A DNA stretch of 64,000 nt from IMG/VR virus record IMGVR_UViG_3300037258_000279, positions 1 to 64,000 of that record. One strand, given 5' to 3'. Position numbers and translations under genes: made by a program. The stretch's first letter is position 1. Every line of letters begins with the position of its first letter. Shown one piece after another: positions 1 to 64,000 of this stretch. The notes under the pieces were generated by a model. It saw nothing but the letters and a program-made list of their open reading frames with translations. It searched no databases and was not told the origin of the DNA. This stretch comes from a virus.

Positions 1-313
1 GAGGCTCCGACATGTCAATGCCGTGAGCCTCGGGCGCGAACGGCATGTCTTTGTTTGGTGCGGCGAAATGCGAATAGCCGCTGAATATGGCGCTCGCTTG
101 GGCTATCAATTCGGCTGCGGAACGCGCGTCGTTCTCGGTCGAGAAGTCCTGCGCAAATCTGTTATCGACGCACAGCCAAAACGTATCCCCTTCGCGCCAG
201 CCGGTGAGACGCGGCACGAATCGCCCTGAGACCAAGACACGCCATCGCTTGAATGGCCCGACGAGCAGATCGGGCGGCTTCGGTGTTTCGAGTGTCACGA
301 CATTGTCAGCCAT
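1..313 (-). CDS. Hypothetical protein, 3' end outside window
   Basis: The frame opens with ATG at 313 and runs off the left edge without a stop, so only the first 104 residues are visible. The visible part is a mixed, soluble-looking sequence rich in Trp and Phe with no motif I recognise. Its start overlaps the stop of the upstream leftward gene by 8 bases, which suggests translational coupling in one operon. Function unknown. Confidence 0.6.
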   Translation of the reverse strand, partial: MADNVVTLETPKPPDLLVGPFKRWRVLVSGRFVPRLTGWREGDTFWLCVDNRFAQDFSTENDARSAAELIAQASAIFSGYSHFAAPNKDMPFAPEAHGIDMSEP

Positions 314-509
314 TTATGCAGTTCCTAACATCGAAATCAGTTGCGTCCTCGACAACGGTGTAGGCAAGTTTACGCGCGGGCTTGCCGTGGAGTTCATACT
401 TGACCGCAATCTCCCGTGCCTCGTCAGGATCGAACGCCTTAACACACATTCCAGCGTCAACACCTCGACGTTTAGTTTTCCAGCCAACGCGAACGCGATA
501 GTAGGCCAT
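306..509 (-). CDS. Small hypothetical protein (67 aa)
   Basis: A short basic protein that starts MAYYRVRVGWK and has no recognised domain. The ATG at 509 is preceded by an AAAGG ribosome-binding site about 10 bases upstream, which favours this frame over the overlapping 83-residue frame at 314-565. It lies in the leftward operon of small phage genes and overlaps the next gene downstream. Function unknown. Confidence 0.6.
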   Translation of the reverse strand: MAYYRVRVGWKTKRRGVDAGMCVKAFDPDEAREIAVKYELHGKPARKLAYTVVEDATDFDVRNCING

Positions 510-606
510 CGGTGATCAGCCTTTCTGGGTGGCTCGGCGCGGTGCCTTGGGTTTGCCGATTTCATAGACCGTTACTCCATCGCGCGCGTGCCCCTCGTTA
601 GGTCCG

Positions 607-888
607 TCATTGGAGTATCGCGGCCGTACCCGCAGGTGTACGACACCAACAGACCGGCTTCTGATCATCGAGCGTTCGGACATAGCCGCGATCCTGCAAG
701 GCTAGCAATGTGCGGCGAACCGATTTACTAAAGATTCTGTTTCTGGTTGGTCCGGCAAAAGAGCGCGGCAGACATTTAGCAATGCGTCCTGTCGTAAAAC
801 CGCCCTGTTCATCAAGCGCACCAAGCACATCCTTCTGCAACTTGGTGAGAGGATGATCTGTCGTGTCCCTCGTGAGGTCGCCGGTCAT
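607..888 (-). CDS. Winged-helix-like small protein
   Basis: 93 residues. The pattern LTKLQKDVLGAL, then TTGRIAKCLPRS, then a basic helix and the hairpin-like RGYVRTLD resembles a winged helix-turn-helix domain, which would bind DNA. The start overlaps the stop of the upstream gene as ATGA at 885-888. It could be a phage regulator or a structural DNA-binding protein. The fold is inferred by eye from the residue pattern. Confidence 0.6.
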   Translation of the reverse strand: MTGDLTRDTTDHPLTKLQKDVLGALDEQGGFTTGRIAKCLPRSFAGPTRNRIFSKSVRRTLLALQDRGYVRTLDDQKPVCWCRTPAGTAAILQ

Positions 889-1118
889 GCGCGGGCCTTT
901 TCTTTGAAATGTGCCACGGCTTCCGTCTTCACATCGTCAAGTGCGACACCGTGCCGCCCGGCCGTGTTGATGCCGTCGCCGTACCAGAACCATCCGCCGC
1001 CGCGATGCTCTTGAGCGTGCGCGAGTTCCTTCCCGCCAAAGTACAGCGTGTAGGAGTTTGCGTTTCGGTGCAGACCATCGTATAGCGGGTTGTGCCGCCA
1101 TGAATATCGTCCGCTCAT
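885..1118 (-). CDS. Hypothetical protein (77 aa)
   Basis: A small protein rich in His, Tyr and Gly with no recognised domain. It is coupled at both ends by ATGA-type overlaps, to the DUF5131 gene upstream and the winged-helix-like gene downstream, so it is very likely translated as part of this leftward operon. Function unknown. Confidence 0.6.
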   Translation of the reverse strand: MSGRYSWRHNPLYDGLHRNANSYTLYFGGKELAHAQEHRGGGWFWYGDGINTAGRHGVALDDVKTEAVAHFKEKARA

Positions 1119-1846
1119 GCGGCTAACGCAGGCGGGAAATTCTTGTGCTCAACGCCATCGACCAAACAGCCCGCATCCTTGCCGCGAACGCCGCCGTTCT
1201 GCTTGTGATGGAACGTGACACCATTTCGCGCGCACTGGTCGCGCATGAAGCGCACAGCATCCATATCGAGCGGCCTAAATTCCGCGCCGCTTTCCCCGCC
1301 CGTAATGATCCAGTCTGGGCGCGCTCCGCCGATGTCGATTCGACCCAGCAGCGGCTCGGCTGAAACGCCATGCCACGCCGCAGGGACGCGCATCAGTTTA
1401 CGGCAATCGCGATCCCATTCCTCCTGATTGGCAAGCGTCGCCATCAGTCCGGCGTTGGCGAAAGGCCAGTCGGCTGGCAGCATTGTCGTCGCGTTTCCGA
1501 TGCGCTTGGTCAGCAATATCCAGCGCAGATTCGATGTTTCGCGCAAAAGCTGCCAAAGGTCATCGCGCCACGATTGCTCAACCTCGTTATCGAAGATATC
1601 GGCGAGCGAGGCGCAAAAGACGCGCGGCTTGTAGCCGGTAAATTCGGCTTTGCGATTCCAACGTAGAGGATCGCCCCACGTCTTTGTCCGGCGGCGCGGC
1701 ACGCCCGTACCCCAACCAGCAACCCATTTTCTCCGCTCGTTGTCGCGAGCCGCATAGCAATGGTCACACGCGGGCGATATGCGCGTGCACCCGATCCATG
1801 GATTGAACGTCGCGTCCGTCCACGAAATCGCAGATTGTTCAGCCAT
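1115..1846 (-). CDS. DUF5131 / phage Gp37-Gp68 family protein
   Basis: 243 residues. The N-terminal pattern WTDATFNPWIGCTRISPAC followed by DHCYA is the hallmark of the phage Gp37/Gp68 (DUF5131) family, whose clustered cysteines suggest a metal or Fe-S site. Later family-like blocks are FCASLADIFDNEV, WILLTKR and ITGGESG. The biochemical role of the family is not settled. The gene is common in phage genomes and here sits among small operon genes. Full length for the family. Confidence 0.85.
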   Translation of the reverse strand: MAEQSAISWTDATFNPWIGCTRISPACDHCYAARDNERRKWVAGWGTGVPRRRTKTWGDPLRWNRKAEFTGYKPRVFCASLADIFDNEVEQSWRDDLWQLLRETSNLRWILLTKRIGNATTMLPADWPFANAGLMATLANQEEWDRDCRKLMRVPAAWHGVSAEPLLGRIDIGGARPDWIITGGESGAEFRPLDMDAVRFMRDQCARNGVTFHHKQNGGVRGKDAGCLVDGVEHKNFPPALAA

Positions 1847-1925
1847 TTACCTTCTCCCTCCGCAGGCTCTCGGGTATCGGCTGCATGGCGCCGTGCGGGT
1901 CGTAGATAACGAAGACGCGGCTCAT
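1839..1925 (-). CDS. Possible 28-aa peptide
   Basis: A short frame with ATG at 1925 and TGA at 1839-1841, beginning MSRVFVIYDPHGAMQ. It fills the space between two longer genes, begins 4 bases after the upstream stop and overlaps the start of the DUF5131 gene by 8 bases. That tight fit is the main evidence. No clear Shine-Dalgarno sequence is present. Function unknown. Confidence 0.4.
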   Translation of the reverse strand: MSRVFVIYDPHGAMQPIPESLRREKVNG

Positions 1926-1929
1926 GCGG

Positions 1930-2568
1930 TCAGGGTCGAATCTCTGTGCCCATGTCGATGCCGAGCAAAAACAACTCACGCTTCAGAGTGTAGCACTCGT
2001 GCTCCATCGCCCGTAGGATTAGCGCGTTTGTTTCGCGCGACACCCTGGCGTCGTAGTTACCAACCGTAATCCTCATGTCGCCCTTCCAATCGGCAAGGCC
2101 CGACAAGAATTTCATGACCTGAAAATACCGCTCGCGCAGTTCGATCGCGTGCTCGAGCTGCGATGGCTGCATCAGGAGCGGCAGCGCCGCGGCCGGCGAT
2201 GCCGGTACGTCTACGTCGCTTTCCGTTGTGGGGCGCAGGCTAGCCTCGCGAATAGCAAATCGTACGTAGCCGCTGTAGATCATGGCGTTGCCGTCGCCAT
2301 GCAATGCCAAGCTGTCTGCCTCGGGGGGAGTATGAACGTGTATTTCGATTAATCCGGAGCGACGGTTTTGGTGCCAGGTCATCCAATGGGCACAGGTCAT
2401 ACATGTTGCCGTGTCAGGTCCGGTCAACTTGATGGCGAACCAGTGCCAGCCTTGGGTAGTGGAATGTGAGTCGTTGGAAGGCACGTCGTGCCGGATATAA
2501 CTGACCGTGCAATCGTTGGCCTTGGCAATCTCGTAGATGAGGTTGTCGACAGCCTTGTCTTCGATCAT
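1930..2568 (-). CDS. Hypothetical protein with CxxC motif (212 aa)
   Basis: The N-terminal half contains a CMTCAHW motif that could bind zinc, followed by a beta-rich stretch. The C-terminal part is helical (HAIELRERYFQVMKFL) and ends in a region rich in acidic and basic residues. No family recognised. It lies in the leftward operon, separated from the next small gene by only a few bases. Confidence 0.6.
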   Translation of the reverse strand: MIEDKAVDNLIYEIAKANDCTVSYIRHDVPSNDSHSTTQGWHWFAIKLTGPDTATCMTCAHWMTWHQNRRSGLIEIHVHTPPEADSLALHGDGNAMIYSGYVRFAIREASLRPTTESDVDVPASPAAALPLLMQPSQLEHAIELRERYFQVMKFLSGLADWKGDMRITVGNYDARVSRETNALILRAMEHECYTLKRELFLLGIDMGTEIRP

Positions 2569-2572
2569 GGGG

Positions 2573-2743
2573 TCAGGTCCAGTCCTGTTGGCGGCGTAAT
2601 TCTTTCAATTCGGCTTCGCCGTCGACGATCTGACGCGCCGCTCGGTGCATGATAGGGCGAAGGTCGCGCCATGAAACTCGCTGACCCGGTCGATAGATTT
2701 TCATGCGCTCGATGGCAGAGGCGCATTCCTCGTCTTCGCTCAT
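2573..2743 (-). CDS. Small acidic/basic hypothetical protein (56 aa)
   Basis: I place the start at the internal ATG at 2743 (MSEDEECASAIERM) because it forms an ATGA overlap with the stop of the upstream gene at 2740. A longer in-frame start at 2926 would overlap that gene heavily. The product is a short helical protein with charged repeats. Function unknown. Confidence 0.55.
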   Translation of the reverse strand: MSEDEECASAIERMKIYRPGQRVSWRDLRPIMHRAARQIVDGEAELKELRRQQDWT

Positions 2744-2970
2744 GCCTTCCTCCGGCGCTTTGGTACGGGCCGCGTCACAACGGCGTCCATCCACCGTTCC
2801 AGATCTGTGATGAATGATGCTTTTGCCAGGTGCGGCAGATTTGTTGTCATTGGCCCCATCTGCACCCATACCCGTTTGCCGCTGAAGTTGGCGAAGCCTC
2901 CTGCGTGGTTCGAATCGACGCGCCACATGCCAGAATCAGGGAAATATTCAATCGTTGCCTCGAATTTCAT
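2740..2970 (-). CDS. Hypothetical protein (76 aa)
   Basis: The start is chosen at 2970 (MKFEATIEYFPDSG) because it overlaps the stop of the small upstream gene; the longer frame starting at 3078 lies inside other coding sequence. The product looks like a compact beta-rich domain with a basic C-terminal tail (PVPKRRRKA), a tail common in nucleic-acid-binding phage proteins. No family recognised. Confidence 0.6.
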   Translation of the reverse strand: MKFEATIEYFPDSGMWRVDSNHAGGFANFSGKRVWVQMGPMTTNLPHLAKASFITDLERWMDAVVTRPVPKRRRKA

Positions 2971-3050
2971 TTCGTATCCCCATCTAACTCGGACGTGCTG
3001 GCGGCAAGCGCGAGCAGGATCAAGCCCCAGTAGAGCGTGTGTCGCTTCAC
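2967..3050 (-). CDS. Possible 27-aa membrane peptide
   Basis: A GTG-started frame beginning with a short basic segment and then LYWGLILLALAAS, enough for one membrane-spanning helix or a signal sequence. Its GTGA overlaps the upstream stop and its own stop overlaps the next ATG, an exact fit between two neighbours. Too short for a firm call. It could be a small membrane peptide. Confidence 0.45.
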   Translation of the reverse strand: MKRHTLYWGLILLALAASTSELDGDTK

Positions 3051-3379
3051 GGCGCATCTCCCGCGCGGCGGAAGCCATGTCGCGCGGCGATCTCGGCGTA
3101 GCGGTCCGCGCCCGGCAGCGGCGGCGTCAAGAGGTCGGCGCGCCCGATCGCGACCATCGCTCGGTTCTGCCCGGCGACGTAGCCCGCCGCATAGGCCATG
3201 GCCTGCTTAACGTCGCAAATGCTCCCCGCTATCGCGACCAAGTCGCGCGGCACGCGCTCGACGATAGCCGGCTTGACGGCCAGCACCGCCGCCAGGGCGA
3301 GGGCGGTCCCGATGTTGGTCGCGGCGAGCGCAATCACGAGCCCGACCGGGAAGCGGCGGGGACCGAGGAGGTAGATCAT
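3047..3379 (-). CDS. Single-pass membrane protein (110 aa)
   Basis: The start at 3379 is preferred over the longer frame from 3586 because it forms an ATGA overlap with the ribbon-helix-helix gene upstream. Residues 10-32 (VGLVIALAATNIGTALALAA) form a hydrophobic helix. The rest is soluble with an Ala-rich helical part. The layout, a short N-terminal anchor with a periplasmic or cytoplasmic domain, is spanin-like, but no family was recognised. Confidence 0.55.
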   Translation of the reverse strand: MIYLLGPRRFPVGLVIALAATNIGTALALAAVLAVKPAIVERVPRDLVAIAGSICDVKQAMAYAAGYVAGQNRAMVAIGRADLLTPPLPGADRYAEIAARHGFRRAGDAP

Positions 3380-3528
3380 GCGCTCTTCCTCCTCGTGCGG
3401 TGCTCGTCCACGATGCGCCGCACCATCTCCGACACGGTAATCCCGAGCCGACGTGCTTCCCGCTTGAGATAGATCGCCGCCGGATCGCTGAACGACACGG
3501 ACTGCCGCCGGTCTTTGGGCTTCGACAT
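3376..3528 (-). CDS. Ribbon-helix-helix DNA-binding protein (50 aa)
   Basis: Not a long frame, but clear: a strand-like segment RRQSVSFSD, then AIYLKREARRLG and ITVSEMVRRIVDEH. This matches the beta-helix-helix pattern of MetJ/Arc-type repressors, in which the strand enters the major groove of operator DNA as a dimer. ATGA overlap at 3376-3379 couples it to the membrane-protein gene downstream. It may regulate this operon; the target is unknown. Confidence 0.65.
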   Translation of the reverse strand: MSKPKDRRQSVSFSDPAAIYLKREARRLGITVSEMVRRIVDEHRTRRKSA

Positions 3529-3992
3529 CAGAGCCCGTGGCTCGCCAATAGCATTGCCAGCGCCTCCATGTCCTTACGGAAGGCACGGGGGTCCAAAATA
3601 TAGTCGGTAATCGCGACGATCGATTTAATCCAGCGGGGCTTCTTCATATCCATGTACATGAGCCCTTCTCGTATTCTACCTAACCGAAGACAGTCTAGGG
3701 CCAAAAGTTTGGACCAATGATGGTATGGCAGTTCAAAGGGCGTTGTGCGTGTATTGATCCGCGTCCTGAACGTCTTAGCCATCACCGCGCCGGCGAAACA
3801 GACGGCGCACTTTTTGCCGTATGGAAAATGGTAGTTATTCATATCCACGGCGTACCGCTTGTCCTTCTCTACGAGCGCAAGGTCGCGCAACGCTAAGAGA
3901 ATCAGCGCCGAAGGCTTATCCGGCAGCGTGACGACGGGCTTTGCCACCTTCTTCCGGGGTTGGGCGATCTTCCGTTTAGTTCTCGTGGCCAA
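3528..3992 (-). CDS. Hypothetical protein (154 aa)
   Basis: A basic N-terminus (RTKRKIAQPRKKVAKP) is followed by a globular part with a CAVCFAG motif and many aromatic residues. No domain recognised. The stop runs into the start of the ribbon-helix-helix gene (TGATG), so the two are probably translated together. The basic tail hints at contact with nucleic acid, which is inference only. Confidence 0.6.
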   Translation of the reverse strand: MATRTKRKIAQPRKKVAKPVVTLPDKPSALILLALRDLALVEKDKRYAVDMNNYHFPYGKKCAVCFAGAVMAKTFRTRINTRTTPFELPYHHWSKLLALDCLRLGRIREGLMYMDMKKPRWIKSIVAITDYILDPRAFRKDMEALAMLLASHGL

Positions 3993-4061
3993 AGGCTCAC
4001 CTCGCGTCTATCCGATGTGCGACGCTACACCACTTTCGCACATGGCGGCAAGAGCGATGGG

Positions 4062-4253
4062 TTAGGCCGTTGTCGCGGCGCGCTCGGCCTTGACCATGCG
4101 CCAGGCACGCGCGACCCAGCCGTTGACCTGGTTCTTCGTGATCGGGTGCGTCTTGGTCGACACCATCCCGGCGATTTCCGTGTGGCTGTAGCCGATCAGC
4201 TTCAGCTCATGGGCGCGCCGGACTTGATCCTGGGTGAAGCGCGCTGGGCTCAT
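4062..4253 (-). CDS. Helix-turn-helix small protein (63 aa)
   Basis: The start at 4253 (MSPARFTQDQVRRAHELK) is chosen because it makes an ATGA overlap with the stop of the 700-residue upstream gene. The pattern SHTEIAGMVSTK..PITKNQVNGWV resembles a homeodomain-like or resolvase-type helix-turn-helix. It probably works beside the multi-winged-helix protein encoded directly upstream. Confidence 0.6.
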   Translation of the reverse strand: MSPARFTQDQVRRAHELKLIGYSHTEIAGMVSTKTHPITKNQVNGWVARAWRMVKAERAATTA

Positions 4254-6352
4254 GTATTTCTCCGTTGTGCTGCTCGACCGACAGCGGCAAACGCGGCACC
4301 GCCCTTGGGCATGGGGATCGGCTTCAAGCCACGTTCTTCGAGCTGTTTGTTCAGGTAGACGTATAGTTTGGGCGTTGTCGTGCGCCAGCCATCGAGCAGC
4401 CAGTCGTCCTTCTTGGCATTCACCGGGCGCCACAGAACCCGCCCCATATCCTTCGCCGCCTGCACAATAGGCGCATGCACGCCCCAATCGATCTCGGTGG
4501 TGACACCGTGCTTCTTGATGTAGGCCGCTATCGCCGCAGCTTCCGCGTCTGGCTGGGACTTCACATGCGCAGGCGCCGGTGAATCGGCCCCGTTGGCTTT
4601 GACGAGTAGCGCGGGATTGCCGCGCAACTGCTTCGCCGCAGGGGCCGACGCGTTATCCTCGGATCGGTATACGGTCCTATGGTGCACCTCCTTTCCTTTG
4701 ACTGGTTCGGGTTTCGGCAGTGCCGGGATCGGCGGCTGGCCGTATGGCCTGAGCCCGCCAACGTCGGCCGTGAGCTTGCGCTGGTGAATGAGCCGGTCGA
4801 TGATCGGAACCGTCTCGGCTAGGGCGAAGCCGCACAACTTAGCGATATGTGCGTAGGTCGGCCGATCCTGGATACGGTACATCTCGGCGACGGCGTGGAG
4901 AACGCGGCTCTCGCCGGCGCCGCCGGGAGAAAGCTCGCTGCGCGCACTGTCAAGTGAGGTGTCAAGTGAGGTGGCGATAGCCGTCCCTGTTTTGACCAGC
5001 CTGATCCCGCCGCGCTCAGTCAGCTCGGCCGCATGCTCCTTGCCGGGCTTCAGGACGGTGATCTTGCCGCGCTCGGCCAGCGCGCGGATGCATGGCGCGA
5101 CGCTGCCCGCCGGAATGTTCATCACGTCGGCAACGGCCGGATAACTGATCTTCCAGCCCTTGCCGTCGAGCCACTGGATGGCGCGGTAGCAAGCGTCGAG
5201 CCGCTGTTCAAACTCAGCGGGGGTCATCGGATCGTGCGTGTTGCCGGGCCGTGCTGGCGGCGGTGCTTCTGGTTCCGGCTCGGCTTCTTCCTCGGCTTCG
5301 TGCGCCGGCGCAGACTCGCCAGCCAAGCGAATACCGCCAAGCCCGTCGCGCGCCGCGTTGCCGTTGAAGGTGATGACTTTGCCCTGGGCTTTGAGAATCG
5401 CCAGCGCCTCCGAGACATAGTGGGTCTTCAGCCCGGTTTGTTCGACCAGCGCCACGACGGAGATCTTGAGCCCGAGCGTCGTCATTTTCTCGATGGCCGA
5501 CAACACTGCGTCAGCACTTTGTTGTGCGCTAGCGACCGGCGGTTTCGTTCTGGTATAGAGCGTCGTCGCCGAGCCCGAGAGTTTGATCCCGCCGAACGGG
5601 CCGTCCTTCACGACTTCGATGTGACCCTGCTTCACCAGTTCGTGCAGCACCGGATCAAGTGGCGTCGGCGAGTGGTAGCCCATCTCTATCGCAAGAAGGC
5701 TGCGCGTGAGACGCACCTGGCGCTGGTCGAAGTCGCGCACAATCGCCAGCACGCGTTCCTCACGGTCGTGCCGCTCCTTCTCGGAGAGAATTAAACGCCC
5801 GGGCTTGCGTCCGGCGCCCGGCCGCTTACCGCCTTGCCCGTTTCCCTGGTTTTCCGGGCTTTCTTCCGGCAAGATCGACAAGGACGGCGCAGGAGAGGCC
5901 GGTTCACTCTCGGCCATTGGGGTAGCGGCACCCCCCTGACTTGCTCGCTGTGGAGCGTCTGTGTCGCTCGGTTTTCCGGTTTCCGGTGCGTCATTGGTGT
6001 TTTCCGGGGGAATTTGGTTTTCGACCGCCGTAATTGTTATCGGGCGGTTGTGCTCCGGTAAAGCCGTCAGCTCGGGCGGATTACGAAGCGCGCGGGTGAC
6101 TGTGTGCAGGGCCGAGCTTTCCGGGATAGCGGGAATATTCGGTGCTGTCTTTTCGTAGCGTGGGCCGTCACCAGCCCAATCTTCGATGAAGGTGTTCTCC
6201 ATCTCCGCATAGTCCTCGGCGCGGTCGCGTTGTGGGAACGTCGCGATGCGCTGCCAGACGGTGGGCGTGTCTCTCCGCTCGACCACGACGTGGTGCGTCG
6301 TCTCGTTCTCGGTCAGTGCGATATAACGGTGCGTGGGGTTGGGTGCTGTCAT
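4250..6352 (-). CDS. Protein with four winged-helix-like repeats (700 aa)
   Basis: The start at 6352 gives an ATGA overlap with the upstream gene; a longer frame from 6400 does not. Residues 1-100 form a small N-terminal domain. About 100-200 is Pro/Glu/Ser-rich linker ending in a glycine- and arginine-rich segment. Four segments of about 60 residues follow (near 202-262, 282-350, 382-455 and 482-540). Each has a helical hydrophobic start, a helix-turn-helix-like part and a turn such as QGHIEVV or QGKVITF, then GGIKLSG or GGIRLAG. Residues 600-700 form a separate C-terminal domain. I infer a multivalent DNA-binding protein, perhaps for replication or transcription control; the exact role is unknown. 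Confidence 0.7.
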   Translation of the reverse strand: MTAPNPTHRYIALTENETTHHVVVERRDTPTVWQRIATFPQRDRAEDYAEMENTFIEDWAGDGPRYEKTAPNIPAIPESSALHTVTRALRNPPELTALPEHNRPITITAVENQIPPENTNDAPETGKPSDTDAPQRASQGGAATPMAESEPASPAPSLSILPEESPENQGNGQGGKRPGAGRKPGRLILSEKERHDREERVLAIVRDFDQRQVRLTRSLLAIEMGYHSPTPLDPVLHELVKQGHIEVVKDGPFGGIKLSGSATTLYTRTKPPVASAQQSADAVLSAIEKMTTLGLKISVVALVEQTGLKTHYVSEALAILKAQGKVITFNGNAARDGLGGIRLAGESAPAHEAEEEAEPEPEAPPPARPGNTHDPMTPAEFEQRLDACYRAIQWLDGKGWKISYPAVADVMNIPAGSVAPCIRALAERGKITVLKPGKEHAAELTERGGIRLVKTGTAIATSLDTSLDSARSELSPGGAGESRVLHAVAEMYRIQDRPTYAHIAKLCGFALAETVPIIDRLIHQRKLTADVGGLRPYGQPPIPALPKPEPVKGKEVHHRTVYRSEDNASAPAAKQLRGNPALLVKANGADSPAPAHVKSQPDAEAAAIAAYIKKHGVTTEIDWGVHAPIVQAAKDMGRVLWRPVNAKKDDWLLDGWRTTTPKLYVYLNKQLEERGLKPIPMPKGGAAFAAVGRAAQRRNT

Positions 6353-6609
6353 TTCCCGAACCAACCCGCGAACCAACCGACAGCGATCCTTCCCAACCAC
6401 AGCGGATCAATCGTGCGGTAATGCGCCCGCCGCTCCTTGGCGAGCGCGATCTTCATCTCCATGAGATTGCCGCTCGCCTGTGCCGCGCGGAAATCGCGGA
6501 CAGCAGGCATGAACTCCCCGATGTGCACATACGCCGCCCGTCCTGCCACCTGGGCGACGAATACGAGAATCACCAACTCGGTCAATCCCAAGATCTCAAC
6601 CCAAGTCAT
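6349..6609 (-). CDS. Small membrane protein (86 aa)
   Basis: Residues 5-25 (EILGLTELVILVFVAQVAG) are hydrophobic and could span the membrane. The remainder is helical, with a second moderately hydrophobic end (IAVGWFAGWFG). It is the first clearly supported gene of the leftward operon and is coupled to the winged-helix gene by an ATGA overlap. Function unknown. Confidence 0.6.
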   Translation of the reverse strand: MTWVEILGLTELVILVFVAQVAGRAAYVHIGEFMPAVRDFRAAQASGNLMEMKIALAKERRAHYRTIDPLWLGRIAVGWFAGWFGK

Positions 6610-6892
6610 CGCTGTTTTCCCGGTTTACCTGCTTTTCCCCCTGCGCGATTGGGTGATGCCGAAGCACCTAGGCAAACCTGGGCTCGCCGGTCGTCATGCT
6701 CGGAAACGCCAGGTAGTCGCGAGTTTGTCCGCGCCGCGCCCCAACATCACCCACCAACGACGCTACCACACCGGCACGATGCCCGCCAGCGCCACGAGGA
6801 TGCTCCCTGGCGCCCAAGTCACCGGTTTCGCACCCACGATGAGCGAGAGACGAGAGACGGCCCTCCCTGCGGCTTGTTCGCGCCTGTGCCCC

Positions 6893-6945
6893 AAATAGAA
6901 CAGCGAACACTGAAATCAAACATGTTCTATTTTAATGTTCGATTT
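6893..6945. promoter_or_regulatory. Operator-like cluster of TGTTCTATTT motifs
   Basis: AAATAGAACA at 6893-6902 is the exact inverted copy of TGTTCTATTT at 6923-6932, and TGTTCGATTT follows at 6936-6945 as a direct repeat with one change. Three copies of a 10-base motif within 53 bases, placed between divergent operons, look like a repressor or activator site. AT-rich hexamers such as TAAAAT inside it could serve as leftward -10 elements. The binding protein is not identified. Confidence 0.55.
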
Positions 6946-7352
6946 GGCTGGGCGATGGCGTCGGCGCCGGAGATTAGGGGAAAAATCGAAAATCCCCTTA
7001 AATTTCAATGGGGCGTCGGCGGCGCGCCGGGGGGGTCGCGCGGCCGCATCTCGAACTTATGCATCTTCGCCCTGTTCGATGTGCCGTGTTGCGAGGTATG
7101 CGCGGACATGCCGTTCGGGTTGGGTCCGACTCTGCCTTCACGGTGTGGGCGGCTGCCTTTGCCCTATGTATGGAAGCGTTGGCGGAATACCATGGGTTGT
7201 GTCTATGCTGTACGAGTCTATGCAGGACTCAGTATTTCATACCATCCCATCATCTCACGGAGTGACCTATACCTTCCTCACTTCACTACAGGGTTTGGTA
7301 TCTAGGTTTTACAATGGGTTATGGTTAGAGAACGCTATATTTTCTTCAATGG

Positions 7353-7381
7353 TTGACCAAACACGGGCAGTGCGCTAGATC
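7353..7381 (+). promoter_or_regulatory. Candidate sigma70-type promoter
   Basis: TTGACC at 7353-7358 and TAGATC at 7376-7381 are 17 bases apart, about 40 bases upstream of the first rightward gene at 7421. The -35 matches consensus well and the -10 weakly. It is the best candidate for the start of the rightward operon. Confidence 0.4.
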
Positions 7382-7420
7382 ATTTGGCCTGAAACACGCT
7401 GAAAAACCGAGGAATATCTC

Positions 7421-7900
7421 TTGTCTGTGCCGGACGACAAAAACGAGCAAAAACCCTTCGATCTCTCGGCACTTCCGATGCCTCCAGTGCGTCCTGATCT
7501 GGTGCTCCGCAAGACCCTCGGATACGCTTTTGAGGCTGAGGATTTCTTCGGCGCTCCTGAATTTAATTGGGAGACACCATTCGCAGGGTTTATGGGGATG
7601 CGGCTCATAATCGCAAGTTGGGCGCGCATTCCAGCAGGGAGTTTACCGAACGATTTGAGGGCGTTACACCGCCTAGCGCGCTATGGAACGTTCAAGAAGT
7701 TCGCCAAGGCAAGAGACGACATCCTGCGAGGATGGACACTGCATTCCGATGGATTGCTCTATCACCGGCTGGTGACGATCCAAGCCCAACGCGCCCAACA
7801 GGCAATCGATCGGATACAGGCCCGCTATCGCAAGTCGCCATACCCTCCGAATATCCACCGCGCCAGTGGCGGCGATCCCGCAGATAACGTCGAGTTTTGA
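7421..7900 (+). CDS. DUF1376-like protein
   Basis: 159 residues, TTG start preceded by GAGG 8 bases upstream. The middle (FMGMRLIIASWARIPAGSLP, NDLRALHRLARYG, ILRGWTLHSDGLLYHRLV, then a helical QRAQQAIDRI) follows the layout of DUF1376, a phage domain often encoded near replication genes: dense helix, loop naming low cell counts, helix, then a strand and a long helix. First gene of the rightward operon. Role not established; the family link is from pattern only. Confidence 0.6.
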   Translation: MSVPDDKNEQKPFDLSALPMPPVRPDLVLRKTLGYAFEAEDFFGAPEFNWETPFAGFMGMRLIIASWARIPAGSLPNDLRALHRLARYGTFKKFAKARDDILRGWTLHSDGLLYHRLVTIQAQRAQQAIDRIQARYRKSPYPPNIHRASGGDPADNVEF

Positions 7901-7913
7901 AGGACTTGAGACA

Positions 7914-8300
7914 ATGAAGCTCCCGCTCCCCCAACAGCCCGAGACGGCGCCGGCCGATCTCGATCTGCACCGCGCGCGCCGCGCCATCGAGCAGCGCCTG
8001 GGCCTGCCACGGGATCAGTACGGCATCCCTGGGCTCTTGATCCAAGCTGCCTTGGCGAACTGGCAAATCGGGGGCTATTTGCAGACGCGCACCCTCTCAA
8101 ACCGGGCAGAAATCGTGTCGGATTTCATTATGGTTTCGCAGTTTCTCACCAGCAGCCAAGCCCATGAAAGGCTTGAGAATTTCATTGCGCGCGCGCGTCT
8201 CTCCCAAATCGACCCGGACGAATCGGCATCGAATTTAGACGCAAATATGCGTCCCGTGCATCAAGCCGACCCGAAAAAGCGCGCTGGCGGACCGGATTAA
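7914..8300 (+). CDS. Hypothetical protein (128 aa)
   Basis: The start is set at 7914 (MKLPLPQQPE) because an AAGGA sequence lies just upstream; the longer frame from 7866 begins inside the previous gene. The middle (GIPGLLIQAALANWQIGGYLQ) is fairly hydrophobic but probably a buried helix. The C-terminus is charged. No domain recognised. A hairpin terminator follows directly after the stop. Confidence 0.6.
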   Translation: MKLPLPQQPETAPADLDLHRARRAIEQRLGLPRDQYGIPGLLIQAALANWQIGGYLQTRTLSNRAEIVSDFIMVSQFLTSSQAHERLENFIARARLSQIDPDESASNLDANMRPVHQADPKKRAGGPD

Positions 8301-8301
8301 C

Positions 8302-8322
8302 GCCGGAAAATACCGGCTTTTA
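8302..8322 (+). terminator. Rho-independent terminator candidate
   Basis: GCCGG at 8302-8306 pairs with CCGGC at 8313-8317 around a six-base A-rich loop, followed by TTTTAT. It starts immediately after the stop codon of the upstream gene. The stem is short, so some read-through into the next genes is likely. Confidence 0.5.
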
Positions 8323-8524
8323 TCCTTCAGGATCGGCGGCGCGCGGCCCCACACCAGGGGACAAACCCCCAACCGAATACCCGGCCCCAGAGAAACCCCG
8401 CGCCGCGTCTCAGACCTAATCCACGTAACTTTTATCCAACAATACCCTTGCGGTAATCATCCGACGCGCTTATCTTGTGGATGATAGACCCGGAATCCTT
8501 CCGGGAATAGGCAGGGGATTATCC

Positions 8525-8803
8525 ATGTTCGACCACAACAAACAGTTTGTTATCTTCAGGGAAAAGCTCGAAACCGCAGGCGTCACCATGCGAGTCCTGT
8601 GGACTGCCAAGCGCGGCATTACGGGGAAAACCCCAGACATCGCCTTTGTCTCATTCGTGGGAAATGAGTCTCCCCCTCACGTTAGCACCGCCGTTATCAT
8701 CGACTACGGCGAGCGCGATGGCTTTGGGCTATTCGTGAACGAGACGAGTCACACTATAGACGACTCGGTTTCGGCCATCGTCGGAAAGCAAAACCGCCAA
8801 TAA
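8525..8803 (+). CDS. Hypothetical protein (92 aa)
   Basis: The start at 8525 (MFDHNKQFVIFREK) has AGGGGA 7 bases upstream. The frame could start at 8477, but that would run through a CCCGGA/TCCGGG hairpin at 8489-8505 in the leader. The product looks like a small alpha/beta domain. No family recognised. The leader hairpin may affect ribosome access. Confidence 0.6.
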   Translation: MFDHNKQFVIFREKLETAGVTMRVLWTAKRGITGKTPDIAFVSFVGNESPPHVSTAVIIDYGERDGFGLFVNETSHTIDDSVSAIVGKQNRQ

Positions 8804-8860
8804 CCTCCCTTTTCGACGCGTTTCCCCGCTAGACCCACAAACCCGGAAAACGAGGAAAAC

Positions 8861-9121
8861 ATGACCCTTAACCAAGCCAAGCATCAACTCCGTGCGCTCG
8901 GGATTACCCTGCGCTCCATGCCGGAATATGGCGAATACCGGGTGAACTTCGCCAACGGCAACGAGGCAACCGCCTGTTACGAAACCGATCTGCAAGCCGC
9001 CGTGGATACCGGCATTGCCATGTCGAAGGAAGCTCACCCCGCCGATCTGCGCAGCACCTACGGCGAAGACATGCGGCGCGGCGAACTATCCGACGATCTC
9101 GGGGAAAGCCCGGATTACTGA
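8861..9121 (+). CDS. Small conserved hypothetical protein (86 aa)
   Basis: Starts MTLNQAKHQLRALGITLR with GAGG upstream of the ATG. The pattern (short amphipathic helix, GEYRVNF strand, ATACYETDLQAAVDTG) looks like a compact alpha/beta fold that I have seen in other proteobacterial and phage proteins as an uncharacterised protein. It is followed by a short spacer and another small gene. Function unknown. Confidence 0.65.
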   Translation: MTLNQAKHQLRALGITLRSMPEYGEYRVNFANGNEATACYETDLQAAVDTGIAMSKEAHPADLRSTYGEDMRRGELSDDLGESPDY

Positions 9122-9227
9122 ACTCTCATTAAACAACGTCCCTTCCGGCCCGTGTGCGTGATCGCAGCGGGCTTGAAGGCGTAGGGAAGCCATCTTGGCG
9201 CGACCCACAAAACACGGAGAACCCACC

Positions 9228-9416
9228 ATGCAGATGACCTACGAGAACGGCGAAATCGTAATCCGCATCCCCGCGAACGACGACGCGATCTTGAACGCGC
9301 CACTGTCCAAGTCCGGAAAGTCGCACATGATCGGCTCGACCAACAACGTCTTCGCCAAGGTCGCGGGGGCGCCCGAAGGGATCAGCGTCAAATTGTTCGC
9401 CATCGCCAAGGCGTAA
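9228..9416 (+). CDS. Small hypothetical protein (62 aa)
   Basis: I choose ATG at 9228 (MQMTYENGEIVIRIP) because GGAGAA lies just upstream; an in-frame ATG at 9195 is less well placed. The product is a short beta-rich protein with a basic middle (SKSGKSHM). No family recognised. It is one of several small accessory genes with a separate ribosome-binding site in this part of the genome. Confidence 0.55.
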   Translation: MQMTYENGEIVIRIPANDDAILNAPLSKSGKSHMIGSTNNVFAKVAGAPEGISVKLFAIAKA

Positions 9417-9489
9417 GGACGAAACGCGGGGCGCCCCATACCCCGCGTATGCCGACCAGGTCGGCACTGACGAGTCCACGGAGGATTGC

Positions 9490-10617
9490 ATGGCAAAGTT
9501 CAAAGTAGGTGATCCCGTCTTTTATCGCGGTGCCTGGGGAACCGAAGCCCCGCGCGCTTGCCTCATCACCGGCATCGGCGAGAAGAACGGCCGGGTGGTC
9601 TACGACAACGATCTGCCGCATTGGGGCTACGAGGATCAGTACGCGGCCGCCCTGGGTGTCGATCTCATCACCGCCGGCATGATTAGCGCCGCCGTCGCGA
9701 CGCCCGACCTTGATGACGCGCTCGCGCCGCTCATGGCAAAAGCCAGGATCGAGGCTGGCGACTGCGCAGCCCAAGTATTTGACGATTCTTGGCCATTACT
9801 GAGCCGCGCCGCGCGTGTGAGAGCAGTAGTGGCGTGGCTCGAGTCGGAACACTCGCAACAGCGAGAGGCGTTCAACCGCGTCGAGGGCGTCGCGGTCACG
9901 CCGGAGAAACCGACGACCGCGCCGCCCGCCATCGAAGCGACCCCGCTCGACCGGCTGCTGTACGAATCGTCCGTGCTGCGGGCCGTTCTGCGCGCCCTTT
10001 TCGAATATGTCAACGCGAATAGCGAGCGCATCGTTAACGCGACCGGGGAATTGCCGACGCACAACGCTTTGCTGGACGACGCCAAGGCCGCGCTGGACGA
10101 AGCCTCGAAAGACGCAACCGTTGTCGAACACCCGCTTGCCAAGCTCGCGCGCAACATGGCCGACCGGATGCGCGAGATTGATTCGCTGAAGGACCGCTAC
10201 GGCGAAGCTCTGCCGCCGACAGGCGAAACCTACAACTCGCTTTGGGATGCGATCCTCGACGAGTTCAAGGCCGCTGGCGTCGATCTGGTCCCGATGCTCG
10301 AAGGTGCGAGCGAGACGATCCCCGCGCCGAAAGGCGAATATACGGCACTCGGGGTGCTGCGCGAGATTTACGGTTGGTGGAGACGCCATCGCGACGAGAA
10401 CATGCCCACGCAGATCGAGTACATGGCGGCGCAGGTGCTTGGTGAGACGCCATTGGCCGATCTGTTGCATCCATTCACCGTGTCGCTGCACGAGGACAAG
10501 GGCGACAAACACACGATCATCTTCGAGTGCCAAGCGGAGGATGCTGACCACGCCGCAGAGCAAGCGATGGACGCCTACCCGCGCGGCGAAGTCCTGAACT
10601 GCACCAAAACGGACTGA
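9490..10617 (+). CDS. Hypothetical protein (375 aa)
   Basis: Residues 1-60 look like a small beta-barrel-type domain (KVGDPVFYRGAWG, ACLITGIGEKNGRVVYDN). The rest is mostly helical and acidic, with several Ala/Asp-rich stretches. The C-terminus (IIFECQAEDADHAAEQA) looks like a separate alpha/beta unit. No enzyme motif is visible. It is a full-length frame with its own GGAG site just upstream. Confidence 0.65.
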   Translation: MAKFKVGDPVFYRGAWGTEAPRACLITGIGEKNGRVVYDNDLPHWGYEDQYAAALGVDLITAGMISAAVATPDLDDALAPLMAKARIEAGDCAAQVFDDSWPLLSRAARVRAVVAWLESEHSQQREAFNRVEGVAVTPEKPTTAPPAIEATPLDRLLYESSVLRAVLRALFEYVNANSERIVNATGELPTHNALLDDAKAALDEASKDATVVEHPLAKLARNMADRMREIDSLKDRYGEALPPTGETYNSLWDAILDEFKAAGVDLVPMLEGASETIPAPKGEYTALGVLREIYGWWRRHRDENMPTQIEYMAAQVLGETPLADLLHPFTVSLHEDKGDKHTIIFECQAEDADHAAEQAMDAYPRGEVLNCTKTD

Positions 10618-10701
10618 ATTTCACCACCGTGGCGCGGGCCTCGAAAACCCCGCGCCATCATGGTGCAATTCCCGGCACCTTTTTAACCGATGGAGCAAAG
10701 C

Positions 10702-11115
10702 ATGAGCCTCGTGAAACTGAAAAATAGCCTCGCTCGGTTGTTGGCGTCCAAGGTCGGCACCGATCTTCCCCACGGCACCACATTCGACACTGAACTGCGC
10801 CAAGGCCGACTCTCGGTCTACATCGCCTGTCCCGCGTTCGACCTGTTGAAGCCCGGCAAGCTCACACTCACCGATCACGGCTACCAAACCTGTATCGCCA
10901 TTTTCAGAACCGGCGAGGACAGCGACTATACCCACGATGCCGAAGCCATTAAGGCCAAGGTGCAAGAACTGTGTGCGGGATTCCTCACGAGCGAAGGTGC
11001 TACCGGCAAAGTCTATGTCGGCTTCGCGTCGTCGTGGATCGCCGCCCAAGCCCGCCGGATGCGCCAGGAAGCACAAGCCAGCGCCGCCCCTGCCGAACAT
11101 ACCGCCGCCGCCTGA
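10702..11115 (+). CDS. Hypothetical protein (137 aa)
   Basis: Start at 10702 (MSLVKLKNSLARLL) preceded by GGAG; the frame is also open from 10690. The protein has a helical start, a beta-rich middle (RLSVYIACPAF, KLTLTDHGYQTCIAIF) and a helical Ala-rich end. No family recognised. It sits in a run of small rightward genes. Confidence 0.6.
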   Translation: MSLVKLKNSLARLLASKVGTDLPHGTTFDTELRQGRLSVYIACPAFDLLKPGKLTLTDHGYQTCIAIFRTGEDSDYTHDAEAIKAKVQELCAGFLTSEGATGKVYVGFASSWIAAQARRMRQEAQASAAPAEHTAAA

Positions 11116-11175
11116 TGCAGCGTGTAGCGGCTCCGCAGCGGGCCGCTATGCCGTGCAAACAGGAGCGGAAGCCAA

Positions 11176-11376
11176 ATGTCGAAATATTTGCGACCTATCG
11201 AAGATGCTAAGTGGACTGTGGTTCATCACGACTCGCGCCTTTGGGAGGCCGACGGGACGGGCATTTACGGGCCCTTCGACAAACGCGATCAAGCCTATCA
11301 CTTCATAGATGCTGAGGCTGAACGACTCGCTGTGTCGCGGTTGTTTTTCGCCGTCCTTCCAATCTGGACCCCATGA
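11176..11376 (+). CDS. Small hypothetical protein (66 aa)
   Basis: Begins MSKYLRPIEDAKWTVVHHD with AGGAG about 10 bases upstream. The composition is that of a small alpha/beta protein (IYGPFDKRDQAYHFIDAEAE). Its stop overlaps the next start as ATGA at 11373-11376, so the two are coupled. Function unknown. Confidence 0.6.
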   Translation: MSKYLRPIEDAKWTVVHHDSRLWEADGTGIYGPFDKRDQAYHFIDAEAERLAVSRLFFAVLPIWTP

Positions 11377-11594
11377 CGTACACCCGAAGGATCGGACGAA
11401 TGGCACGACAGCTTCCACGGCTGATCTATTCGGACGCTGACTTGCCGCCCGCCGCCAAAACCGAGATCGACGCGCGCATCATCGCGCGCCGCCTCATCAA
11501 GATCGCGCGCGCGATCCAGCGGCGTTCCCCCGAAACCCGCTCGGCAGTGCTGATCCGCGCGGCGGACGACTATTACGAACATGGAGGTGCCTGA
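11373..11594 (+). CDS. Small basic helical protein (73 aa)
   Basis: Highly basic and helical (IIARRLIKIARAIQRRS), with an acidic C-terminus. It could bind nucleic acid or a membrane surface. It is coupled to the upstream gene by ATGA and followed two bases later by a small membrane-protein gene. No family recognised. Confidence 0.55.
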   Translation: MTYTRRIGRMARQLPRLIYSDADLPPAAKTEIDARIIARRLIKIARAIQRRSPETRSAVLIRAADDYYEHGGA

Positions 11595-11595
11595 T

Positions 11596-11721
11596 ATGGA
11601 CATGAGTTTTCTATGGCCTATCGCCGCCGTCGTTCTCGCCTTCGTCATCATTCTTGGCTTGGCCGGAGCGGTGTTGGCCGTCTATGCGGTCGTAACTGGT
11701 GTGCCGATTCTTGACGAGTAA
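11596..11721 (+). CDS. 41-aa single-pass membrane peptide
   Basis: The frame starts at ATG 11596 and ends with TAA at 11719-11721. Nearly the whole product (LWPIAAVVLAFVIILGLAG and on) is hydrophobic, consistent with one membrane helix. It fits exactly between its neighbours. Small phage membrane peptides of this kind can be holins, antiholins or regulators of host membrane proteins; no choice can be made here. Confidence 0.5.
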   Translation: MDMSFLWPIAAVVLAFVIILGLAGAVLAVYAVVTGVPILDE

Positions 11722-11790
11722 CCCCCTCGGCACACTGTTCGCCGACGCGCTCAAACGCTTCACCGGAAACCACAAGGAAAGTCATCGCCA

Positions 11791-12795
11791 ATGAAACCTT
11801 CGCAAATCGCCCTCGCCCTCGAAGCCTGCATCGAGGCAGATGTTCCGGCCTTGGTGAAAGGGCCTCCGGGCATTGGAAAAACATACCTCGTGCGGGAACT
11901 TGCCGCGCGTCTCAACCGGCCTTTCGTACATCTGTTTGCTGCGACCCTGGACCCCGTCGATCTGATCGGCGTCCCCTATGTCGATCGGCCCATGATCGAT
12001 GGCATCGCTGGCAATCCCGTGACGCGGTGGGCGGCGCCGGGCCTCTTGCCGCAAGAACCAAACCATATCATTCTCATCGACGAGATCGCGGCGGCCGAGC
12101 CCGCACTTCAAAAGGCGTTATTCTCCCTGATCCAGTTCGGCATGGCCGGCGATTACCGCGCACCCGAGAACACGAGTTTTATCGGGTGTGGCAATAACGA
12201 CACCGACCGCGCCGGCGTCACGCGCATGCTGACGCCCCTCAAATCGCGCCTCGTCCACCTCGACATGGAGGTCGATCACGGCGATTGGATCAAGTGGGCG
12301 CTGGCCAACGACATCCCGACCGAGATCATCGGATTCTTGAACTTCAAGCCCGGGCTCCTGCACCACTTCGATCCCAACGCTACGACGTTTCCTTGCCCGC
12401 GCACTTGGGAATTCGCCGGGCGCCTGGTGCGGAAGGGCATGCCGTCCGGCGTGCTGGAGTTGGCTATCCTCTCCGGCACCGTCGGCCAGGGCGCGGCCAT
12501 CGAGCTGACAGCGTTTCTCAAGATTTACCGCGAGTTGCCGAACGTCGACGCGATTCTGCTTAGCCCCGGCAAAGCGGAGGTGCCGAAAGACCCGACCGTG
12601 CTCTATGCCCTGTCGGCCGCACTCGCGCACCGAGCCACCCCGGCTAATTTCGAGAGCGTCGTGACCTACACCGACCGGCTGCCCAAGGAATTCGCGGTCT
12701 TGGCGACCACAATGGCAATTCGCCGCGACAACAAAATCCCGATGACGCGCGCCTTCTCGCAATGGGCCGCGAACAACCAGGACGTTCTTGCCTAG
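11791..12795 (+). CDS. MoxR-type AAA+ ATPase
   Basis: 334 residues. Walker A GPPGIGKT at 24-31, Walker B IILIDE at 93-98, sensor-1-like GCGNNDTD near 129, and the typical segment between them (DLIGVPYV, RWAAPGLLPQ). The family couples ATP hydrolysis to remodelling of a partner, usually one with a VWA domain. Here the expected partners follow: a DUF3150-like protein at 12825 and a VWA protein at 14894. The pair is common in large phages, where the target is unknown. A distant likeness to cobaltochelatase CobS is possible, but the sequence fits MoxR/CbbQ better. Confidence 0.9.
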   Translation: MKPSQIALALEACIEADVPALVKGPPGIGKTYLVRELAARLNRPFVHLFAATLDPVDLIGVPYVDRPMIDGIAGNPVTRWAAPGLLPQEPNHIILIDEIAAAEPALQKALFSLIQFGMAGDYRAPENTSFIGCGNNDTDRAGVTRMLTPLKSRLVHLDMEVDHGDWIKWALANDIPTEIIGFLNFKPGLLHHFDPNATTFPCPRTWEFAGRLVRKGMPSGVLELAILSGTVGQGAAIELTAFLKIYRELPNVDAILLSPGKAEVPKDPTVLYALSAALAHRATPANFESVVTYTDRLPKEFAVLATTMAIRRDNKIPMTRAFSQWAANNQDVLA

Positions 12796-12824
12796 ATTCC
12801 TATCAAATAAGGAGACAGAAACCC

Positions 12825-13721
12825 ATGCCCGATGTCACCGAACGCGCGATGCTGGCGCGCCTCACGATCCACCAGTGGCAGGCCCGGAAGCACGACCGGA
12901 AGGCAACTCAGGCCGTCGCGGACGCCAACGCCGCGCGCTACGAGGCAGGCCGCTACATGAAGCGGCTCGTCGCCAAGGAATCGCTCGTCAAGATTGGTGC
13001 CGCCGCCGGCGAGCTGCGGCGGTATTTCACCGAGAACACGTTACCTTGGTTGGATGAGGGGCAGCGCATTCTACCGTCGCCGGAGTATTTGCGCGTGGCC
13101 CAGGGCGTCCGCGAGCGCCGCGTGCCGTTCGATAGCGAGGTGCGCGCCTTCATCGACGCCTATCCCGCGCTGCGCGACGCGGCGCCCTTGATGCTCGGCA
13201 ATATGTTTCATGAGGCGGACTATCCGGCCTTCGACGAAATCATGGCCAAGTTCGGCGTCGAATTCCGCGTGGCCCCCGTGCCGTTGGGCAAGGACTTCCG
13301 CGTCGGGCTCGACCAGGACTTGGAGCAAGAACTTCGCGCCCAGGTCACGCAGGACACGACCAACGCGCTCGCCGAGGCCCATCGCTCCCTGTGGCTGCGC
13401 GTCCACGAGACAGTCATCAACACCGTCAACCGGCTCAAAGCCTACGAGGTGGATGCGGACGGTAAGGTGATTCACACCTTCCGCGATTCGGCGATCGGCA
13501 ATTTGCGGGAGCTGGTGGACTTGCTCCCCCGGCTCAATATCGCGGGCGACACCGACCTTGATCGCATGTGCCAGCGGCTCCGGCAGGAGCTTTGCCAGCT
13601 TGAGCCGGAAACCCTGCGCGACAGCGAAGCCGCGCGCCAGGGCGCTATCGAGGCCGGCGGGCGCGTTCTTGCCGACATGGCTTGGCTGATCGGCCCGGCA
13701 CGTACCCAGGAGGCCGCGTGA
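12825..13721 (+). CDS. DUF3150-like protein
   Basis: 298 residues; start at 12825 (MPDVTERAML) with AAGGAG upstream, in place of a longer frame at 12762 that overlaps the ATPase gene. The opening LTIHQWQARKHDRKATQAV, then AGRYMKRLVAKE and TENTLPWLDEGQRILP fits the DUF3150 family, which is regularly encoded next to MoxR ATPases and VWA proteins. Largely helical. It is probably a third component of that complex, and its role is unknown. Confidence 0.65.
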   Translation: MPDVTERAMLARLTIHQWQARKHDRKATQAVADANAARYEAGRYMKRLVAKESLVKIGAAAGELRRYFTENTLPWLDEGQRILPSPEYLRVAQGVRERRVPFDSEVRAFIDAYPALRDAAPLMLGNMFHEADYPAFDEIMAKFGVEFRVAPVPLGKDFRVGLDQDLEQELRAQVTQDTTNALAEAHRSLWLRVHETVINTVNRLKAYEVDADGKVIHTFRDSAIGNLRELVDLLPRLNIAGDTDLDRMCQRLRQELCQLEPETLRDSEAARQGAIEAGGRVLADMAWLIGPARTQEAA

Positions 13722-13915
13722 TGAAGCTCTTGGAAGGGCGACTTCTCATTGCCACGGCTCCAAAGGACGGCACACCGCGCTGCGATGACCGTAGCGTGAT
13801 CGGTGAGCCAGGACACAAAGAGAATCCCTATATTGGTTTTGGCGTAATTTTTTCACTGTTTGTTGTGGGAGGATTGATCTTCTGGCGCGCTAATCGATGG
13901 GTTAACCGGCAATGA
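13721..13915 (+). CDS. Small membrane protein (64 aa)
   Basis: ATG at 13721 overlaps the stop of the DUF3150-like gene. The product has one hydrophobic helix in its second half (GFGVIFSLFVVGGLIFWRA), short basic ends and a polar N-terminal part. Coupled to the MoxR module by position. Function unknown. Confidence 0.55.
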   Translation: MKLLEGRLLIATAPKDGTPRCDDRSVIGEPGHKENPYIGFGVIFSLFVVGGLIFWRANRWVNRQ

Positions 13916-13920
13916 CCATC

Positions 13921-14220
13921 TCAGCACCCCTTCATCGCCTCGCCGAAGATGTCATCAACGTTCCGGTTGTTATACCGGAACTGAAATTCCGCCACGTAGA
14001 GCGGCATATATTTTCGGCTCATCTTGTGGAACGTGCCGACCGTGCCGCGCTTGAAGATCGACCAGAAGCCTTCAATCGTGTTGGTGTGAACCGCGCCGAC
14101 AACATACTGCCCGGCGGCGTGATTGATTGTTTCGTGCTGCGGAAATTCTTTGTTCAAATGCTTGTAGCCAACCCAAGGAATGGCAGGCGTACCCGCTCCG
14201 ATGGACGATTGGACCGCCAA
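13921..14220 (-). pseudogene. IS1595 (ISXO2-like) transposase C-terminal fragment
   Basis: 99 residues on the opposite strand to the surrounding genes. VHTNTIEGFWSIFKRGTVG, then a segment ending RYNNRN is the DDE-catalytic C-terminal part of the ISXO2-like transposase domain: the HTNTIEGF..S.FKRG motif carries the last catalytic Glu. The N-terminal half with the zinc ribbon and the first catalytic Asp is missing, so the gene is a remnant and not active. It lies between the DUF3150-like and VWA module genes, which suggests an old insertion within the operon. Confidence 0.75.
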
Positions 14221-14295
14221 AGTTTATTCCCGACCCCACGCATTGGGAGCCAATCAAAGAACGCGCGTAACTTTTATCTTGAAATAGCTTTACAG

Positions 14296-14338
14296 CGGCG
14301 CATCGGGTTCTTATATTTTCCCCTGGTGCGCCGTTTTT
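14296..14338 (+). terminator. Strong Rho-independent terminator
   Basis: CGGCGCATCGGG at 14296-14307 pairs with CCTGGTGCGCCG at 14322-14333 (12 pairs, two of them G-U), around an AT-rich loop, and is followed by TTTTTG. It would stop rightward transcription before the gene at 14457, so the VWA part of the module would need its own promoter or anti-termination. Confidence 0.7.
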
Positions 14339-14456
14339 GCACCCGGAATCCCTCGGCATCCCCCTGCCCCGGAGGTTCCGCGTTTCCGACAGGCCGGCGC
14401 CGTTGCCCTCCGTGGCGGCGCCGGCCACTCTCGGGGGAGAAGGCAGGGGAGCCTCG

Positions 14457-14897
14457 ATGGACGATAAGCCGCTCACCACCGCCCGCGCTGTCGGCGAAGC
14501 TGTACTGGCACTCCCGAAGGAAAAGCCCGACGCACAAATGAGCCGGATCACGGCCTTGATCGCGGAAATAGAATCGCGCCCGGGCGGCTTTTCTTTTCGT
14601 TCTCAAGAAGCGCCGGCGCCAGAAGGTGTTAAAGCGATTCTCGACTGGTGCATCAAACACGAAATTCTGGTGACGGATGGGGCTGCACTGATCTCTGGCG
14701 CCGCCGGATCGTGCCTTCCTATCCTGGTACAAATGTGCGCCGCGCTCAAGGTGATGAGCGACCGCAAGGACCAGGCCGTCACCTTTCGCGATGTGATCGA
14801 GACGTTCATCGGCTTTCCGTCGCACAAAGATTTCCACGACCTGTGGGACCAGCGAATCGATGTCATCGCGCTCGCCGACCCGGAGGCATGGCGATGA
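14457..14897 (+). CDS. Hypothetical protein (146 aa)
   Basis: Start at 14457 (MDDKPLTTARAVGEAV) with AGGGGAG upstream; the open frame begins earlier at 14337 but that part is Pro/Arg-rich and lies over the terminator region. The product is mainly helical with two Cys-containing hydrophobic stretches (ALISGAAGSCLPILVQMCAA). Its stop overlaps the start of the VWA gene as ATGA, so it probably belongs to the MoxR/VWA module. No family recognised. Confidence 0.6.
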   Translation: MDDKPLTTARAVGEAVLALPKEKPDAQMSRITALIAEIESRPGGFSFRSQEAPAPEGVKAILDWCIKHEILVTDGAALISGAAGSCLPILVQMCAALKVMSDRKDQAVTFRDVIETFIGFPSHKDFHDLWDQRIDVIALADPEAWR

Positions 14898-16213
14898 ATA
14901 AGAGCGCTGTAGCGGCGCCGGACGCAGGCGCGTTCGCGATCTCCAAGGCGCGCAGCCAGTTGATCTTGCGCGCGCCATTTTTCGCGGTTCTGGTTCTGAA
15001 GCTCGATCCGAAACCCCATCGTGGCGTCGAGACATGCGCAACCGACGGTAATCGGCTTTGGTACAATCCAAAATGGGCCGCAGAGACTAGCCTCGACGAA
15101 CTCGTTGGCGTGCTGGCCCAGAAGGCCATGCGCGTCGCACTCGGGCATCCTTGGCGCCGGGGCGGCCGTGAGCAAGCCCTGTGGCAGCAAGCCGGCGACG
15201 CCGTGGTCAACCCGATCATCCGCGACAGCAAGTTCAAGTTGCCCGACAACGCGATCAACATGCCCGAATTCGAGGGCAAGTCCGCCGAGGAAGCCTACTC
15301 GGTTTTGTTGAAGCGCCAGCCGCCGCGGGACGAGAACGGCTCCCAGAAGCCGGAACAGGGCACGGGGCGCGGGCCCGGACAAAGCGGCGGTCAAAATCCG
15401 CCAAACCCGCAACAAGACGACGGAAGCAGCCCACCCCAAGAAGGACAAGGCGACGGACAAAGCGACGGGCCTCCGGGCGGCTTTGGCGGCGATTGTGGCG
15501 GCTGCGGCGAGATCCTCGACCAGCGCCACGAGGACGGTTCGGCGATGACCGAGTCTGAGCGCGACGAGGCCGAACAGGACTGGAAGGTCACGGCGATGCA
15601 GGCAGCGGCAATCGCTAAGTCCGCCGGCCAAATGCCCGGGAACCTTGAACGTCTGTTCGAGGAAGCCGAAAAGCCCAAGCTGGACTGGCGCTCGATGCTG
15701 CGCCGCTTCATGCAGGGCAAGAGACATGACGATTTCTCATGGCGCCGGCCTAACCGGCGCTTCATCGGTCGCGGTCTTTACCTGCCGTCGCGCGAGAACC
15801 CCGGCCCGGGCGAGATCGCCGTGGCGATCGACACGTCAGGCTCGATCAGTTCGCGCGAGCTGGCGGCGTTCTCGGCCGAGCTTAACGCCATCCTCGACGA
15901 GGTGAAGCCGAAACTGCTGCGCGTCATCTACTGCGACGCGGCGGTCAACGGCGTCGAGGAATACACGCCCGACGACTACCCGGTTAAGCTCAAGGCGATT
16001 GGTGGCGGCGGTACGTCGTTCAAGCCGGTATTCCAATGGCTCGCAAAGAATGAAGCCGCGCCGGAGGCCGTTATTTACCTTACCGACCTCGAAGGATACG
16101 GCGACGCCTTCGGGCCGGAATCTCCGTGGCCGACCTTGTGGATCACCACGGCGCGGGAAGAGGCACCATGGGGTGAAATCGCCCGGCTCGATCTCGAAAA
16201 GGTGGAGGCGTAA
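14894..16213 (+). CDS. VWA-domain protein, DUF2201-like, with degenerate metallopeptidase motif
   Basis: 439 residues; start chosen at 14894 for the ATGA overlap. Residues 60-130 resemble the DUF2201 putative metallopeptidase domain, but the segment LAQKAMRVALGHPWRR has QKAMR where the family normally has HExxH, so the metal site is probably lost. About 140-210 is a Gln/Gly/Pro-rich linker. The C-terminal third is a VWA domain with a MIDAS-type DTSGS (Asp near 312), a Thr loop in GGGGTSFKP (near 371-380) and TDLEG (near 397). Its natural partner is the MoxR ATPase at 11791. Likely a protein-assembly or ATPase-linked factor. Confidence 0.8.
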   Translation: MNKSAVAAPDAGAFAISKARSQLILRAPFFAVLVLKLDPKPHRGVETCATDGNRLWYNPKWAAETSLDELVGVLAQKAMRVALGHPWRRGGREQALWQQAGDAVVNPIIRDSKFKLPDNAINMPEFEGKSAEEAYSVLLKRQPPRDENGSQKPEQGTGRGPGQSGGQNPPNPQQDDGSSPPQEGQGDGQSDGPPGGFGGDCGGCGEILDQRHEDGSAMTESERDEAEQDWKVTAMQAAAIAKSAGQMPGNLERLFEEAEKPKLDWRSMLRRFMQGKRHDDFSWRRPNRRFIGRGLYLPSRENPGPGEIAVAIDTSGSISSRELAAFSAELNAILDEVKPKLLRVIYCDAAVNGVEEYTPDDYPVKLKAIGGGGTSFKPVFQWLAKNEAAPEAVIYLTDLEGYGDAFGPESPWPTLWITTAREEAPWGEIARLDLEKVEA

Positions 16214-16242
16214 GTGGCTGCCGCGCACCCCGAACAAACCAC

Positions 16243-16743
16243 ATGAATGTAGACGCCCGCATCCTCGCCGCTCACCAGTGGGCGGCCGACCACGCGACCA
16301 AGCGGTTCGGCGTCACCTGTTACGGCCTGTGCCGCCAGACCGTCATGGGGATGATCGCTGGCCAGGCGGCCTGGACGTACATGATGGTTTTCGCTCCAAA
16401 CTTTCATCAAATGCCAATTTGGCATAGCGCGATCATTCTTGTCGCTTCATGGGGATGGGTTGGCTTGATCGGATACCGCCAGTGGCGTGAGGCCGCGAGG
16501 CTGGAAGCCGCGATGTTGGCATGTCGGCCAGCCCTTTCTTACCTCGCAAGAGTCGGCCGGATACGCTTGGTATGGGTCGTCATGGGGACGATTTTTTTCC
16601 CGATCTTCAGGACGGAGATGGCCGCGATTACGTCAATCGAGTATCTGCTGGTCGCATCGGGCATTTACTGGCTCGCCTGCCGCCCGATGATGCCGCAACC
16701 GAAAACCGCCAAGGCGCCAGCTCGCGCGCTCCCACAAGCATGA
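16243..16743 (+). CDS. Membrane protein (166 aa)
   Basis: Two to four hydrophobic segments, the clearest at residues 62-80 (SAIILVASWGWVGLIGY), 106-121 (RLVWVVMGTIFFPIF) and 129-144 (SIEYLLVASGIYWLAC). The N-terminal 45 residues are partly amphipathic. No known family recognised. It follows the VWA gene closely and may be the membrane part of that module, though this rests on position only. Confidence 0.6.
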   Translation: MNVDARILAAHQWAADHATKRFGVTCYGLCRQTVMGMIAGQAAWTYMMVFAPNFHQMPIWHSAIILVASWGWVGLIGYRQWREAARLEAAMLACRPALSYLARVGRIRLVWVVMGTIFFPIFRTEMAAITSIEYLLVASGIYWLACRPMMPQPKTAKAPARALPQA

Positions 16744-16762
16744 TCGTCGAAGAGGTGGAGGC

Positions 16763-17014
16763 ATGACGAAACGCCGCCCTGGCTGGCCTCGCCTACAACG
16801 CGATTGGGTGGGGCTTCGCGTGAGGACCACGCGCGACGTCAACAGCGGCCTGATGTTGGTGCCGAAGGGTACGTTTTGCACCATCAAGGCCGTCTCGGTC
16901 GGCTCGTGCAGAATATCGGCCGATCCCTGTAAGGGCGATTATGCACCTGTTGACTTGTGCCGGAATGCTGTCCTAAAAAGTCTCCGACAGGCCGTTACTG
17001 CGGGGGGCGTCTAG
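16763..17014 (+). CDS. Small basic hypothetical protein (83 aa)
   Basis: Start at 16763 preceded by GAGGTGGAGG. The first half is basic and the middle looks like a small beta domain (VGLRVRTTRDVN, GTFCTIKAVSVGSCR). Four Cys are scattered without a clear CxxC pair. No family recognised. It ends the module before the antisense DUF6680-like remnant. Confidence 0.55.
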   Translation: MTKRRPGWPRLQRDWVGLRVRTTRDVNSGLMLVPKGTFCTIKAVSVGSCRISADPCKGDYAPVDLCRNAVLKSLRQAVTAGGV

Positions 17015-17024
17015 ATGGGCGCTC

Positions 17025-17366
17025 TCAGATGGGTTCGGAGAAGTTTTTGCTGGCTTTCAGGACGCGCAGAATCTCGTCCTGAACTTCTTTCTGCTTTGCA
17101 GCAATATCTCCGTGCACTTGGGGTGAATAGAACTGGTCAATATCAACCTGCTCTAACTGCCGATAACCAAGTTCCCGCGCCATCACAGATAGAAGCGATA
17201 GATATTGATGATTCCAAGTCGCCTGAGGCATCGGGTGTATCTGCGCCGTCTGAAATAGATTGTGCCACGCTGCAACTACTGCCGGATTTTTCGCAAACAC
17301 CACATCGATTAGGTTTAAGGCATTCACCCATTCAGCCGCTGGTGGATTGGATTTTCTATGGGCCAT
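17025..17366 (-). CDS. DUF6680-like protein, probably 5'-truncated
   Basis: 113 residues on the opposite strand to its neighbours. ALNLIDVVFAKNPAVVAAW with downstream aromatic helices and a Pro/His pair resembles DUF6680. In that family a conserved segment ending in TLMA, and before it a membrane helix, comes first. Here codons for QRLFLTLM are found in frame just upstream of the ATG, but the usual upstream part is replaced by unrelated sequence under the next rightward gene. I therefore read it as a remnant. Family match by eye, moderate confidence. Confidence 0.45.
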   Translation of the reverse strand: MAHRKSNPPAAEWVNALNLIDVVFAKNPAVVAAWHNLFQTAQIHPMPQATWNHQYLSLLSVMARELGYRQLEQVDIDQFYSPQVHGDIAAKQKEVQDEILRVLKASKNFSEPI

Positions 17367-17432
17367 AAGCGTCAGAAAAAGGCGCTGTTTAGCGGCTCTT
17401 TTTTCGTCACCATCAATCGCGGCGGCGCCAAG

Positions 17433-17540
17433 ATGTCTCCAACCGTGCCGCTGTGGAAGTGGCGCCTCGACATGCCCTATTTCTTCGCTCTGGGCACTCT
17501 CTTCGGCTGCATCATCAGTTTCGCTGTCCGGATGTTATGA
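17433..17540 (+). CDS. 35-aa membrane peptide
   Basis: Short frame with one hydrophobic helix (MPYFFALGTLFGCIISF). The TGA stop overlaps the ATG of the next gene, which is the best support for translation. It partly overlaps the upstream end of the antisense DUF6680-like frame. Function unknown. Confidence 0.5.
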   Translation: MSPTVPLWKWRLDMPYFFALGTLFGCIISFAVRML

Positions 17541-17824
17541 CCGAGACCGAAGCCGCGCGCGTGCTCCAAGCGATCGCCAACACGCTCGGTACGAAGATGC
17601 GCCTGCGCCGGGTAATGGTCTTTCAATATCAGGGGATCGACAAATCCGGCATGCAACCGATCGGGCTGGCCCTTCTCAAGACAGATGCCGATTACGGCAC
17701 GGTCTACGAGCGCACGCCAACATGGACATGGACCGGTGGAGACAAGGAGATCATCTACCGCGCGCCCAAGGAAATGGTGAGCGCGGGGAAGGCGGTTATG
17801 TTCGGCGCCGTGAATCTATCATGA
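17537..17824 (+). CDS. Hypothetical protein (95 aa)
   Basis: Start at 17537 (MTETEAARVLQAIANTLG) because it forms an ATGA overlap with the membrane-peptide gene before it. The frame is open from 17453, but that part lies over the peptide gene. It looks like a small alpha/beta protein. Its own stop overlaps the next gene as ATGA (17821-17824). Function unknown. Confidence 0.6.
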   Translation: MTETEAARVLQAIANTLGTKMRLRRVMVFQYQGIDKSGMQPIGLALLKTDADYGTVYERTPTWTWTGGDKEIIYRAPKEMVSAGKAVMFGAVNLS

Positions 17825-18150
17825 TCGCCGAAAAGCCCCTCATCTTCCGCTCGCCCCGGATCGCCCAAGAACACATGGAAACGATGGCGCAATTCATGGG
17901 CAAGCACGTCATGGCCGTGCTCCACGCCAATACCATCGTGGCCTACTCGATCGGTGCGCCCGCGCTCGACGAAGTCACTTGGTTCTGCGACGTGCCGCGA
18001 TCGTTTACCCTCGGCGGCGCGGGCCAGATCACCACGTTGCGCGCCATCACCTATCGCCACTGGCGCCGCGACTTCCTGGAGAAATACGGCGGCGGCGAAA
18101 TCGTGATCCGCCGCGCGGCCTCTTCGGCTTCCGCCGTCTATCACGTGTAA
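17821..18150 (+). CDS. Hypothetical protein (109 aa)
   Basis: Start at 17821 by ATGA overlap. Much longer upstream frame (from 17260) is an artefact of an open frame through unrelated sequence. The product is a mixed alpha/beta protein (KHVMAVLHANTIVAYSIG, EVTWFCDVP). No family recognised. It is followed a few bases on by a GTG-started gene. Confidence 0.6.
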   Translation: MIAEKPLIFRSPRIAQEHMETMAQFMGKHVMAVLHANTIVAYSIGAPALDEVTWFCDVPRSFTLGGAGQITTLRAITYRHWRRDFLEKYGGGEIVIRRAASSASAVYHV

Positions 18151-18156
18151 ACGCTC

Positions 18157-18585
18157 GTGAGTGACGACGAGAAACTCCGCGATGATCGCCAAGACCTGAT
18201 CGACGCCATGCAGGCTATCATCGCCGTGCTCGACGGCGTCGAGGGCGAGCTCCCCGCGAAAATCCGCGACTTGGCGCACAAGCCATTCGTCGCGATCGCG
18301 CTGCGCCGGCTCCTGGTCGAGGAAGACACAATAAAGAAAAAGATCGAAGACGACGAGGTCGAAGCACGCGCGCGGCTTCACGTGTATCAACAACACATGC
18401 GGCCGGGCACTGACAATGGCATTCAGTGGGCCGCCCTTGGGCAGCAGATGATGGAGCGGGCGCCGCAAATGCCTCACACCTGCCCGAAGTGCGACGCGAC
18501 CTATGCGACCAGCGGCCCGAGCCGGCACTGTATCATCTGCAACGAGTTGATTGTGAGATCTAGGACTTTTTTGCCAGCGGCATGA
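18157..18585 (+). CDS. Protein with C-terminal zinc-ribbon motif (142 aa)
   Basis: GTG start at 18157. The first two thirds are helical and acidic. The C-terminus has CPKCDATY and HCIICNE, two Cys pairs spaced like a zinc ribbon. Such modules often bind nucleic acid or protein. The 3' end overlaps the stop of the convergent ribbon-helix-helix gene by 26 bases. Confidence 0.6.
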   Translation: MSDDEKLRDDRQDLIDAMQAIIAVLDGVEGELPAKIRDLAHKPFVAIALRRLLVEEDTIKKKIEDDEVEARARLHVYQQHMRPGTDNGIQWAALGQQMMERAPQMPHTCPKCDATYATSGPSRHCIICNELIVRSRTFLPAA

Positions 18586-18721
18586 TCTTCTCGATCTGGC
18601 GCACCAGATAGGCGTTAACCGATAGGTGCTCGCCGGCCGCCAGACGCTCGATCCGGCGCTTCAACGCCGGCGACATGCGCAAGTAGACACCCTCGGTCGG
18701 ACCTAGGGATTTTCTATTCAT
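18560..18721 (-). CDS. Ribbon-helix-helix regulator (53 aa)
   Basis: Leftward frame between ATG at 18721 and TAG at 18560-18562. The pattern GVYLRMSPALKRRIERLA followed by HLSVNAYLVRQIEKI is a strand-helix-helix pattern of Arc/CopG-type repressors. It is divergent from the gene at 18824, with the promoter candidate at 18754-18782 between them, so it may control that gene and itself. Confidence 0.6.
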   Translation of the reverse strand: MNRKSLGPTEGVYLRMSPALKRRIERLAAGEHLSVNAYLVRQIEKIMPLAKKS

Positions 18722-18753
18722 CTTTTGCTCACTCTCGCTCTGTCAGCATTGTG

Positions 18754-18782
18754 TTGCGCGATCAATTGTCCTGTGATAACAC
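18754..18782 (+). promoter_or_regulatory. Candidate sigma70-type promoter
   Basis: TTGCGC at 18754-18759 and TAACAC at 18777-18782 are 17 bases apart, some 40 bases before the gene at 18824 and just upstream of the divergent ribbon-helix-helix gene. A fair candidate for the start of the 18.8-21.5 kb operon. Confidence 0.4.
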
Positions 18783-18823
18783 GGTGAATGTAGATTGTCA
18801 CCTGAAACAGGAGATCCACCCAC

Positions 18824-19582
18824 ATGGACGGACACGATACCAGCCTTCTCGATCGCCCCATCACGGCCAAGCGTACCACCCGGCGCGGCGGTGCCACCCC
18901 CGAGCCGGAGAACGGCGCCGCCCAAGGCGATGCGGTTAAAGCCGCGGCGGCTGCCGGCAAGACCCAGCGCATCGCTATCGAAGCGCCGAAATTCCAGACT
19001 GTCGCGCTGACCATCCGGGGCATCGTTCCCTACGTCCAGCATCGCTTCAGCCGTAAGGCCCAGAGCATCATGGAGGAAAAGCAACGCGCCGGCAGCGTCG
19101 CCAACAAGGGCAAGGCGCGCAAGGCCAAGGATTTCGACGCGCTCTACGAAGAAGCGATGTATCGGGACAACAAGGGAAATCACGGCATTCCGGCATCGGC
19201 GTTCCGCAACGCGCTGATTTCCGCATGCCGGACGGTCGGCTTCAAGATGACGATCGCCAAGATGTCGTTGTTCTGCGAGGCCGACGCGTTCGATGAGGCC
19301 GACGGCACGCCGCTCGTCCTAATCCGAAAGGGTAAGCCGGAAAAACACATGGGCGCCGTGCGGCTCGCAACTGGTGTTGCCGACATAAGTTGCCGCCCGT
19401 TGTGGCGTCCCGGCTGGGAAGCGGTGGTGCGATTGAGCTTCGACTCGGATCAGTTTTCGCCGACAGACGTGGTCAATCTTCTACACCGCGCCGGGCGTCA
19501 AGTCGGCGTTGGCGAGGGCCGTCCGGACAGCAAAGATTCGGCCGGTTGCGGTTGGGGTCAGTTCGAGATCATCAACCTTTAG
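18824..19582 (+). CDS. Conserved phage-type protein (252 aa)
   Basis: Residues 1-50 are a flexible Ala/Arg-rich leader. The core runs from about 50 (ALTIRGIVPYVQHRFS) and has a basic patch rich in Lys. The C-terminus is Gly-rich (VGVGEGRPDSKDSAG). I do not recognise a family. The Gly-rich C-terminal loop and overall layout recall RAMP-type folds, but that is not enough to assign one. It opens a rightward operon and is followed by a G-rich non-coding spacer. Confidence 0.5.
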   Translation: MDGHDTSLLDRPITAKRTTRRGGATPEPENGAAQGDAVKAAAAAGKTQRIAIEAPKFQTVALTIRGIVPYVQHRFSRKAQSIMEEKQRAGSVANKGKARKAKDFDALYEEAMYRDNKGNHGIPASAFRNALISACRTVGFKMTIAKMSLFCEADAFDEADGTPLVLIRKGKPEKHMGAVRLATGVADISCRPLWRPGWEAVVRLSFDSDQFSPTDVVNLLHRAGRQVGVGEGRPDSKDSAGCGWGQFEIINL

Positions 19583-19956
19583 AAAGCAAGGATTGGTAGT
19601 CATTGTTTAGCGGAGCGAATCGGAGCAGGCAAGGCCAGGCTAGGCGGTGCTGGGTGGTCCAGTGCCAGGCAGGCTATTCCCGGCGTGGGGCGGCTCGAAT
19701 CGGCATGGCAGAACGCGGAATGGCATGCTCCGGCACGGCAGGCGCGTCATTGTTTGGGGTGGGCATAGTGCGGTCGGGTGCGGCAGGCTTGTCATTGTGC
19801 GGCATGGTAGGGAATGGGCTACGTGGCAGGCACACCGGGGGCTTGGTACGGCTGGGTACGGGATCGGCATAGCGTGGCGCAGATCGGCTGGGCAGCCGTG
19901 GGTAAGTGAGGGTAGGCGTGCGTGGCGATTCATAGCAGGCAAGGAGTTGGAAAATC
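19583..19956 (+). repeat. G-rich, C-poor non-coding spacer with degenerate GGCA/GGC repeats
   Basis: 374 bases with no convincing gene. The + strand is full of short, irregular GGC, GGCA and GGCATGG-like units and has far more G than C, unlike the coding sequence on either side. A very similar stretch follows the next gene (20419-20878). Some frames are open but have low-complexity products. Function unknown; candidates are a structured leader or recombination-prone DNA. Confidence 0.65.
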
Positions 19957-20418
19957 GTGACGATCAAAAGTGAGATTCTGGCGTTAAAGGGCCGGACTGG
20001 TGAAAAACTTCACGCCGGACAAGTGATCGATTGGGCGCGCGCGCATCCTAATTCTCGGCTGCACCGTGCAATCGAGTGGAACGACGCAAAAGCCGCGGCC
20101 GATTACCGGCTGTGGCAGGTGCGTCAGCTCATTCAGGTGCATGTTGTCGACGAGGACGACGCGCCGATCTTCGTGAGCCTGTCGGTCGATCGTACCGCTG
20201 GCGGGGGCTATCGGGCGATATCGGACGTGCTCAAATCGCGGACTCTTTCTGAGGTGATGTTCAGCGACGCCGCCGAAGAGCTTAAGCGCGTGCGCGAAAA
20301 ATATGAGTTGGTCGACGGCCTGATGGAGGTCTGGCGCGCGGTCGACAAGGTCAATAATCGCCGGGCGCGCAAGAAGGCCGCGGCGGAGAAGGGTGGTGGC
20401 GACGCCGCTCGAACCTGA
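19957..20418 (+). CDS. Conserved phage protein (153 aa)
   Basis: GTG start at 19957. The product begins with a helical region (GEKLHAGQVIDWARAHPNS) and a basic RLWQVRQLIQV helix, then beta strands (APIFVSLSVDRTAGGGYR), then a helical charged end. I have seen this layout in other phage proteins of unknown function. It lies between the two G-rich spacers, an unusual placement. No enzyme motif is visible. Confidence 0.6.
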   Translation: MTIKSEILALKGRTGEKLHAGQVIDWARAHPNSRLHRAIEWNDAKAAADYRLWQVRQLIQVHVVDEDDAPIFVSLSVDRTAGGGYRAISDVLKSRTLSEVMFSDAAEELKRVREKYELVDGLMEVWRAVDKVNNRRARKKAAAEKGGGDAART

Positions 20419-20878
20419 ACGGCACAATCTGGGAGGGCCGGACTGGCGATTCAGGGAATGGCTCGGTAGGGATAGAATCGGCAGGCAGCCCGTGGCTCGT
20501 CTTTGCAAGCCTCGGCTCGTCTTTGCGGGGCACGGCGTGGAAAAGCAGGCAAGACGCGGCTTAGCGGGGGGGGGGCAGGGCAGTTCGCGGCAGGCGATGA
20601 GTTGCCAGACATAACGGGGCGAGGTCCGGTACTGCGAAGCAGGCGTGGAGAAGCATCGCACGGCAGTGAGTAACGAAGTCCGGCGTGGTGTGGCTGGCCC
20701 TCCTTGGCGGGCAATGCTAGGCGGTGCGGGGCAGGGCAGGTAGTCGTATGGCAGACCTTGGCAGGTTTGGCGTTGTCTGGCATGGCAGCACTACCTAGCG
20801 TGGCCTTACAGGGCGATACTTGGCTAGGCGAAGCAGGCGAGGCAGACCGCGCGGCGAAGAGGTATCGGTAAGGCTGGC
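20419..20878 (+). repeat. Second G-rich, C-poor non-coding spacer
   Basis: 460 bases with the same character as 19583-19956: many GGC-, GGCA- and GGG-containing short units, a run of ten G at about 20561-20570, and strong G-over-C bias on the + strand. It includes a duplicated GGCTCGTCTTTGC phrase about 26 bases apart (near 20491 and 20514). No gene fits. The two spacers flank one gene on both sides, suggesting a shared role or origin. Confidence 0.65.
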
Positions 20879-21496
20879 ATGGAAGATCCCTATCTACGGG
20901 CCGATCGCGACGACAGTGTTCAGGCGTTGCAGGACATTCTCGCCGCGGTCGACGCCGGCGCGGATAGTGAGGCGCTGAAAGACCTGGCCCTTTCGGTTTT
21001 CACCAAGATCACCATGCGTCGCATGGGCGTGGCACCGCCGGACGATGACGACAACGCGGACCTGATTCCAATCAAAATCGGAGCCAAGACAGGCGTTAAA
21101 GCGTGGTGCAAGCGGCTCTTGGCGATCGACGATAGCGAGCATGGCGGCTATAGCTTTATCGGCCCGTTTCTGCCCTTGGGAACGACCGTCAGGCTGCCGC
21201 GTCTCACGCTGTTGCTGCGCTACGACCAGTTCAACGCCGACGCGAAATCCGTGTCGGCCAACATCAGCATGGTCGAACGCGATTCGGCAACCGGGATTGA
21301 GGGCTTCCAGAAACTGGTTGAATCCAGTGGTGCGCATTGGGCGGCGCCGCTGAAGGAAAAAGGTCCACAGCTCCTGAGCATCGTTGGTGAATACCGCCGG
21401 CGCGAAGGCATCGGGCGCCCGCTGTTCGTGACGCCGGAAACTCCGGAACTTCCTGGCGTCCTCGCCAAGGGCGGAAAGCTCAAGAATCGACGCTAA
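20879..21496 (+). CDS. Hypothetical protein (205 aa)
   Basis: Begins MEDPYLRADRDDSVQALQD, with GGTAAGG upstream. Helical acidic N-terminus, a Lys-rich middle (AKTGVKAWCKRLLA) and a beta-rich centre. Its stop overlaps the stop of the convergent leftward ATPase gene. It ends the operon that begins at 18824. No family recognised. Confidence 0.6.
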   Translation: MEDPYLRADRDDSVQALQDILAAVDAGADSEALKDLALSVFTKITMRRMGVAPPDDDDNADLIPIKIGAKTGVKAWCKRLLAIDDSEHGGYSFIGPFLPLGTTVRLPRLTLLLRYDQFNADAKSVSANISMVERDSATGIEGFQKLVESSGAHWAAPLKEKGPQLLSIVGEYRRREGIGRPLFVTPETPELPGVLAKGGKLKNRR

Positions 21497-22671
21497 GGCG
21501 TTACCCATTCCTTTTCGCCAGGAAGAATCATGTCAGCGGGTCGGATGACGGCACGGCCCCGGATGTCAACCAGCCGCACCTGCCCCGATTTTATGAGCCG
21601 GTCGACGCTGTCGGCAAACTCGCGCACGGGCGCATCGAAGGCCGACACGGCGGCTTTCTTGGCGCGCTGTGGCAATGACATGGCCGAGGCGTCATCGACC
21701 GGCACGATGATCCCGGTTTGCACCAGCCGGCGCAGATAGGCCAGCATCCGATAGTCAAGATCCCGCCTGTCCTGCGCATTGACGACGTGCCGCAAGGGCT
21801 TGCGCGTCTCGCCGTCCATCACGAAGACGCCTTTGTCCCAACGTAGATCGTCGGCATGGTGCGCGGCCGTGTAGTTGGCGCCCAGGCTGCGCAGCACGCG
21901 TGTATTCGAAGGCTGCCCGGTTTCCTCGTCGTAATCCTTGGGGCGCTGCATACTCATGGCGAAGCGCGCCGAGCCCAGCCACGCCGTCGATCCCGAATAG
22001 CTGTTGGGGCCGCTTTTCGAAGGATGGGCCGACAGGATCACGCCGGCGCCATTGGCACGCGCCGCCTCGCGCACGATCTCGCGCATGAAGATCGTGACCT
22101 GGCGCCGGAAGTTCTCATTGCCGCCGAAGGTGGCGCCAGCCGTATCGATACCGACAAGCTGCACACCTTCGTCGCGGATGTAATTCCACATCTGGCGCCA
22201 GAGCGGCGTGAACACGGGCTTGTCCGTGTACTTTTCGAACTCGATAAGCGTGCTGTCCTGCTCGTCGCGCGCAATCCAGGAGAAGTCCAGCTCGAGATCC
22301 GCGGCATTCGATCCATAGTGCTTCAGAATATCGTGCTGCCGGCGCTCGAGCTCGTCCTGTGGATCCTCGGCGAAGAGGCCAAAGGTCTTGACCTTCTTGG
22401 TCTGGCGATCGAGCCATGGCTGGCCCAAGGCTACAGCCGTCAGTAACTGCTGAATCATCAAAGATTTTCCGGATTTTGGCGGCCCCGCGAACAGGCATAC
22501 CGTCTTTGCCATGACGACGTTGTCGACGATCCAGTCCCGCGGCTTGATGACCTTGCCTTCGATCTCGGCCGCGAAAAATGGAACGAAGGGCTCGAGTCGC
22601 GGTGCCGCGCGCTGGCGATCGCCGATATAGGCGATCTTGCTATTGCCCGGGGCACCTTGGCCAGTGGTCAT
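21493..22671 (-). CDS. RepA-like RecA-fold ATPase (AAA_25)
   Basis: 392 residues; start at 22671 (MTTGQGAPGNS) for the ATGA overlap, not the longer frame from 22872. Walker A GPPKSGKS at 63-70, a beta strand/Walker-B-like VQLVGIDTAG near 160, and HPSKSG near 198. The layout fits the AAA_25/RepA-type hexameric ATPases related to DnaB, used by plasmids and phages as replicative helicase or loader. Encoded directly after a methyltransferase and a primase in one operon, it is the likely helicase component of a small replication system. Confidence 0.85.
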   Translation of the reverse strand: MTTGQGAPGNSKIAYIGDRQRAAPRLEPFVPFFAAEIEGKVIKPRDWIVDNVVMAKTVCLFAGPPKSGKSLMIQQLLTAVALGQPWLDRQTKKVKTFGLFAEDPQDELERRQHDILKHYGSNAADLELDFSWIARDEQDSTLIEFEKYTDKPVFTPLWRQMWNYIRDEGVQLVGIDTAGATFGGNENFRRQVTIFMREIVREAARANGAGVILSAHPSKSGPNSYSGSTAWLGSARFAMSMQRPKDYDEETGQPSNTRVLRSLGANYTAAHHADDLRWDKGVFVMDGETRKPLRHVVNAQDRRDLDYRMLAYLRRLVQTGIIVPVDDASAMSLPQRAKKAAVSAFDAPVREFADSVDRLIKSGQVRLVDIRGRAVIRPADMILPGEKEWVTP

Positions 22672-23783
22672 TCCGCCGCCTCGCGCGCGCCGGTCGTTTC
22701 TATCGTGATTTCGGCGAGACCGATGCGGCGGCGCGCCATGTCCACGTATTTCGGGTTGAGTTCGACGCCGATCCAATTGCGCTGTAGCGACTCGGCGACG
22801 AGGCCTGTGGTGCCGGCGCCGAAGAAGGGATCGAGCACAGTGCCGCCTGACGGACAGCCGGCCTTGAGGCACGGCTCGACCAGCGCTTTCGGAAAGGTGG
22901 CAAAGTGCGCCTCGGGAAACGGCTCGCTCGCGATCGTCCAGACCGATCGCTTGTTGCGCCCGCCGTTCTTGCTCGGGTCGATGTTGTTGGACTTGGTTAA
23001 CCCGTCCGTCCTGCCGCCGCGATTCCTTTCCGAAATCGGGCGCCGCGCGTCGCCGGCATTGTGCTCGATGGCGGAATGGGCGCCTGGCCCTTCGGCCCAG
23101 CCGCCAACCTTCTTCTGTTGCTGCGCGGCGCGCGTGAACCCTTGGCCGTAGGGCGACTTGATCTTATCGGGCGCGTTCGGCCGCGGATAGTCGGCGCCCC
23201 TCCGGCCATCGGCGAACGGCTCGCGGATTGCGGCAACATCGTAGAAATATCGCGGACTCTTGGTCAGGAGGAAAATGTACTCATGCGCGCGCGTCGGCCG
23301 GTCGGTGACGCTCTCCGGCATCGGCGCCGGTTTGGCCCAGATGATGTCGCTGCGGAGATACCACCCATCGGCCTGCAAGGCGAACGCGACCCGCCATGGC
23401 ATGCCGATCAGGTCTTTGTTCTTGATGCCGTTGAATTGAAGACCCGGCCGAAAGCCTTTGACGGCGTTCTGGACGTCCACGTTCGAGCGTCCGACGCGGG
23501 CCGATGACTTGCCTTGCGCCGAATGTCCGCCGCTCGACGCGAACATATCGCCCATGTTGAGCCATAGCGTTCCGTCGTCGCGCAGGACACGCCGCACCTC
23601 GCCAAACACGCCGATCATCACATCGATGTATTCCTGGATGCTGGACTCGAGTCCGATCTGGCCGTCCACGCCGTAATTGCGAAGCCCGAGATAAGGCGGC
23701 GAAGTTACCACGCAATGCACCGATTGGTCGGGCAGCATCGCAAGTCCGTCCCGGCAATCGCCAATGATGATGCGGCCTGTCAT
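22668..23783 (-). CDS. DNA methyltransferase (N6-adenine or N4-cytosine, SPPY type)
   Basis: 371 residues; start at 23783 (MTGRIIIGDCRDG) by ATGA overlap with the primase stop. TSPPYLGLRNYG places the catalytic SPPY at 28-31, and DPFFGAGTTG near 325 is the AdoMet-binding FxGxG motif; the motif order (catalytic first) is that of beta-class enzymes. The middle (about 200-300) is variable and may hold target recognition. It sits between replication genes and has no restriction partner nearby, so it likely protects or marks phage DNA. Confidence 0.9.
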   Translation of the reverse strand: MTGRIIIGDCRDGLAMLPDQSVHCVVTSPPYLGLRNYGVDGQIGLESSIQEYIDVMIGVFGEVRRVLRDDGTLWLNMGDMFASSGGHSAQGKSSARVGRSNVDVQNAVKGFRPGLQFNGIKNKDLIGMPWRVAFALQADGWYLRSDIIWAKPAPMPESVTDRPTRAHEYIFLLTKSPRYFYDVAAIREPFADGRRGADYPRPNAPDKIKSPYGQGFTRAAQQQKKVGGWAEGPGAHSAIEHNAGDARRPISERNRGGRTDGLTKSNNIDPSKNGGRNKRSVWTIASEPFPEAHFATFPKALVEPCLKAGCPSGGTVLDPFFGAGTTGLVAESLQRNWIGVELNPKYVDMARRRIGLAEITIETTGAREAAE

Positions 23784-24886
23784 GCGATCGCTCCCAGCGT
23801 CTGAGCACGGAGCTGATCGGCGAAGTCCGACCAATCCTCGCTTTCGGGAAAGATGGCACTCGCCTGGATGAACTGTCCGTAGGCCCACGCGGCGTAATCA
23901 GCCACGCGCTCGCCCAGGACGCCACGATCGCCGAAGATCAGCAATTCCTCGGCCTCGGGCGGAATCCAGATCGAAGGCTCCCGCTCCGGCACGCGCGCTG
24001 TCTCGATGCCGTGCGGCGGCCGCTCACCCCCGAACCAGGTCCGCGCTGGCTCGCCCGGCGCCGGCCGCGTCTCGCGCAGATGCGCCGGATAGCCGAGCCG
24101 CGATAGGCCGCAGGTCGCCCACACCGGCACGCGAAACAGGATCTCTGCGGCGCGCGCCGTCTCGACGCCTTCGGCAAACCCCATGATCCGGTCCGGCGCC
24201 GACAGACGCACGCAGCCGTTGCGCATCGAGCCGAGCGTCTTCTTGGGCGCCTCCTTCAACCGAGTGCCCTTGGGATCGCCGGCGCCGTGCGCGCCACCCA
24301 CGTAATAGGCCCCGGGCTCGAGCCAGGTTCGCTGGATGGCGGTAACGTGGTTCTCGGAATCCTTCAAGGCCGCCACCAGCGCCGGAAGATTCTTGTCAAG
24401 ATCACGGCACCGCAGGGACGCATGCGCGCGCAAACTCGGCGACGGGCTGGCCCCGGCAATCATGCGCGATCGCAGGTAAAGGTCCGCTTGCGTCGTGCCG
24501 TCGAGCGGCACCGAGTCGGTCCATATGCGCCGCGCGGCGTCGATGCCGTCCTGCTCGTCTTCTTTGGGATCACGCGCCGGCGCCGCTTGGTGCTTGGCCT
24601 GGGGTGCCGTCACCGGCAGGTTGAGCAACTCGTTCATTGCGTCGACAAACGACAGGCCACGCTTCTGCATCACGTAGGCGATCGCGTCGCCGTGCGTCCC
24701 GCAGCCGAAGCAATGCATGAATCCCTTCTCGGGTACGACGTGGAATGAGGGTGTCTTTTCGTTGTGAAACGGACATAGCCCAACGAATTCTCGACCGCGC
24801 TGCTTCAGGGCGACATCGCGCCCGATCAGTTCGTTAAGCGGGATGCGCTCGCGCGCCTCTTTCCGCTGCTCTTCGGTGAACGCCAT
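23780..24886 (-). CDS. DNA primase with CHC2 zinc domain and toprim-like region
   Basis: 368 residues. N-terminal CHC2-type zinc ribbon: C38-P-F-H41 and C59-F-G-C62. The middle (LYLRSRMIAG, LVAALKDS, ITAIQRTWLEP) and SPDRIMGFAEGVETARA near 230 match a DnaG/phage primase toprim-like domain with the acidic EGVETA motif. The C-terminus has a glycine/acidic LLIFGDRGVLGER. No helicase domain is fused; the RepA-like ATPase downstream may supply that role. Its stop overlaps the methyltransferase start. Confidence 0.85.
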   Translation of the reverse strand: MAFTEEQRKEARERIPLNELIGRDVALKQRGREFVGLCPFHNEKTPSFHVVPEKGFMHCFGCGTHGDAIAYVMQKRGLSFVDAMNELLNLPVTAPQAKHQAAPARDPKEDEQDGIDAARRIWTDSVPLDGTTQADLYLRSRMIAGASPSPSLRAHASLRCRDLDKNLPALVAALKDSENHVTAIQRTWLEPGAYYVGGAHGAGDPKGTRLKEAPKKTLGSMRNGCVRLSAPDRIMGFAEGVETARAAEILFRVPVWATCGLSRLGYPAHLRETRPAPGEPARTWFGGERPPHGIETARVPEREPSIWIPPEAEELLIFGDRGVLGERVADYAAWAYGQFIQASAIFPESEDWSDFADQLRAQTLGAIA

Positions 24887-25066
24887 CTAGGTTGCCATTT
24901 CCGCCCATTGGCGCCTGGATACCTTGGCGCTCCCGGCTTTGTTTTTCCGATACCATGCGTCGCCCATGTCACGCTTGCAATTCAGGCAATAAGGCTGCCC
25001 CACCACGCGCGGGACGCCGCCGCAACACGCGCACGGTTTTGAATCCGAAGGACGCGGGCGCGCCAT
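24887..25066 (-). CDS. Small zinc-ribbon protein (59 aa)
   Basis: Begins MARPRPSDSKPCACCGG, with a second pair CLNC about 20 residues on, giving a four-Cys zinc ribbon. A basic tail follows. Its stop is immediately next to the primase start, so it is almost certainly the first gene of the primase/methyltransferase/ATPase string. Such small zinc proteins in phages often act as DNA- or RNA-binding factors. Function inferred only. Confidence 0.6.
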   Translation of the reverse strand: MARPRPSDSKPCACCGGVPRVVGQPYCLNCKRDMGDAWYRKNKAGSAKVSRRQWAEMAT

Positions 25067-25073
25067 CGCCGGC

Positions 25074-26858
25074 TCAATTCTCGCAAGCCTTTGTGCCCGT
25101 TTCGGGATCGTAAAAGCACGCGGCGCCTTCCGGCTCGGCTTTCGGCGCCGCCGAAAAGATACTTCCTCGCTTTCCGTTTAGATTATAGGTCGCACAGGAT
25201 TTCGCGCCCCCTTCCCATGCCCGCAAGTAAAGCTGTTTGAACGCCGAGAATGGAACGCCAGGTCCTTCGCCCTTGATCTGACCGTTCACATTCACGGTCT
25301 TCGAGATCGCGTTATCGACGTAGCGCTGCGCCCGGCACAGCACGTCGACGTGTTCTTCGGCCGTTACCTGATCCGCCGTCTTGCCAGTGACGCCATAGAA
25401 TTCCTTGGCGTAGTCTCGAAAGTGAAAGGCGCGCGGGCCTTGCGGGGTTATCACGGTGCGATCACCTTCGAGCATCAGTACCGGTTCCAATCCCGAACTC
25501 ACATAGTCCGCTCCCTGACTGATCGTGCCCGTCGGAGCAATTGATGTGAGAAGTCCGTTCCGCAGGCCGTAACGCCGGATCTCGTCCTGAAGGTTTTCGT
25601 CGAGTCGCGTCTTGAAGAACTCACCAGCGCAGTATCTGTCGGCGTCCCACAGTGGAAACGTACTCTTCTCCTTCGCAAGTTCCATCGACGTGCGGTACGA
25701 GCGATTCAGGAGTCGTTGTAGGATCGTGTCCTGCATATCGAGATAGCCCGGCGAACCGTATGGCTGTCCGCATATTTCAAGAGCGTTGGCGAGGCCGGTC
25801 ACGCCGACGCCCATGCGGCGCTTCGCCATTTCCTCCTGCTTCTGTTGTTCGAGGGGATAGAGCGTGCGATCGATCACCGCGTCATAGGCGCGCACGCTGG
25901 CGTCTACCGCGTCGTCGAGGCGTTCCAGATCGATCTCGTAGCGAACCACCTGCTTGCCGCTTTGAGCTGCAATCTGAATGCCGTTCGACTCGTGGACGGG
26001 TTGCACAAGTTTTACCATGTTAATCGAGCCAAGGAGGCAACATCCCCATGGCGGCAGGAATTGCTCCGAGCACGGATTACTCGTGGCAATCGTCTCGCAA
26101 TAATTCAGTGGGTTAAGCTGGTTGACCCGGTCAAGGAATTGGATGCCCGGCTCCGCCCAGTCAAAATTGCTTTCCATGATCATCGCCCAGACATCTGCGG
26201 CGCGCGCCTGCCCGAATGTAGTTTCGCCGAAGCGCAGATCGTAGCTGCCGTCGTTGGCAAGCGCTTCCATGAAGGCGTCGGTCACGGTGACGGAAATATT
26301 GAAATTGGTCAGGCGATCGCCGTTCTGCTTCGCCTTGATGAAGTGGAGGATGTCCGGGTGGTCGATTCGCAGGGTGCCCATCATGGCGCCACGCCGCGAT
26401 CCGGCCGACATGATCGTGCCGCACATCGAATTCCAGACGTCCATGAAGCTGATCGGGCCGCTCGCAAGCGCACCCATGCCGAGTCCGCGAATCGGCTCAC
26501 CCGATGGCCGGAGCGACGAGAAGTCCATGCCGATCCCGCCGCCGGCGCGCATCGTCATCGCAGCGTCCGCCACCGCCTCGAAGATGCCGCGCGTGTTGTC
26601 TGGGATTGTCGACATGACAAAACAATTGAACGATGTCGCCTGGAAGGGTCTGCCGACCGATAGCTGCTGGCGCCCGGCCGGAAGGATGGTCTGGTCGCGT
26701 AAGTAGTGGAGAAGTCGCCGGAATTCCTTGGCATTGTCGCCGGCGGTAGTGCGGGCATACCGCACGCAATAGTCGTCGAAACTCTCGTCCGGCGCTCGGT
26801 ATTTCATCGCGTGAATGGTCTGTCCGAGTTCGCTGCGAGGGCCATAGATTTCCGGCAT
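25074..26858 (-). CDS. nrdJ: Class II (adenosylcobalamin-dependent) ribonucleotide reductase
   Basis: 594 residues, close to full length for phage class II enzymes. It reduces ribonucleotides to deoxyribonucleotides using a radical generated from coenzyme B12. Seen in sequence: an N-terminal Cys in SFNCFVMS (near 77), SAGSRRGAMMGTL, the active-site NPCSEQ (near 259) with a following GCCLLGS, and a C-terminal Cys near the end (TKACEN) for reductant exchange. No separate small subunit is needed and none is encoded nearby. AAGGGAAG lies just upstream of the ATG. Supplies deoxynucleotides for replication independent of oxygen. Confidence 0.9.
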   Translation of the reverse strand: MPEIYGPRSELGQTIHAMKYRAPDESFDDYCVRYARTTAGDNAKEFRRLLHYLRDQTILPAGRQQLSVGRPFQATSFNCFVMSTIPDNTRGIFEAVADAAMTMRAGGGIGMDFSSLRPSGEPIRGLGMGALASGPISFMDVWNSMCGTIMSAGSRRGAMMGTLRIDHPDILHFIKAKQNGDRLTNFNISVTVTDAFMEALANDGSYDLRFGETTFGQARAADVWAMIMESNFDWAEPGIQFLDRVNQLNPLNYCETIATSNPCSEQFLPPWGCCLLGSINMVKLVQPVHESNGIQIAAQSGKQVVRYEIDLERLDDAVDASVRAYDAVIDRTLYPLEQQKQEEMAKRRMGVGVTGLANALEICGQPYGSPGYLDMQDTILQRLLNRSYRTSMELAKEKSTFPLWDADRYCAGEFFKTRLDENLQDEIRRYGLRNGLLTSIAPTGTISQGADYVSSGLEPVLMLEGDRTVITPQGPRAFHFRDYAKEFYGVTGKTADQVTAEEHVDVLCRAQRYVDNAISKTVNVNGQIKGEGPGVPFSAFKQLYLRAWEGGAKSCATYNLNGKRGSIFSAAPKAEPEGAACFYDPETGTKACEN

Positions 26859-26888
26859 GTTTCTTCCCTTCCTATTGAATTAGAACGC

Positions 26889-26922
26889 AAAAATAACCGC
26901 TCGCCACAATTCGTGGCGGGCG
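26889..26922 (-). terminator. Rho-independent terminator upstream of nrdJ
   Basis: On the leftward strand CGCCCGCCAC pairs with GTGGCGAGCG around GAATT with one mismatch, followed by TTATTTTT. It lies right after the stop of the 63-residue gene and about 30 bases before the nrdJ start, so it would end upstream leftward transcription; nrdJ then needs its own promoter or read-through. Confidence 0.65.
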
Positions 26923-26928
26923 TATTCC

Positions 26929-27120
26929 CTAAAGCGCGTGGTCGAGTTTGTGGCGGTACTGGTTGGCGGCGCGCAGCGCTACCCGCGCGGCGGGTTGGCC
27001 GAGACGTTCGAACGGTTCGCTGTCGCTGTCGCTGCTGGCGAGCAGGGTAAGCTGGTCGATCTGGGAGTCGACTCGCCTGATCTCGGCAACAACCCCCGGA
27101 GCCGATAGAGCCCGTGCCAT
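26929..27120 (-). CDS. Small hypothetical protein (63 aa)
   Basis: ATG at 27120 with GGGGGCG upstream gives MARALSAPGVVAEIRR, a helical product with an acidic DSDSE patch. An upstream TTG at 27132 is possible. A terminator follows the stop. Function unknown. The 200 bases upstream, before the RusA gene, hold no clear gene. Confidence 0.5.
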   Translation of the reverse strand: MARALSAPGVVAEIRRVDSQIDQLTLLASSDSDSEPFERLGQPAARVALRAANQYRHKLDHAL

Positions 27121-27321
27121 GGTCGCCCCCAATACCCGCCAAGGTTTACCATCGTCTTCGTGGCGAGCAGCTTGCCGGGAGCTTCGCGTGCTGTACCGAG
27201 CGGCTCTTTGTTTGTTGACGGCAACGATACGCGCGCGGTGCCTTTACGATCAAGAGGAACTATGGCGCCGGCACAATAATTTTCCGGTGGACGATCGCGC
27301 GAGACTGTGCGCGGCCAATGT

Positions 27322-27798
27322 TTATGCGGGAAGGAGAGGAAAATTCTCAAGCGGTGTGACAGTTACGACGTAGCGCGGCGCCGTCGAATAGCCCTTCACA
27401 ATGCGCGCATCGGTGATCTGTTTATCGTCGCGCCAAACCACCTCGTTCAAGGAATCCAAGACCTTCAGTAGATTGTCGGAATCGGGTTTGACCGTGGCAT
27501 ATACGAAACCGGCCTCCGCGGCGCTGCGTTTTTTCTTCGACCAGCTCGCAGGAATCGGAAAAAGAGCCGTAACTTCGACGCGGACCGGCCCCTCGATCGG
27601 CGCGCGGCCGTTCATTTCTACTTGGGCCGCGTAGCGCAGCACATCCTCGTAGCGCCGCGTTGACGCCGGAGTGAAGGCATGACCGGTCTTTCGAACAAAA
27701 CGCGGACGCCCTTTGCCGACAGGCGCGCCGGACAGCGTGATGGTGATGGGCTGCAATGGGACTCGGATTACGGCGAGGCTGGCACCACATTGGTGCAA
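27322..27798 (-). CDS. rusA: RusA-family Holliday junction resolvase
   Basis: 158 residues. Hallmarks: GKGRPRFVRKTGHAFTP, then the acidic core KPDSDNLLKVLDSLNEVVW with DDKQITD, which supplies the metal-binding aspartates of RusA. The enzyme resolves four-way junctions in recombination; RecT is encoded in the divergent operon. The apparent start at 27798 is TTG and overlaps the stop of the upstream GIY-YIG gene by 31 bases; another TTG lies further in. The exact start is uncertain. Confidence 0.85.
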   Translation of the reverse strand: MHQCGASLAVIRVPLQPITITLSGAPVGKGRPRFVRKTGHAFTPASTRRYEDVLRYAAQVEMNGRAPIEGPVRVEVTALFPIPASWSKKKRSAAEAGFVYATVKPDSDNLLKVLDSLNEVVWRDDKQITDARIVKGYSTAPRYVVTVTPLENFPLLPA

Positions 27799-28562
27799 CC
27801 GAGGGAATTTAATGCTTGGAACCGTTCACGCGATTTGGTCCGATTCGGATTGCCGCGTAGTCCCGGCATGCGTCCTGCTGCGATCGCGCGGGCAGCGCTT
27901 CGGTGTTTTGCCCTTTCGCGATTCCGTTGAGCCCGCAGTCGCTTAATTTCCTCAGTCGTCAGTCCGGGGTACATCTCGGCTATTTTTCTTCGATTCAATT
28001 CGTGGCCTCGAGCTAATCCCGCCAGCATCTTCGGGTGCGTGGCTGGGATTCCTCTCTTCGATGTGCTTATTTTTGCACAAGACTCCGGTGAGTGAGTCGT
28101 TCCCAGTTTCGCGCGCCGTAATTTCTCCCTGGTCGCTGAAGAAACCGGGGGCATTCTGCGCCCTGTCAGCGCAATGGAAAGTGCCGCGCGCTGTTCGGCG
28201 CTATACCGCCGTCCCTTTGTGGCAATGGAGATTTTTCGTCGAGCTTCGGGCGACATGACGGGGACAAAGCCGCCTGTCGATAAATTGTATCCGTTTGGGT
28301 GCATTGTGCCGTAACTTGCGATCAATGCGCGCTCGACCGCAGCAGCTTCTCTGGCATCTACAGCTTCATACAATATTTCGGCAGTAAAGGCGTTCCACCC
28401 ATAAGCGTGGATGGCCCTGCCGACATAAAATCGCTTGCCTCTTTTCGCGTCGGATCTGTGCAGGGAAAGGCGTCGGCTCAACGTGCACCCGGTCAATCCA
28501 ATGTATGATCTTCCGTTAACTGCGCAGCGAAGCCGGTAGACAATCCATTTCTTCTCGGTCAC
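27768..28562 (-). CDS. GIY-YIG homing-type endonuclease with NUMOD3-like repeats
   Basis: 264 residues. N-terminal GIY-YIG nuclease: IVYRLRCAVNGRSYIGLTG, then a conserved Arg/His region. The middle has several repeats of the type SPEARRKISIATKG and THSPESCAKISTS, like NUMOD3 DNA-binding motifs of phage homing endonucleases, with a basic C-terminus. Its stop overlaps the RusA start, and its own ATG overlaps the GapR-like stop, so it may have inserted between these two genes. It probably acts on DNA as a mobile endonuclease. Confidence 0.85.
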   Translation of the reverse strand: MTEKKWIVYRLRCAVNGRSYIGLTGCTLSRRLSLHRSDAKRGKRFYVGRAIHAYGWNAFTAEILYEAVDAREAAAVERALIASYGTMHPNGYNLSTGGFVPVMSPEARRKISIATKGRRYSAEQRAALSIALTGRRMPPVSSATREKLRRAKLGTTHSPESCAKISTSKRGIPATHPKMLAGLARGHELNRRKIAEMYPGLTTEEIKRLRAQRNRERAKHRSAARAIAAGRMPGLRGNPNRTKSRERFQALNSLGCTNVVPASP

Positions 28563-29068
28563 GGTGCGGCGCTTGTGTTGGTGGTCGCGCTTCGAGTTGG
28601 GGCGATAGTAGCCCTATTTGTTGCCTCACGTTCCTCTGCACCTCTCAACCAGCCGCCATCCCACGAACAAAAAAGTAACGTTCCCGGCGAATAACAATTC
28701 GACGCCCGCGCGCCGCCAAGGCGCCCAACAGTGTAGCCCGCCTGGTCCATGGCCTCGCGCTCGTGTTCGGTCATCACCGGCTCGCTCGGCATCGAGGCCC
28801 CGGTATTGCTCAGGCCCACCGGTTTCTTGAGCCAGGCCATCATCTGGCGGTAATCGGCGTCGTCGGCCTCGCGCGTCGAGCCGCTCTTTTCGGCATCCTT
28901 CATCGCGCGCTTCATGGCCTTGACGTTGTGGCCGGCTTTTTCGGCTTCGTCGAAGACCTCTTTAAGATCAACCTTGATTCCCTTGATCTCGTTCGTTAGG
29001 GCCACGGCCGTGTCGAATCGGGCCAGGAAGTCATCGGCCATGTTGTTGTCGCCGATTCGTGCGCTCAT
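28559..29068 (-). CDS. GapR-like (DUF2312) DNA-associated protein with C-terminal extension
   Basis: 169 residues. The helical N-terminal half, IKGIKVDLKEVFDEAEKAGHNVKAMKRAMKDA, has the DUF2312 pattern of GapR, an alphaproteobacterial protein that binds overtwisted DNA and stimulates topoisomerases. About 70 extra residues follow with two Cys and no clear fold. It is encoded by ATGA overlap with an HTH gene upstream and a GIY-YIG gene downstream. It may help manage DNA supercoiling during phage replication. Family assignment by pattern. Confidence 0.65.
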   Translation of the reverse strand: MSARIGDNNMADDFLARFDTAVALTNEIKGIKVDLKEVFDEAEKAGHNVKAMKRAMKDAEKSGSTREADDADYRQMMAWLKKPVGLSNTGASMPSEPVMTEHEREAMDQAGYTVGRLGGARASNCYSPGTLLFCSWDGGWLRGAEEREATNRATIAPTRSATTNTSAAP

Positions 29069-29403
29069 CGGGATAATCCTTGGGTGCGGCCCTGCATGCG
29101 CTGGTGCAGCGGCGTCGGCTTGCGGCCGCGTTTCGGAGGTTGAGGATGGGGATGGTTATTCATGCCGCGCTCGAGCTGGTCGAGCACATCGAGCGAAGCG
29201 CGGAAATTCCGCGACTTGATGCCGCCGTTGCGACGTAGATAAAGAGAGTCCGAAAAGCCGCAGATATTCGCCATGGCGCTGATGGAAAGCCCATGCTTCT
29301 CCATGTAGACTTGCGCCCGCGCGATCACGCGCTGCGCGGCGTCAGAGATTGTTTCGGTGGGCTTCAGACGCGATATCTTCGGTTTGGCCGGACGGACTGG
29401 CAT
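29065..29403 (-). CDS. HTH-type regulator (112 aa)
   Basis: The pattern AAQRVIARAQVYMEKHGLS, then ISAMANICGFSDSLYLRR resembles the N-terminal helix-turn-helix of phage repressor-type proteins. The C-terminus is basic (PPKRGRKPTPLHQRM). It is the first gene of the leftward operon and is divergent from the recombination operon at 29531, so it may control one or both from the shared region. Confidence 0.65.
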   Translation of the reverse strand: MPVRPAKPKISRLKPTETISDAAQRVIARAQVYMEKHGLSISAMANICGFSDSLYLRRNGGIKSRNFRASLDVLDQLERGMNNHPHPQPPKRGRKPTPLHQRMQGRTQGLSR

Positions 29404-29424
29404 TGAGCCGTGAATTTAGCCTTA

Positions 29425-29496
29425 TGCGATCCAAACTCAAGGAAATAATGTCTTGAAATAGAGACTTGAAACCCGCGGCGAAATGCGCGATATATT
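29425..29496. promoter_or_regulatory. Divergent promoter/operator region
   Basis: Leftward: TTGAGT and TAAATT with a 16-base spacer before the HTH gene. Rightward: TTGAAA at 29466-29471 and TATATT at 29491-29496 (19 bases) before the gene at 29531. In between, CTTGAAA occurs twice as a direct repeat about 14 bases apart. This could be the operator of the neighbouring HTH protein. Both promoter calls are moderate. Confidence 0.45.
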
Positions 29497-29530
29497 TTCC
29501 TCGTAATTCCCATCCCAAGGGATCACCGCC

Positions 29531-29692
29531 ATGTCATCCTATCTCGACCGGTCGACGCACAGTCTCGAGCAGCACCTGGAAGCCCTAACCAAGCGGCTGA
29601 AGACGCTCCCGCTCACCCATCCCGAGCGCGCGGATCTTACCCGGCAAATCGTGCAGACCGAAGACGCGCTCGCGGCGCGGGTGTCCCTCTGA
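29531..29692 (+). CDS. Small helical protein (53 aa)
   Basis: ATG at 29531 gives MSSYLDRSTHSLEQHLEALT, a helical, charged product ending in VSL. It starts the rightward recombination operon and its stop overlaps the next start (TGATG). No family recognised. It could be a small coiled-coil protein. Confidence 0.55.
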   Translation: MSSYLDRSTHSLEQHLEALTKRLKTLPLTHPERADLTRQIVQTEDALAARVSL

Positions 29693-29970
29693 TGGGGGCG
29701 CTCCGGGTCAAGATCGTCGGCGCCAAGCACCACGAGGGCGCCGAGGCGCTGATCGGGACGCTGATGCCGGGAACGCCGATCACCCTGGTGCGCGAACCCA
29801 CGAACCCTTACGACAAAAGCTGCGTTGCCGTGCATATCGATGGCAGCATGGCGGGCTATGTGCCGCGTTACCGCAATCGCGACCTCGCCATCGCGCTGGA
29901 CACCGGCCGCGACGTGACGGCGGAAGCCACGGAAATCCCGGGCGAAATTCTGGTCAACTGGAAGGATTGA
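29692..29970 (+). CDS. HIRAN-domain protein
   Basis: 92 residues, nearly all HIRAN: VKIVGAKHHEGAEALIGTLM, then TPITLVREPTNPYDKSCVAVHI, GSMAGYVPR. In HLTF and related proteins this domain binds the 3' end of single-stranded DNA. Here it is stand-alone and encoded at the head of an operon with RecT and Dam, which fits a role in DNA ends or recombination. Its stop is followed by AAGGA and the next ATG. Confidence 0.75.
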   Translation: MGALRVKIVGAKHHEGAEALIGTLMPGTPITLVREPTNPYDKSCVAVHIDGSMAGYVPRYRNRDLAIALDTGRDVTAEATEIPGEILVNWKD

Positions 29971-29972
29971 AG

Positions 29973-30377
29973 ATGACGACTCGAGTCGACGAATTACGGG
30001 CGGTTCTGACTTCCCGTGCAGCCGAAACCCAAGGCGACGTGACGGCAGCGCGCGGAAGACTAGCGGAGGCCGAGCGGGAAGCGCTTGTCTCCATTGCGGC
30101 GCTCAATGCCCATGACGCGGCCGTGGCGGCGATGGGCAGCGGAACTATGCCGAGTACCCAGGCTGGTGCTGCCCTGCCTGGCCGCGCACCGCGGCGCAGC
30201 ATGCCGGACGAGATCGAAAAGACCTTGCGCGCCTCGCCGACGCCGATGACGGTGAGCGACCTCGTCAAAGCGATCGATGGCTTGCGCGTCGCGCCGGCGA
30301 CCGCGGCCCTGACCAAGTTGCACAGTGAGGGCAAGGCCGTGGAGCGCGACAGCCGCTGGACGGTCCCGGCCGGCTGA
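29973..30377 (+). CDS. Protein with C-terminal winged-helix-like segment (134 aa)
   Basis: The start is ATG 29973 (MTTRVDELRAVLTS); a TTG at 29967 is also in frame. Residues 1-60 form a helical coiled segment. Residues 85-130 (TVSDLVKAIDGLRVAPATAA, then SRWTVPAG) look like a winged helix. It may bind DNA. Position between HIRAN and recombination genes fits a DNA-processing role. Confidence 0.55.
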   Translation: MTTRVDELRAVLTSRAAETQGDVTAARGRLAEAEREALVSIAALNAHDAAVAAMGSGTMPSTQAGAALPGRAPRRSMPDEIEKTLRASPTPMTVSDLVKAIDGLRVAPATAALTKLHSEGKAVERDSRWTVPAG

Positions 30378-30381
30378 TCCC

Positions 30382-30855
30382 ATGCCAGGAAGATACGCCC
30401 AGGAAACAACAGTCTCGTCGGAGCGGTCACGAGCGGAGATCGAAACCGTCCTGCGCAAGTATGGTGCAGGCGGCTTTCTCTCCGGCTACGACGAGAATCG
30501 CGCGTTCATTGCCTTTAAGATGGCAGACCGGCAAGTCAAGTTCTTCATGGATCTTCCGTCGCCAGCCGAAGCGCGTTTTACACACACGGCATCGAGGGGC
30601 AAACGCCGCAGTGCAGAAGATGTGCATCGAGGGTGGGAGCAAGCGTGCCGTCAGCAATGGCGCGCGCTGGCGCTCGTCATCAAAGCCAAGCTCGAGGCCG
30701 TGGCTGCCGGAATCACCATCTTCGAGGACGAATTCCTGGCACATATCGTTCTGCCCGATGGCAAGACGATAGCCGATCATGTGCGTCCTGCCCTCGTACG
30801 CGCATATGATTCGGGAAAAGTACCGCCGCTTTTGCCTAATTACAGTGACAAATGA
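30382..30855 (+). CDS. Conserved phage protein (157 aa)
   Basis: Start at 30382 (MPGRYAQETTVSSERS); an earlier ATG at 30325 overlaps the previous gene. The pattern RSRAEIETVLRKYGAGG, QQWRALALVIKAKLEAV and TIFEDEFLAHIVLPDG is a layout I recognise from many phage genomes as an uncharacterised conserved protein, often near recombination genes. The stop overlaps the next ATG (30852-30855). Confidence 0.65.
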   Translation: MPGRYAQETTVSSERSRAEIETVLRKYGAGGFLSGYDENRAFIAFKMADRQVKFFMDLPSPAEARFTHTASRGKRRSAEDVHRGWEQACRQQWRALALVIKAKLEAVAAGITIFEDEFLAHIVLPDGKTIADHVRPALVRAYDSGKVPPLLPNYSDK

Positions 30856-31238
30856 CTAGGCAGCCCTACGTCGCGCCGACGGCACTGGCCAGCATCGATA
30901 TCACCGCGCCACCGGTGGGATGGTGGATGGTGCGCCTGTCATCGCAGGGAGCCGAGGTGCCGGCGTGCTGCTTCTGGTGCGACTACGAACCTGGCGAGCC
31001 GGAAAACAAACTCGATCGAAAACCGTATCTGGTGGCGGCGATCGCCGGTACGGAGGTCGATCCGCTCGAGTTCCGGTATATCGGCCGACCGATCGCGCAA
31101 GAAGAATATGACAAGGCATTGCAACGCCTGCGCTGGCTGCAAGATCACCAGCCCGATCACCCGGCATGCAATCCCTACAAGCCGGTCGACGTCGCGAGCC
31201 TTCCCCTTCCAACTTTTCCAACGGACGCCGATCTATGA
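30852..31238 (+). CDS. Hypothetical protein (128 aa)
   Basis: ATGA overlap at the start. The N-terminal half is rich in Pro and Trp (ITAPPVGWWMVRLSS) with an ACCFWCDYEPG Cys motif. The C-terminal part (YDKALQRLRWLQDHQPDHP) is helical. It ends in an ATGA overlap with the next gene. No family recognised. Confidence 0.6.
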   Translation: MTRQPYVAPTALASIDITAPPVGWWMVRLSSQGAEVPACCFWCDYEPGEPENKLDRKPYLVAAIAGTEVDPLEFRYIGRPIAQEEYDKALQRLRWLQDHQPDHPACNPYKPVDVASLPLPTFPTDADL

Positions 31239-32059
31239 CCGAAGATAACCAACTCGTAACCGACGAGACGCCCGGCATCGGCCACAATCAAGGTCCCGAG
31301 TTTCTTGAGGTGATCGACCTGCCGACACTCCTGGCGGACCTGCGCGAGGACCGCGCCCGCGGCGATGATCTGGTCGCGACCTTCAACAAGGCGCTGATCG
31401 TCGATGGCCCGACCGCGACTAGCGCCACCCAGCTTGCCGCGCAGATCAAGGAACATGGCGAAAAGGTCGATGCTCGGCGCGTCGATCGCAAGAAACCCTT
31501 TCTCGAGCAGGAGCGCCTGATCGACGAGCAATACGGCTCGATCATCAAGCCGCTGGAAACCGCCTATGCGGCGTTGCGCAAGATGCTCAACACCTTCATC
31601 CAGCGCCAGGCGGCGGAAGCGGCAGCCGAGAAGGCCAGGGCGCTGGAAGAACAGCGCCAACGCCAGATCGATGCTGACCGTCTCCGCGAGGCGGCCGAGA
31701 AGGCAGCCGCCAACCCGGCCGGCGATACGGCGCGGCTTCAAGCGCTGAGAGCTCAAGAGGATGCCGACAGCGCCGCGCGGCGGGCCGAGGCGATCCGTCC
31801 GGAGCCCATCCGCAGCGATGCGGGTTCGGTCGGTAGCGTGCGTGTCAGGCAGTTCGAGATCACCGACCCCAAGGTCCTCCTTGCGGCGCTCTTCAAGACC
31901 GAGCGCGCGGCGTTGCTCGAAGCGATTGAGCCCATCGTCAAACGCAAACTGGATGGTTTTTCGTTCGAGAATATCGAGAAAAACCAGGGCGGCGCGCTTG
32001 ATGGGTTGCCGGGCGTTCGCGCTTGGGTTGGTGCGCGCGCGGCGGTGCGCAGGCGTTAG
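31235..32059 (+). CDS. Conserved phage coiled-coil protein (274 aa)
   Basis: Start at 31235 by ATGA overlap. The N-terminus has the phrase GIGHNQGP, recurrent in phage proteins of this kind. The central part is a long Ala/Gln/Glu/Arg-rich coiled coil (RQAAEAAAEKARALEEQRQ), and the C-terminus a globular alpha/beta domain. No catalytic motif is visible. In similar phages, genes of this layout sit near recombination genes, as here beside RecT. Confidence 0.65.
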   Translation: MTEDNQLVTDETPGIGHNQGPEFLEVIDLPTLLADLREDRARGDDLVATFNKALIVDGPTATSATQLAAQIKEHGEKVDARRVDRKKPFLEQERLIDEQYGSIIKPLETAYAALRKMLNTFIQRQAAEAAAEKARALEEQRQRQIDADRLREAAEKAAANPAGDTARLQALRAQEDADSAARRAEAIRPEPIRSDAGSVGSVRVRQFEITDPKVLLAALFKTERAALLEAIEPIVKRKLDGFSFENIEKNQGGALDGLPGVRAWVGARAAVRRR

Positions 32060-32347
32060 ATGCTTGAATCGCGCGAAATCACCGTGGCCCAGGCATTGGA
32101 GCTTCACGCCGAAGCCGCCGAGAGCGGAATCTTGCTCTTGTGGACCGTCACCGACGGCACCAAGGACTATGGCGATCAGTATGTGGCTCGGCCGCATCAG
32201 ATCAACAAAGAGCGCTTTGGCCCCGCGCATATTCATCTGATCGCCGATTCGCTTGAGAACCTGCGCCTAAAACTGCGCGCGTTGCATCTGGTTCGCCTCG
32301 ATCGCCATGTCAAAGACGAGCCGATCATCGTCGAGGTCTGGCTATGA
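32060..32347 (+). CDS. Small conserved hypothetical protein (95 aa)
   Basis: Follows the previous stop directly. It looks like a compact alpha/beta protein (GILLLWTVTDGTKDYGDQYV, AHIHLIADSLENLRLKLRAL) with a final beta strand. Its stop overlaps a short frame that leads to the Dam-type methyltransferase. Function unknown. Confidence 0.6.
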   Translation: MLESREITVAQALELHAEAAESGILLLWTVTDGTKDYGDQYVARPHQINKERFGPAHIHLIADSLENLRLKLRALHLVRLDRHVKDEPIIVEVWL

Positions 32348-32418
32348 ACGATTTGCCGGCGACGTCCTGTGTCTTCTGCATGCTTATCCGGTTGACATCC
32401 ATGAGTGCTAAATCTTGA
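32344..32418 (+). CDS. Possible 24-aa leader peptide
   Basis: ATG at 32344 overlaps the previous stop (ATGA), and the TGA at 32416-32418 overlaps a TTG start of the methyltransferase gene. It contains two Cys (SCVFCML). The exact nesting between two genes is the only support; it could couple translation of the methyltransferase. Confidence 0.4.
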   Translation: MNDLPATSCVFCMLIRLTSMSAKS

Positions 32419-32951
32419 TCGTCGCCGCGCACCGCTTCGATAACGCCAAGCGCCGCCGCTCGGACGGTCATGCCCGCAATGCGATGCTCACGCCGGGCTA
32501 TGTGCTTGAACCGATCCGGCTGTTACTTGGCGGTATTGGCCTCGATCCATGTACCGAACCGGATAACCCGACCGGCGCGGATGAGTTTTACGCGCTTCCG
32601 CAGGACGGCGCGACGCTTCCGTGGTCGCAGCCGACCGTATTCTGTAATCCACCTTACGGCGAGGCGCGCAACCGCTGGGTAGACCGCTGTATTAGCGAGG
32701 GAAAATTGCGTGGCGTGGTACTTTTGATCCCATCGCATACCGAAACGAAGATATTCCAAGTAGCCCTTCGTGCTTGTCGCTCAGTTGTTTTTGTGAGCGC
32801 CCGTTTGCGGTTTGGCGTCTTGCGAGAAAATCGCCGACAAGAAGCGGCGTCACACGGATCGGCCATCTTTGGCTTTGGTGTGGACGTTTCGCCGCTCGGC
32901 AATCTTGGCACACCGATGGTCGTCCCAATGAATGGTAGCGATGGGCGCTAA
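32415..32951 (+). CDS. dam: Dam-type N6-adenine DNA methyltransferase (phage form)
   Basis: 178 residues. GIGLDPCTEPDNPTGADEFY and VFCNPPYGEARNRWV match the phage DNA N-6-adenine-methyltransferase family (PF05869); NPPY is the catalytic motif IV. The phage form is short and lacks a separate target domain. The start is TTG at 32415; an internal ATG at 32484 is possible. It may modify phage DNA against restriction. It is separate from the SPPY methyltransferase at 22.7 kb. Confidence 0.8.
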   Translation: MIVAAHRFDNAKRRRSDGHARNAMLTPGYVLEPIRLLLGGIGLDPCTEPDNPTGADEFYALPQDGATLPWSQPTVFCNPPYGEARNRWVDRCISEGKLRGVVLLIPSHTETKIFQVALRACRSVVFVSARLRFGVLRENRRQEAASHGSAIFGFGVDVSPLGNLGTPMVVPMNGSDGR

Positions 32952-33017
32952 CCGGATAAGCATGATCTTCTGTAATCACTGGCATCATATCGAACGCGGC
33001 AACTTTGCGAGGAAACC

Positions 33018-34499
33018 ATGAACGACACGGAAACCAACCAGAACCAGCAAGTCGCGGCCACATCGGAGCCGCGCGGCAACGCCATGGAGGCGTTCCGTGA
33101 ACAACTTGTACGAGTCGAACAGCAATTCGCTAGCGTGCTTCCAAGCACGGTGTCGATGGCCAAGTTCAAGGCGGTCCTTATGTCGGCCGTCAACCAGAAC
33201 CCGGACCTGATCTTTTGCGATCGCCGCTCATTTTGGAGCTCATCCGTCAAATGCGCCGCTGACGGCTTAGTGCCCGATGGCCGCGAGGCAGTCCTTCTAC
33301 CATTCAAGTCGAGGGTCAAGCGCCGCGATCCGGTTACGGGCATCGACCGGGAAATTTGGGTCGATCTCGTGACCTATATCCCCATGATCGCCGGCGTCCG
33401 AAAGCGCATGCGCAACAGCGGCGAGGTCAACTCGGCTGTTGCTGAAGTCGTCTTTCGTGGCGACAAGTTCAAGTATCGTCTCGGTGACGACGCCTTCATC
33501 GAGCATGAGCCGCCGCCCTTGGATCAGGACCGCGGCGATGCCGTGGGTGCCTATGCCGTCATCCGGCTTTCCAACGGCGAAGTGATTCGCGAGGTCATGT
33601 CGTTCAAGGAGATCGAGCGTATCCGCCTGTCGAGCAAAGCCAAGGACGGCCCCGCGTGGAAGAACCATTGGGGCGAGATGGCGCGCAAGACCGTGATGAA
33701 GCGCGCGTCGAAGTCGGCGCCGATGTCCGCAGACCTTAACCGCCTGATGAGCCGCGAAGACGAGCCTGCGGAGATCCCGGACGACGCTCCGCATACGGTC
33801 GGCGATCAAGACGAGACAAGGATGCTGGCGACCGGCAATGGCGAGCCTATCCCGAACGACGATCGGCCGGTCTACGAGGTGACGTCATGCGACGGCGAGG
33901 TGATCGGGTTCCGCACGATCAAGACGGCCGAGGATGCCCTCGTCATCGTGGCTGAAGAAGCCGGGCGCCAGGGGATCGACATCCTGCGCGGCATGCTCGA
34001 GAGCAATCAAGCCGTGATCGCCCAGATCCACGCCACGGACGCCGGCGCCGCGAACCGCATCGCTGCCGCATTCAACGAGCAGCGTGTCCGCATCGAAGGC
34101 ACGGCCCAGGCGCAGAAAACCGACGCACCGCAACAGCAGGAAAGCCGCTCAGCATCGGCGGCGCCGGTCCAGCAGGCCACCGTGGCGCAGTCCGAACAGA
34201 CGCGCGGCACGCCCCCGCCGGCCGGCACGGCGGCGGAGAGCGTGTCCTGGTTCGACAACACGCAGCAGGGTGATTTGCTACTCGGGGTTCCCCAGCGCGG
34301 CGGCAAGCCCGACTACCGCTCGTGGATGGTGGCGCTGTTCATGCCGCGGCTGAGACAAGCCGTCACGGCCGATCACATCACCTATCTGATGGGCGACAAC
34401 GAGAAGAACTTGTCGGACTGGCGCATGCAGGCGACGGAGCAGCAACGTCGCGAATTCGACGATCTCCTGCTGATCGAGCAGCGCCGCGTCAAAAGATAA
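33018..34499 (+). CDS. recT: RecT-family single-strand annealing protein
   Basis: 493 residues. FREQLVRVEQQFASVLPST, AKFKAVLMSAVNQNPDLIFC, DRRSFWSSSVKCAADGLVPD, then EAVLLPFKSRVK and YIPMIAGVRKRMRN are typical RecT positions. Residues 250-320 are an acidic linker, and the C-terminal 100 residues (SVSWFDNTQQ onward) are a separate extension. RecT anneals complementary single strands; the usual 5'-3' exonuclease partner is not obvious in this window, although RusA is encoded in the divergent operon. Confidence 0.9.
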   Translation: MNDTETNQNQQVAATSEPRGNAMEAFREQLVRVEQQFASVLPSTVSMAKFKAVLMSAVNQNPDLIFCDRRSFWSSSVKCAADGLVPDGREAVLLPFKSRVKRRDPVTGIDREIWVDLVTYIPMIAGVRKRMRNSGEVNSAVAEVVFRGDKFKYRLGDDAFIEHEPPPLDQDRGDAVGAYAVIRLSNGEVIREVMSFKEIERIRLSSKAKDGPAWKNHWGEMARKTVMKRASKSAPMSADLNRLMSREDEPAEIPDDAPHTVGDQDETRMLATGNGEPIPNDDRPVYEVTSCDGEVIGFRTIKTAEDALVIVAEEAGRQGIDILRGMLESNQAVIAQIHATDAGAANRIAAAFNEQRVRIEGTAQAQKTDAPQQQESRSASAAPVQQATVAQSEQTRGTPPPAGTAAESVSWFDNTQQGDLLLGVPQRGGKPDYRSWMVALFMPRLRQAVTADHITYLMGDNEKNLSDWRMQATEQQRREFDDLLLIEQRRVKR

Positions 34500-34549
34500 G
34501 ATGATCCCACGCGTCGAGCCCTGCCAGCGTTACTGAAAGGGAAGAAGTG

Positions 34550-34894
34550 ATGGCTGATGTACCGGAGGCGCTGCGAGACGCGGTGCGGGAAGCGTTAGAC
34601 GCCGCGCTCGTTGAGGAAGGCGACGTAAAAGCCTGTGTCGAAATAGGTTGGAACGCCGCGCTCAACGCGATGGCGGCTTGGAATCTAAGTCAGGCAGCCC
34701 CGCTCTCCGCACGCAAAAAAAAACCGCTAGCCCCGCCGAGCGCTGCGGAGCGCCTGCGTATATACGCGGAAAAATTCGGGCTTCGGGACACTTTGCATAT
34801 GGCTAAGATCGTCAGTGGGGACGCTCTTTTCGTAGAGTTTTCGCCCATTCTCCGTAAGCAGTTGAGGCTCATGAAGGTAAAGCCAAAACATTAG
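34550..34894 (+). CDS. Hypothetical protein (114 aa)
   Basis: ATG at 34550 after GAAGAAGTG. Helical acidic N-terminus (RDAVREALDAALVEEG), then an Ala-rich stretch and a Lys-rich segment coded by a run of nine A at about 34715, a possible slippage site. The C-terminus (FGLRDTLHMAKIVSG) may be helical. A leftward frame at 34727-34990 overlaps it; the rightward reading is preferred because of operon direction. Confidence 0.5.
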   Translation: MADVPEALRDAVREALDAALVEEGDVKACVEIGWNAALNAMAAWNLSQAAPLSARKKKPLAPPSAAERLRIYAEKFGLRDTLHMAKIVSGDALFVEFSPILRKQLRLMKVKPKH

Positions 34895-34984
34895 TGCCGC
34901 TTCCTCATCGCTAGTCTTGTCGCCAATGCCTTCCAGCGCCACCAGGCAGCTACGACTTTGGCACTGCTGTGCGGCCCACGTCTT

Positions 34985-35122
34985 ATGCATGAGGATAGAT
35001 TCTTTAGCTACGCAACGAGCGCCGCGCCACTCGGGGGATGGATAGCCGGGCTACTGATCACGTCAGGATATGAAGACGGATTTTCCTTTGCCCTCGACAA
35101 TGACTGCTCTCGAAAGGACTGA
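34985..35122 (+). CDS. Small hypothetical protein (45 aa)
   Basis: Frame from ATG 34985 to TGA 35120-35122 beginning MHEDRFFSYATSAAPLGG, with one hydrophobic segment (APLGGWIAGLLITSG) that could be a membrane helix. It ends two bases before the next gene's start region, in a gap otherwise empty. Moderate support only. Confidence 0.4.
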   Translation: MHEDRFFSYATSAAPLGGWIAGLLITSGYEDGFSFALDNDCSRKD

Positions 35123-35125
35123 ACG

Positions 35126-35365
35126 ATGCCTCTTGATGATACGATTGGACTGCTCGACCCCAAGGTGAAGCCCGAAGTTTTCAGCGTCGAAGGGCTGCGA
35201 GATTGGCCGCAGACAATGCCGCCAAATGATTATTACGATTTCCTCGACCCCCAAGGCAAATGTCTATTCGGGCTTTTTTACGTCGAGCACGCCTGGACTT
35301 TCGGCGCTGCCCTTGCTCGTTGCGAGGCATATCTCTCGACTACCAGCGGCGACGGAAGGGATTGA
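35126..35365 (+). CDS. Hypothetical protein (79 aa)
   Basis: AAGGACTGAACG precedes the ATG. An acidic N-terminal part is followed by a compact alpha/beta pattern (DYYDFLDPQGKCLFGLFY). The stop is one base before an ATG of a small membrane-peptide frame. Function unknown. Confidence 0.55.
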   Translation: MPLDDTIGLLDPKVKPEVFSVEGLRDWPQTMPPNDYYDFLDPQGKCLFGLFYVEHAWTFGAALARCEAYLSTTSGDGRD

Positions 35366-35470
35366 ATGACCACCCTTCGCTTCCTCGCTCGTCTCGTCTT
35401 GTCGCCGGTTCTGGTGTGGCCATGGCTCAAGGGCGTGGCGCGCGACTACAGGCTCGATCCGCATGGGTGA
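35366..35470 (+). CDS. 34-aa membrane peptide
   Basis: Starts right after the previous stop: MTTLRFLARLVLSPVLVW is basic-hydrophobic, followed by a short polar tail. It could be a signal-anchor peptide. It is the last rightward gene before the terminator at 35473-35499. Confidence 0.45.
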   Translation: MTTLRFLARLVLSPVLVWPWLKGVARDYRLDPHG

Positions 35471-35472
35471 AA

Positions 35473-35499
35473 CAAAAAGGCCGCCCCGAAGGACGGCCT
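35473..35499 (-). terminator. Terminator between convergent operons
   Basis: AGGCCG at 35478-35483 pairs with CGGCCT at 35494-35499 with further CC/GG pairs inside. On the leftward strand it is followed by TTTTTG, so it mainly ends the leftward operon that includes the patatin gene. It may also slow rightward transcription. Confidence 0.65.
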
Positions 35500-35532
35500 G
35501 AGTTTGCGCGCCAGAGGTCAATCAGGCGCGGG

Positions 35533-36420
35533 TTACGCTAGAACGGCTCTTGCTCGATCCAGATTTTCCGACGCCGCCATCGTCACGGCCGCAGTTTGAA
35601 TAGCGGCAATGTTCTCAGCGCTCGCATCATCGAAGTCAGAATCAACGCCAGGCGGCAACGTGATGGTGACGCGCTCGACCGCGGCGTTCGGCGACTCGGA
35701 CGCCAGGCGCTCGACCGGGCTGACCTGGAACGCCATCATTGCCGATACGATGTTCGGCAGTACGCCGATGAACCCATCATCTCTCAGTGAAATCGGCTTG
35801 GTGCGCTGGCCGGTCCCGAGGGATAACACCGCCAATTCGTCGCCGGGCCAAAGATGCCGAGCGTCAAGGATCGCGGCCAGCGTCGGGTTGTTAAGGCCCA
35901 TGCCGCCGTCCCAACAGTCAAACTGCTCGCCGGCGGCGCTCTTAATGGAGGCGTGGGGGAAGTAGGTCGGCGCCGCGCTGGTGGCTCGCGCCACGTCCTT
36001 TAGGGCGAAGTCGTGGGACGGCTTGGCCTTCGCGACCCAGGACTTAAAGAACATGACCGATACGGTGCCCAAGACGCACGTTGGCACGAGCAAGTTGGTA
36101 CTGGCGCTGCTCAGCATGGCATCGCCGAAAGTCTGCGCCAGGAACGCTTCCAGAGGTTCGGCGCTGTAGCGCGCATCGAAGGGGCGCAGCACGTCGCGCT
36201 GTAGGCTCTTGGCGAAGATCGTGCCCCCGTCCTGCACCAGCATGTTCTCGATCGCGGCGGCCGCTACCCCATGGGCGAGCCCGCACGCGATGATGCCGCC
36301 GATCGAGGTGCCGGACACCAAATCCCAATCGACGGGACCGAGCGCAGCCAAAAAATGCGCCGGCAGGATGCCGAAGATCCCGCCACCATCGATCGAGAGA
36401 ATCCGGCGCTTCATCTTCAA
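35533..36420 (-). CDS. Patatin-like phospholipase
   Basis: 295 residues. SIDGGGIFGILPA near 10 is the oxyanion hole, GTSIG with Ser39 is the nucleophile elbow, and DGGMGLNNP (Asp171) completes the Ser-Asp dyad of patatin lipases. Full length and intact for the fold. It would cleave acyl chains from membrane lipids. It is the last gene of a leftward group with a lipoprotein and membrane protein, so a role in lysis or membrane change is plausible. CapV-type antiphage effectors share this fold, but no cyclic-nucleotide gene is seen nearby. Confidence 0.9.
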   Translation of the reverse strand: MKMKRRILSIDGGGIFGILPAHFLAALGPVDWDLVSGTSIGGIIACGLAHGVAAAAIENMLVQDGGTIFAKSLQRDVLRPFDARYSAEPLEAFLAQTFGDAMLSSASTNLLVPTCVLGTVSVMFFKSWVAKAKPSHDFALKDVARATSAAPTYFPHASIKSAAGEQFDCWDGGMGLNNPTLAAILDARHLWPGDELAVLSLGTGQRTKPISLRDDGFIGVLPNIVSAMMAFQVSPVERLASESPNAAVERVTITLPPGVDSDFDDASAENIAAIQTAAVTMAASENLDRARAVLA

Positions 36421-36439
36421 GCTTCCGGTCGTCTTAAAC

Positions 36440-36988
36440 TCACGGAATCTTTGCCAGCGCGCTCATCAGCGATGTCAGGTCGGCGACCGTCCGAACCTGA
36501 TCCATCTGCACGTCGGCGATCAGCGGTCCGCATCCGTTGGCGAAAGTGGTACGCATCGCTGGCGTGATTACGCCGGCTTTGATCGTATCCGCCGCGTTGA
36601 GCGCGGCCTTGGCGATCAAGCGGGCCTCTTCGGCCTTATAGGCGAGCCCCGGTGTCACGCCGGCGGGAAGAGTCGGCTGGACGATGATCGGTGTCGGAAT
36701 GATCGGCGTGAACGAACTGACGATCGAATAGAGCGCCGCCGAGCAGTTATAAGACTGAGTGTCCTTATTCGCTGTCGCCAGCGCTTCCGTGGCGAGCAAG
36801 TCGGACGAAGAATATCCGACCAAGCCAGTGCCAGCCGAGCCTGGCGTTGCGGCAACGGCGGCCGTTGTCGTGGTGACGCCGTTCACGGTGGTGGTACTGG
36901 CCGGGGTGCCGGCTGTTGGCAGTGTCGCTGGCGTGCCGCAAGCGGCGAGCACAAGCAACACGATGAGCGCGGGGTAACGGTGTTTCAC
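36440..36988 (-). CDS. Lipoprotein (182 aa)
   Basis: An N-terminal signal (MKHRYPALIVLLVLAAC) ends in the lipobox LAAC before GTPA, giving a lipid-anchored Cys. The next 50 residues are Thr/Ala/Gly-rich and probably extended. The rest is helical, with two cysteines. It is exported to the envelope by signal peptidase II rules. Encoded next to a patatin-like lipase and a small membrane protein. Possible roles are superinfection exclusion or a spanin-like part; not decided. Confidence 0.7.
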   Translation of the reverse strand: MKHRYPALIVLLVLAACGTPATLPTAGTPASTTTVNGVTTTTAAVAATPGSAGTGLVGYSSSDLLATEALATANKDTQSYNCSAALYSIVSSFTPIIPTPIIVQPTLPAGVTPGLAYKAEEARLIAKAALNAADTIKAGVITPAMRTTFANGCGPLIADVQMDQVRTVADLTSLMSALAKIP

Positions 36989-37011
36989 GTGTGCCTCCTT
37001 TTATGCCGAAT

Positions 37012-37221
37012 TTATGCCGCGCTGGCCGCGACGTCGTCGTACAGCTTCTCGCCGTCGGCAACGTCTTTTTCGACCACGGCGATGTCGTCCGCCGTGACGA
37101 CCGGCATCTGCCCGGCCTTGAGCGACGCGACCCACGCCTTGATGATCGGAACGGACTTGGCGAAATCGGGAATATCACCCGATGCGTCGCCGGCGAATTT
37201 GATGAGTTGTGCAGCGTTCAC
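37012..37221 (-). CDS. Small hypothetical protein (69 aa)
   Basis: Begins MNAAQLIKFAGDASGDIPDF, a mostly helical, acidic protein with no signal peptide or membrane helix (one weak hydrophobic stretch, PIIKAWVASLKAG). It lies between a lipoprotein gene and a membrane-protein gene in a leftward operon. Function unknown. Confidence 0.55.
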   Translation of the reverse strand: MNAAQLIKFAGDASGDIPDFAKSVPIIKAWVASLKAGQMPVVTADDIAVVEKDVADGEKLYDDVAASAA

Positions 37222-37265
37222 GGCTTGCTCCTTGACTGTCTTATTGGAATTGAGACAAGTAAATC

Positions 37266-37715
37266 CTATACCATAGGTGGTGCTGGCACGCCCCCGTTTT
37301 TGTTCAATTCAATCACTTGCGCGAGCGCGGCAGTATGGACGTCGTCCGGCACCGCAGCGATTGCCGCGTGGGTCAGTTGATCGGGAGCGACGCCAGCGCG
37401 CTCAGCGGCTACGGCAACACGGGTGGCGGCAGCCCCTTCGTTCTTGACCTCAACGACCTGCTGTTCAGTCTTCTGTGCGGCCCAGCGCTGCATCAGACGC
37501 GACAGCACGACGCCCGCGATTCCGAATGCACCGATCGCTGCTGGTTCGGCAGCCCAATGCCACGCATTTAGGGTTGTCGCGTTGACCCCGAGGTGCGTTA
37601 GCGCGCTGAAGGCACCGCCCCACATAATGCGTGTGAGTTGCAGAATGATCGTTTCGCGATGATCGGCCGCCAGCTTCGTCAGCTTGCGCGCCCCAGACAA
37701 CATGATCGCTTTCAT
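37266..37715 (-). CDS. Membrane protein, holin-like layout (149 aa)
   Basis: Start at 37715 (MKAIMLSGARKLTK) rather than 37832. One or two hydrophobic helices near residues 25-45 and 50-75 (AAIGAFGIAGVVLSRL), then a long helical, Ala-rich, charged C-terminus with Gln/Glu/Val repeats. The small-N-terminus, hydrophobic-hairpin, charged-tail pattern is seen in some holins. No family match. It lies with a lipoprotein and lipase. Confidence 0.5.
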   Translation of the reverse strand: MKAIMLSGARKLTKLAADHRETIILQLTRIMWGGAFSALTHLGVNATTLNAWHWAAEPAAIGAFGIAGVVLSRLMQRWAAQKTEQQVVEVKNEGAAATRVAVAAERAGVAPDQLTHAAIAAVPDDVHTAALAQVIELNKNGGVPAPPMV

Positions 37716-37912
37716 GCGGTCAGCCCGGCGTGTCGCGTGCCGAGATTCGGAATCGCCATCGGATCCGACTGCGCCAACCCCAATCCCCCAGCGGAAAGAC
37801 GAGCCGGTTAGCCTGGAAGGTTCCCCACCCAACCTCCCCGGCTCAAGTTTAGGGAGGAAACGCCTAGAAGACGTACAGCATGATCATCGGGCGACGACCA
37901 AGCCGCGAACAA

Positions 37913-37941
37913 TTTATACCGGATTTTGCGGTCGCTTGCTA
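37913..37941 (-). promoter_or_regulatory. Candidate leftward promoter
   Basis: On the leftward strand TAGCAA (37936-37941) and TATAAA (37913-37918) are 17 bases apart, in the 230-base gap upstream of the membrane-protein gene. The -10 fits consensus well, the -35 weakly. It could start the membrane/lipoprotein/lipase operon. Confidence 0.4.
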
Positions 37942-37947
37942 GCGTGA

Positions 37948-38493
37948 TTAGCGCTCGAGCTCGGCCGACCAGTAAAGCCAATCGCCGAACGATTCTTTGA
38001 CGTCATTCGGCAGCAGCTCGAGCCCGGCCCGCAGCAACTCGCTGTGGGTCGGCTGCCGCGGGAGCGATAGCGGCTTCATCAAGTCGCCGTCCCTCTTCGC
38101 CAGATTGCATGGCGAGCACGACGTCAGGATGTTGTCCCAGGTCGTCTTGCCACCCCTGGCGCGCGGGTTAAGGTGATCGAACGTCAGATCCTGGCGCTCG
38201 AACCGCTCGCCGCAATATTGGCACCGGTAGCGATCGCGCAGATAGACCGACGCGCGGCAGAACTTCGGCTTGCCATGCACCGGCGCGAACTCGCGCAGCA
38301 TCACGACCTTCGGCACAGTGATCGTGGTCGACGGCGAGCGCAGTGCTTCCGGTCATTCGTCGATCGCGACGACGCGGTCCATGTAGATGGCGTGTACGGC
38401 GTCCTCGGCCGACCAGATGCTCAAGGGCCAGGTCGAGAGAGGTCTGGCGTCCGAATTGAGGACGAGACAGCGTCTTTGTAGGCCGGCGTTCAT
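37948..38493 (-). CDS. HNH endonuclease with in-frame TGA (recoded or broken)
   Basis: One continuous frame in two open parts. Part 1 (38493 to 38356, start MNAGLQRRCLVLNSD, then STWPLSIWSAEDA) is the N-terminal region typical of phage HNH proteins. Part 2 (38352 to 37948) carries the HNH motif: CQYCGERFERQDLTFDHLNP, GKTTWDNIL and CSPCN. A single TGA at 38353-38355 lies between DE and PEALRSPST in the same frame. HNH relatives usually have a conserved Trp-like position there, so TGA replaces TGG, either as a nonsense mutation or as a read-through/recoded site. The start has AAGGA upstream. The next tRNA is 27 bases away. Confidence 0.75.
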
Positions 38494-38519
38494 GTCGAAG
38501 GCGTCCTTGGTGATGATGA

Positions 38520-38594
38520 TGGAGCCGGCGGAGGGAATCGAACCCGTCGTTGGGACGTTACGAATGTCCTGTCCTGCCACTGAACGACGCCGGC
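38520..38594 (-). tRNA. tRNA-Thr(CGT)
   Basis: 75 bases with encoded CCA, 7-bp acceptor and a TTCGATT T-loop. The anticodon loop TTCGTAA gives CGT (codon ACG). The pair 31-39 is an A-C mismatch. Last gene of the tRNA array in the direction of transcription. Confidence 0.9.
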
Positions 38595-38599
38595 GATGG

Positions 38600-38673
38600 T
38601 GGTGGGCCTGCTCGGAATTGAACCGAGATCAACGCCTTAAAAGGGCGCAGCTTGACCTTCCAGCTACAGACCC
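38600..38673 (-). tRNA. tRNA-Lys(TTT)
   Basis: Encoded CCA, acceptor with one G-U pair. Loop CTTTTAA, anticodon TTT (codons AAA/AAG). T-loop TTCAATT departs from TTCGANN by one base. D-arm is slightly short. Confidence 0.85.
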
Positions 38674-38677
38674 GAAT

Positions 38678-38754
38678 TGGTGCGTCGCCTCGGATTCGAA
38701 CCGAGACTTGCCGGGATTTGAAGCCGGTGCTTCTGCCAATTGAGCGAGCGACGC
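38678..38754 (-). tRNA. tRNA, class I with anticodon CAA (Leu) or shifted TCA
   Basis: 77 bases, well-paired acceptor (GCGTCGC/GCGACGC), T-arm and CCA. Centrally read, the loop TTCAAAT gives CAA (Leu, TTG), but with a 5-base variable loop, not the long arm of tRNA-Leu. One base shifted, CTTCAAA would be TCA, the selenocysteine/opal loop. The 31-39 pair is C-C. The body looks more like tRNA-Trp than tRNA-Leu. Identity uncertain. Confidence 0.75.
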
Positions 38755-38758
38755 GAAA

Positions 38759-38833
38759 TGGTGGTCCCGCAAGGAATCGAACCTTGATCCCGAGATTCGG
38801 ATTCTCGGATGCTATCCGTTGCACTACGGAACC
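38759..38833 (-). tRNA. tRNA-Arg(CCG)
   Basis: Acceptor GGTTCCG/CGGGACC, encoded CCA. Loop ATCCGAA inside a CCGAGA/TCTCGG stem gives anticodon CCG (codon CGG). Its 5' end abuts the 3' end of the neighbouring tRNA-like gene. Confidence 0.9.
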
Positions 38834-38910
38834 GGCACCGGTGACAGGAGTCGAACCTGCATCGTCCAGTTATGCACCGACCGCTTAGAAGGCGAGGCCA
38901 ATACACCGGC
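38834..38910 (-). tRNA. tRNA-like gene, possible Arg(TCT), atypical D-arm
   Basis: A 7-bp acceptor with terminal G-U pair and a good T-arm (GCAGG TTCGACT CCTGT), but CCA is not encoded (CCG). The only canonical loop is CTTCTAA (anticodon TCT), placed too close to the acceptor for a normal D-arm and followed by a 19-base variable stretch. Either degenerate or unusual in shape; identity uncertain. Confidence 0.45.
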
Positions 38911-38918
38911 AAAAAGTC

Positions 38919-38995
38919 TGGCGCACCCGGAGGGATTCGAACCCCCAACCTCTCGATCCGTAGTCGAGCGCTCGGTCCAGTCGAGCTGCGGGTGC
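38919..38995 (-). tRNA. tRNA-Arg(ACG)
   Basis: Acceptor GCACCCG/CGGGTGC, D-stem GCTC/GAGC, CCA encoded. Loop CTACGGA gives ACG, which is normally edited to ICG and reads CGT, CGC and CGA. Confidence 0.92.
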
Positions 38996-38999
38996 AATC

Positions 39000-39075
39000 T
39001 GGCGCCTCGTAGCGGATTCGAACCGCTGTCTCCGGAGTGAAGGTCCGGCCACCTAGCCGCTAGTAAGAACGAGGC
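39000..39075 (-). tRNA. tRNA-Glu(TTC), C33
   Basis: Acceptor GCCTCGT/ACGAGGC, CCA encoded. Stem CCGGA/TCCGG with loop CCTTCAC gives TTC. Position 33 is C instead of the usual T. Confidence 0.9.
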
Positions 39076-39079
39076 AATC

Positions 39080-39154
39080 TGGTAGGCGCGGGCGGGGTTG
39101 AACCGCCGACCTCCTGCGTGTCGAGCAAGCGATCTACCGCTGATCTACGCGCCC
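39080..39154 (-). tRNA. tRNA-Val(GAC), C33
   Basis: Acceptor GGGCGCG/CGCGCCT, CCA encoded, D-stem GATC/GATC. Stem CTTGC/GCAGG with loop TCGACAC gives GAC (codons GTC/GTT). Position 33 is C. Confidence 0.85.
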
Positions 39155-39158
39155 AAGC

Positions 39159-39233
39159 TGGTACCCCGCGACGGGATCGAACCGCCGACATCCTCGGTGT
39201 AAACGAAGCGCTCTACCTCTGAGCTAGCGGGGC
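39159..39233 (-). tRNA. tRNA-Val(TAC)
   Basis: Acceptor GCCCCGC/GCGGGGT, CCA encoded, D-stem GCTC/GAGC. Loop TTTACAC gives TAC (codons GTA/GTG). Confidence 0.9.
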
Positions 39234-39238
39234 ATGTT

Positions 39239-39315
39239 TGGTCGGAGTGAGTGGATTCGAACCACCGGCCCCAGCGTCCCGAACGCTGTGCTCTGCCATG
39301 CTGAGCTACACTCCG
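39239..39315 (-). tRNA. tRNA-Pro(CGG)
   Basis: Acceptor CGGAGTG/CACTCCG with the C1-G72 pair usual for Pro, CCA encoded. Stem CAGCG/CGCTG with loop TTCGGGA gives CGG (codon CCG). Confidence 0.92.
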
Positions 39316-39320
39316 TCATC

Positions 39321-39396
39321 TGGCGCTCTTGGTGAGGCTCGAACTCACAACCCCCGAACTAGGATTTCGGTGCTCGTCCGATCGAGCTGCAAGAGC
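39321..39396 (-). tRNA. tRNA-Arg(CCT)
   Basis: Acceptor GCTCTTG/CAAGAGC, CCA encoded, D-stem GCTC/GAGC. Stem CCGAA/TTCGG with loop ATCCTAG gives CCT (codon AGG). Confidence 0.92.
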
Positions 39397-39400
39397 AAAT

Positions 39401-39478
39401 TGGTGCGGGCGACAGGATTCGAACCTGCGACTTCCCGGTCCCAAACCGGGCGCTCTGGCCTGACTGAGCTACACCCAC
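39401..39478 (-). tRNA. tRNA-Pro(TGG)
   Basis: Acceptor GTGGGTG/CGCCCGC with two G-U pairs and G1-C72, CCA encoded. Stem CCCGG/CCGGG with loop TTTGGGA gives TGG (codons CCA/CCG). Confidence 0.9.
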
Positions 39479-39487
39479 GAACGAAAC

Positions 39488-39561
39488 TGGCGCTTCCAGT
39501 CGGGATCGAACCGGCGTTGACGGCGTGACAAGCCGCTCTCCTACCATTGGAGGATGGAAGC
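39488..39561 (-). tRNA. tRNA-Asp(GTC)
   Basis: Acceptor GCTTCCA/TGGAAGC, discriminator G, CCA encoded. Stem GCGGC/GCCGT with loop TTGTCAC gives GTC. Confidence 0.92.
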
Positions 39562-39570
39562 AAACGAATT

Positions 39571-39645
39571 TGGTGGGCTGCCAGGGACTCGAACCCTGAA
39601 CCTACGGATTAAGAGTCCGCTGCGCTACCATTGCGCCAGCAACCC
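39571..39645 (-). tRNA. tRNA-Lys(CTT)
   Basis: Acceptor GGGTTGC/GCAGCCC, D-stem GCGC/GCGC, CCA encoded. Stem GCGGA/TCCGT with loop CTCTTAA gives CTT (codon AAG). Confidence 0.92.
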
Positions 39646-39648
39646 GAT

Positions 39649-39724
39649 TGGTGGGCCAGTACGGGGTCGAACCGTCATCGGACGCTTATCAAGCGTCTGC
39701 TCGCAGCCGTTGAGCTACAGGCCC
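39649..39724 (-). tRNA. tRNA-Ile(GAT)
   Basis: Acceptor GGGCCTG/CTGGCCC with one T-T mismatch at 6-67, D-stem GCTC/GAGC, CCA encoded. Stem GACGC/GCGTC with loop TTGATAA gives GAT. Confidence 0.9.
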
Positions 39725-39725
39725 G

Positions 39726-39810
39726 TGGTGGGTCGGCGTGGTGTCGATCCACTCCCCCGCAGGGACGGGTTTTACAGACCCGCTGCCGGATCCGCCGGCT
39801 TTGCCTTCCC
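39726..39810 (-). tRNA. tRNA-Tyr(GTA), class II, imperfect acceptor
   Basis: 85 bases with a long variable arm, as expected for bacterial Tyr. Stem CGGGT/ACCCG with loop CTGTAAA gives GTA. The acceptor GGGAAGG/CCGACCC has two mismatches and the T-loop is ATCGACA instead of TTCGANN, so it may be partly degenerate. Confidence 0.75.
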
Positions 39811-39816
39811 GTGATC

Positions 39817-39891
39817 TGGTGCCCGGTGACGGATTTGAACCGCCGGCCTCTCCCTTACCGAGGGATTGCACTGCCGCTGTGCTAACCGGGC
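39817..39891 (-). tRNA. tRNA-Thr(GGT), C33
   Basis: Acceptor GCCCGGT/ACCGGGC, CCA encoded. Loop TCGGTAA closed by three G-C pairs gives GGT (codons ACC/ACT). Position 33 is C. Confidence 0.88.
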
Positions 39892-39896
39892 ATACC

Positions 39897-39988
39897 TGGC
39901 GGTGCCGGAGGGATTCGAACCCTCGGGCCGGCTTTCACCGGCCAACGGTTTAGCAAACCGCCGCCTTCGGCCACTCGGCCACAGCACC
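39897..39988 (-). tRNA. tRNA-Ser(GCT)
   Basis: Class II with a long variable arm, acceptor GGTGCTG/CGGCACC, discriminator G, CCA encoded. Loop TTGCTAA gives GCT (codons AGC/AGT). Confidence 0.92.
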
Positions 39989-39992
39989 ATGT

Positions 39993-40082
39993 TGGAGGAA
40001 CGTGATGGCATCGAACCATCAGCCGCTCGCGCGGCGCCCCGGGTTTCAGAGCCGGTGAAGGAGCCAACCTTCGGCACGTTCC
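39993..40082 (-). tRNA. tRNA-Ser(TGA), C33
   Basis: Class II with long variable arm, acceptor GGAACGT/ACGTTCC, CCA encoded, discriminator T. Loop TCTGAAA gives TGA (codon TCA). Position 33 is C and pair 31-39 is C-C. Confidence 0.85.
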
Positions 40083-40085
40083 AAT

Positions 40086-40173
40086 TGGCGGTTGGGGTGA
40101 GATTCGAACTCACGGTGCCCGTAGGCACTCCGGGTTTCGGGTCCGGCGCAATCGGCCACTCTGCCACCCAACC
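40086..40173 (-). tRNA. tRNA-Ser(CGA), C33
   Basis: Class II with long variable arm, acceptor GGTTGGG/CCCAACC, discriminator G, CCA encoded. Loop CCCGAAA gives CGA (codon TCG). Position 33 is C; pair 31-39 is A-C. Confidence 0.88.
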
Positions 40174-40182
40174 AAACGAATC

Positions 40183-40272
40183 TGGCGGACGGTGAAGGAT
40201 TCGAACCTTCGGTGCCCAGAACGGGCACGCCGCGATTCCAACGCGGTGCAATCGCCACTCTGCCAACCGTCC
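40183..40272 (-). tRNA. tRNA-Ser(GGA)
   Basis: Class II, acceptor GGACGGT/ACCGTCC, discriminator G, CCA encoded. Stem CCGCG/CGCGG with loop TTGGAAT gives GGA (codons TCC/TCT). Fourth Ser tRNA in a row. Confidence 0.92.
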
Positions 40273-40276
40273 GAAC

Positions 40277-40360
40277 TGGTGTCCCCGGGGAGAGTCGAAC
40301 TCCCACGCCGCGAGGCACAGGCACCTCAAGCCTGCGCGTCTACCATTCCGCCACGAGGAC
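40277..40360 (-). tRNA. tRNA-Leu(GAG)
   Basis: Class II with long variable arm, acceptor GTCCTCG/CGGGGAC, discriminator A, CCA encoded. Stem CAGGC/GCCTG with loop TTGAGGT gives GAG (codons CTC/CTT). Confidence 0.92.
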
Positions 40361-40365
40361 AATTT

Positions 40366-40450
40366 TGGTGCGAGCCGGGAGAGTCGAACTCCCATGTCTT
40401 GCGACACTCGGTCCTGAGCCGAGCGCGTCTGCCTATTCCGCCAGGCTCGC
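40366..40450 (-). tRNA. tRNA-Leu(CAG)
   Basis: Class II, acceptor GCGAGCC/GGCTCGC, discriminator A, CCA encoded. Stem CTCGG/CCGAG with loop CTCAGGA gives CAG (codon CTG). Confidence 0.92.
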
Positions 40451-40456
40451 GTGATC

Positions 40457-40532
40457 TGGTGCGGGCATCGGGAGTCGAACCCAATGGAAGCCAGGGTTTA
40501 GGCCCGGCCGCGTCACCGTGCGCCATGCCCGC
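40457..40532 (-). tRNA. tRNA, class I with anticodon TAA (Leu) or shifted CTA; C33
   Basis: 76 bases, acceptor GCGGGCA/TGCCCGC, discriminator A, CCA encoded. Stem CCGGG/CCTGG with loop CCTAAAC gives TAA (Leu, TTA), but with only a short variable loop, unlike tRNA-Leu. One base shifted it would read CTA, an amber suppressor. Position 33 is C. Identity uncertain. Confidence 0.75.
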
Positions 40533-40536
40533 ATAT

Positions 40537-40612
40537 TGGCGTCCCGCGGGGGAATTGAACCCGCCGTTTCCCGAGTGAGAGTCGGGGTTCCTGACCGCTA
40601 GAAGAGCGGGAC
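40537..40612 (-). tRNA. tRNA-Glu(CTC)
   Basis: Acceptor GTCCCGC/GCGGGAC, discriminator G, CCA encoded. Stem CCCGA/TCGGG with loop CTCTCAC gives CTC (codon GAG). Confidence 0.9.
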
Positions 40613-40617
40613 ATGGT

Positions 40618-40693
40618 TGGCTGCGGCGGAACGGATTCGAACCTTCGACCTGCGCGCTCAAAACGCGCTGCTCTACCGCTGAGCTACGCCGCA
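40618..40693 (-). tRNA. tRNA-Gln(TTG)
   Basis: Acceptor TGCGGCG/CGCCGCA with T1-A72, CCA encoded. Stem GCGCG/CGCGC with loop TTTTGAG gives TTG (codons CAA/CAG). One A-G mismatch in the T-stem. Confidence 0.9.
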
Positions 40694-40699
40694 ACAAAT

Positions 40700-40773
40700 T
40701 GGCAGGGCGGCTCGGATTCGAACCGAGGCGAACGGAGTCAGAGTCCGTTATGCTGCCGTTACATCACCGCCCA
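40700..40773 (-). tRNA. tRNA-Gln(CTG)
   Basis: T1 as in other Gln tRNAs but facing T72 (mismatch), otherwise six G-C pairs in the acceptor; CCA encoded. Stem ACGGA/TCCGT with loop CTCTGAC gives CTG (codon CAG). Confidence 0.88.
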
Positions 40774-40780
40774 TCAAAAC

Positions 40781-40855
40781 TGGTGCCGGTAGAGAGGATT
40801 GAACTCCCGACCTTCGCATTACAAATGCACTGCTCTGCCGCTGAGCTATACCGGC
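40781..40855 (-). tRNA. tRNA-Thr(TGT)
   Basis: Acceptor GCCGGTA/TACCGGC, D-stem GCTC/GAGC, CCA encoded. Loop TTTGTAA gives TGT (codons ACA/ACG). It abuts tRNA-His with no spacer. Confidence 0.9.
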
Positions 40856-40931
40856 TGGGGTGAGTAGTGGGGATCGAACCCACGAATGATCGGTTCACAG
40901 CCGACCGCGTTAGCCACTTCGCCATACCCAC
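40856..40931 (-). tRNA. tRNA-His(GTG)
   Basis: Acceptor GTGGGTA/TACTCAC, discriminator C and a G just before position 1, both typical of His, with CCA encoded. Stem GTCGG/CCGAT with loop CTGTGAA gives GTG. Confidence 0.92.
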
Positions 40932-41020
40932 CACGAAAATGCTACCCGGTGGTCTTGCCTTGAAACGACGCCCCACGCGTGAGACGGACAGGTATCGAAA
41001 CCTGCATCACCGGGTTCTTT
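40932..41020 (-). other. tRNA 3'-half remnant between tRNA-Cys and tRNA-His
   Basis: About 89 bases contain a T-arm-like GCAGGTTTCGATACCTGT sequence and a possible acceptor strand after it, but no D- or anticodon arm before the tRNA-Cys CCA end. Probably the remains of a tRNA gene that lost its 5' half. Confidence 0.4.
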
Positions 41021-41094
41021 TGGAGGTGCGCCGCGGAGTCGAACCGCGATTGCGGGATTTGCAGTCCCGAGCCTAGCCGTTCGGCCAGCGCACC
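41021..41094 (-). tRNA. tRNA-Cys(GCA)
   Basis: Acceptor GGTGCGC/GCGCACC, discriminator T, CCA encoded. Stem CGGGA/TCCCG with loop CTGCAAA gives GCA. Confidence 0.92.
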
Positions 41095-41098
41095 AATC

Positions 41099-41174
41099 TG
41101 GCACCGGGGGAGGGATTCGAACTCTCGACACGCGGTTTTGGAGACCGCTGCTCTAGCCACTGAGCTACCCCGGT
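41099..41174 (-). tRNA. tRNA-Trp(CCA)
   Basis: Acceptor ACCGGGG/CCCCGGT, discriminator G, CCA encoded. Stem GCGGT/ACCGC with loop CTCCAAA gives CCA (codon TGG). The HNH gene stop lies only a few bases upstream of its 5' end. Confidence 0.92.
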
Positions 41175-41177
41175 AGA

Positions 41178-41771
41178 TCAATAAACTCCGTTCCTGCTGT
41201 CGGTGCGAAGCCATTTTCTGACGGCCGCTTCTGATACGCCATATCTCGCGGCGACTTTGACTCGAGATGCCCGCACCACCATTTCCCGAAGCCGCTTTCC
41301 TTCGGGTCTGTCCGGGACCTTAGCTTTAGCCTGAGACCGACATCGATTGCTGCAAAACTTTAAGCCGGCTCGCAAAGGGGCGCCGCACTTTTCGCATGCT
41401 GCCCCATCGTCACGCGGGAGGGTCGCAATGTTCCTTCTCGTGACGCGACCATTACGCATAGATAGCGGGATTGTTGCCTCGTCAAAGCGCCGAATATTGT
41501 CTGGGATTCTGGTGCTCCCCTCATGCACCTCGTCGTGGCAGTTGTGACATAGCATCACACATTTTCTTGCCTCGTCCGCGACCCGCTTCCATGATCGCGG
41601 GACACCGTTGGACGCCATGCTAAATTTTTTCTGCGCCGGCTCGACGTGATGGAACGTCAAGGCGCGCATCGACTTCGCGTAACCGCAAATTCCACAACGG
41701 CCGCCGAACGCGACGACGAGCTTTTCTTTCATTCGTTGCCGCCAACGAACGACCGCAGCGCCACCGCTCAT
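41178..41771 (-). CDS. HNH homing-type endonuclease inside the tRNA array
   Basis: 197 residues; start at 41771 (MSGGAAVVRWRQ) because a longer frame would run through tRNA-Asn. HNH core: CGICGYAKSMRALTFHHVEP, then CVMLCHNCHDEVHEG. A CxxC/CxxxC zinc motif follows (CEKCG, CSNRC) and a C-terminal helix-turn-helix (VAARYGVSEAAVRKWL). Such free-standing nucleases are mobile and often sit within tRNA arrays. It starts 2 bases from the CCA end of tRNA-Asn and ends 3 bases before tRNA-Trp. Confidence 0.8.
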   Translation of the reverse strand: MSGGAAVVRWRQRMKEKLVVAFGGRCGICGYAKSMRALTFHHVEPAQKKFSMASNGVPRSWKRVADEARKCVMLCHNCHDEVHEGSTRIPDNIRRFDEATIPLSMRNGRVTRRNIATLPRDDGAACEKCGAPLRAGLKFCSNRCRSQAKAKVPDRPEGKRLREMVVRASRVKVAARYGVSEAAVRKWLRTDSRNGVY

Positions 41772-41773
41772 TT

Positions 41774-41848
41774 TGGCTCCCCGAGCTGGACTCGAACCAG
41801 CGACCTGCCGCTTAACAGGCGGTTGTTCTACCACTGAACTACCGGGGA
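41774..41848 (-). tRNA. tRNA-Asn(GTT)
   Basis: Acceptor TCCCCGG/TCGGGGA, D-stem GTTC/GAAC, CCA encoded. Loop CTGTTAA gives GTT. First tRNA on the far side of the HNH gene. Confidence 0.92.
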
Positions 41849-41957
41849 AAAAACTGAAAGAGAGTTGCCGAAGCTCCCACTGCCCGGGCTTTTCCGCGCG
41901 GGTTCGCCACACGATTTCTCGCTGGCGTGGCCCCGACGGACGGCTGCCCGTGTCGGA

Positions 41958-42032
41958 TGGAGCGGGCGACGAGAATCGAACTCGCGACATTCTGCTTGGA
42001 AGGCAGAAGCTCTACCCCTGAGCTACACCCGC
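41958..42032 (-). tRNA. tRNA-Gly(TCC)
   Basis: Acceptor GCGGGTG/CGCCCGC, discriminator T, CCA encoded, D-stem GCTC/GAGC. Loop CTTCCAA gives TCC (codons GGA/GGG). Confidence 0.92.
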
Positions 42033-42106
42033 AATCTTGTGCTCGCCCCGGTCGGCGCTGTCGTGAACAGCATGGAGTGACTTGGCCACAACCGACCGGG
42101 ACGAAT

Positions 42107-42182
42107 TGGTGCCGAAGAGTGGAATCGAACCACTGACACCCACGCCTTCAACGTAGTGCTCTACCTGCTGAGCTACTTCGGC
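42107..42182 (-). tRNA. tRNA-Phe(GAA)
   Basis: Acceptor GCCGAAG/CTTCGGC, discriminator A, CCA encoded. Stem CTACG/CGTGG with loop TTGAAGG gives GAA. The 236 bases beyond it, up to tRNA-fMet, hold no clear gene. Confidence 0.92.
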
Positions 42183-42418
42183 AAATTTCTCGGGGCTGGA
42201 TTTGTCATTCCTCCGTTCCTTGCTAGCAGGGGGAGTCGCAGATACCAGCATACAGGATTGCGGCACAGCCACCTTTAGGCTGGCGCTACCAGCCGCTGCG
42301 TCCTTGGTGTTTGGACGACCCGAGAATCTTCCGGCGACCGGACCAAGTTCTCATGCAGGAGATCCCGCCAAGGTCCGAACATTTGCATCATTGACGCCTT
42401 AGGGGCGTACCGCCGAGT

Positions 42419-42495
42419 TGGTTGCGCTGGCCGGCAATCGAAGCCGGCGACCTTCGGGTTATGGACCCGACGAGCTACCTCTGCTCCACAGCGCG
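42419..42495 (-). tRNA. Initiator tRNA-fMet(CAT), C33
   Basis: Shows bacterial initiator features: C1 opposite A72, three G-C pairs (GGG/CCC) closing the anticodon stem, and a body close to E. coli tRNA-fMet (TGGAGCAG, GTAGCTCGTCGGG). CCA encoded. The loop is TCCATAA, so position 33 is C instead of T, with anticodon CAT. Phage-encoded initiator tRNAs are unusual. Confidence 0.92.
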
Positions 42496-42500
42496 TCAAA

Positions 42501-42576
42501 TGGTGGCAGGGGTGGGAGTCGAACCCGACGACCTGAGCGTTATGAGCGCACCGATCTACCGCTGATCTACCCTGCT
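42501..42576 (-). tRNA. tRNA-Met(CAT), elongator or Ile2 type
   Basis: Loop CTCATAA gives CAT. The acceptor AGCAGGG/CCCTGCC has a 1-72 A-C mismatch; CCA encoded. Whether it is elongator Met or a lysidine-modified Ile(CAT) cannot be told from the anticodon alone. Confidence 0.85.
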
Positions 42577-42583
42577 ATCGAAT

Positions 42584-42658
42584 TGGAGCGGGCAATGGGA
42601 GTCGAACCCACGACCTCAACCTTGGCAAGGTTGCGCTCTGCCCCTGAGCTATGCCCGC
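42584..42658 (-). tRNA. tRNA-Gly(GCC)
   Basis: Acceptor GCGGGCA/TGCCCGC, discriminator T, CCA encoded. Stem CAACC/GGTTG with loop TTGCCAA gives GCC (codons GGC/GGT). Confidence 0.92.
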
Positions 42659-42662
42659 AAAT

Positions 42663-42738
42663 TGGTGGAGGTAGAGGGACTCGAACCCACGACATCCTGC
42701 TTGCAAAACAGGCGCTCTCCCAACTGAGCTATACCCCC
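42663..42738 (-). tRNA. tRNA-Ala(TGC)
   Basis: Acceptor GGGGGTA/TACCTCC carries the G3-U70 pair that identifies Ala, discriminator A, CCA encoded. Stem CCTGT/GCAGG with loop TTTGCAA gives TGC. First gene of the array in the direction of transcription. Confidence 0.92.
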
Positions 42739-43175
42739 GGAAAAAATCTGGCGCATCTGGCTTTCAAGGGACCACCGGATCGCCCGGCCGTCTTCCTAGT
42801 GGTGTGGCCCGGCGCACGCGGCGCCAGTTGTCCCGATGCAGAGCCGGGGAAGGTCGAACCAGACCTTGCTTGCCGGTGGTCTACAACCCCTACGCCTTCG
42901 ACAAACCAATAACGAAAAAACCTCCCGCGGTTTCCCGGGGAGGCTCTTCGATCTTTCGATCTGATCCGAGTATTTATTTCTCGGACGAAGCCTCCCTGCG
43001 GGCGGGTTGCCGCTGCGCGCTATTACCCATCGGGTGATGGATAAAGGACGTGCGCGACCACCCGAATGTTTCGGATAGTTTCGCTCGCAGATTTGAGGCC
43101 GTTAAGAGCATGGCGGGAAACCTAGTGTCTACCGACCGACTTGTAAAGGGGGTTTCTCGCGATATTTTTTACGAA
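42739..43175. other. Intergenic region between lysis genes and tRNA array
   Basis: About 440 bases with no supported gene. It contains the terminator at 42914-42943 and a second hairpin (TCCGAG/CTCGGA) at 42966-42986 on the leftward strand. A promoter for the tRNA array would be expected downstream of the terminator, but none is clear by eye. Confidence 0.55.
42914..42943 (-). terminator. Terminator ending the structural/lysis operon
   Basis: Leftward CCTCCC pairs with GGGAGG around CGGGAAACCGC, with extra pairs inside, followed by TTTTTTCG. It lies after the endolysin gene and before the tRNA array, so the tRNAs are probably transcribed separately. Confidence 0.75.
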
Positions 43176-43601
43176 CTATTTCACGTTGGCGAAAAACATG
43201 GTGCTGCCTTGTTTCCCCGTCATTGTGGCACCTTGCGTCCATGCCGGCGCCGCGATGGTATCGGCGTAGAAATTGACGGCACCGCCGGTCGGATCCCCCT
43301 CGCCCGCCACCACCGCCGCCAAGACTTCATCGTAGGCTGCGAGCGCGTCGAGGATCACCGGATCGTCGGGTGCTTTCGCGGCCACGCGTTCGAGATTGGC
43401 ATTGTCTGCCGAATCCGCGTTCCATTCGCTGAACTGCATGCGCTTCAGACACACCGCCGCTGGCGTCGAGCCATAGCGCGCCGGATTGATCTGAGCACGA
43501 TTGAAGATCACCCAGACGATCCAGCGCCGTGCCGTTGGGTCATTCTCTTCGCATGCCGCCGTGATGGCGCACACGATGCGATCGGCAAAGCCCGTGTTCA
43601 T
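43176..43601 (-). CDS. SleB-type cell-wall hydrolase (endolysin)
   Basis: 141 residues. VIFNRAQINPARYG, then CLKRMQFSEWN and GAVNFYADTIAAPAW ending GSTMFF follow the SleB/Hydrolase_2 pattern, in which the family cleaves peptidoglycan (amidase or transglycosylase action). Small and with no signal peptide, so it would need a holin to reach the wall. It is encoded by overlap with a small membrane protein upstream, which could be that holin. A good candidate for the lysis enzyme. Confidence 0.75.
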   Translation of the reverse strand: MNTGFADRIVCAITAACEENDPTARRWIVWVIFNRAQINPARYGSTPAAVCLKRMQFSEWNADSADNANLERVAAKAPDDPVILDALAAYDEVLAAVVAGEGDPTGGAVNFYADTIAAPAWTQGATMTGKQGSTMFFANVK

Positions 43602-43978
43602 ATGCGTGCCGGCCTGTTCTGGCCGAGGTCGGTATTCTTGAGCGCCAGAACCAGAATCTCGTCGAAGCGCTCGCGCAGGGCGTTCAGCGCCACCGTCTGG
43701 TCGCGCATGCCGAACTCAAGGCGAGTGATATCGCCATCGAGATCGTCCCGGCGCACGTAGTTGTCTTTCACGGCCGATATCTCGTTGCGGGCGATGTTGA
43801 ATTTGCCGTCAAGAGAGGTCGCTACTCCTTCGATCTTCTCGAGCAATATTTGTTCGCCCTTTTCGCGGCGTTCGTCAACGCGGTTGATGTACGCGATGAG
43901 ACGCCACGCCACCGTTCCAAGCGTACCGGCACCAGTCCCGACCAGCGCCACAAGCGCTATGATTTCGCCGGCTCCCAT
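43598..43978 (-). CDS. Holin- or spanin-like membrane protein
   Basis: 126 residues. N-terminal hydrophobic helix (IIALVALVGTGAGTLGTVAW, residues 5-24), then a long helical, charged coiled-coil-like region (about 30-120). The layout is that of DUF2730-like or other small phage lysis-associated membrane proteins. Its stop overlaps the endolysin start as ATGA, supporting a holin or anchor role. Which one is not certain. Confidence 0.65.
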   Translation of the reverse strand: MGAGEIIALVALVGTGAGTLGTVAWRLIAYINRVDERREKGEQILLEKIEGVATSLDGKFNIARNEISAVKDNYVRRDDLDGDITRLEFGMRDQTVALNALRERFDEILVLALKNTDLGQNRPARI

Positions 43979-44015
43979 CTCTTATTCTCCCAATCGATGG
44001 TTCGGGCCCAATAAG

Positions 44016-44041
44016 CAGGTGAGGCGATTAAGCCCCACCTG
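44016..44041 (-). terminator. Hairpin, possible weak terminator
   Basis: On the leftward strand CAGGTGGGGC pairs with GCCTCACCTG, including one G-U pair, with loop TTAATC and CTTATT after it. It lies between the secreted-protein gene at 44066 and the lysis genes, where it could tune their relative amounts. Confidence 0.45.
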
Positions 44042-44065
44042 TTCTCGGCGATCAGACTGGAAGTG

Positions 44066-44566
44066 TTAGGGTGCGAAGTAGGCCGCGACGCGGATGCACT
44101 CGATCAGGTGGTTTTCCTGAGCCGATGGAACGAACGTCACGGCAACGCCGGCCGCCGCGCTTTTGAGAGGCGTGGCGTAGGTTTCCGCGAGCTGGCGGAA
44201 GGTGCCGTTGGCACCGGCCGTCGGAACCAGCGTCGCCAACGACCAGAACGGGGCGCCGGTGATGTTGGTGGTCGACAGCGTCGAAACCTGCGTGACGCCG
44301 GTGACATCCGCGGTCAGATCGATATAGACGCCGGTGATGTAGACATACTGTCCGCCAGGCGGCGTGATGGTGACGGTAGCGTTGGCCGCCGTGGTATTGA
44401 CGGTCGCGCAGGTGGTGGCGCCGCCGAGCGGCCCATAGAGGCCGGTTGCCGCATCGGCGCGTGTGCCGGTTTGCTGGACGGCGGGCGCCTGTTGTGCACT
44501 TGCAAAGCCGATTGCCGAGATCGCCAGGAGCCCGGCAAGGGCCAGAGACTTGAAGAACCGAGTCAT
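44066..44566 (-). CDS. Exported protein with signal peptide (166 aa)
   Basis: Residues 1-25 (MTRFFKSLALAGLLAIS, then IGFASA) are a Sec signal peptide with an AxA-like cut site. The mature part is Thr/Ala/Gly-rich and beta-like (ITPPGGQYVYITGVYI). No family recognised. A second signal-peptide protein is encoded just upstream at 44655. Phage-encoded exported proteins may coat or change the cell surface. Confidence 0.6.
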   Translation of the reverse strand: MTRFFKSLALAGLLAISAIGFASAQQAPAVQQTGTRADAATGLYGPLGGATTCATVNTTAANATVTITPPGGQYVYITGVYIDLTADVTGVTQVSTLSTTNITGAPFWSLATLVPTAGANGTFRQLAETYATPLKSAAAGVAVTFVPSAQENHLIECIRVAAYFAP

Positions 44567-44661
44567 CTCTTAGTCCTCATTGACGCGCCGGGCTGTTTTG
44601 GCATCGCCGCGTCGATCCGACGCGCAATCTCGTCGCAGCGATGTTCATGACGGGTCAGCAA
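44563..44661 (-). CDS. Possible 32-aa peptide linking two exported-protein genes
   Basis: A TTG-started frame (MLTRHEHRCDEIARRID) that overlaps both neighbours: its stop runs into the ATG at 44566 and its start lies over the end of the gene before. The product is helical and basic. The exact nesting suggests translational coupling more than a separate function. Confidence 0.4.
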   Translation of the reverse strand: MLTRHEHRCDEIARRIDAAMPKQPGASMRTKR

Positions 44662-45299
44662 ATCGGTATCAGACCGGGCTGCCCGTAATAGTCCTTAATC
44701 AGCAACCATCTTCCTCCCACTGTCGGCGCCTTCGTGACATTGACAGGAATGGTTGGTGCCCCCACGCACGCGGCGAACGGATAGGCGCCGGAAATAACCG
44801 ATGCCGGGGCCGTGAATTGCAAAATGCCGGGAGGCAAGAAAAACGTGGCGCTGTTCGATGCGAATGTGCCGGGCACGACACCCAGATTGGGATTGGACGC
44901 GGGCGCTTGGGTCGGCGATCCGACGGTCCAATAATTGTTACCGTCGCTGACCAGATTGACCGTCTCGCCCTGCACCAATGCCGCCGTCGCGCGGCCATTG
45001 ACGAGTCCGGCCGCCGTGGTGATCGTCACCCCGCCGGGGCCTCCCGGAATCAACGTCACGAAATAGCCCTGCGGCGTGTTTATTGCCGCCGGCGCCGACA
45101 CGATCGTGCCGGTCAGATTGACGAAAACGAAGACATTGCAGCCGTTTTGTGACGTGAGTTGGAGGGTGGCGGCGGTGATGATCTTCGGCGTCATCGACGC
45201 GATCGGGCAGGCAGCACCGCCACCTTGCGCCCAGGACGTCCCCTGGAACAACATCCCGGCAAGTGCGGCAATGCCGATCAGTCTCAAGAGCTGGCGCAC
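44655..45299 (-). CDS. Exported protein with signal peptide (214 aa)
   Basis: Start at GTG 45299 with GGGAGGA 7 bases upstream, in place of the longer frame from 45347. MRQLLRLIGIAALAGMLFQG ends in SWAQ, a Sec signal peptide. The mature protein has four Cys and beta-like, Gly/Pro-rich repeats. No family recognised. It is encoded just downstream of the giant virion protein gene and next to another exported protein. Confidence 0.6.
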   Translation of the reverse strand: MRQLLRLIGIAALAGMLFQGTSWAQGGGAACPIASMTPKIITAATLQLTSQNGCNVFVFVNLTGTIVSAPAAINTPQGYFVTLIPGGPGGVTITTAAGLVNGRATAALVQGETVNLVSDGNNYWTVGSPTQAPASNPNLGVVPGTFASNSATFFLPPGILQFTAPASVISGAYPFAACVGAPTIPVNVTKAPTVGGRWLLIKDYYGQPGLIPIC

Positions 45300-45419
45300 T
45301 GCAATGTCCTCCCCCGCCCGGATTAACGGCGCTGGCCGATAGTACACCGCGCTCGCTGTAAATTGAAGCCCGATATTTTAGGGGTTCGCGGACAATCCCT
45401 CGGCGCGCCGCAACAGCGA

Positions 45420-48400
45420 TTATGGATAAGGGTTCTGCGTGATCCCTTGAGCTTTTTGGGTCTTTTTCATTTCATAAGCGCGCGGGTCACTCATCTGCTC
45501 AACAGATTTTCTGATGGCCTCGATGATGTCAGAGGGCTTCTTAGCAAGCCCGGGATTCGCAATAACGAGACGCTTTGCTTGATCTGTCAGCTCGGCTGCC
45601 TCGTTGGCATCGCCGGCAATGCGCGCGCGGGCTGCTCGCGTGATAAGCAATGCCGCATCGCGCTCGACACGCTGACGCAGTTCATCGTTTTGATGTTCAA
45701 GCCGATAGGCGTAGTCGGACTGTGCGTATTCCTGTTCCTGTTGGAGCGGTTGGAAGCCAAGCGCCTGCTTGGCTATATCCGCGCCCGGCATGTCGGCAGG
45801 ACGGTCGAGCATAGTACCTTTTTGCGAAATTCGGCCTTGGTCGGATTCAAGCAATGCACGAGCCGGATTGCGAAGCGCCGATGGCAGAAGCTCCGCTGCG
45901 GCCGCGCCAGCACCCTGGGTCTGATCGCGCGTATAAGCGGCCTGCAACCGCTGATACAGCATCGAGGGAATGGTGCCAATGACATTGGTTGGGTCCATTT
46001 CTCTGGAGATGACATCGCCGAAACCGATTCGGCTCGAGAGATTTACACCTGCGAGCGAGGCGATTGGGCCACGTAGCATGACGTCGGCCCCGGCCTTTGA
46101 AAATCCGGCATCAGACATCATCTCGCGCAGATGGGCGTCCGTCATCGGATCGCTGCCCCCATTTAGCATGCGCCCCAGGGCATCAGCGGCGGACTCGGCG
46201 TCTTGCGTGAATGGAAGTCCATAGGCGCCAGCGCCGAGCATCAGAGTCCCCATCATCCAAGCAAACGCCGTCTTGCCTTCCGGGCCCATGTTTTTCATCA
46301 AACGAAAAGCCGTCGAGAGATAGCGCGTCTGAAAGCCGTGCAGCGAGAACAGGAGCGTTCCCATCGGGCCGCGCATTACGGGAGAACGGTTTTCGCTACC
46401 CCACTCGTAGGCACCTTCCGACAGCATGAACCGGGAGAAATTCTCCGGCGTCAAACCATCACGCTCAACCATATCGCGGAACAAGGCACTGTGTTCGGCG
46501 AGCGGCTTCGCCATCGCCGCCAGCGTTTTTGGATTGCTGGCGAGCCGGTAAGAAGACAGTGCGACAGCGGCACGATTGGCTTGGTCGACGATGCCGATAT
46601 TCGAGGTGGCAATATCCATGGCACGGCGAAACCGCCCCGCCGCATCGCCAAACGTCGAGGCTTGCCGTTCGCTCAACGCACGCAGATCGTCGGCACCGAG
46701 CGCACGCAAGCGCCCCTCATTAGCGAGAGATGAGATGAGGGCTTTTTCGTCGGGCGTGCGTCCCATTCGATCGAGATTGATGAAGAATCCATTCTTACGG
46801 TCAGCACCGGCGTGCCCATAAGCCTCGCGCAGCGCGCCAGCTAATGCGGCGCCGGCGCGCACCATGCCAATGCCGGTCGAGAGTACGGGAGCCGCTGCCA
46901 TCGGGGTATGCAGCGCGATTACCAGAGTCGACGATGGATTCATGGCGAGCGCGTAGGAAAACCCGATCTGAGCAGCATGCGTCGAGGCGCGCGAGAGAAT
47001 GCCTTTTTGGTCTTCCTGCGCCCCACGCCACTTTTGCCAATAGTCGCGCACGCTTTGATGCGGATGATTGTCTTGGATGTTATCGTAGGCTTCCTCCACG
47101 GCGTTATGATGCACCATGTTGGCCGCGTTGTGCGATACCTGCCAGATATGCGTGCCGATCGCGCGATCAAAATCCTGCGAATAACCCGGTGTGAGGTCGG
47201 CTCGGCGTTTGAAGCCAGCAGTCAGCGCCTCGTAGATCGAGTCCAGCAACGCTTCTTTCGCGGCACCCGTTGTTGCCCGATAGCGGTCCAATGCCTCGCC
47301 GCCGACGAGGCGTCCGGATTTATCGTATTGAGCAGCTTCGCCTTTCGCCTGCTTGGTTTGCGTTCGGGTAAGACCCTCCGGCGGAGTCTTTTCCTGCATG
47401 ATCTGCGAAATCATTTTGCCAGTGGCATCGCGTTCCATGAGCGCGAACAGTTTTTCGAGCGCCGGCATATCGATTTCGCGCAGGATGTCCGGCTTGCGGC
47501 GCAAATCTCCCGTTTCAATTATATGTGTCGGCGATTCCCATCGTCCCGGTCCGACGCGCTGGAAAGCACCAAATGCCGGCGCCCCTGTGTTATCTGGCAT
47601 TGTGCCAAGTGCGGCGATACGGTTTTTGACTGCGGCAATATCGTCGGCGTTCCGCCGCGTGGTGCCGAGCCAGTCTTCCATCGAGCTTTTCTCAACGGTT
47701 TCGAACCATTTCACCTCGGGATAACCGCCGAGCGATTCAGGGTCTTGACCTTGTTTCGGCCGCACGGCGACATAATAATCGCCAAAGCGCATGGCCGGAA
47801 AATAAGGGCGGTCCAACGCCCGCTGAGCCTCATGGAGCGCTGTCGCGAGGCGTGCCAGTCGATGGCCCTCCGGTGTACCGATACCTGCCTCGCGAGCCCC
47901 AGCGCTCACGGCGGCAGCAGTTAGATCGCCATTCCAGCCTTCGCGTTTCGCCATCGCCGACATGATGGTGCGCCAGCCTTCGTCACCTAGCCGCAAGCTA
48001 TCGTGAAACGCCTTTGTCTCTTGCGGTGATAGGAGATAGTCGTCACCAGGTTTTGACATGCGCGCTTGCCAGAACGACGTATTGTGCACGCGGATCGGCG
48101 CGCCATCATCGGGAGGGCGCCAGTTCCATTTTCGGGCAAGTTCGAGCGCCGCATAGACGCGATTTCGCGACGGCGAATCGAGGCTCACCAGCGAATCAGC
48201 GACAATTTTCCGTAGATTATTGCCATTTCGTGCCGCCTCATCGTCACGGGCGCGCCACGCATTCCAAAAGCGTGCCGACATATCATCCAGCGTTGCGAGC
48301 GTTCGCGGGAAGATCGAGAATCGCTCTACCGGATTAAGATTTTTGATCTGTCGCGTACCACGTCGAGCAAGTTCCGGAAGTGCCCGTTCCTCGGTCGTCG

Positions 48401-51400
48401 GTCCTTTACCGGAAGGTGCTCCGGGTGATCCCGATACTGAATCGATCAGTCCGGAAACCGCGTCGCGGTGGAGAGCCTCTTCCGGTGTCAGCCGTTGTTC
48501 TGGCGAAGTATTTCGTTCCGCTGCAAAATCGGGGCGGTCTTCGGCTAGACCGGCGACTGCTCCTTGCGCTTCGCCAGTTCCTGCTCGGCTCTCGATCGTT
48601 CCCGCTTCACGTCCGGATCGTCCTGCGGCAGGTTGTCTAATTCCTTCAGAAAGTCTTGCCATGCTTTCGTCGGGGCGAATGGTGTCGGCGGATCGATCAG
48701 ACCGTGCATTGGCATCCTCTCTAGGCTTAGCATCAAAAAATGTCTGGGCAGCTCGCTGCACCCTGTCAGCTGCCTCCCGAATGATGTCACGAGCACCCGG
48801 CACGTCGGCCAGATCGCGTGACGACATGTAATCAATCACACCGCCGGAATCCAGTGCCCGATTAATCAGGTCGGAATAAATGGAGTCCGCGTGTTCTTGT
48901 GTAATCTCCGCCGAATTAACAAGACGGTCTAGCCCACGAAAGACGGCATTTTCCGCAGTGGCATAGAGGCCGCCGATTGCTCGCTCGGCGTCCCCCTGAC
49001 TTCCCAACCATTCCTTGGCTTCCGGCGTCAACTGGGCGACATAGGTGTTTCCATCATGGCCGTGAGCAACGATAGTTCGAAGGCCCGGAAAGGCCAGCTG
49101 TCGCATGTCCTGTTCACTCAGGGAATTACCCAACGGGTGGTTGTGATGGACCACCATCGTACTGGACTGATCCTCAAGGCGCCCCACGAGGTCTGGTGTA
49201 AAAGCGACGTATTTCGGCGATGCCATCGTGTAGGCATGAGTCAGTTCACCGCGGTCCTGATCGATCGCAGCCAAATGTTCATGGCCAGAGTTTTGTCCGT
49301 GATAGATGGTCCAGTTGCGCGCGGCGGTATGCGGATCGCCGGTCTGAGCGAAATCATCACGCAGGTCTGTGATGGCCGCACCGACGGGTGCCTCTTTGTC
49401 GTTGCCCTCGAACAGCGCCTGCCCTCGCATGACGCTTTCGCGCATCTTCGGGGTGATCTCGACGGAGTGGACCAATTTATTCGCTGGACCAGAAGCAAAA
49501 TCTCGTGCGCCTCTTTCCGTGTTAAATTCCCGATAATCATACTGGTCGCCCGGCATGTATGCGATCCATGTACCTTCTGAGTCCTGCGTAACTTTATACG
49601 GGCGCTGCTGCGCATTGATTTCGGAATCCTCGGCCTTCGCGCCCCACTTCTTGCTAAGGCTGTTCACGATCTGCGGCAATTGACGATCATAGAACGCCAC
49701 CATGCCAGCACTGCCAACCTTCAGATCATCACCGCGCAGCGTTCCAGCGCCTTCCGGCTCGCCGTGGTCGCGGCCAACATTATCGACGATCTTTTTGGCG
49801 GCATCCTTGCCGACGATGTCCTCAAGCTGTTGCGGCGTGAGATCGCGGCGACCGAGCACTTCCTCGAAATCACCGGAGCGAGGACTGCCGCGCTTCCTGG
49901 CGCTGATCGTGTAGCGTCCGTCATCTTGCTTCGCGTATCTGATCTCGTCGATTTGTTTGCTCAGGTCGTACCGGTCCGCGTTCGTCGCGCCGGTATCCCA
50001 GGACAATTTTTGGTAGCCGTTTTCGGCGGCGTATCTGAGCAAACGCTTAACCGCAAGCTCCGGCCATGAGGTTTTGAAGGGAGCGTCCGGGACTAGATCG
50101 CCAGCCTCTGCCGCGTAGGCTGCATTGCGTTCACGTTGCAGCTCCTGGTTCCTCGCCAGCAGATCTGGGTGCCTCTGCCAGGACGCCATTAGCGCAGCAT
50201 CGCTGTGAAGGTATTTCGCCTCGGCGCGGATTTTCGCTTCGTCTTCGTTCGCGGCATCTACTTCGTAGCGATGTCCGGTGCGGGCATCCGTAACAACCCA
50301 CTCTCCAAGCTCGTAGCCGTGAGTTTTGTTGACCCCAACCTTTTCTGCCAAAAGCTGCGGCGCGTCGCGGCGTTCAAGTTCCATCAAGACGCCATCCATA
50401 TCATCGTCAATTTCGCTGACTGAGCGCCCTTTGTGTTGCCCCCGATACCCGCGCTTTCTTCCGGCCTGATGGAGATCGCTCTGAATCTCCGCGACGTGCA
50501 GCACCCTCTCGCCGTTCGGCCCAGTGCGATCGTCAAAACGGACATGCGCCAGGACGTTCGGCTCTTGCCAGTGACCTGAGCGGTAATCCTGCCGTTCAGC
50601 ACCGCGCCGATTGCGCGCGAGCATCTGCGCTGTGTTGGCGATAACGGCCTCGTCGTCCGAAACGGAGTCATGCGTGATGGCGACGACCTCACCCTTCGCG
50701 TCCAGCACCTCGGCGCCATCCGGCCCCTTGTCACGGACCGTCCAGCCGGTTGTATCAATTTTTGGCTCGCGCTGCGGCATCGTGAGTAGAAGTTCGCGGT
50801 AATTCTCGCCACCAGGAAGACGGTAGTGGCCGTACTTTGCCGGGGCGCCGCTGAGTCCTTGGCGCGCCATTGTCTCGTCAACCATGCGACCGTGTAGCGC
50901 TTCGCGCTCTGCTGAAAGGCGGCCGCCCTCGTGGCGCAGGTCAGATGCGCGCTGCGTATCGTTGGCGTAGTGTGCGCTGCGCTCTTCGGTATCGACATCG
51001 TGAATGCGGCGGTTCAAATCCTCAAACGCTGCGGCATGTTCTTGTTGCGCCCGCGCATCTGGCACGGTTTCGTCTCGCACTGGGCCGTGCATCACCTCCT
51101 GCACTTGGACATTGTTCTCGCGAACGGCTTGGAGCAGATCAGCCTTCGTCACCGCGCCCTTTTTGCTGTCCAAGAAATCGTTCACGCCCGTCCAATCGAC
51201 TTCCTCTTTTTTGATCCCCGGCATGTTGCGGATCATGCCCTTCCAGGATTCAGGCGAGGCTTTGTCTAGCTTGGCGTTCTCGATGCCGCGTTCAAGCGCC
51301 GAGTAAAAGATTGGCGATGCTTCGGCCAATCCGCGCCGTGTTGGCGGCTCTCCAAAAGGCAATTCCGCCGTATTGTCTATGGGCTTGAACAATCCCTCAT

Positions 51401-54400
51401 CGGCGTCTTTTTGCTGAACACGGGACCGGATGCGCCCACGCCCTTCCGCTTCGCGCGATGAGGCCGCCTGGCGCGCCGATTGTTCGGCGCCAGGAAGGAC
51501 TACTTGTTCTCCGGCTGCGGTTGATTCTGTTGCCGGCTCGCGCCCAATGCCTTCACCGCGGACTTGATCGCCGCGAGTTGCGATCGCACCAGATTCTTCA
51601 CGACGCGTCTGCGCTGCTGATTGAGCGGCTGATTCTGCAAATCGCGGAGTCGTTTCAGGCGCTCGCGACTGTGGTTCAGGTGTTGCTGAGCTTCGTTCAT
51701 CGTCACCAATCCAGGGAATATCTTCTGCCGCAGCCACGGCGTCAATATCGCGCTCAATCTGGGCTCGGACTGTATCCGAATGAGCACCATCCGCGATGAT
51801 TGCCTCACGCTCATGAATCATGGCGAGAAGATCGTCATTATGGGGATGGCTGGCCGGATCGATGCCCAGCGCTGAAGCGCGCGCTTCTAACTCGTTGTGA
51901 TAAGGATTGCCCTCGTAGGCGCGTTTATGGTCTTCCCAATCCCGTAGTGCGCCAACATCGTCGGCGGAATAGCGCGCATTGCCGCGGAGCGTGTCATCGA
52001 TCGCACTGTAGAGATCGCTAATGGTCGAATCGCTGGGCCGATTTGGATTATCGCGCGGGAGATACCCGGCTTCCTGGGCGATTTCGCGCGCGTGGTCGTC
52101 GTTCATTCCGCGCCCGTCTTTGCGCACCAGCATGCCGTATCCCGGAATGAATTTCTTATGTGCATCCATCGCGCGCAATTCGCCGGAAGGGTTAAGACCG
52201 CCGCGCGACGCCAGAAACTCCACGATGTTCATGGGACGCCGGGGGGCGTTCTCTCTTGAAGAAGGTGGCGTTGTTGCTGTCTCGGCAGCAACCGGTTTGG
52301 TGGTGTCGCCCTCTTTCAGCCAGGTCTTCAGCTCATCGAGCGACATCGGCGTGACATTCCCGATGCGCTGTTCGCCTTTGCCATCGGAAAATGCCCCGAC
52401 ATAAGCTTGGTGCGCGCCCTGCCAGTCATTGAAGCCAAGCATAACTTTAGCTTCGTCGTAAGCGCCTGACGCCGGATCGATTTGGTCTATAACAAAAGCG
52501 CGCTGGCTATCATGGTTCGGCCCCATATAGGCATCCACATGTTCGCCGTCGGCAGCTTCGGTTTTTGATATGTAGCCGTAGTCGCTTGGAAGCTGTGCTG
52601 TCCAAGGTTGACCATCGGCACCGACACCATGACGTACTGAGCCTTCCGGGTTTTCCATGACGAACGGAATCCCATGAAATGAGACGCGGCCCTTGGAATA
52701 ATTCCCAGAATCAATTTGTCCTGGCGTGGGATTTGTTTCGGTTGTCGCGCGCGCCTGATCGATCTGCTGCGCGATTTCTTCCGGCGTGCGAGTACCGCGC
52801 GTCAGGGGTAGTTCGCCTTCAGGTCCAGGAGGCGACGGGGAAGGGGCCGCACCCCCCACCGGTAACGGCGCCGACTTGTCCGGTGCCTCCTGGATTGCTG
52901 GCGGCTGGTTGATTTTTAAGTCAACCGGTGATGCCACAATAGGTTGATCCGGCGCCGCCGCTTGCGCTGGCTGGGGCTCTACCGGTTGTGCCTGACGGCG
53001 CGCCGCGATTTGATTCAGATCTTCGGCATATTGCCCGGCCGCTTCGGGTGTCGGGACGATCTGGCCAGGGTGAGTCGTCTTCGTCGCTTCCGCCTGCTGG
53101 ATGATATCCTGTGGCGTGACCGGCGGCTGTGGTTGGGCCTGCGCCTCGAGTTGCGCCTTCGCCGCAGTCAGGCGTGCCTCAACCGGGGCGGCTGGCTGCC
53201 CGCGCGCGGCGGCCGCCGCGCTGGTCGCCTCGCCCTTAAGCGCGTCGAGCGCCGGGGATTGAGGCTTCGGTATCGGTATTGGTACCAATGGGGCAGGCCC
53301 GCTCGGCGGACCGCTTTCTGGAGAACCTCGATACCTTGAGACGGCATAGGCATTAATGCTGTACTGGTTGCCGCTTGGATCGCCCAATATCACATCGTGC
53401 GCGGGGGTAAATCCCTGCACCTGCATCGGGATAACGTCATTACCGACCGGCATCGGGATCATTTCGCCAATCTTAGGCGTTCCTAGACCACCACGGACAG
53501 ATGGTGCGGGCTGCGATTCCGCGGCGATGGCGGGCGGCGGCGGCGCTGGTGGTGGCGGATTAACGCTCGCTGCCGCTGCTTCTGGGGTCGGATGTCGAGC
53601 ATCTGTCACGATCCCGTCGGGGCCGCGTAATCCCCAAAGTCCCGTGGCCGGATCAAGCGCCACATCCGGTTTTTCAGTCGGCGCTGTTTCGGGAGGGCCA
53701 TGCGCGCGGTCCGATCCTGGAATATTGCCTGGTGGTGGAGGCCCAGGTGTCGATCTCAATGCGTGCGCGATACCGGCATGGACAATTGCGGGCGCGGCAG
53801 TCCCAACCACCGCGCCCGGAACGCCTGACAAGACGTCTTGGCCGATCGGCTTGCCTTCGGCGACATTCTCGACCGCTTTCTGACCGACTGCCACGGCAGG
53901 CTGCAACCCGAACGCCTGAAAGACGGCGTCTTTCAGCACATTCTTGAACGGTGCGAAACCGAATAATCCATAGGACACGCCAGCGGCGCCGGATTCGATG
54001 CCGGTGCGCTTCAAGGCCAAACTCCATGCCGCTTCGTTGTCGCCCTTGGTTTCCTGCAATGCCTGGCCGAAATTCACGCCAAGACTCTGAATCGTGTTAC
54101 CTGCCGCAGCGCCAGCCGCGGTGCCGGCGATGCCTGTCGCCCACGAAATCGGGTCTTCAGGGCCACCACCCAGAGCAATACCGGCCAACCCGCCGCCGTA
54201 AGCCGCTGCCGCCGTCGGCGCCGCGGCGGCAAACTGATAGAGCGTCTTTTTCAGCAACGTAAGCGGCTTCCACAGATCACTCCCCTCGATCGGCTGCGCG
54301 GCCAGAAGATCTGGCTCCTGCACGTCCGGTTTTCCCCCCGTCACGGCTTGGCCGGTTTGCATGACGCTCCGGCCAGCCTGAAAAAGACCGGCGATGGGGG

Positions 54401-54854
54401 CGCCCAGCAAGCCCGTGTCGCGCAGCGCTGGCTGAAGACCCGCCGCGGTATAGTCGATCGGCGGCGGGGCGGTCTGTCCGGTCTTCGTTTCTTTCGTCTC
54501 GACCGCCGGCGCTTCCTTGGTGCGCATCAGACCGTTCGGCGTCTGGACGAAACTTCCCGGCGCTAATGCGCCGATCTGGGCAGCATAATCTTCCTGCGAA
54601 AGTCCCTGGGTTGGAACAAAGGGTTTATCTCGCGTCCATTGCGCCGGCGTAGGTGGTTCATCCAAGAATTTAGCACCCGAAGGCAGCGGTGGAAGTCCGG
54701 GCGTTGCCGCTTGCGGTTCAATGAAACTTGCGCCTTTGGGAAGCGGTGGGAGAGTTGGTTCCTGATCGGCAACCGGAATGGCACCTGCTGGCAGCGGCGG
54801 AAGGTCGCCTGATCCAGAATCAGGTATAGACGAATTGTCAAGCGGCGCTGCCAT
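45420..54854 (-). CDS. Giant polyvalent virion protein (3,144 aa)
   Basis: Order of recognisable parts: residues 1-80, short repeats of type PLPxGAxFxE; about 200-255, Ala/Gly-rich hydrophobic; 500-700, Pro/Gln-rich linker; about 725-860, a polyvalent InPase-like domain (YGYISKTEAADGEHVDAYMG near 758); about 1620, the polyvalent motif LSWDTGATNADRY; near 1903, a JAB/RadC-like HHNHPLGNSLSEQD; about 2630-2880, hydrophobic and helical segments (IGFSYALAMNPSSTLV, FSLHGFQTRYLSTAF) as in LPD38-type C-termini. Polyvalent proteins are carried in the virion and enter with DNA to counter host defences or act early. Intact over 9.4 kb. Confidence 0.8.
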   Translation of the reverse strand: MAAPLDNSSIPDSGSGDLPPLPAGAIPVADQEPTLPPLPKGASFIEPQAATPGLPPLPSGAKFLDEPPTPAQWTRDKPFVPTQGLSQEDYAAQIGALAPGSFVQTPNGLMRTKEAPAVETKETKTGQTAPPPIDYTAAGLQPALRDTGLLGAPIAGLFQAGRSVMQTGQAVTGGKPDVQEPDLLAAQPIEGSDLWKPLTLLKKTLYQFAAAAPTAAAAYGGGLAGIALGGGPEDPISWATGIAGTAAGAAAGNTIQSLGVNFGQALQETKGDNEAAWSLALKRTGIESGAAGVSYGLFGFAPFKNVLKDAVFQAFGLQPAVAVGQKAVENVAEGKPIGQDVLSGVPGAVVGTAAPAIVHAGIAHALRSTPGPPPPGNIPGSDRAHGPPETAPTEKPDVALDPATGLWGLRGPDGIVTDARHPTPEAAAASVNPPPPAPPPPAIAAESQPAPSVRGGLGTPKIGEMIPMPVGNDVIPMQVQGFTPAHDVILGDPSGNQYSINAYAVSRYRGSPESGPPSGPAPLVPIPIPKPQSPALDALKGEATSAAAAARGQPAAPVEARLTAAKAQLEAQAQPQPPVTPQDIIQQAEATKTTHPGQIVPTPEAAGQYAEDLNQIAARRQAQPVEPQPAQAAAPDQPIVASPVDLKINQPPAIQEAPDKSAPLPVGGAAPSPSPPGPEGELPLTRGTRTPEEIAQQIDQARATTETNPTPGQIDSGNYSKGRVSFHGIPFVMENPEGSVRHGVGADGQPWTAQLPSDYGYISKTEAADGEHVDAYMGPNHDSQRAFVIDQIDPASGAYDEAKVMLGFNDWQGAHQAYVGAFSDGKGEQRIGNVTPMSLDELKTWLKEGDTTKPVAAETATTPPSSRENAPRRPMNIVEFLASRGGLNPSGELRAMDAHKKFIPGYGMLVRKDGRGMNDDHAREIAQEAGYLPRDNPNRPSDSTISDLYSAIDDTLRGNARYSADDVGALRDWEDHKRAYEGNPYHNELEARASALGIDPASHPHNDDLLAMIHEREAIIADGAHSDTVRAQIERDIDAVAAAEDIPWIGDDERSSATPEPQSRAPETTPRFAESAAQSAAQTRREESGAIATRGDQVRGEGIGREPATESTAAGEQVVLPGAEQSARQAASSREAEGRGRIRSRVQQKDADEGLFKPIDNTAELPFGEPPTRRGLAEASPIFYSALERGIENAKLDKASPESWKGMIRNMPGIKKEEVDWTGVNDFLDSKKGAVTKADLLQAVRENNVQVQEVMHGPVRDETVPDARAQQEHAAAFEDLNRRIHDVDTEERSAHYANDTQRASDLRHEGGRLSAEREALHGRMVDETMARQGLSGAPAKYGHYRLPGGENYRELLLTMPQREPKIDTTGWTVRDKGPDGAEVLDAKGEVVAITHDSVSDDEAVIANTAQMLARNRRGAERQDYRSGHWQEPNVLAHVRFDDRTGPNGERVLHVAEIQSDLHQAGRKRGYRGQHKGRSVSEIDDDMDGVLMELERRDAPQLLAEKVGVNKTHGYELGEWVVTDARTGHRYEVDAANEDEAKIRAEAKYLHSDAALMASWQRHPDLLARNQELQRERNAAYAAEAGDLVPDAPFKTSWPELAVKRLLRYAAENGYQKLSWDTGATNADRYDLSKQIDEIRYAKQDDGRYTISARKRGSPRSGDFEEVLGRRDLTPQQLEDIVGKDAAKKIVDNVGRDHGEPEGAGTLRGDDLKVGSAGMVAFYDRQLPQIVNSLSKKWGAKAEDSEINAQQRPYKVTQDSEGTWIAYMPGDQYDYREFNTERGARDFASGPANKLVHSVEITPKMRESVMRGQALFEGNDKEAPVGAAITDLRDDFAQTGDPHTAARNWTIYHGQNSGHEHLAAIDQDRGELTHAYTMASPKYVAFTPDLVGRLEDQSSTMVVHHNHPLGNSLSEQDMRQLAFPGLRTIVAHGHDGNTYVAQLTPEAKEWLGSQGDAERAIGGLYATAENAVFRGLDRLVNSAEITQEHADSIYSDLINRALDSGGVIDYMSSRDLADVPGARDIIREAADRVQRAAQTFFDAKPREDANARSDRSADTIRPDESMARLSEGIRQPAAGRSGREAGTIESRAGTGEAQGAVAGLAEDRPDFAAERNTSPEQRLTPEEALHRDAVSGLIDSVSGSPGAPSGKGPTTEERALPELARRGTRQIKNLNPVERFSIFPRTLATLDDMSARFWNAWRARDDEAARNGNNLRKIVADSLVSLDSPSRNRVYAALELARKWNWRPPDDGAPIRVHNTSFWQARMSKPGDDYLLSPQETKAFHDSLRLGDEGWRTIMSAMAKREGWNGDLTAAAVSAGAREAGIGTPEGHRLARLATALHEAQRALDRPYFPAMRFGDYYVAVRPKQGQDPESLGGYPEVKWFETVEKSSMEDWLGTTRRNADDIAAVKNRIAALGTMPDNTGAPAFGAFQRVGPGRWESPTHIIETGDLRRKPDILREIDMPALEKLFALMERDATGKMISQIMQEKTPPEGLTRTQTKQAKGEAAQYDKSGRLVGGEALDRYRATTGAAKEALLDSIYEALTAGFKRRADLTPGYSQDFDRAIGTHIWQVSHNAANMVHHNAVEEAYDNIQDNHPHQSVRDYWQKWRGAQEDQKGILSRASTHAAQIGFSYALAMNPSSTLVIALHTPMAAAPVLSTGIGMVRAGAALAGALREAYGHAGADRKNGFFINLDRMGRTPDEKALISSLANEGRLRALGADDLRALSERQASTFGDAAGRFRRAMDIATSNIGIVDQANRAAVALSSYRLASNPKTLAAMAKPLAEHSALFRDMVERDGLTPENFSRFMLSEGAYEWGSENRSPVMRGPMGTLLFSLHGFQTRYLSTAFRLMKNMGPEGKTAFAWMMGTLMLGAGAYGLPFTQDAESAADALGRMLNGGSDPMTDAHLREMMSDAGFSKAGADVMLRGPIASLAGVNLSSRIGFGDVISREMDPTNVIGTIPSMLYQRLQAAYTRDQTQGAGAAAAELLPSALRNPARALLESDQGRISQKGTMLDRPADMPGADIAKQALGFQPLQQEQEYAQSDYAYRLEHQNDELRQRVERDAALLITRAARARIAGDANEAAELTDQAKRLVIANPGLAKKPSDIIEAIRKSVEQMSDPRAYEMKKTQKAQGITQNPYP

Positions 54855-54863
54855 TTCGCTCCG

Positions 54864-57800
54864 TTATTGCACGGGCGTATGATTGGCGTCGTACCAGCCC
54901 TTGCCATCACTGTAGATAATCTGGCCGTTCGGCATGGCGGCTGCTTTGCCAATGGCCCACGAAGGAGGTGCTGCCGCTTTCTGCGGCGACTGACTCTTAG
55001 GTGCAGTCCCTGGCGTTGTGATCTTGGGGGCAGTAGCAGACGTTTCTCCCAGCATCGTCTGCACATTCTTTTGCGCCATAGCCGAAATCTCGGTTGGCGA
55101 TTTTCCGATGTTTCCAACGTTGCCTTGGAGTGTTTTTTCTTCGGCCTGCACAAGCCGCGTGTATTCCGCGCTGTGTTGGAACCCTGTCGGGTCTTTCTGG
55201 TACGCCGCACGCTTCTGGTCGGCGTCGGCAAGATCGGTAGCTTCGCCTTTTGCAACCATCTCCTGCAAAACGGCGTTGGCGCCGGTGGCTGGTTTTGCCG
55301 TGCCGACGTTGGGGAAAAACTTCGCGCCGCCGTTGGGTTCGTTTGGACTGGGGAATTTCAGCGAATACCAGAGGCCGTTGGTCTTTTGACCGGGATGATC
55401 TGGATCGTCACCGGGGCCATAGACCGGCGGATTGTATTCCCCGAGTTGCACTTTGATCCCGGCGAGTTGGAGATTTGCCGCCGTCGCTTCCGCCTTTGAC
55501 TGCGCCGCGGCTTGGCGATCGGCGAGTTCGGCGGTGCCATGCGCCATCTTCCACTCAAGATCAGCATTGCGCTGCTGATAAAGCCTGTCAGCGGCCGTTG
55601 CTTGATCTGCGACACGTTGCGCTTGGATGTTCAGGCGCCCTTCGGTATTTGCAGAACGCTCTGCATTCATCTGCCCCATCATCTGGGTTCGATTCTCGCT
55701 TGCTTCTGCGCGTTCTTGCCCTTGAAAATAGGGAGACGCCGCGCGGAAACCTTCGGCCACTGCGTTCGGCGAACGCGAACCCAAGGCGGAAAGGCCCGCC
55801 ACCATCAGCGGCATCCAATTGTTGGACAACGAGAAACCGCGTCGCGCGCTGTCCGGATAATCGCTGGGGCCGAATCCTTGCCCTTGCGTCATCATGCCCA
55901 TGCGCCGGCCCATGCCAGGCTCCGTCGCCTGTGCTGTGTCGGGGACGCCGGCCGCGGCGGGCAAGAGACTGAGGCGCGTGTTGCGCGGCGCCGCCGTGTT
56001 GCTGCCGGCCAGTGACGGCCACTCGCTGCTGAGCGCCTGGCGGATCTGATCGGTTTTCCCGGCCTTGAAATCGTCCACCAGGTTGCCGCCGGTGACATCG
56101 TTGTAGCGCTTCTCGGCCCAGGACAGTCCCGCCTTGACCTGCGAGGGCGCGCTGAAATCGTTAACGCCAGCGAGCGCAGCCGCTTGGTGCCACGTTCCGG
56201 GCTCGAGTTGTGGGATTCCCGCAGCGTGCGTCGGCTTTCCATCTGGGCCAACACCGCCTTGCCAGCCAGCATCAGCCGGATGCTGCCTCATGTCGCTGAA
56301 AGTGCCTCCGCCATAAAGCGTGTTCGCCTTGGCGCCCTCGCCTTTCCACAGGAAGTTGGCGAGCGCCGTCTGAGTCGGATCAAATCCCGCCGCTTTGGCA
56401 AGATCCGGCGACACCGGACCTCCGACGGCACCGCTGCTCGATGCTGGCGGCTGGGCTGCTATCGGCGGCATGGCCGATGCCGGTTCGGAAGACCGCGCCG
56501 CCGGAGGTGCCGCAGGCGTTGCCGCGGGCGTAGTTGGCGGTGGGCTGGCTCCCATGCCGGCTGCTGGGGGTGCCGCTGTGGGCGGTGCTGCCGATGCGGT
56601 GGCTACCGCGCCGCGCATTGCCGGGGCTGCGCCCATGCCCATCACCCCAACGCCAGCGTCAGGACCGGCGGCGTCGCGGGCCTTGAGCGACTCATGACTG
56701 CCTTCCCACGGTGTTTCAGCCGAAGATCCAGCACTTCCGGTCCAATCGGCGCCATGCGGCCGCGACGTGAAGGAACTTGGCTCGGCCGGTGCCGGAACTG
56801 CGTCCGGCGACGGCGAATCTTGTGTCAGTCCCGACTCATACCATTGCACCAACGGGCCGTTGAAGATTTCCGATGGTGACGCATCTCCCGGATTTGGTGC
56901 GGCGACATCACCGCCATCGTCGAAATGAGCGCGCCCACCACGGTGGTAAAAGTTACCATAGCTCAGTGGTATCCCGTTCATAAATGAATCTGATGCTGGA
57001 CTGCTTGGAGCGCCATTACTGCCTGCACCGCCTGCCCAAGTCGGGATCGATGCGCCCGGGCTGAGCGCACTGATAACCCCGGCCATCTGTGGCTCAGAAG
57101 CGATGGTATTCGCGCCGGTCGCGCCCTGTTGTGGCAGAGGGACATCCCAATTGCCTAGACCTTCGCCCGGTACTGCATTGGGCGGCGCGTAGAGTGAATT
57201 GCTGAGTTGCGGTAGCGCGACGCCGTTGCCGGTCGGAAGACTCGTCACAAAAGGCGTGGCGCCGGGACCTCCACTTTCGCCCGATGACGTACCAAGAAGC
57301 GGCGCATTATCCGCCGGGCCAGCCGGTGCCGACGTCGCGCCAGGCTTAGTTGTCCATTGGCCGCTCGAGAAGGATGCCTCGGGATAAAGTCCCGCGGCGC
57401 CTCCCGCTGCGTAACCCGAGCGTTTCAGCGTCGGCAATCCGAGATCCAGCACCGTGCCTTCGGATGGGTAGCGCACCTTCACCGTATCGCCGGAATGATC
57501 GACGATCGGGTGAGGGTCGAGCTCGCTCTCTGTGACGTAGCCAGGTGTGGTATCTCCACCCGTCGCGAGACTTGCTCCCGGAACCGGTTGCGACATCGCT
57601 ACCTGCGCTGTTCCGCCGGATGCCGGCGGGGCCGCCGTTGCACCCGACGCGCTGGCACCAAGGGCGCCGATCCCGGCATAGCTCGGCGACACCGGCGCGG
57701 TTTGCCCCATGCCCATCTGCTTCGATTTGAGCGCGCGCTGGATGTATTGGCCCTGCGGGCTTGTCGGCGGGACCGCACTCGCCAACTCCTGGAGTTTTTC

Positions 57801-59363
57801 CGTCGGCATCGTCATAAGCTGCTGATAATAGCCCTGGGCATTCGGCGAACCGCCCATGACACCGGTAGCCGCCGCAATATCCGCGGTGCCTCCATCTTGC
57901 AGACGAATCGCACCACCGCGCTTGTCACCCGACAGAAGACCCGATTTTTTTAGCTGCTCGGCACCCTGCAAGAATTGCGTGCCGTTCTGCGTTCCGAATC
58001 CCTGATTGGCGGCGCTTGCTGGCATCTGTGGAGCCTTGGGCGGCCCACTGCCTTTGACGGCCGGTCCTGGCGCCGAGATGTAGTCGAGGCTGAGCCTCGG
58101 CACAGTCGGCAATTGTCCGTTGGTCGCTTGCGGTGCCGGCGCCGAGCCCATGCCGATCGAGCCGCCACCATCGAAGTGGATGCGGCCACCGCTCTTGATG
58201 AACTTTGCGGCAAGACCCGCGAGACTTAAGAGATCGCCAAGCCCACCACCGCCGCTGCTCTGAGTCTGAGTCACGTCGGGCTGGAACGGGCTAAGACCCG
58301 ATTTGGTGGAAATGCCGCCCGGTGCGCCTTGCGGGATGTAGGAGAGATTGATTTCCGGCACGCTGTTTCCCATGCCAGGCACGATCGGCAAACTCAGGCC
58401 ACCACCACCAGCGCGATGGATACGGCCACCCTGTTTCGCGAGGCCATTATAGGCATCGACAGCGTCTGTACCGATAGAGCCGACAGCGTTGCTGGCACCC
58501 GACAAATTGTTATAAAGCCCATATGCGCCCAGCCCCGTCAGGCCGAGGCCCGTGAGCTGCGACAAGGCGCTTTGGCCTGGCGTCGTCGTCGATCCCGTGC
58601 CGCCGGAAAGCGAGCCGGTGCCCTCGACGATCGGCGCCAAGAAACCAAGCTGCTGATAGGGATATGCCTGCTGCTGGACAAACTGCTCGTAGGGAATGTT
58701 GAGATTTTCCTGCGCGAGCTGCTGCTCCAAGCCACCGGCTTGAAGTTCGGCTGAAGCGCCGGTGAGCGCCTGGTTCTGCGCCTGCGTGCCCAGGCCCGCC
58801 ACGCCAAATCCTGCCTGCGACGAAAGCCAATCCTGCGCTTCGTTCGCGCCAAGCGCTGTTTGGTAGCCCTGCTGCAAGGTGTTCGCCATCGTCGGCGCTT
58901 CGGCCAAGCCTTGCTGTTGCGCCGTGAGCGCCTGCGCGACGGCTTCGCGATCGCCGCCATATGCGTTTGCGAGAGTGGCGTTGCCGGCGACTTGCTCGAG
59001 TTGTTGCGCGTTCTGTTGGTTAAAGAGATTGCCGAGCGAGCTTGTGACGGCGCTCGTGTATGGGCTCTCGTAGTTACCAACGGTATTGTAGAGCGGTGCG
59101 GTCGCGGCGCCGAATTCCTGCGCCGCCGAGTTGATGTAGGGTGTCCCGATGCCCTGTGAATTACCGATCGTGCCGAAGGCTTGCTGTTGCGCCGGCGTGA
59201 AACCGGCAACCATCGGACCGCCATACTGCGACAATGGCTGCTCGGCAACATTGGTCGCCGCGCCGGTCAGTCCTTGATATGCCTGAAGGACTTGGGGCGG
59301 CGGTCCGCTCGTGGTCGTTGCCGTGTTTGTGCCGGCGGTCAAGCGCCATCCCCCGAATTTCAC
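54864..59363 (-). CDS. Large virion protein with lambda-R-like transglycosylase domain (1,499 aa)
   Basis: N-terminal 330 residues are Gln/Ala/Gly-rich and helical, like internal virion or tail-core proteins. Then Gly/Pro-rich spacers with a repeated motif GGRIHRAGGGG (near 314), GGRIHFDGGG (near 393), GGAIRLQDGG (near 485) and GGRAHFDDGG (near 810). Residues about 985-1120 (FLWKGEGAKANTLYGG, AAGIPQLEPGTW, DFSAPSQVKAG, IRQALSSEWPSLAG) follow lambda R, a GH104 lytic transglycosylase. The last 300 residues are Gln-rich and coiled. Likely a virion protein that opens peptidoglycan during entry. Confidence 0.7.
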   Translation of the reverse strand: MKFGGWRLTAGTNTATTTSGPPPQVLQAYQGLTGAATNVAEQPLSQYGGPMVAGFTPAQQQAFGTIGNSQGIGTPYINSAAQEFGAATAPLYNTVGNYESPYTSAVTSSLGNLFNQQNAQQLEQVAGNATLANAYGGDREAVAQALTAQQQGLAEAPTMANTLQQGYQTALGANEAQDWLSSQAGFGVAGLGTQAQNQALTGASAELQAGGLEQQLAQENLNIPYEQFVQQQAYPYQQLGFLAPIVEGTGSLSGGTGSTTTPGQSALSQLTGLGLTGLGAYGLYNNLSGASNAVGSIGTDAVDAYNGLAKQGGRIHRAGGGGLSLPIVPGMGNSVPEINLSYIPQGAPGGISTKSGLSPFQPDVTQTQSSGGGGLGDLLSLAGLAAKFIKSGGRIHFDGGGSIGMGSAPAPQATNGQLPTVPRLSLDYISAPGPAVKGSGPPKAPQMPASAANQGFGTQNGTQFLQGAEQLKKSGLLSGDKRGGAIRLQDGGTADIAAATGVMGGSPNAQGYYQQLMTMPTEKLQELASAVPPTSPQGQYIQRALKSKQMGMGQTAPVSPSYAGIGALGASASGATAAPPASGGTAQVAMSQPVPGASLATGGDTTPGYVTESELDPHPIVDHSGDTVKVRYPSEGTVLDLGLPTLKRSGYAAGGAAGLYPEASFSSGQWTTKPGATSAPAGPADNAPLLGTSSGESGGPGATPFVTSLPTGNGVALPQLSNSLYAPPNAVPGEGLGNWDVPLPQQGATGANTIASEPQMAGVISALSPGASIPTWAGGAGSNGAPSSPASDSFMNGIPLSYGNFYHRGGRAHFDDGGDVAAPNPGDASPSEIFNGPLVQWYESGLTQDSPSPDAVPAPAEPSSFTSRPHGADWTGSAGSSAETPWEGSHESLKARDAAGPDAGVGVMGMGAAPAMRGAVATASAAPPTAAPPAAGMGASPPPTTPAATPAAPPAARSSEPASAMPPIAAQPPASSSGAVGGPVSPDLAKAAGFDPTQTALANFLWKGEGAKANTLYGGGTFSDMRQHPADAGWQGGVGPDGKPTHAAGIPQLEPGTWHQAAALAGVNDFSAPSQVKAGLSWAEKRYNDVTGGNLVDDFKAGKTDQIRQALSSEWPSLAGSNTAAPRNTRLSLLPAAAGVPDTAQATEPGMGRRMGMMTQGQGFGPSDYPDSARRGFSLSNNWMPLMVAGLSALGSRSPNAVAEGFRAASPYFQGQERAEASENRTQMMGQMNAERSANTEGRLNIQAQRVADQATAADRLYQQRNADLEWKMAHGTAELADRQAAAQSKAEATAANLQLAGIKVQLGEYNPPVYGPGDDPDHPGQKTNGLWYSLKFPSPNEPNGGAKFFPNVGTAKPATGANAVLQEMVAKGEATDLADADQKRAAYQKDPTGFQHSAEYTRLVQAEEKTLQGNVGNIGKSPTEISAMAQKNVQTMLGETSATAPKITTPGTAPKSQSPQKAAAPPSWAIGKAAAMPNGQIIYSDGKGWYDANHTPVQ

Positions 59364-59397
59364 AGAACCGGGGCGTACTTTACCCGAATGACGACGC

Positions 59398-59940
59398 TCA
59401 ATCCACTCTGAACAAGGCTCCTACCTGCCGACCGCCCCATCGGCGCCAAAGCCGGAGCATCCCCTCGAAGTGCTCGCCTTGGTGGACAAACCCGGTGAAT
59501 AGCGGAAACGGCAGTTTGTAATTCTGCTTCTCGAGATCGGCCCTCATCGAATCGTGCGCCCAATGCGCGAAGGCGCGAAGGTCGGCTTCGTGATTCTCCC
59601 GTGCTTCAGGCCGGAGAAATACCCACAACTCCGTCAGACTTGTTCCAGGGTCGGTGAACCACATCGCGGGCTCGAGGAAGAGGCCGATACTGCCGACCAG
59701 GCGCCCGTCTTTGCCGTCGATGATCCCGACGATGCCCATGCGCTCGTCACTCGGCGTCGTCCGTGTCGCCAGATTTTGCCTGGTTGCCGTCTCGATCCGC
59801 GCGAGCACGATCTCGGGACGAAACGGAAATCCCCAACCATTCTCGTTATTTTTCCACATATCGACAAGCAGCGCGTAGAGCGCGCTCTCGTCGGCCATAC
59901 CGGCTACGCGGACGCTTTCAGGCTTCGGTGTGAGCACCAC
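59398..59940 (-). CDS. GNAT-like acetyltransferase, short form (180 aa)
   Basis: GTG start at 59940, which overlaps the stop of the gene upstream. RVAGMADESALYALLVDM opens like a GNAT N-terminus; then GIVGIIDGKDGRLVGSIGLF and TELWVFLRPEARENHEAD give the motif-A-like strand and an Arg/Glu-rich loop. The Q/RxxGxG/A site is not clearly preserved, so it may be a divergent or structural relative. Position among tail genes suggests a virion-linked role. Confidence 0.55.
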   Translation of the reverse strand: MVLTPKPESVRVAGMADESALYALLVDMWKNNENGWGFPFRPEIVLARIETATRQNLATRTTPSDERMGIVGIIDGKDGRLVGSIGLFLEPAMWFTDPGTSLTELWVFLRPEARENHEADLRAFAHWAHDSMRADLEKQNYKLPFPLFTGFVHQGEHFEGMLRLWRRWGGRQVGALFRVD

Positions 59941-60893
59941 TACTTCTTCGGCGGCGGCGCGTTTTTCAGGAATTTTTTGGTGTGATCGCGGACACGCTTA
60001 ATCATGTCGTCTATCGTTGCATGGCCTTTCTTGAAGTCGCCGTTGCCGAACGATCGCACGCCGCGGTGCAGGTAGAGCTTGCCGTCTTCGGGGTCGCGCG
60101 CCACCCAATTCTCCGGCGGCCAGACGAATTCGCCGCCCGCCGCCAAGATGCCAACCCGACCCGGATAGCCGCCGCGCGCCATCATGGTAGCTTGCTCGGA
60201 CGGCGGCCGCGGAATGGTGTGGCCGTGATCCTCACGCGGGAGCGCCGTACCCCAGGGACCGATGCGCGATGCGAGCGTCAGGATGCGCGCGCCGGCGAGC
60301 GTGTTGCCCTGGCCGACGCCGCTCACGACATCGGCGGGCGCCACATGCGCTTCCGTGCCGACCGCGAGCGGCAAGCGATCGGTGCGGCCGGCGATCGAAG
60401 AGTCGATCAATCCCCCATGGAAGGGGATATCAGCTTGGCGCGCCTCGCTGCGCTCCCACCAGGGATTGTCCTGGCCGAAGGACGGCTGGCCGCCGCTGTC
60501 GAAATGGGCTCGAGTCCCCATACCGACGTCGCCGCCGGTATAGAATCCCGTATGCGCTCCGCCGGCCATGCCGCGCGCTTCCGATCGCTCCCACCAGGGC
60601 GATGCTTGGCTCGGACTGATAGCTTTACCGCCGCCACCGCCCATGCCTCCGGCGCCCCCAGCACCGGTCATCTTGACCGTGCCAGGCGCCTCAAGGTGAA
60701 ATGCCGGCGCATGGTGCATGCCGGGAATACCGCCAGCGGCAAGCCCCTTCGTCGCGGCGAATTCCCGGATTTTGGCAAGGCTCATCGAGTCGGAAAGTTT
60801 TCGCACCTCGGCGCTGGCATGAGCCAAGTGGCCGCGCTTATAGGCATCGGCCATCCCGAATAGATGTTGTTGGGCCGCGCTAACCGCCGGCAT
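59940..60893 (-). CDS. Virion-associated protein with DUF3008 N-terminus (317 aa)
   Basis: Residues 1-48 (MPAVSAAQQHLFGMADAYK, then SDSMSLAKIREFAATK) match DUF3008, a short helical module common in phage structural clusters. The rest is Gly-rich and has the repeats WWERSEAR (twice) and RAHFDSGG, the latter close to the motif in the 1,499-residue protein. A basic end (KKFLKNAPPPKK) follows. Probably a structural or assembly protein. Confidence 0.7.
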   Translation of the reverse strand: MPAVSAAQQHLFGMADAYKRGHLAHASAEVRKLSDSMSLAKIREFAATKGLAAGGIPGMHHAPAFHLEAPGTVKMTGAGGAGGMGGGGGKAISPSQASPWWERSEARGMAGGAHTGFYTGGDVGMGTRAHFDSGGQPSFGQDNPWWERSEARQADIPFHGGLIDSSIAGRTDRLPLAVGTEAHVAPADVVSGVGQGNTLAGARILTLASRIGPWGTALPREDHGHTIPRPPSEQATMMARGGYPGRVGILAAGGEFVWPPENWVARDPEDGKLYLHRGVRSFGNGDFKKGHATIDDMIKRVRDHTKKFLKNAPPPKK

Positions 60894-61170
60894 CTTGGTT
60901 CTCTTGTTCGGTGCCTACAGGTCCAGAAATTCCGGGATACGGCGGCTTCAGCGGCGCGATGAACTCGACCCAGCCCTGCACCTGCACGTCCATGCCCGTC
61001 GCGCGCGACAACGCATCCCGAACTTCGATCGCCATGCGGAACGGCGTTGGGCGAAGAATCACGACATTGCCGCCCTCGGATGCATCTCTCCCCTGTTGTA
61101 CAGCGATCAACACCGCTTCGACAGCTTTCGCGAACGCATGGCGCTCGATATAGACCGTACCGTTGCTCAC
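60880..61170 (-). CDS. Hypothetical structural-region protein (96 aa)
   Basis: A helical start (HAFAKAVEAVLIAVQQGRDA) and a beta-rich end with Pro-rich turn. Its stop overlaps the start of the DUF3008 gene and its start overlaps the next upstream stop, so it is translated with the tail genes. No family recognised. Confidence 0.55.
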   Translation of the reverse strand: MSNGTVYIERHAFAKAVEAVLIAVQQGRDASEGGNVVILRPTPFRMAIEVRDALSRATGMDVQVQGWVEFIAPLKPPYPGISGPVGTEQENQDAGG

Positions 61171-61466
61171 GAACCCCTCGCGATCTGGCGCGTAATGTCC
61201 ATGATGTCGGGCTTTGGCGACTCTTGCGCAAAGCGACCCGGAAAACTAGCGAACATTCCTGCGTCAATGAGGACACAAAGCGTATCCATAAGTTCTCGTG
61301 ACGGCCCTTTGTAGGGCAGCGTGTCCATCACGGTTTTAGCGCCAATGCCCTGTAATCCATGGGCATAGGCTTTTACCCATTGATCGCGCGCGACAGCTTC
61401 CTCTTTGCACTGTTTGCACGTGTCAAAAAAGATCCTGCCGTGTGGACAGCGGTTGAAGAGTGTCAT
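61167..61466 (-). CDS. Small Cys-containing protein (99 aa)
   Basis: CPHGRIFFDTCKQCKEEA at the N-terminus looks like a short zinc-binding motif (CxH and CxxC), followed by a helical region and a segment (DTLCVLIDAGMFASF). The stop overlaps the next gene by ATGA. Function unknown, in the tail-gene cluster. Confidence 0.55.
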   Translation of the reverse strand: MTLFNRCPHGRIFFDTCKQCKEEAVARDQWVKAYAHGLQGIGAKTVMDTLPYKGPSRELMDTLCVLIDAGMFASFPGRFAQESPKPDIMDITRQIARGS

Positions 61467-61957
61467 CAGGCGCTCCGGCTGATATGGCTCCGGCGCGGCC
61501 CGAGCACGCGGCGATGATCACCTTCGCCGACAGGTACGTCCATCAAGGCCGGCGCCGGTGTACCAATCTCGGTGCCGACAGGCGCCAGCGGAGCGGCTTC
61601 GGGCTCTGCGCGCGCGGCATCCGGACCGGATTTGCCCGATGCCTTCATCGCGCGCTCGCGCTGTTCCTGTTCCGCCACTTCGCGATCGCTGACGGGAATC
61701 CATTCCTCGGTCAGCTCATTTTTCTGGGACCGGCGCACCGCAACCAGATCGCCGGTCTTTTGCGTAGCACCGCCCTTACCCAGGACGACACCTAGGATCT
61801 TGACCATCACAACATCGCGTCCGAATGTTTCGATGACTTCCGAGCGCACCATCTCGCCGGGGAGCGTGACGGTCAAAAAACCGCCGACCTCCGGAGTGAA
61901 CTCGCCGCGGCGCGCATGAACGGGCCGGACAGGATCAAGATATGTGGGATTGGGCAT
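61466..61957 (-). CDS. Hypothetical tail-region protein (163 aa)
   Basis: Residues 1-85 look like a beta-barrel-type domain (VGGFLTVTLPGEMVRSEVIE, VVMVKILGVVLGKG). The C-terminal half is Pro/Ala/Glu-rich and probably flexible. It lies upstream of the small Cys-containing gene with a one-base overlap. No family recognised. Confidence 0.6.
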   Translation of the reverse strand: MPNPTYLDPVRPVHARRGEFTPEVGGFLTVTLPGEMVRSEVIETFGRDVVMVKILGVVLGKGGATQKTGDLVAVRRSQKNELTEEWIPVSDREVAEQEQRERAMKASGKSGPDAARAEPEAAPLAPVGTEIGTPAPALMDVPVGEGDHRRVLGPRRSHISRSA

Positions 61958-62026
61958 CGGCTTTCCTGTGCGTTAATTCGCGTAAGAAATTTAGTACAAA
62001 ACCGCCCATCGTGTCGAGAACCAATG

Positions 62027-63118
62027 CTACGCGCTGGTGCCTCCTAACATAGTTTGCCACTGGCCGGTGGTCAGACAGAACACGAAAATCCTCTTGCCAT
62101 TGGTCAGAGCGACTCCTACCGATCCCGCAATCCCGTCGATCGTATCTGTGCCATTGCCGAAAATCTGCGCGGCTGCGGCGCCATCATTGATGACCACACG
62201 GAAATCCGTGGCCACAGCCGCCGGCAAGACGGCGCTGTTTGCCGCTGTCGCGCACACGGCGATCCTGTTCATCTGCGCGGCCAGTACCGGCGCGCCAGGT
62301 CGGCCGCCACCGACAAGCGCCGTGATGCCGTCGAGCGCCGACGGCATGATCTCGCCCGTCGCCGAGAGATTGGCAAATCCGGCCGTTCCGGTGAATGTCG
62401 GCGAGGCCGACAAGGCAACGTCGCCGGTGCCGGTGACGGCAATCTCGGATGGCGGCGCGGGTCCCCCGGTCAGGTTGCCGAGGATCTTTGCGGAACTGAC
62501 ATTCTGGATGAGCGGGTAGGTGATATTGGCAAGCGAGATGTCGGCCGTAACGATCGGGCCGAAACTCGGCATTCCGCCGACATTGCCGTGGAGCACGGTC
62601 GTTGTGGCTCCAAGACTGCCCAGCGTAAATGGCGCCACCCCTGCGCCGCCGCCCAGCATGATCTGGTTTGCTTGCAACAGACCGGAAGAGCCGATTTGCT
62701 CCACCCCGGTAAAGGCCAGGACGCCGCCGGATGTCCCGCTCGTCAGGCCGGTGCCGCCCTGCAATACCGGCAGTGCCGCAGCGAGGTGCACGGACTGCAC
62801 GAACGGATTCGGATAATCGCCGCTCAAGTCGCCACCGGCCGCCCCTGAGGGCTGGCCAAACGCGTTGCCGGTGCCGCCCTGCGTCAGGGGCAGCGGGAGC
62901 GCCAAGTGCGTAGCGACGACGAATATCGGCCCTGGATAGATTCCCGACAGATCTCCCGATGCTTTCGCGCCAAGGTTCGATTCGATGACCTGCGCCTGTG
63001 CATTCGTGGCGTTGACGAGGTCCTGTAGCGTTTGCAGAAAGAGTGCCCATGGCGGACCGCCAGGACCAGGCTGGACCGGTGGCGGACCGATCGGCGGGGC
63101 GCCAGAAGGTTCGGCCAT
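62027..63118 (-). CDS. Tail-fibre-like protein with GDLSG repeats
   Basis: 363 residues. The repeats GDLSGIYPGP, GDLSGDYPNP and LTQGGTG or LQGGTG are typical of phage tail-fibre or receptor-binding protein shafts. Helical Pro-rich N-terminus, then Gly/Thr/Ala-rich beta stretches, and a C-terminal domain (RVVINDGAAAAQIFGNGTDT) that may be the tip. It probably binds the host surface; no chaperone is visible nearby. Confidence 0.75.
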   Translation of the reverse strand: MAEPSGAPPIGPPPVQPGPGGPPWALFLQTLQDLVNATNAQAQVIESNLGAKASGDLSGIYPGPIFVVATHLALPLPLTQGGTGNAFGQPSGAAGGDLSGDYPNPFVQSVHLAAALPVLQGGTGLTSGTSGGVLAFTGVEQIGSSGLLQANQIMLGGGAGVAPFTLGSLGATTTVLHGNVGGMPSFGPIVTADISLANITYPLIQNVSSAKILGNLTGGPAPPSEIAVTGTGDVALSASPTFTGTAGFANLSATGEIMPSALDGITALVGGGRPGAPVLAAQMNRIAVCATAANSAVLPAAVATDFRVVINDGAAAAQIFGNGTDTIDGIAGSVGVALTNGKRIFVFCLTTGQWQTMLGGTSA

Positions 63119-63121
63119 AGC

Positions 63122-64000
63122 CTATAGTTTCCCGTCCGGCTGAACTCTGACGCGTGGCGTGCCGAAACGCGCCCATGATCCGAGTGCGCTGAAATCGAGT
63201 CTGAGCGCCATCTCGCGCGCCCTGATGCCCATGATCGGATAGGGCACAAGGCGCCCGATACCGACGAGCTGCGTCGTCGGCGTGATATTGAAGGGACCCA
63301 CCTCCGTTGGCGCCTCGCCGGGAAAATTCCGGAAGAGGAAATTCACGTTGAGATTTGGCGTCTCTCCCTCCCACAAAAAATCCGGAATGAATCGATTCGC
63401 CAGAACGATCTCGCCGCCGCTTGAGATATCCGTGTACCCCGACTGCACGAACGAACCCGCCATCGCTACGCCATCGGCGTCAAAGCCGGTGTCCTGCTGC
63501 TGGATTAAATTGTTGAGGTCCACACTCAATGGAGGGCCAGGCTGGTTGAAGTCGGTCCACGCCGTGCGCGCCAGGGGCCCGCTTCCCTTGTCCCAGGTAT
63601 TTTCGGCAACGTTGTATTTGACGTAGGAATCGATCTCTCCTGTCCCTCCCGATTTCGAGGGAAAGAAGAACATGACTTCGGAATAATGATAGTCGGTCGC
63701 GGCGACGCATTTGTCTTGGTTGGCTTGGTCCAGATCCTTGAAGACGAAATCCCAAACCGTGCACGGGATCTGTTCGGCACCGCTTGAGCCCATGCGGAAA
63801 AAGCCGTGGTCACTCATCCAATACGGCACCGAGCCCAGAACTGTCACGGCATTTTGCGCAATCGCGCCGCAGTTCGATCCGATCTCGACGAACGAAAACA
63901 CCAGCGGGAAGCCGATGTATTGCATTGCCCAAACATCAATGTCCGTCCAGATGAAGGCCCCGAGCGGCGTCTGAATTCCGGCATTGATTCGGCTGCCGCG
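63122..64000 (-). CDS. Head-completion/tail stabilisation protein, P22 gp10-like (partial)
   Basis: The frame runs past the right edge without a start, so the window shows the C-terminal 292 residues. VWAMQYIGFPLVFSFVEIGS, then QNAVTVLGSVPYWMSD, MGSSGAEQIPCTVWDFVF and many WxxG-like beta segments look like the beta-propeller of P22-type packaged-DNA stabilisation proteins (gp10). They close the portal and hold tail needle and fibres. Encoded upstream of the tail-fibre gene, as expected. Confidence 0.65.
   Translation of the reverse strand, partial: RGSRINAGIQTPLGAFIWTDIDVWAMQYIGFPLVFSFVEIGSNCGAIAQNAVTVLGSVPYWMSDHGFFRMGSSGAEQIPCTVWDFVFKDLDQANQDKCVAATDYHYSEVMFFFPSKSGGTGEIDSYVKYNVAENTWDKGSGPLARTAWTDFNQPGPPLSVDLNNLIQQQDTGFDADGVAMAGSFVQSGYTDISSGGEIVLANRFIPDFLWEGETPNLNVNFLFRNFPGEAPTEVGPFNITPTTQLVGIGRLVPYPIMGIRAREMALRLDFSALGSWARFGTPRVRVQPDGKL

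Follow-up and report, generated by a model that had tools for sequence, protein, structure and literature searches.

Cytosine at position 33 of seven tRNA genes in a phage tRNA array, a putative initiator among them

The DNA analyzed here (the window) covers the initial 64 kb of a virus record of 93,664 bases. Genes for a RecT-like protein, the large subunit of a ribonucleotide reductase, a DNA methyltransferase and a primase lie in the window and a gene for a large terminase lies in the record beyond it; this gene content identifies the virus as a tailed phage. Searches of viral contigs with the RecT-like and giant proteins returned no close relative, and the relative of the ribonucleotide reductase (46% identity) is without tRNAs. 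The window holds an array of 38 tRNA genes (Table 1), for which ARAGORN gives 35 calls, every one on the minus strand; the remaining three, Arg(TCT), Tyr(GTA) and Ser(TGA), were added from Rfam and from reading by eye. The array itself spans 38520-42738, and the tRNAs that are the subject of this work start at 39000. The T-loop of tRNA-Tyr(GTA) reads ATCGACA, with A54 replacing T54. Two stretches in gaps of the array (40940-41015 and 42750-42870) look tRNA-like by eye and have no Rfam match at E ≤ 1.

Table 1. The tRNA array and its features, numbered from the first base of the window
Feature	Coordinates	Strand	Basis and remarks
tRNA array, 38 tRNA genes	38520-42738	minus	ARAGORN (35); Rfam RF00005; the other three by Rfam and by hand
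tRNA-Arg(TCT)	38836-38910	minus	Rfam and reading by eye
tRNA-Glu(TTC)	39000-39075	minus	Loop CCTTCAC, C33; ARAGORN; Rfam 44 bits
tRNA-Val(GAC)	39080-39154	minus	Loop TCGACAC, C33; ARAGORN; Rfam 58.5 bits
tRNA-Tyr(GTA)	about 39727-39813	minus	Rfam and reading by eye; not called by ARAGORN
tRNA-Thr(GGT)	39817-39891	minus	Loop TCGGTAA, C33; ARAGORN; Rfam 57.8 bits
tRNA-Ser(TGA)	39993-40082	minus	Loop TCTGAAA, C33; manual reading and fold; tRNA-Sec model 37.9 bits
tRNA-Ser(CGA)	40086-40173	minus	Loop CCCGAAA, C33, 31-39 mismatch; ARAGORN; Rfam 48.4 bits
Short-variable-arm tRNA, anticodon TAA	40457-40532	minus	Loop CCTAAAC, C33; ARAGORN; Rfam tRNA-Sec model 33 bits
HNH endonuclease gene	41178-41990	minus	Within the tRNA array
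tRNA-Met, initiator features	42419-42495	minus	Loop TCCATAA, C33; Rfam 39.9 bits

The preliminary description of this DNA named seven tRNAs with C in place of T at position 33. Our loop table gives the same seven, with T33 in the other 31 of the 38, and in the covariance-model scoring that the description proposed five of the seven pass the gathering score of RF00005. Rfam lists the other two, Ser(TGA) and the TAA tRNA, through its tRNA-Sec model only, under the gathering score of that model. The most irregular of the seven is Ser(TGA), which escapes ARAGORN and has a C.C mismatch at 31-39. The Met tRNA, with a CAT anticodon, is taken as an initiator because of its C1.A72 mismatch, its GGG/CCC anticodon stem and its encoded CCA; its T stem has 6 bp and a C53-G61 pair where bacterial initiators have the G53-C61 closing pair. 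Leu anticodons are carried on tRNAs with a short class I variable arm both in the TAA tRNA and at 38678-38754 (CAA), and similar short-arm CAA and TAA tRNAs are seen in two other loci, L011 and L079, and in the Streptomyces phage LuckySocke. A misread anticodon frame in the TAA and CAA tRNAs was considered and rejected, as the alternatives CTA and TCA pair worse by hand.

The condition of these genes provides insight on whether they are in decay. Among the 35 ARAGORN calls in the window there are no departures (0/35) at T54, T55, C56, R57 and A58, compared with 6/35 at position 33, and T54/T55 changes in the window number 0/68 (counts at T8 and A14 were left out; ARAGORN 5' ends vary). Stem mispairing per viral tRNA is 0.88 with C33 and 1.07 with T33. 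All but one of the six C33 elongators read codons in moderate or heavy use, with shares of the codon family in ten long genes of this phage of 42% for GTC, 55% for TCG, 30% for ACC, 50% for GAA and 16% for TCA; the exception reads TTA, at 2% of Leu codons. General decay is unlikely given intact T-loops, preserved stems and common codons read, and the loss of invariants and of stem pairing beyond position 33 that would mark pseudogenes was not found, although Ser(TGA) and the initiator are irregular in part. A milder version, in which the phage can do without these tRNAs and relaxed selection, with mutation toward GC, has begun a partial decay of which C33 is an early lesion, could draw on the further irregularities of Ser(TGA), the initiator T stem and the TAA tRNA, and on the higher incidence of C33 in GC-rich arrays than in others (11/249 vs 1/131 in arrays not chosen for C33, a marginal p = 0.065; 19/125 vs 8/150 in arrays chosen for it, p = 0.008). 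Yet this account must also face the rarity of purines at position 33 and a strong anticodon bias (see below), and we regard it as improbable. Because Ser(TGA) and the initiator depart further and the architecture of the TAA tRNA is unexpected, some of the seven are possibly weak or inactive.

Comparison with other arrays and with cells sets the frequency of C33 in perspective. Position 33 departs in 7/38 tRNAs here vs 9/276 in viral arrays that were not chosen for C33 and were sampled by sequence pattern (Fisher p = 0.001), and C33 is found in 6/37 elongators here vs about 1/252 cellular elongators (p = 2e-5); these p-values and counts take tRNAs as independent and ignore relatedness. In unchosen phage arrays about 3% of tRNAs have C33, in a few arrays 14-21% do, and four viral arrays picked for having C33 show 5-7 position-33 departures each. 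A sequence pattern for C33 initiators matched many genuine tRNAs in viral contigs, while a pattern neutral between C and T found C33 in 7/118 viral initiators. C33 is thus not peculiar to this phage. One further viral array has a Glu(TTC) tRNA whose C33 anticodon arm is the same as here, together with a C33 Arg(TCT). In the cellular control, a small set of 117 loci fetched through the C33-initiator pattern, T33 is present in 251/254 non-initiator tRNAs, and of the three that lack it two are Met(CAT). The premise of the preliminary description that U33 is almost invariant holds for cellular elongators; it does not extend to phages or to some initiators. Among 863 viral elongators the count at position 33 is 806 T, 52 C, 3 G and 2 A; the pyrimidine is thus conserved at this site.

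The tRNAs that carry C33 are not chosen at random; the choice follows the anticodon. By class, the same 863 viral elongators have C33 in 2/204 of those with C35, 0/83 of His, Asp and Tyr, 6/38 of Asn and 44/538 of the others. Shuffling of labels within loci gives p of approximately 0.0005-0.001 for both the C35 deficit and the clustering by anticodon. Position 35 participates in the anticodon turn, and this is a possible reason for the C35 deficit. The queuosine enzyme recognizes a UGU motif at positions 33-35 (PMC8136771, PMC10103133), a need that would account for the absence of C33 from His, Asp and Tyr, but not for its presence in Asn.

Named, cultured phages also have C33. Three C33 tRNAs, Pro(GGG), Ile(GAT) and Val(GAC), are found in Ruegeria phage RpAliso and one, Ile(GAT), in the stretch read of Xanthomonas phage XacN1. 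As in the present phage, a large array has C33 in some of its tRNAs; unlike here, the isoacceptors are mostly other than our seven. The arrays examined of Tunturi_5 and LuckySocke have no C33, and one short exact query for C33 initiators matched no named phage. A phage tRNA-Ile(GAT) that combines C33 with the T-loop ATCGTGA (A54, T58) is common to two viral loci, L361 and L419 (at 14764-14839 in the latter). The extreme case is Val(GAC), with C33 in 6/10 viral sequences. Bixzunavirus mycobacteriophages have Val(GAC) with C33, and 183 phage records, mostly of Mycobacterium smegmatis phages, have a C33 Val(GAC) of at least 99% identity to the Tonenili gene, with 34 of 40 among the matches listed at 100%, all from M. 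smegmatis phages. The anticodon-arm type of Val(GAC) in the window recurs in about 20 other viral contigs in which the remaining arms differ widely, and the loop TCGACAC is retained across strongly diverged viral Val(GAC) tRNAs. Phage-to-phage descent or transfer may be a partial cause of this common arm. The cellular loop TTGACAT was seen in none of nine phage Val(GAC) tRNAs, in a sample that preceded the Val scan. In a control that covered one phylum, that of a Spartobacteria record, TTGACAT is the Val(GAC) loop in 10 of 11 genomic matches; the eleventh reads TCGACAC and comes from a contig of 14 kb that carries two further tRNAs.

The persistence of TCGACAC in diverged tRNAs, with TTGACAT missing from the nine, is what one might expect if C33 were selected as a shield against host anticodon nucleases or a host loop modification, letting phage tRNAs survive the cutting of host tRNAs. 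Changes in the anticodon loops of phage tRNAs at nuclease sites are documented in the C1 mycobacteriophages (van den Berg et al. 2023, PMC10264068), which resemble the present phage in having large arrays with anticodon loops unlike cellular ones; that study has a nuclease context and its main text is silent on position 33 and U33, whereas the window has seven C33 tRNAs, an initiator included. The targets of AriB, Thr(UGU), Asn(GUU) and Lys(UUU) (PMC12409363), and Glu, the target of RloC (PMC2610378), are among the frequent C33 identities. But C33 is missing in our tally from Trp, Cys, Tyr, His, Asp and Arg, which are nuclease targets too, resistance to AriB is located at positions 39-41 and not at 33 (PMC12409363), and no nuclease gene is tied to this phage. 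Shielding may add to selection on C33, but as the explanation we hold it to be tentative and rather unlikely. The broader proposal sees in C33 a recurrent adaptation, selected according to the anticodon, by which the tRNA still decodes but its loop escapes nucleases or modification enzymes that read U33; it is similarly doubtful.

Initiators with C33 occur in cells as well: in Leuconostocaceae, some Planctomycetota, Erysipelotrichaceae, Patescibacteria and DPANN archaea, and complete chromosomes carry two of them. Of 14 cellular genomes with a C33 initiator, Weissella, Phycisphaerales and Pacearchaeota among them, 13 had no T33 initiator that fits the same pattern, and the C33 initiator is apparently the sole initiator in most cellular genomes tested. 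Eukaryotic initiators likewise carry C33 instead of U33 (PMC9023262). The phage Met tRNA differs from these in being of bacterial type (C1.A72), and phage C33 is found also in elongators.

Another account has C33 converted to U33 in mature tRNA through a deaminase from either the host or the phage. Genomic C at an expected tRNA U has precedents in C-to-U editing at position 8 of Methanopyrus tRNA (PMC3695527) and at C32 of tRNA-Tyr by TrcP of V. cholerae (PMC9553926). In contrast to those systems, in which editing is shown, family searches of the present record found no editing enzyme. The preliminary description had proposed looking for a deaminase gene in the full genome; PF00383, PF14437, THUMP and PseudoU_synth_2 have zero matches in the 93.7-kb record, which is possibly incomplete, and such searches would miss a TrcP-like deaminase that sequence families overlook. 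Editing is therefore unsupported. A host enzyme could supply it; the recurrence of C33 among phages of unrelated hosts goes against this, and we consider editing highly improbable.

The best explanation is that the seven are real phage tRNA genes whose C33 RNAs are used in translation unedited, with C33 tolerated in permissive contexts (probability about 0.6). Among the three accounts of C33 first put forward, tolerance fits best; editing loses by the lack of a family match in the 93.7-kb record, and decay by the T-loops, the stems and the codons. We infer that the C33 tRNAs are transcribed, charged and used for decoding, with no editing of C33. GC-ward mutation may supply the T-to-C change, and a pyrimidine at position 33 would leave the anticodon turn sufficiently intact for decoding where the anticodon context is permissive, so that such changes would persist in phage arrays, above all in GC-rich ones. 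In the initiator, C33 would be adequate for use in the P site. This tolerance may not be free. Position-33 mutants in yeast are reported to be poorer at decoding, and U33C in the yeast tRNA-Gln SUP70 alters the growth form, an effect tied by its authors to poorer decoding (PMC3664417); a cost of C33 is therefore possible. On balance, C33 seems to be tolerated in phage tRNAs that work, and may be useful to them; it does not look like decay.

Searches of open-access text gave no account of C33 in tRNAs of phages. U33 is treated as near-universal, and its recurrent, anticodon-dependent loss in phages is a natural test of its role, one made practical by the cultured M. smegmatis phages that have C33. 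If the adaptation reading were true, it would show most clearly in the Val(GAC) loop TCGACAC, which diverged phages have in common. The C33 tRNAs also bear on the reasons for which phages carry tRNAs.
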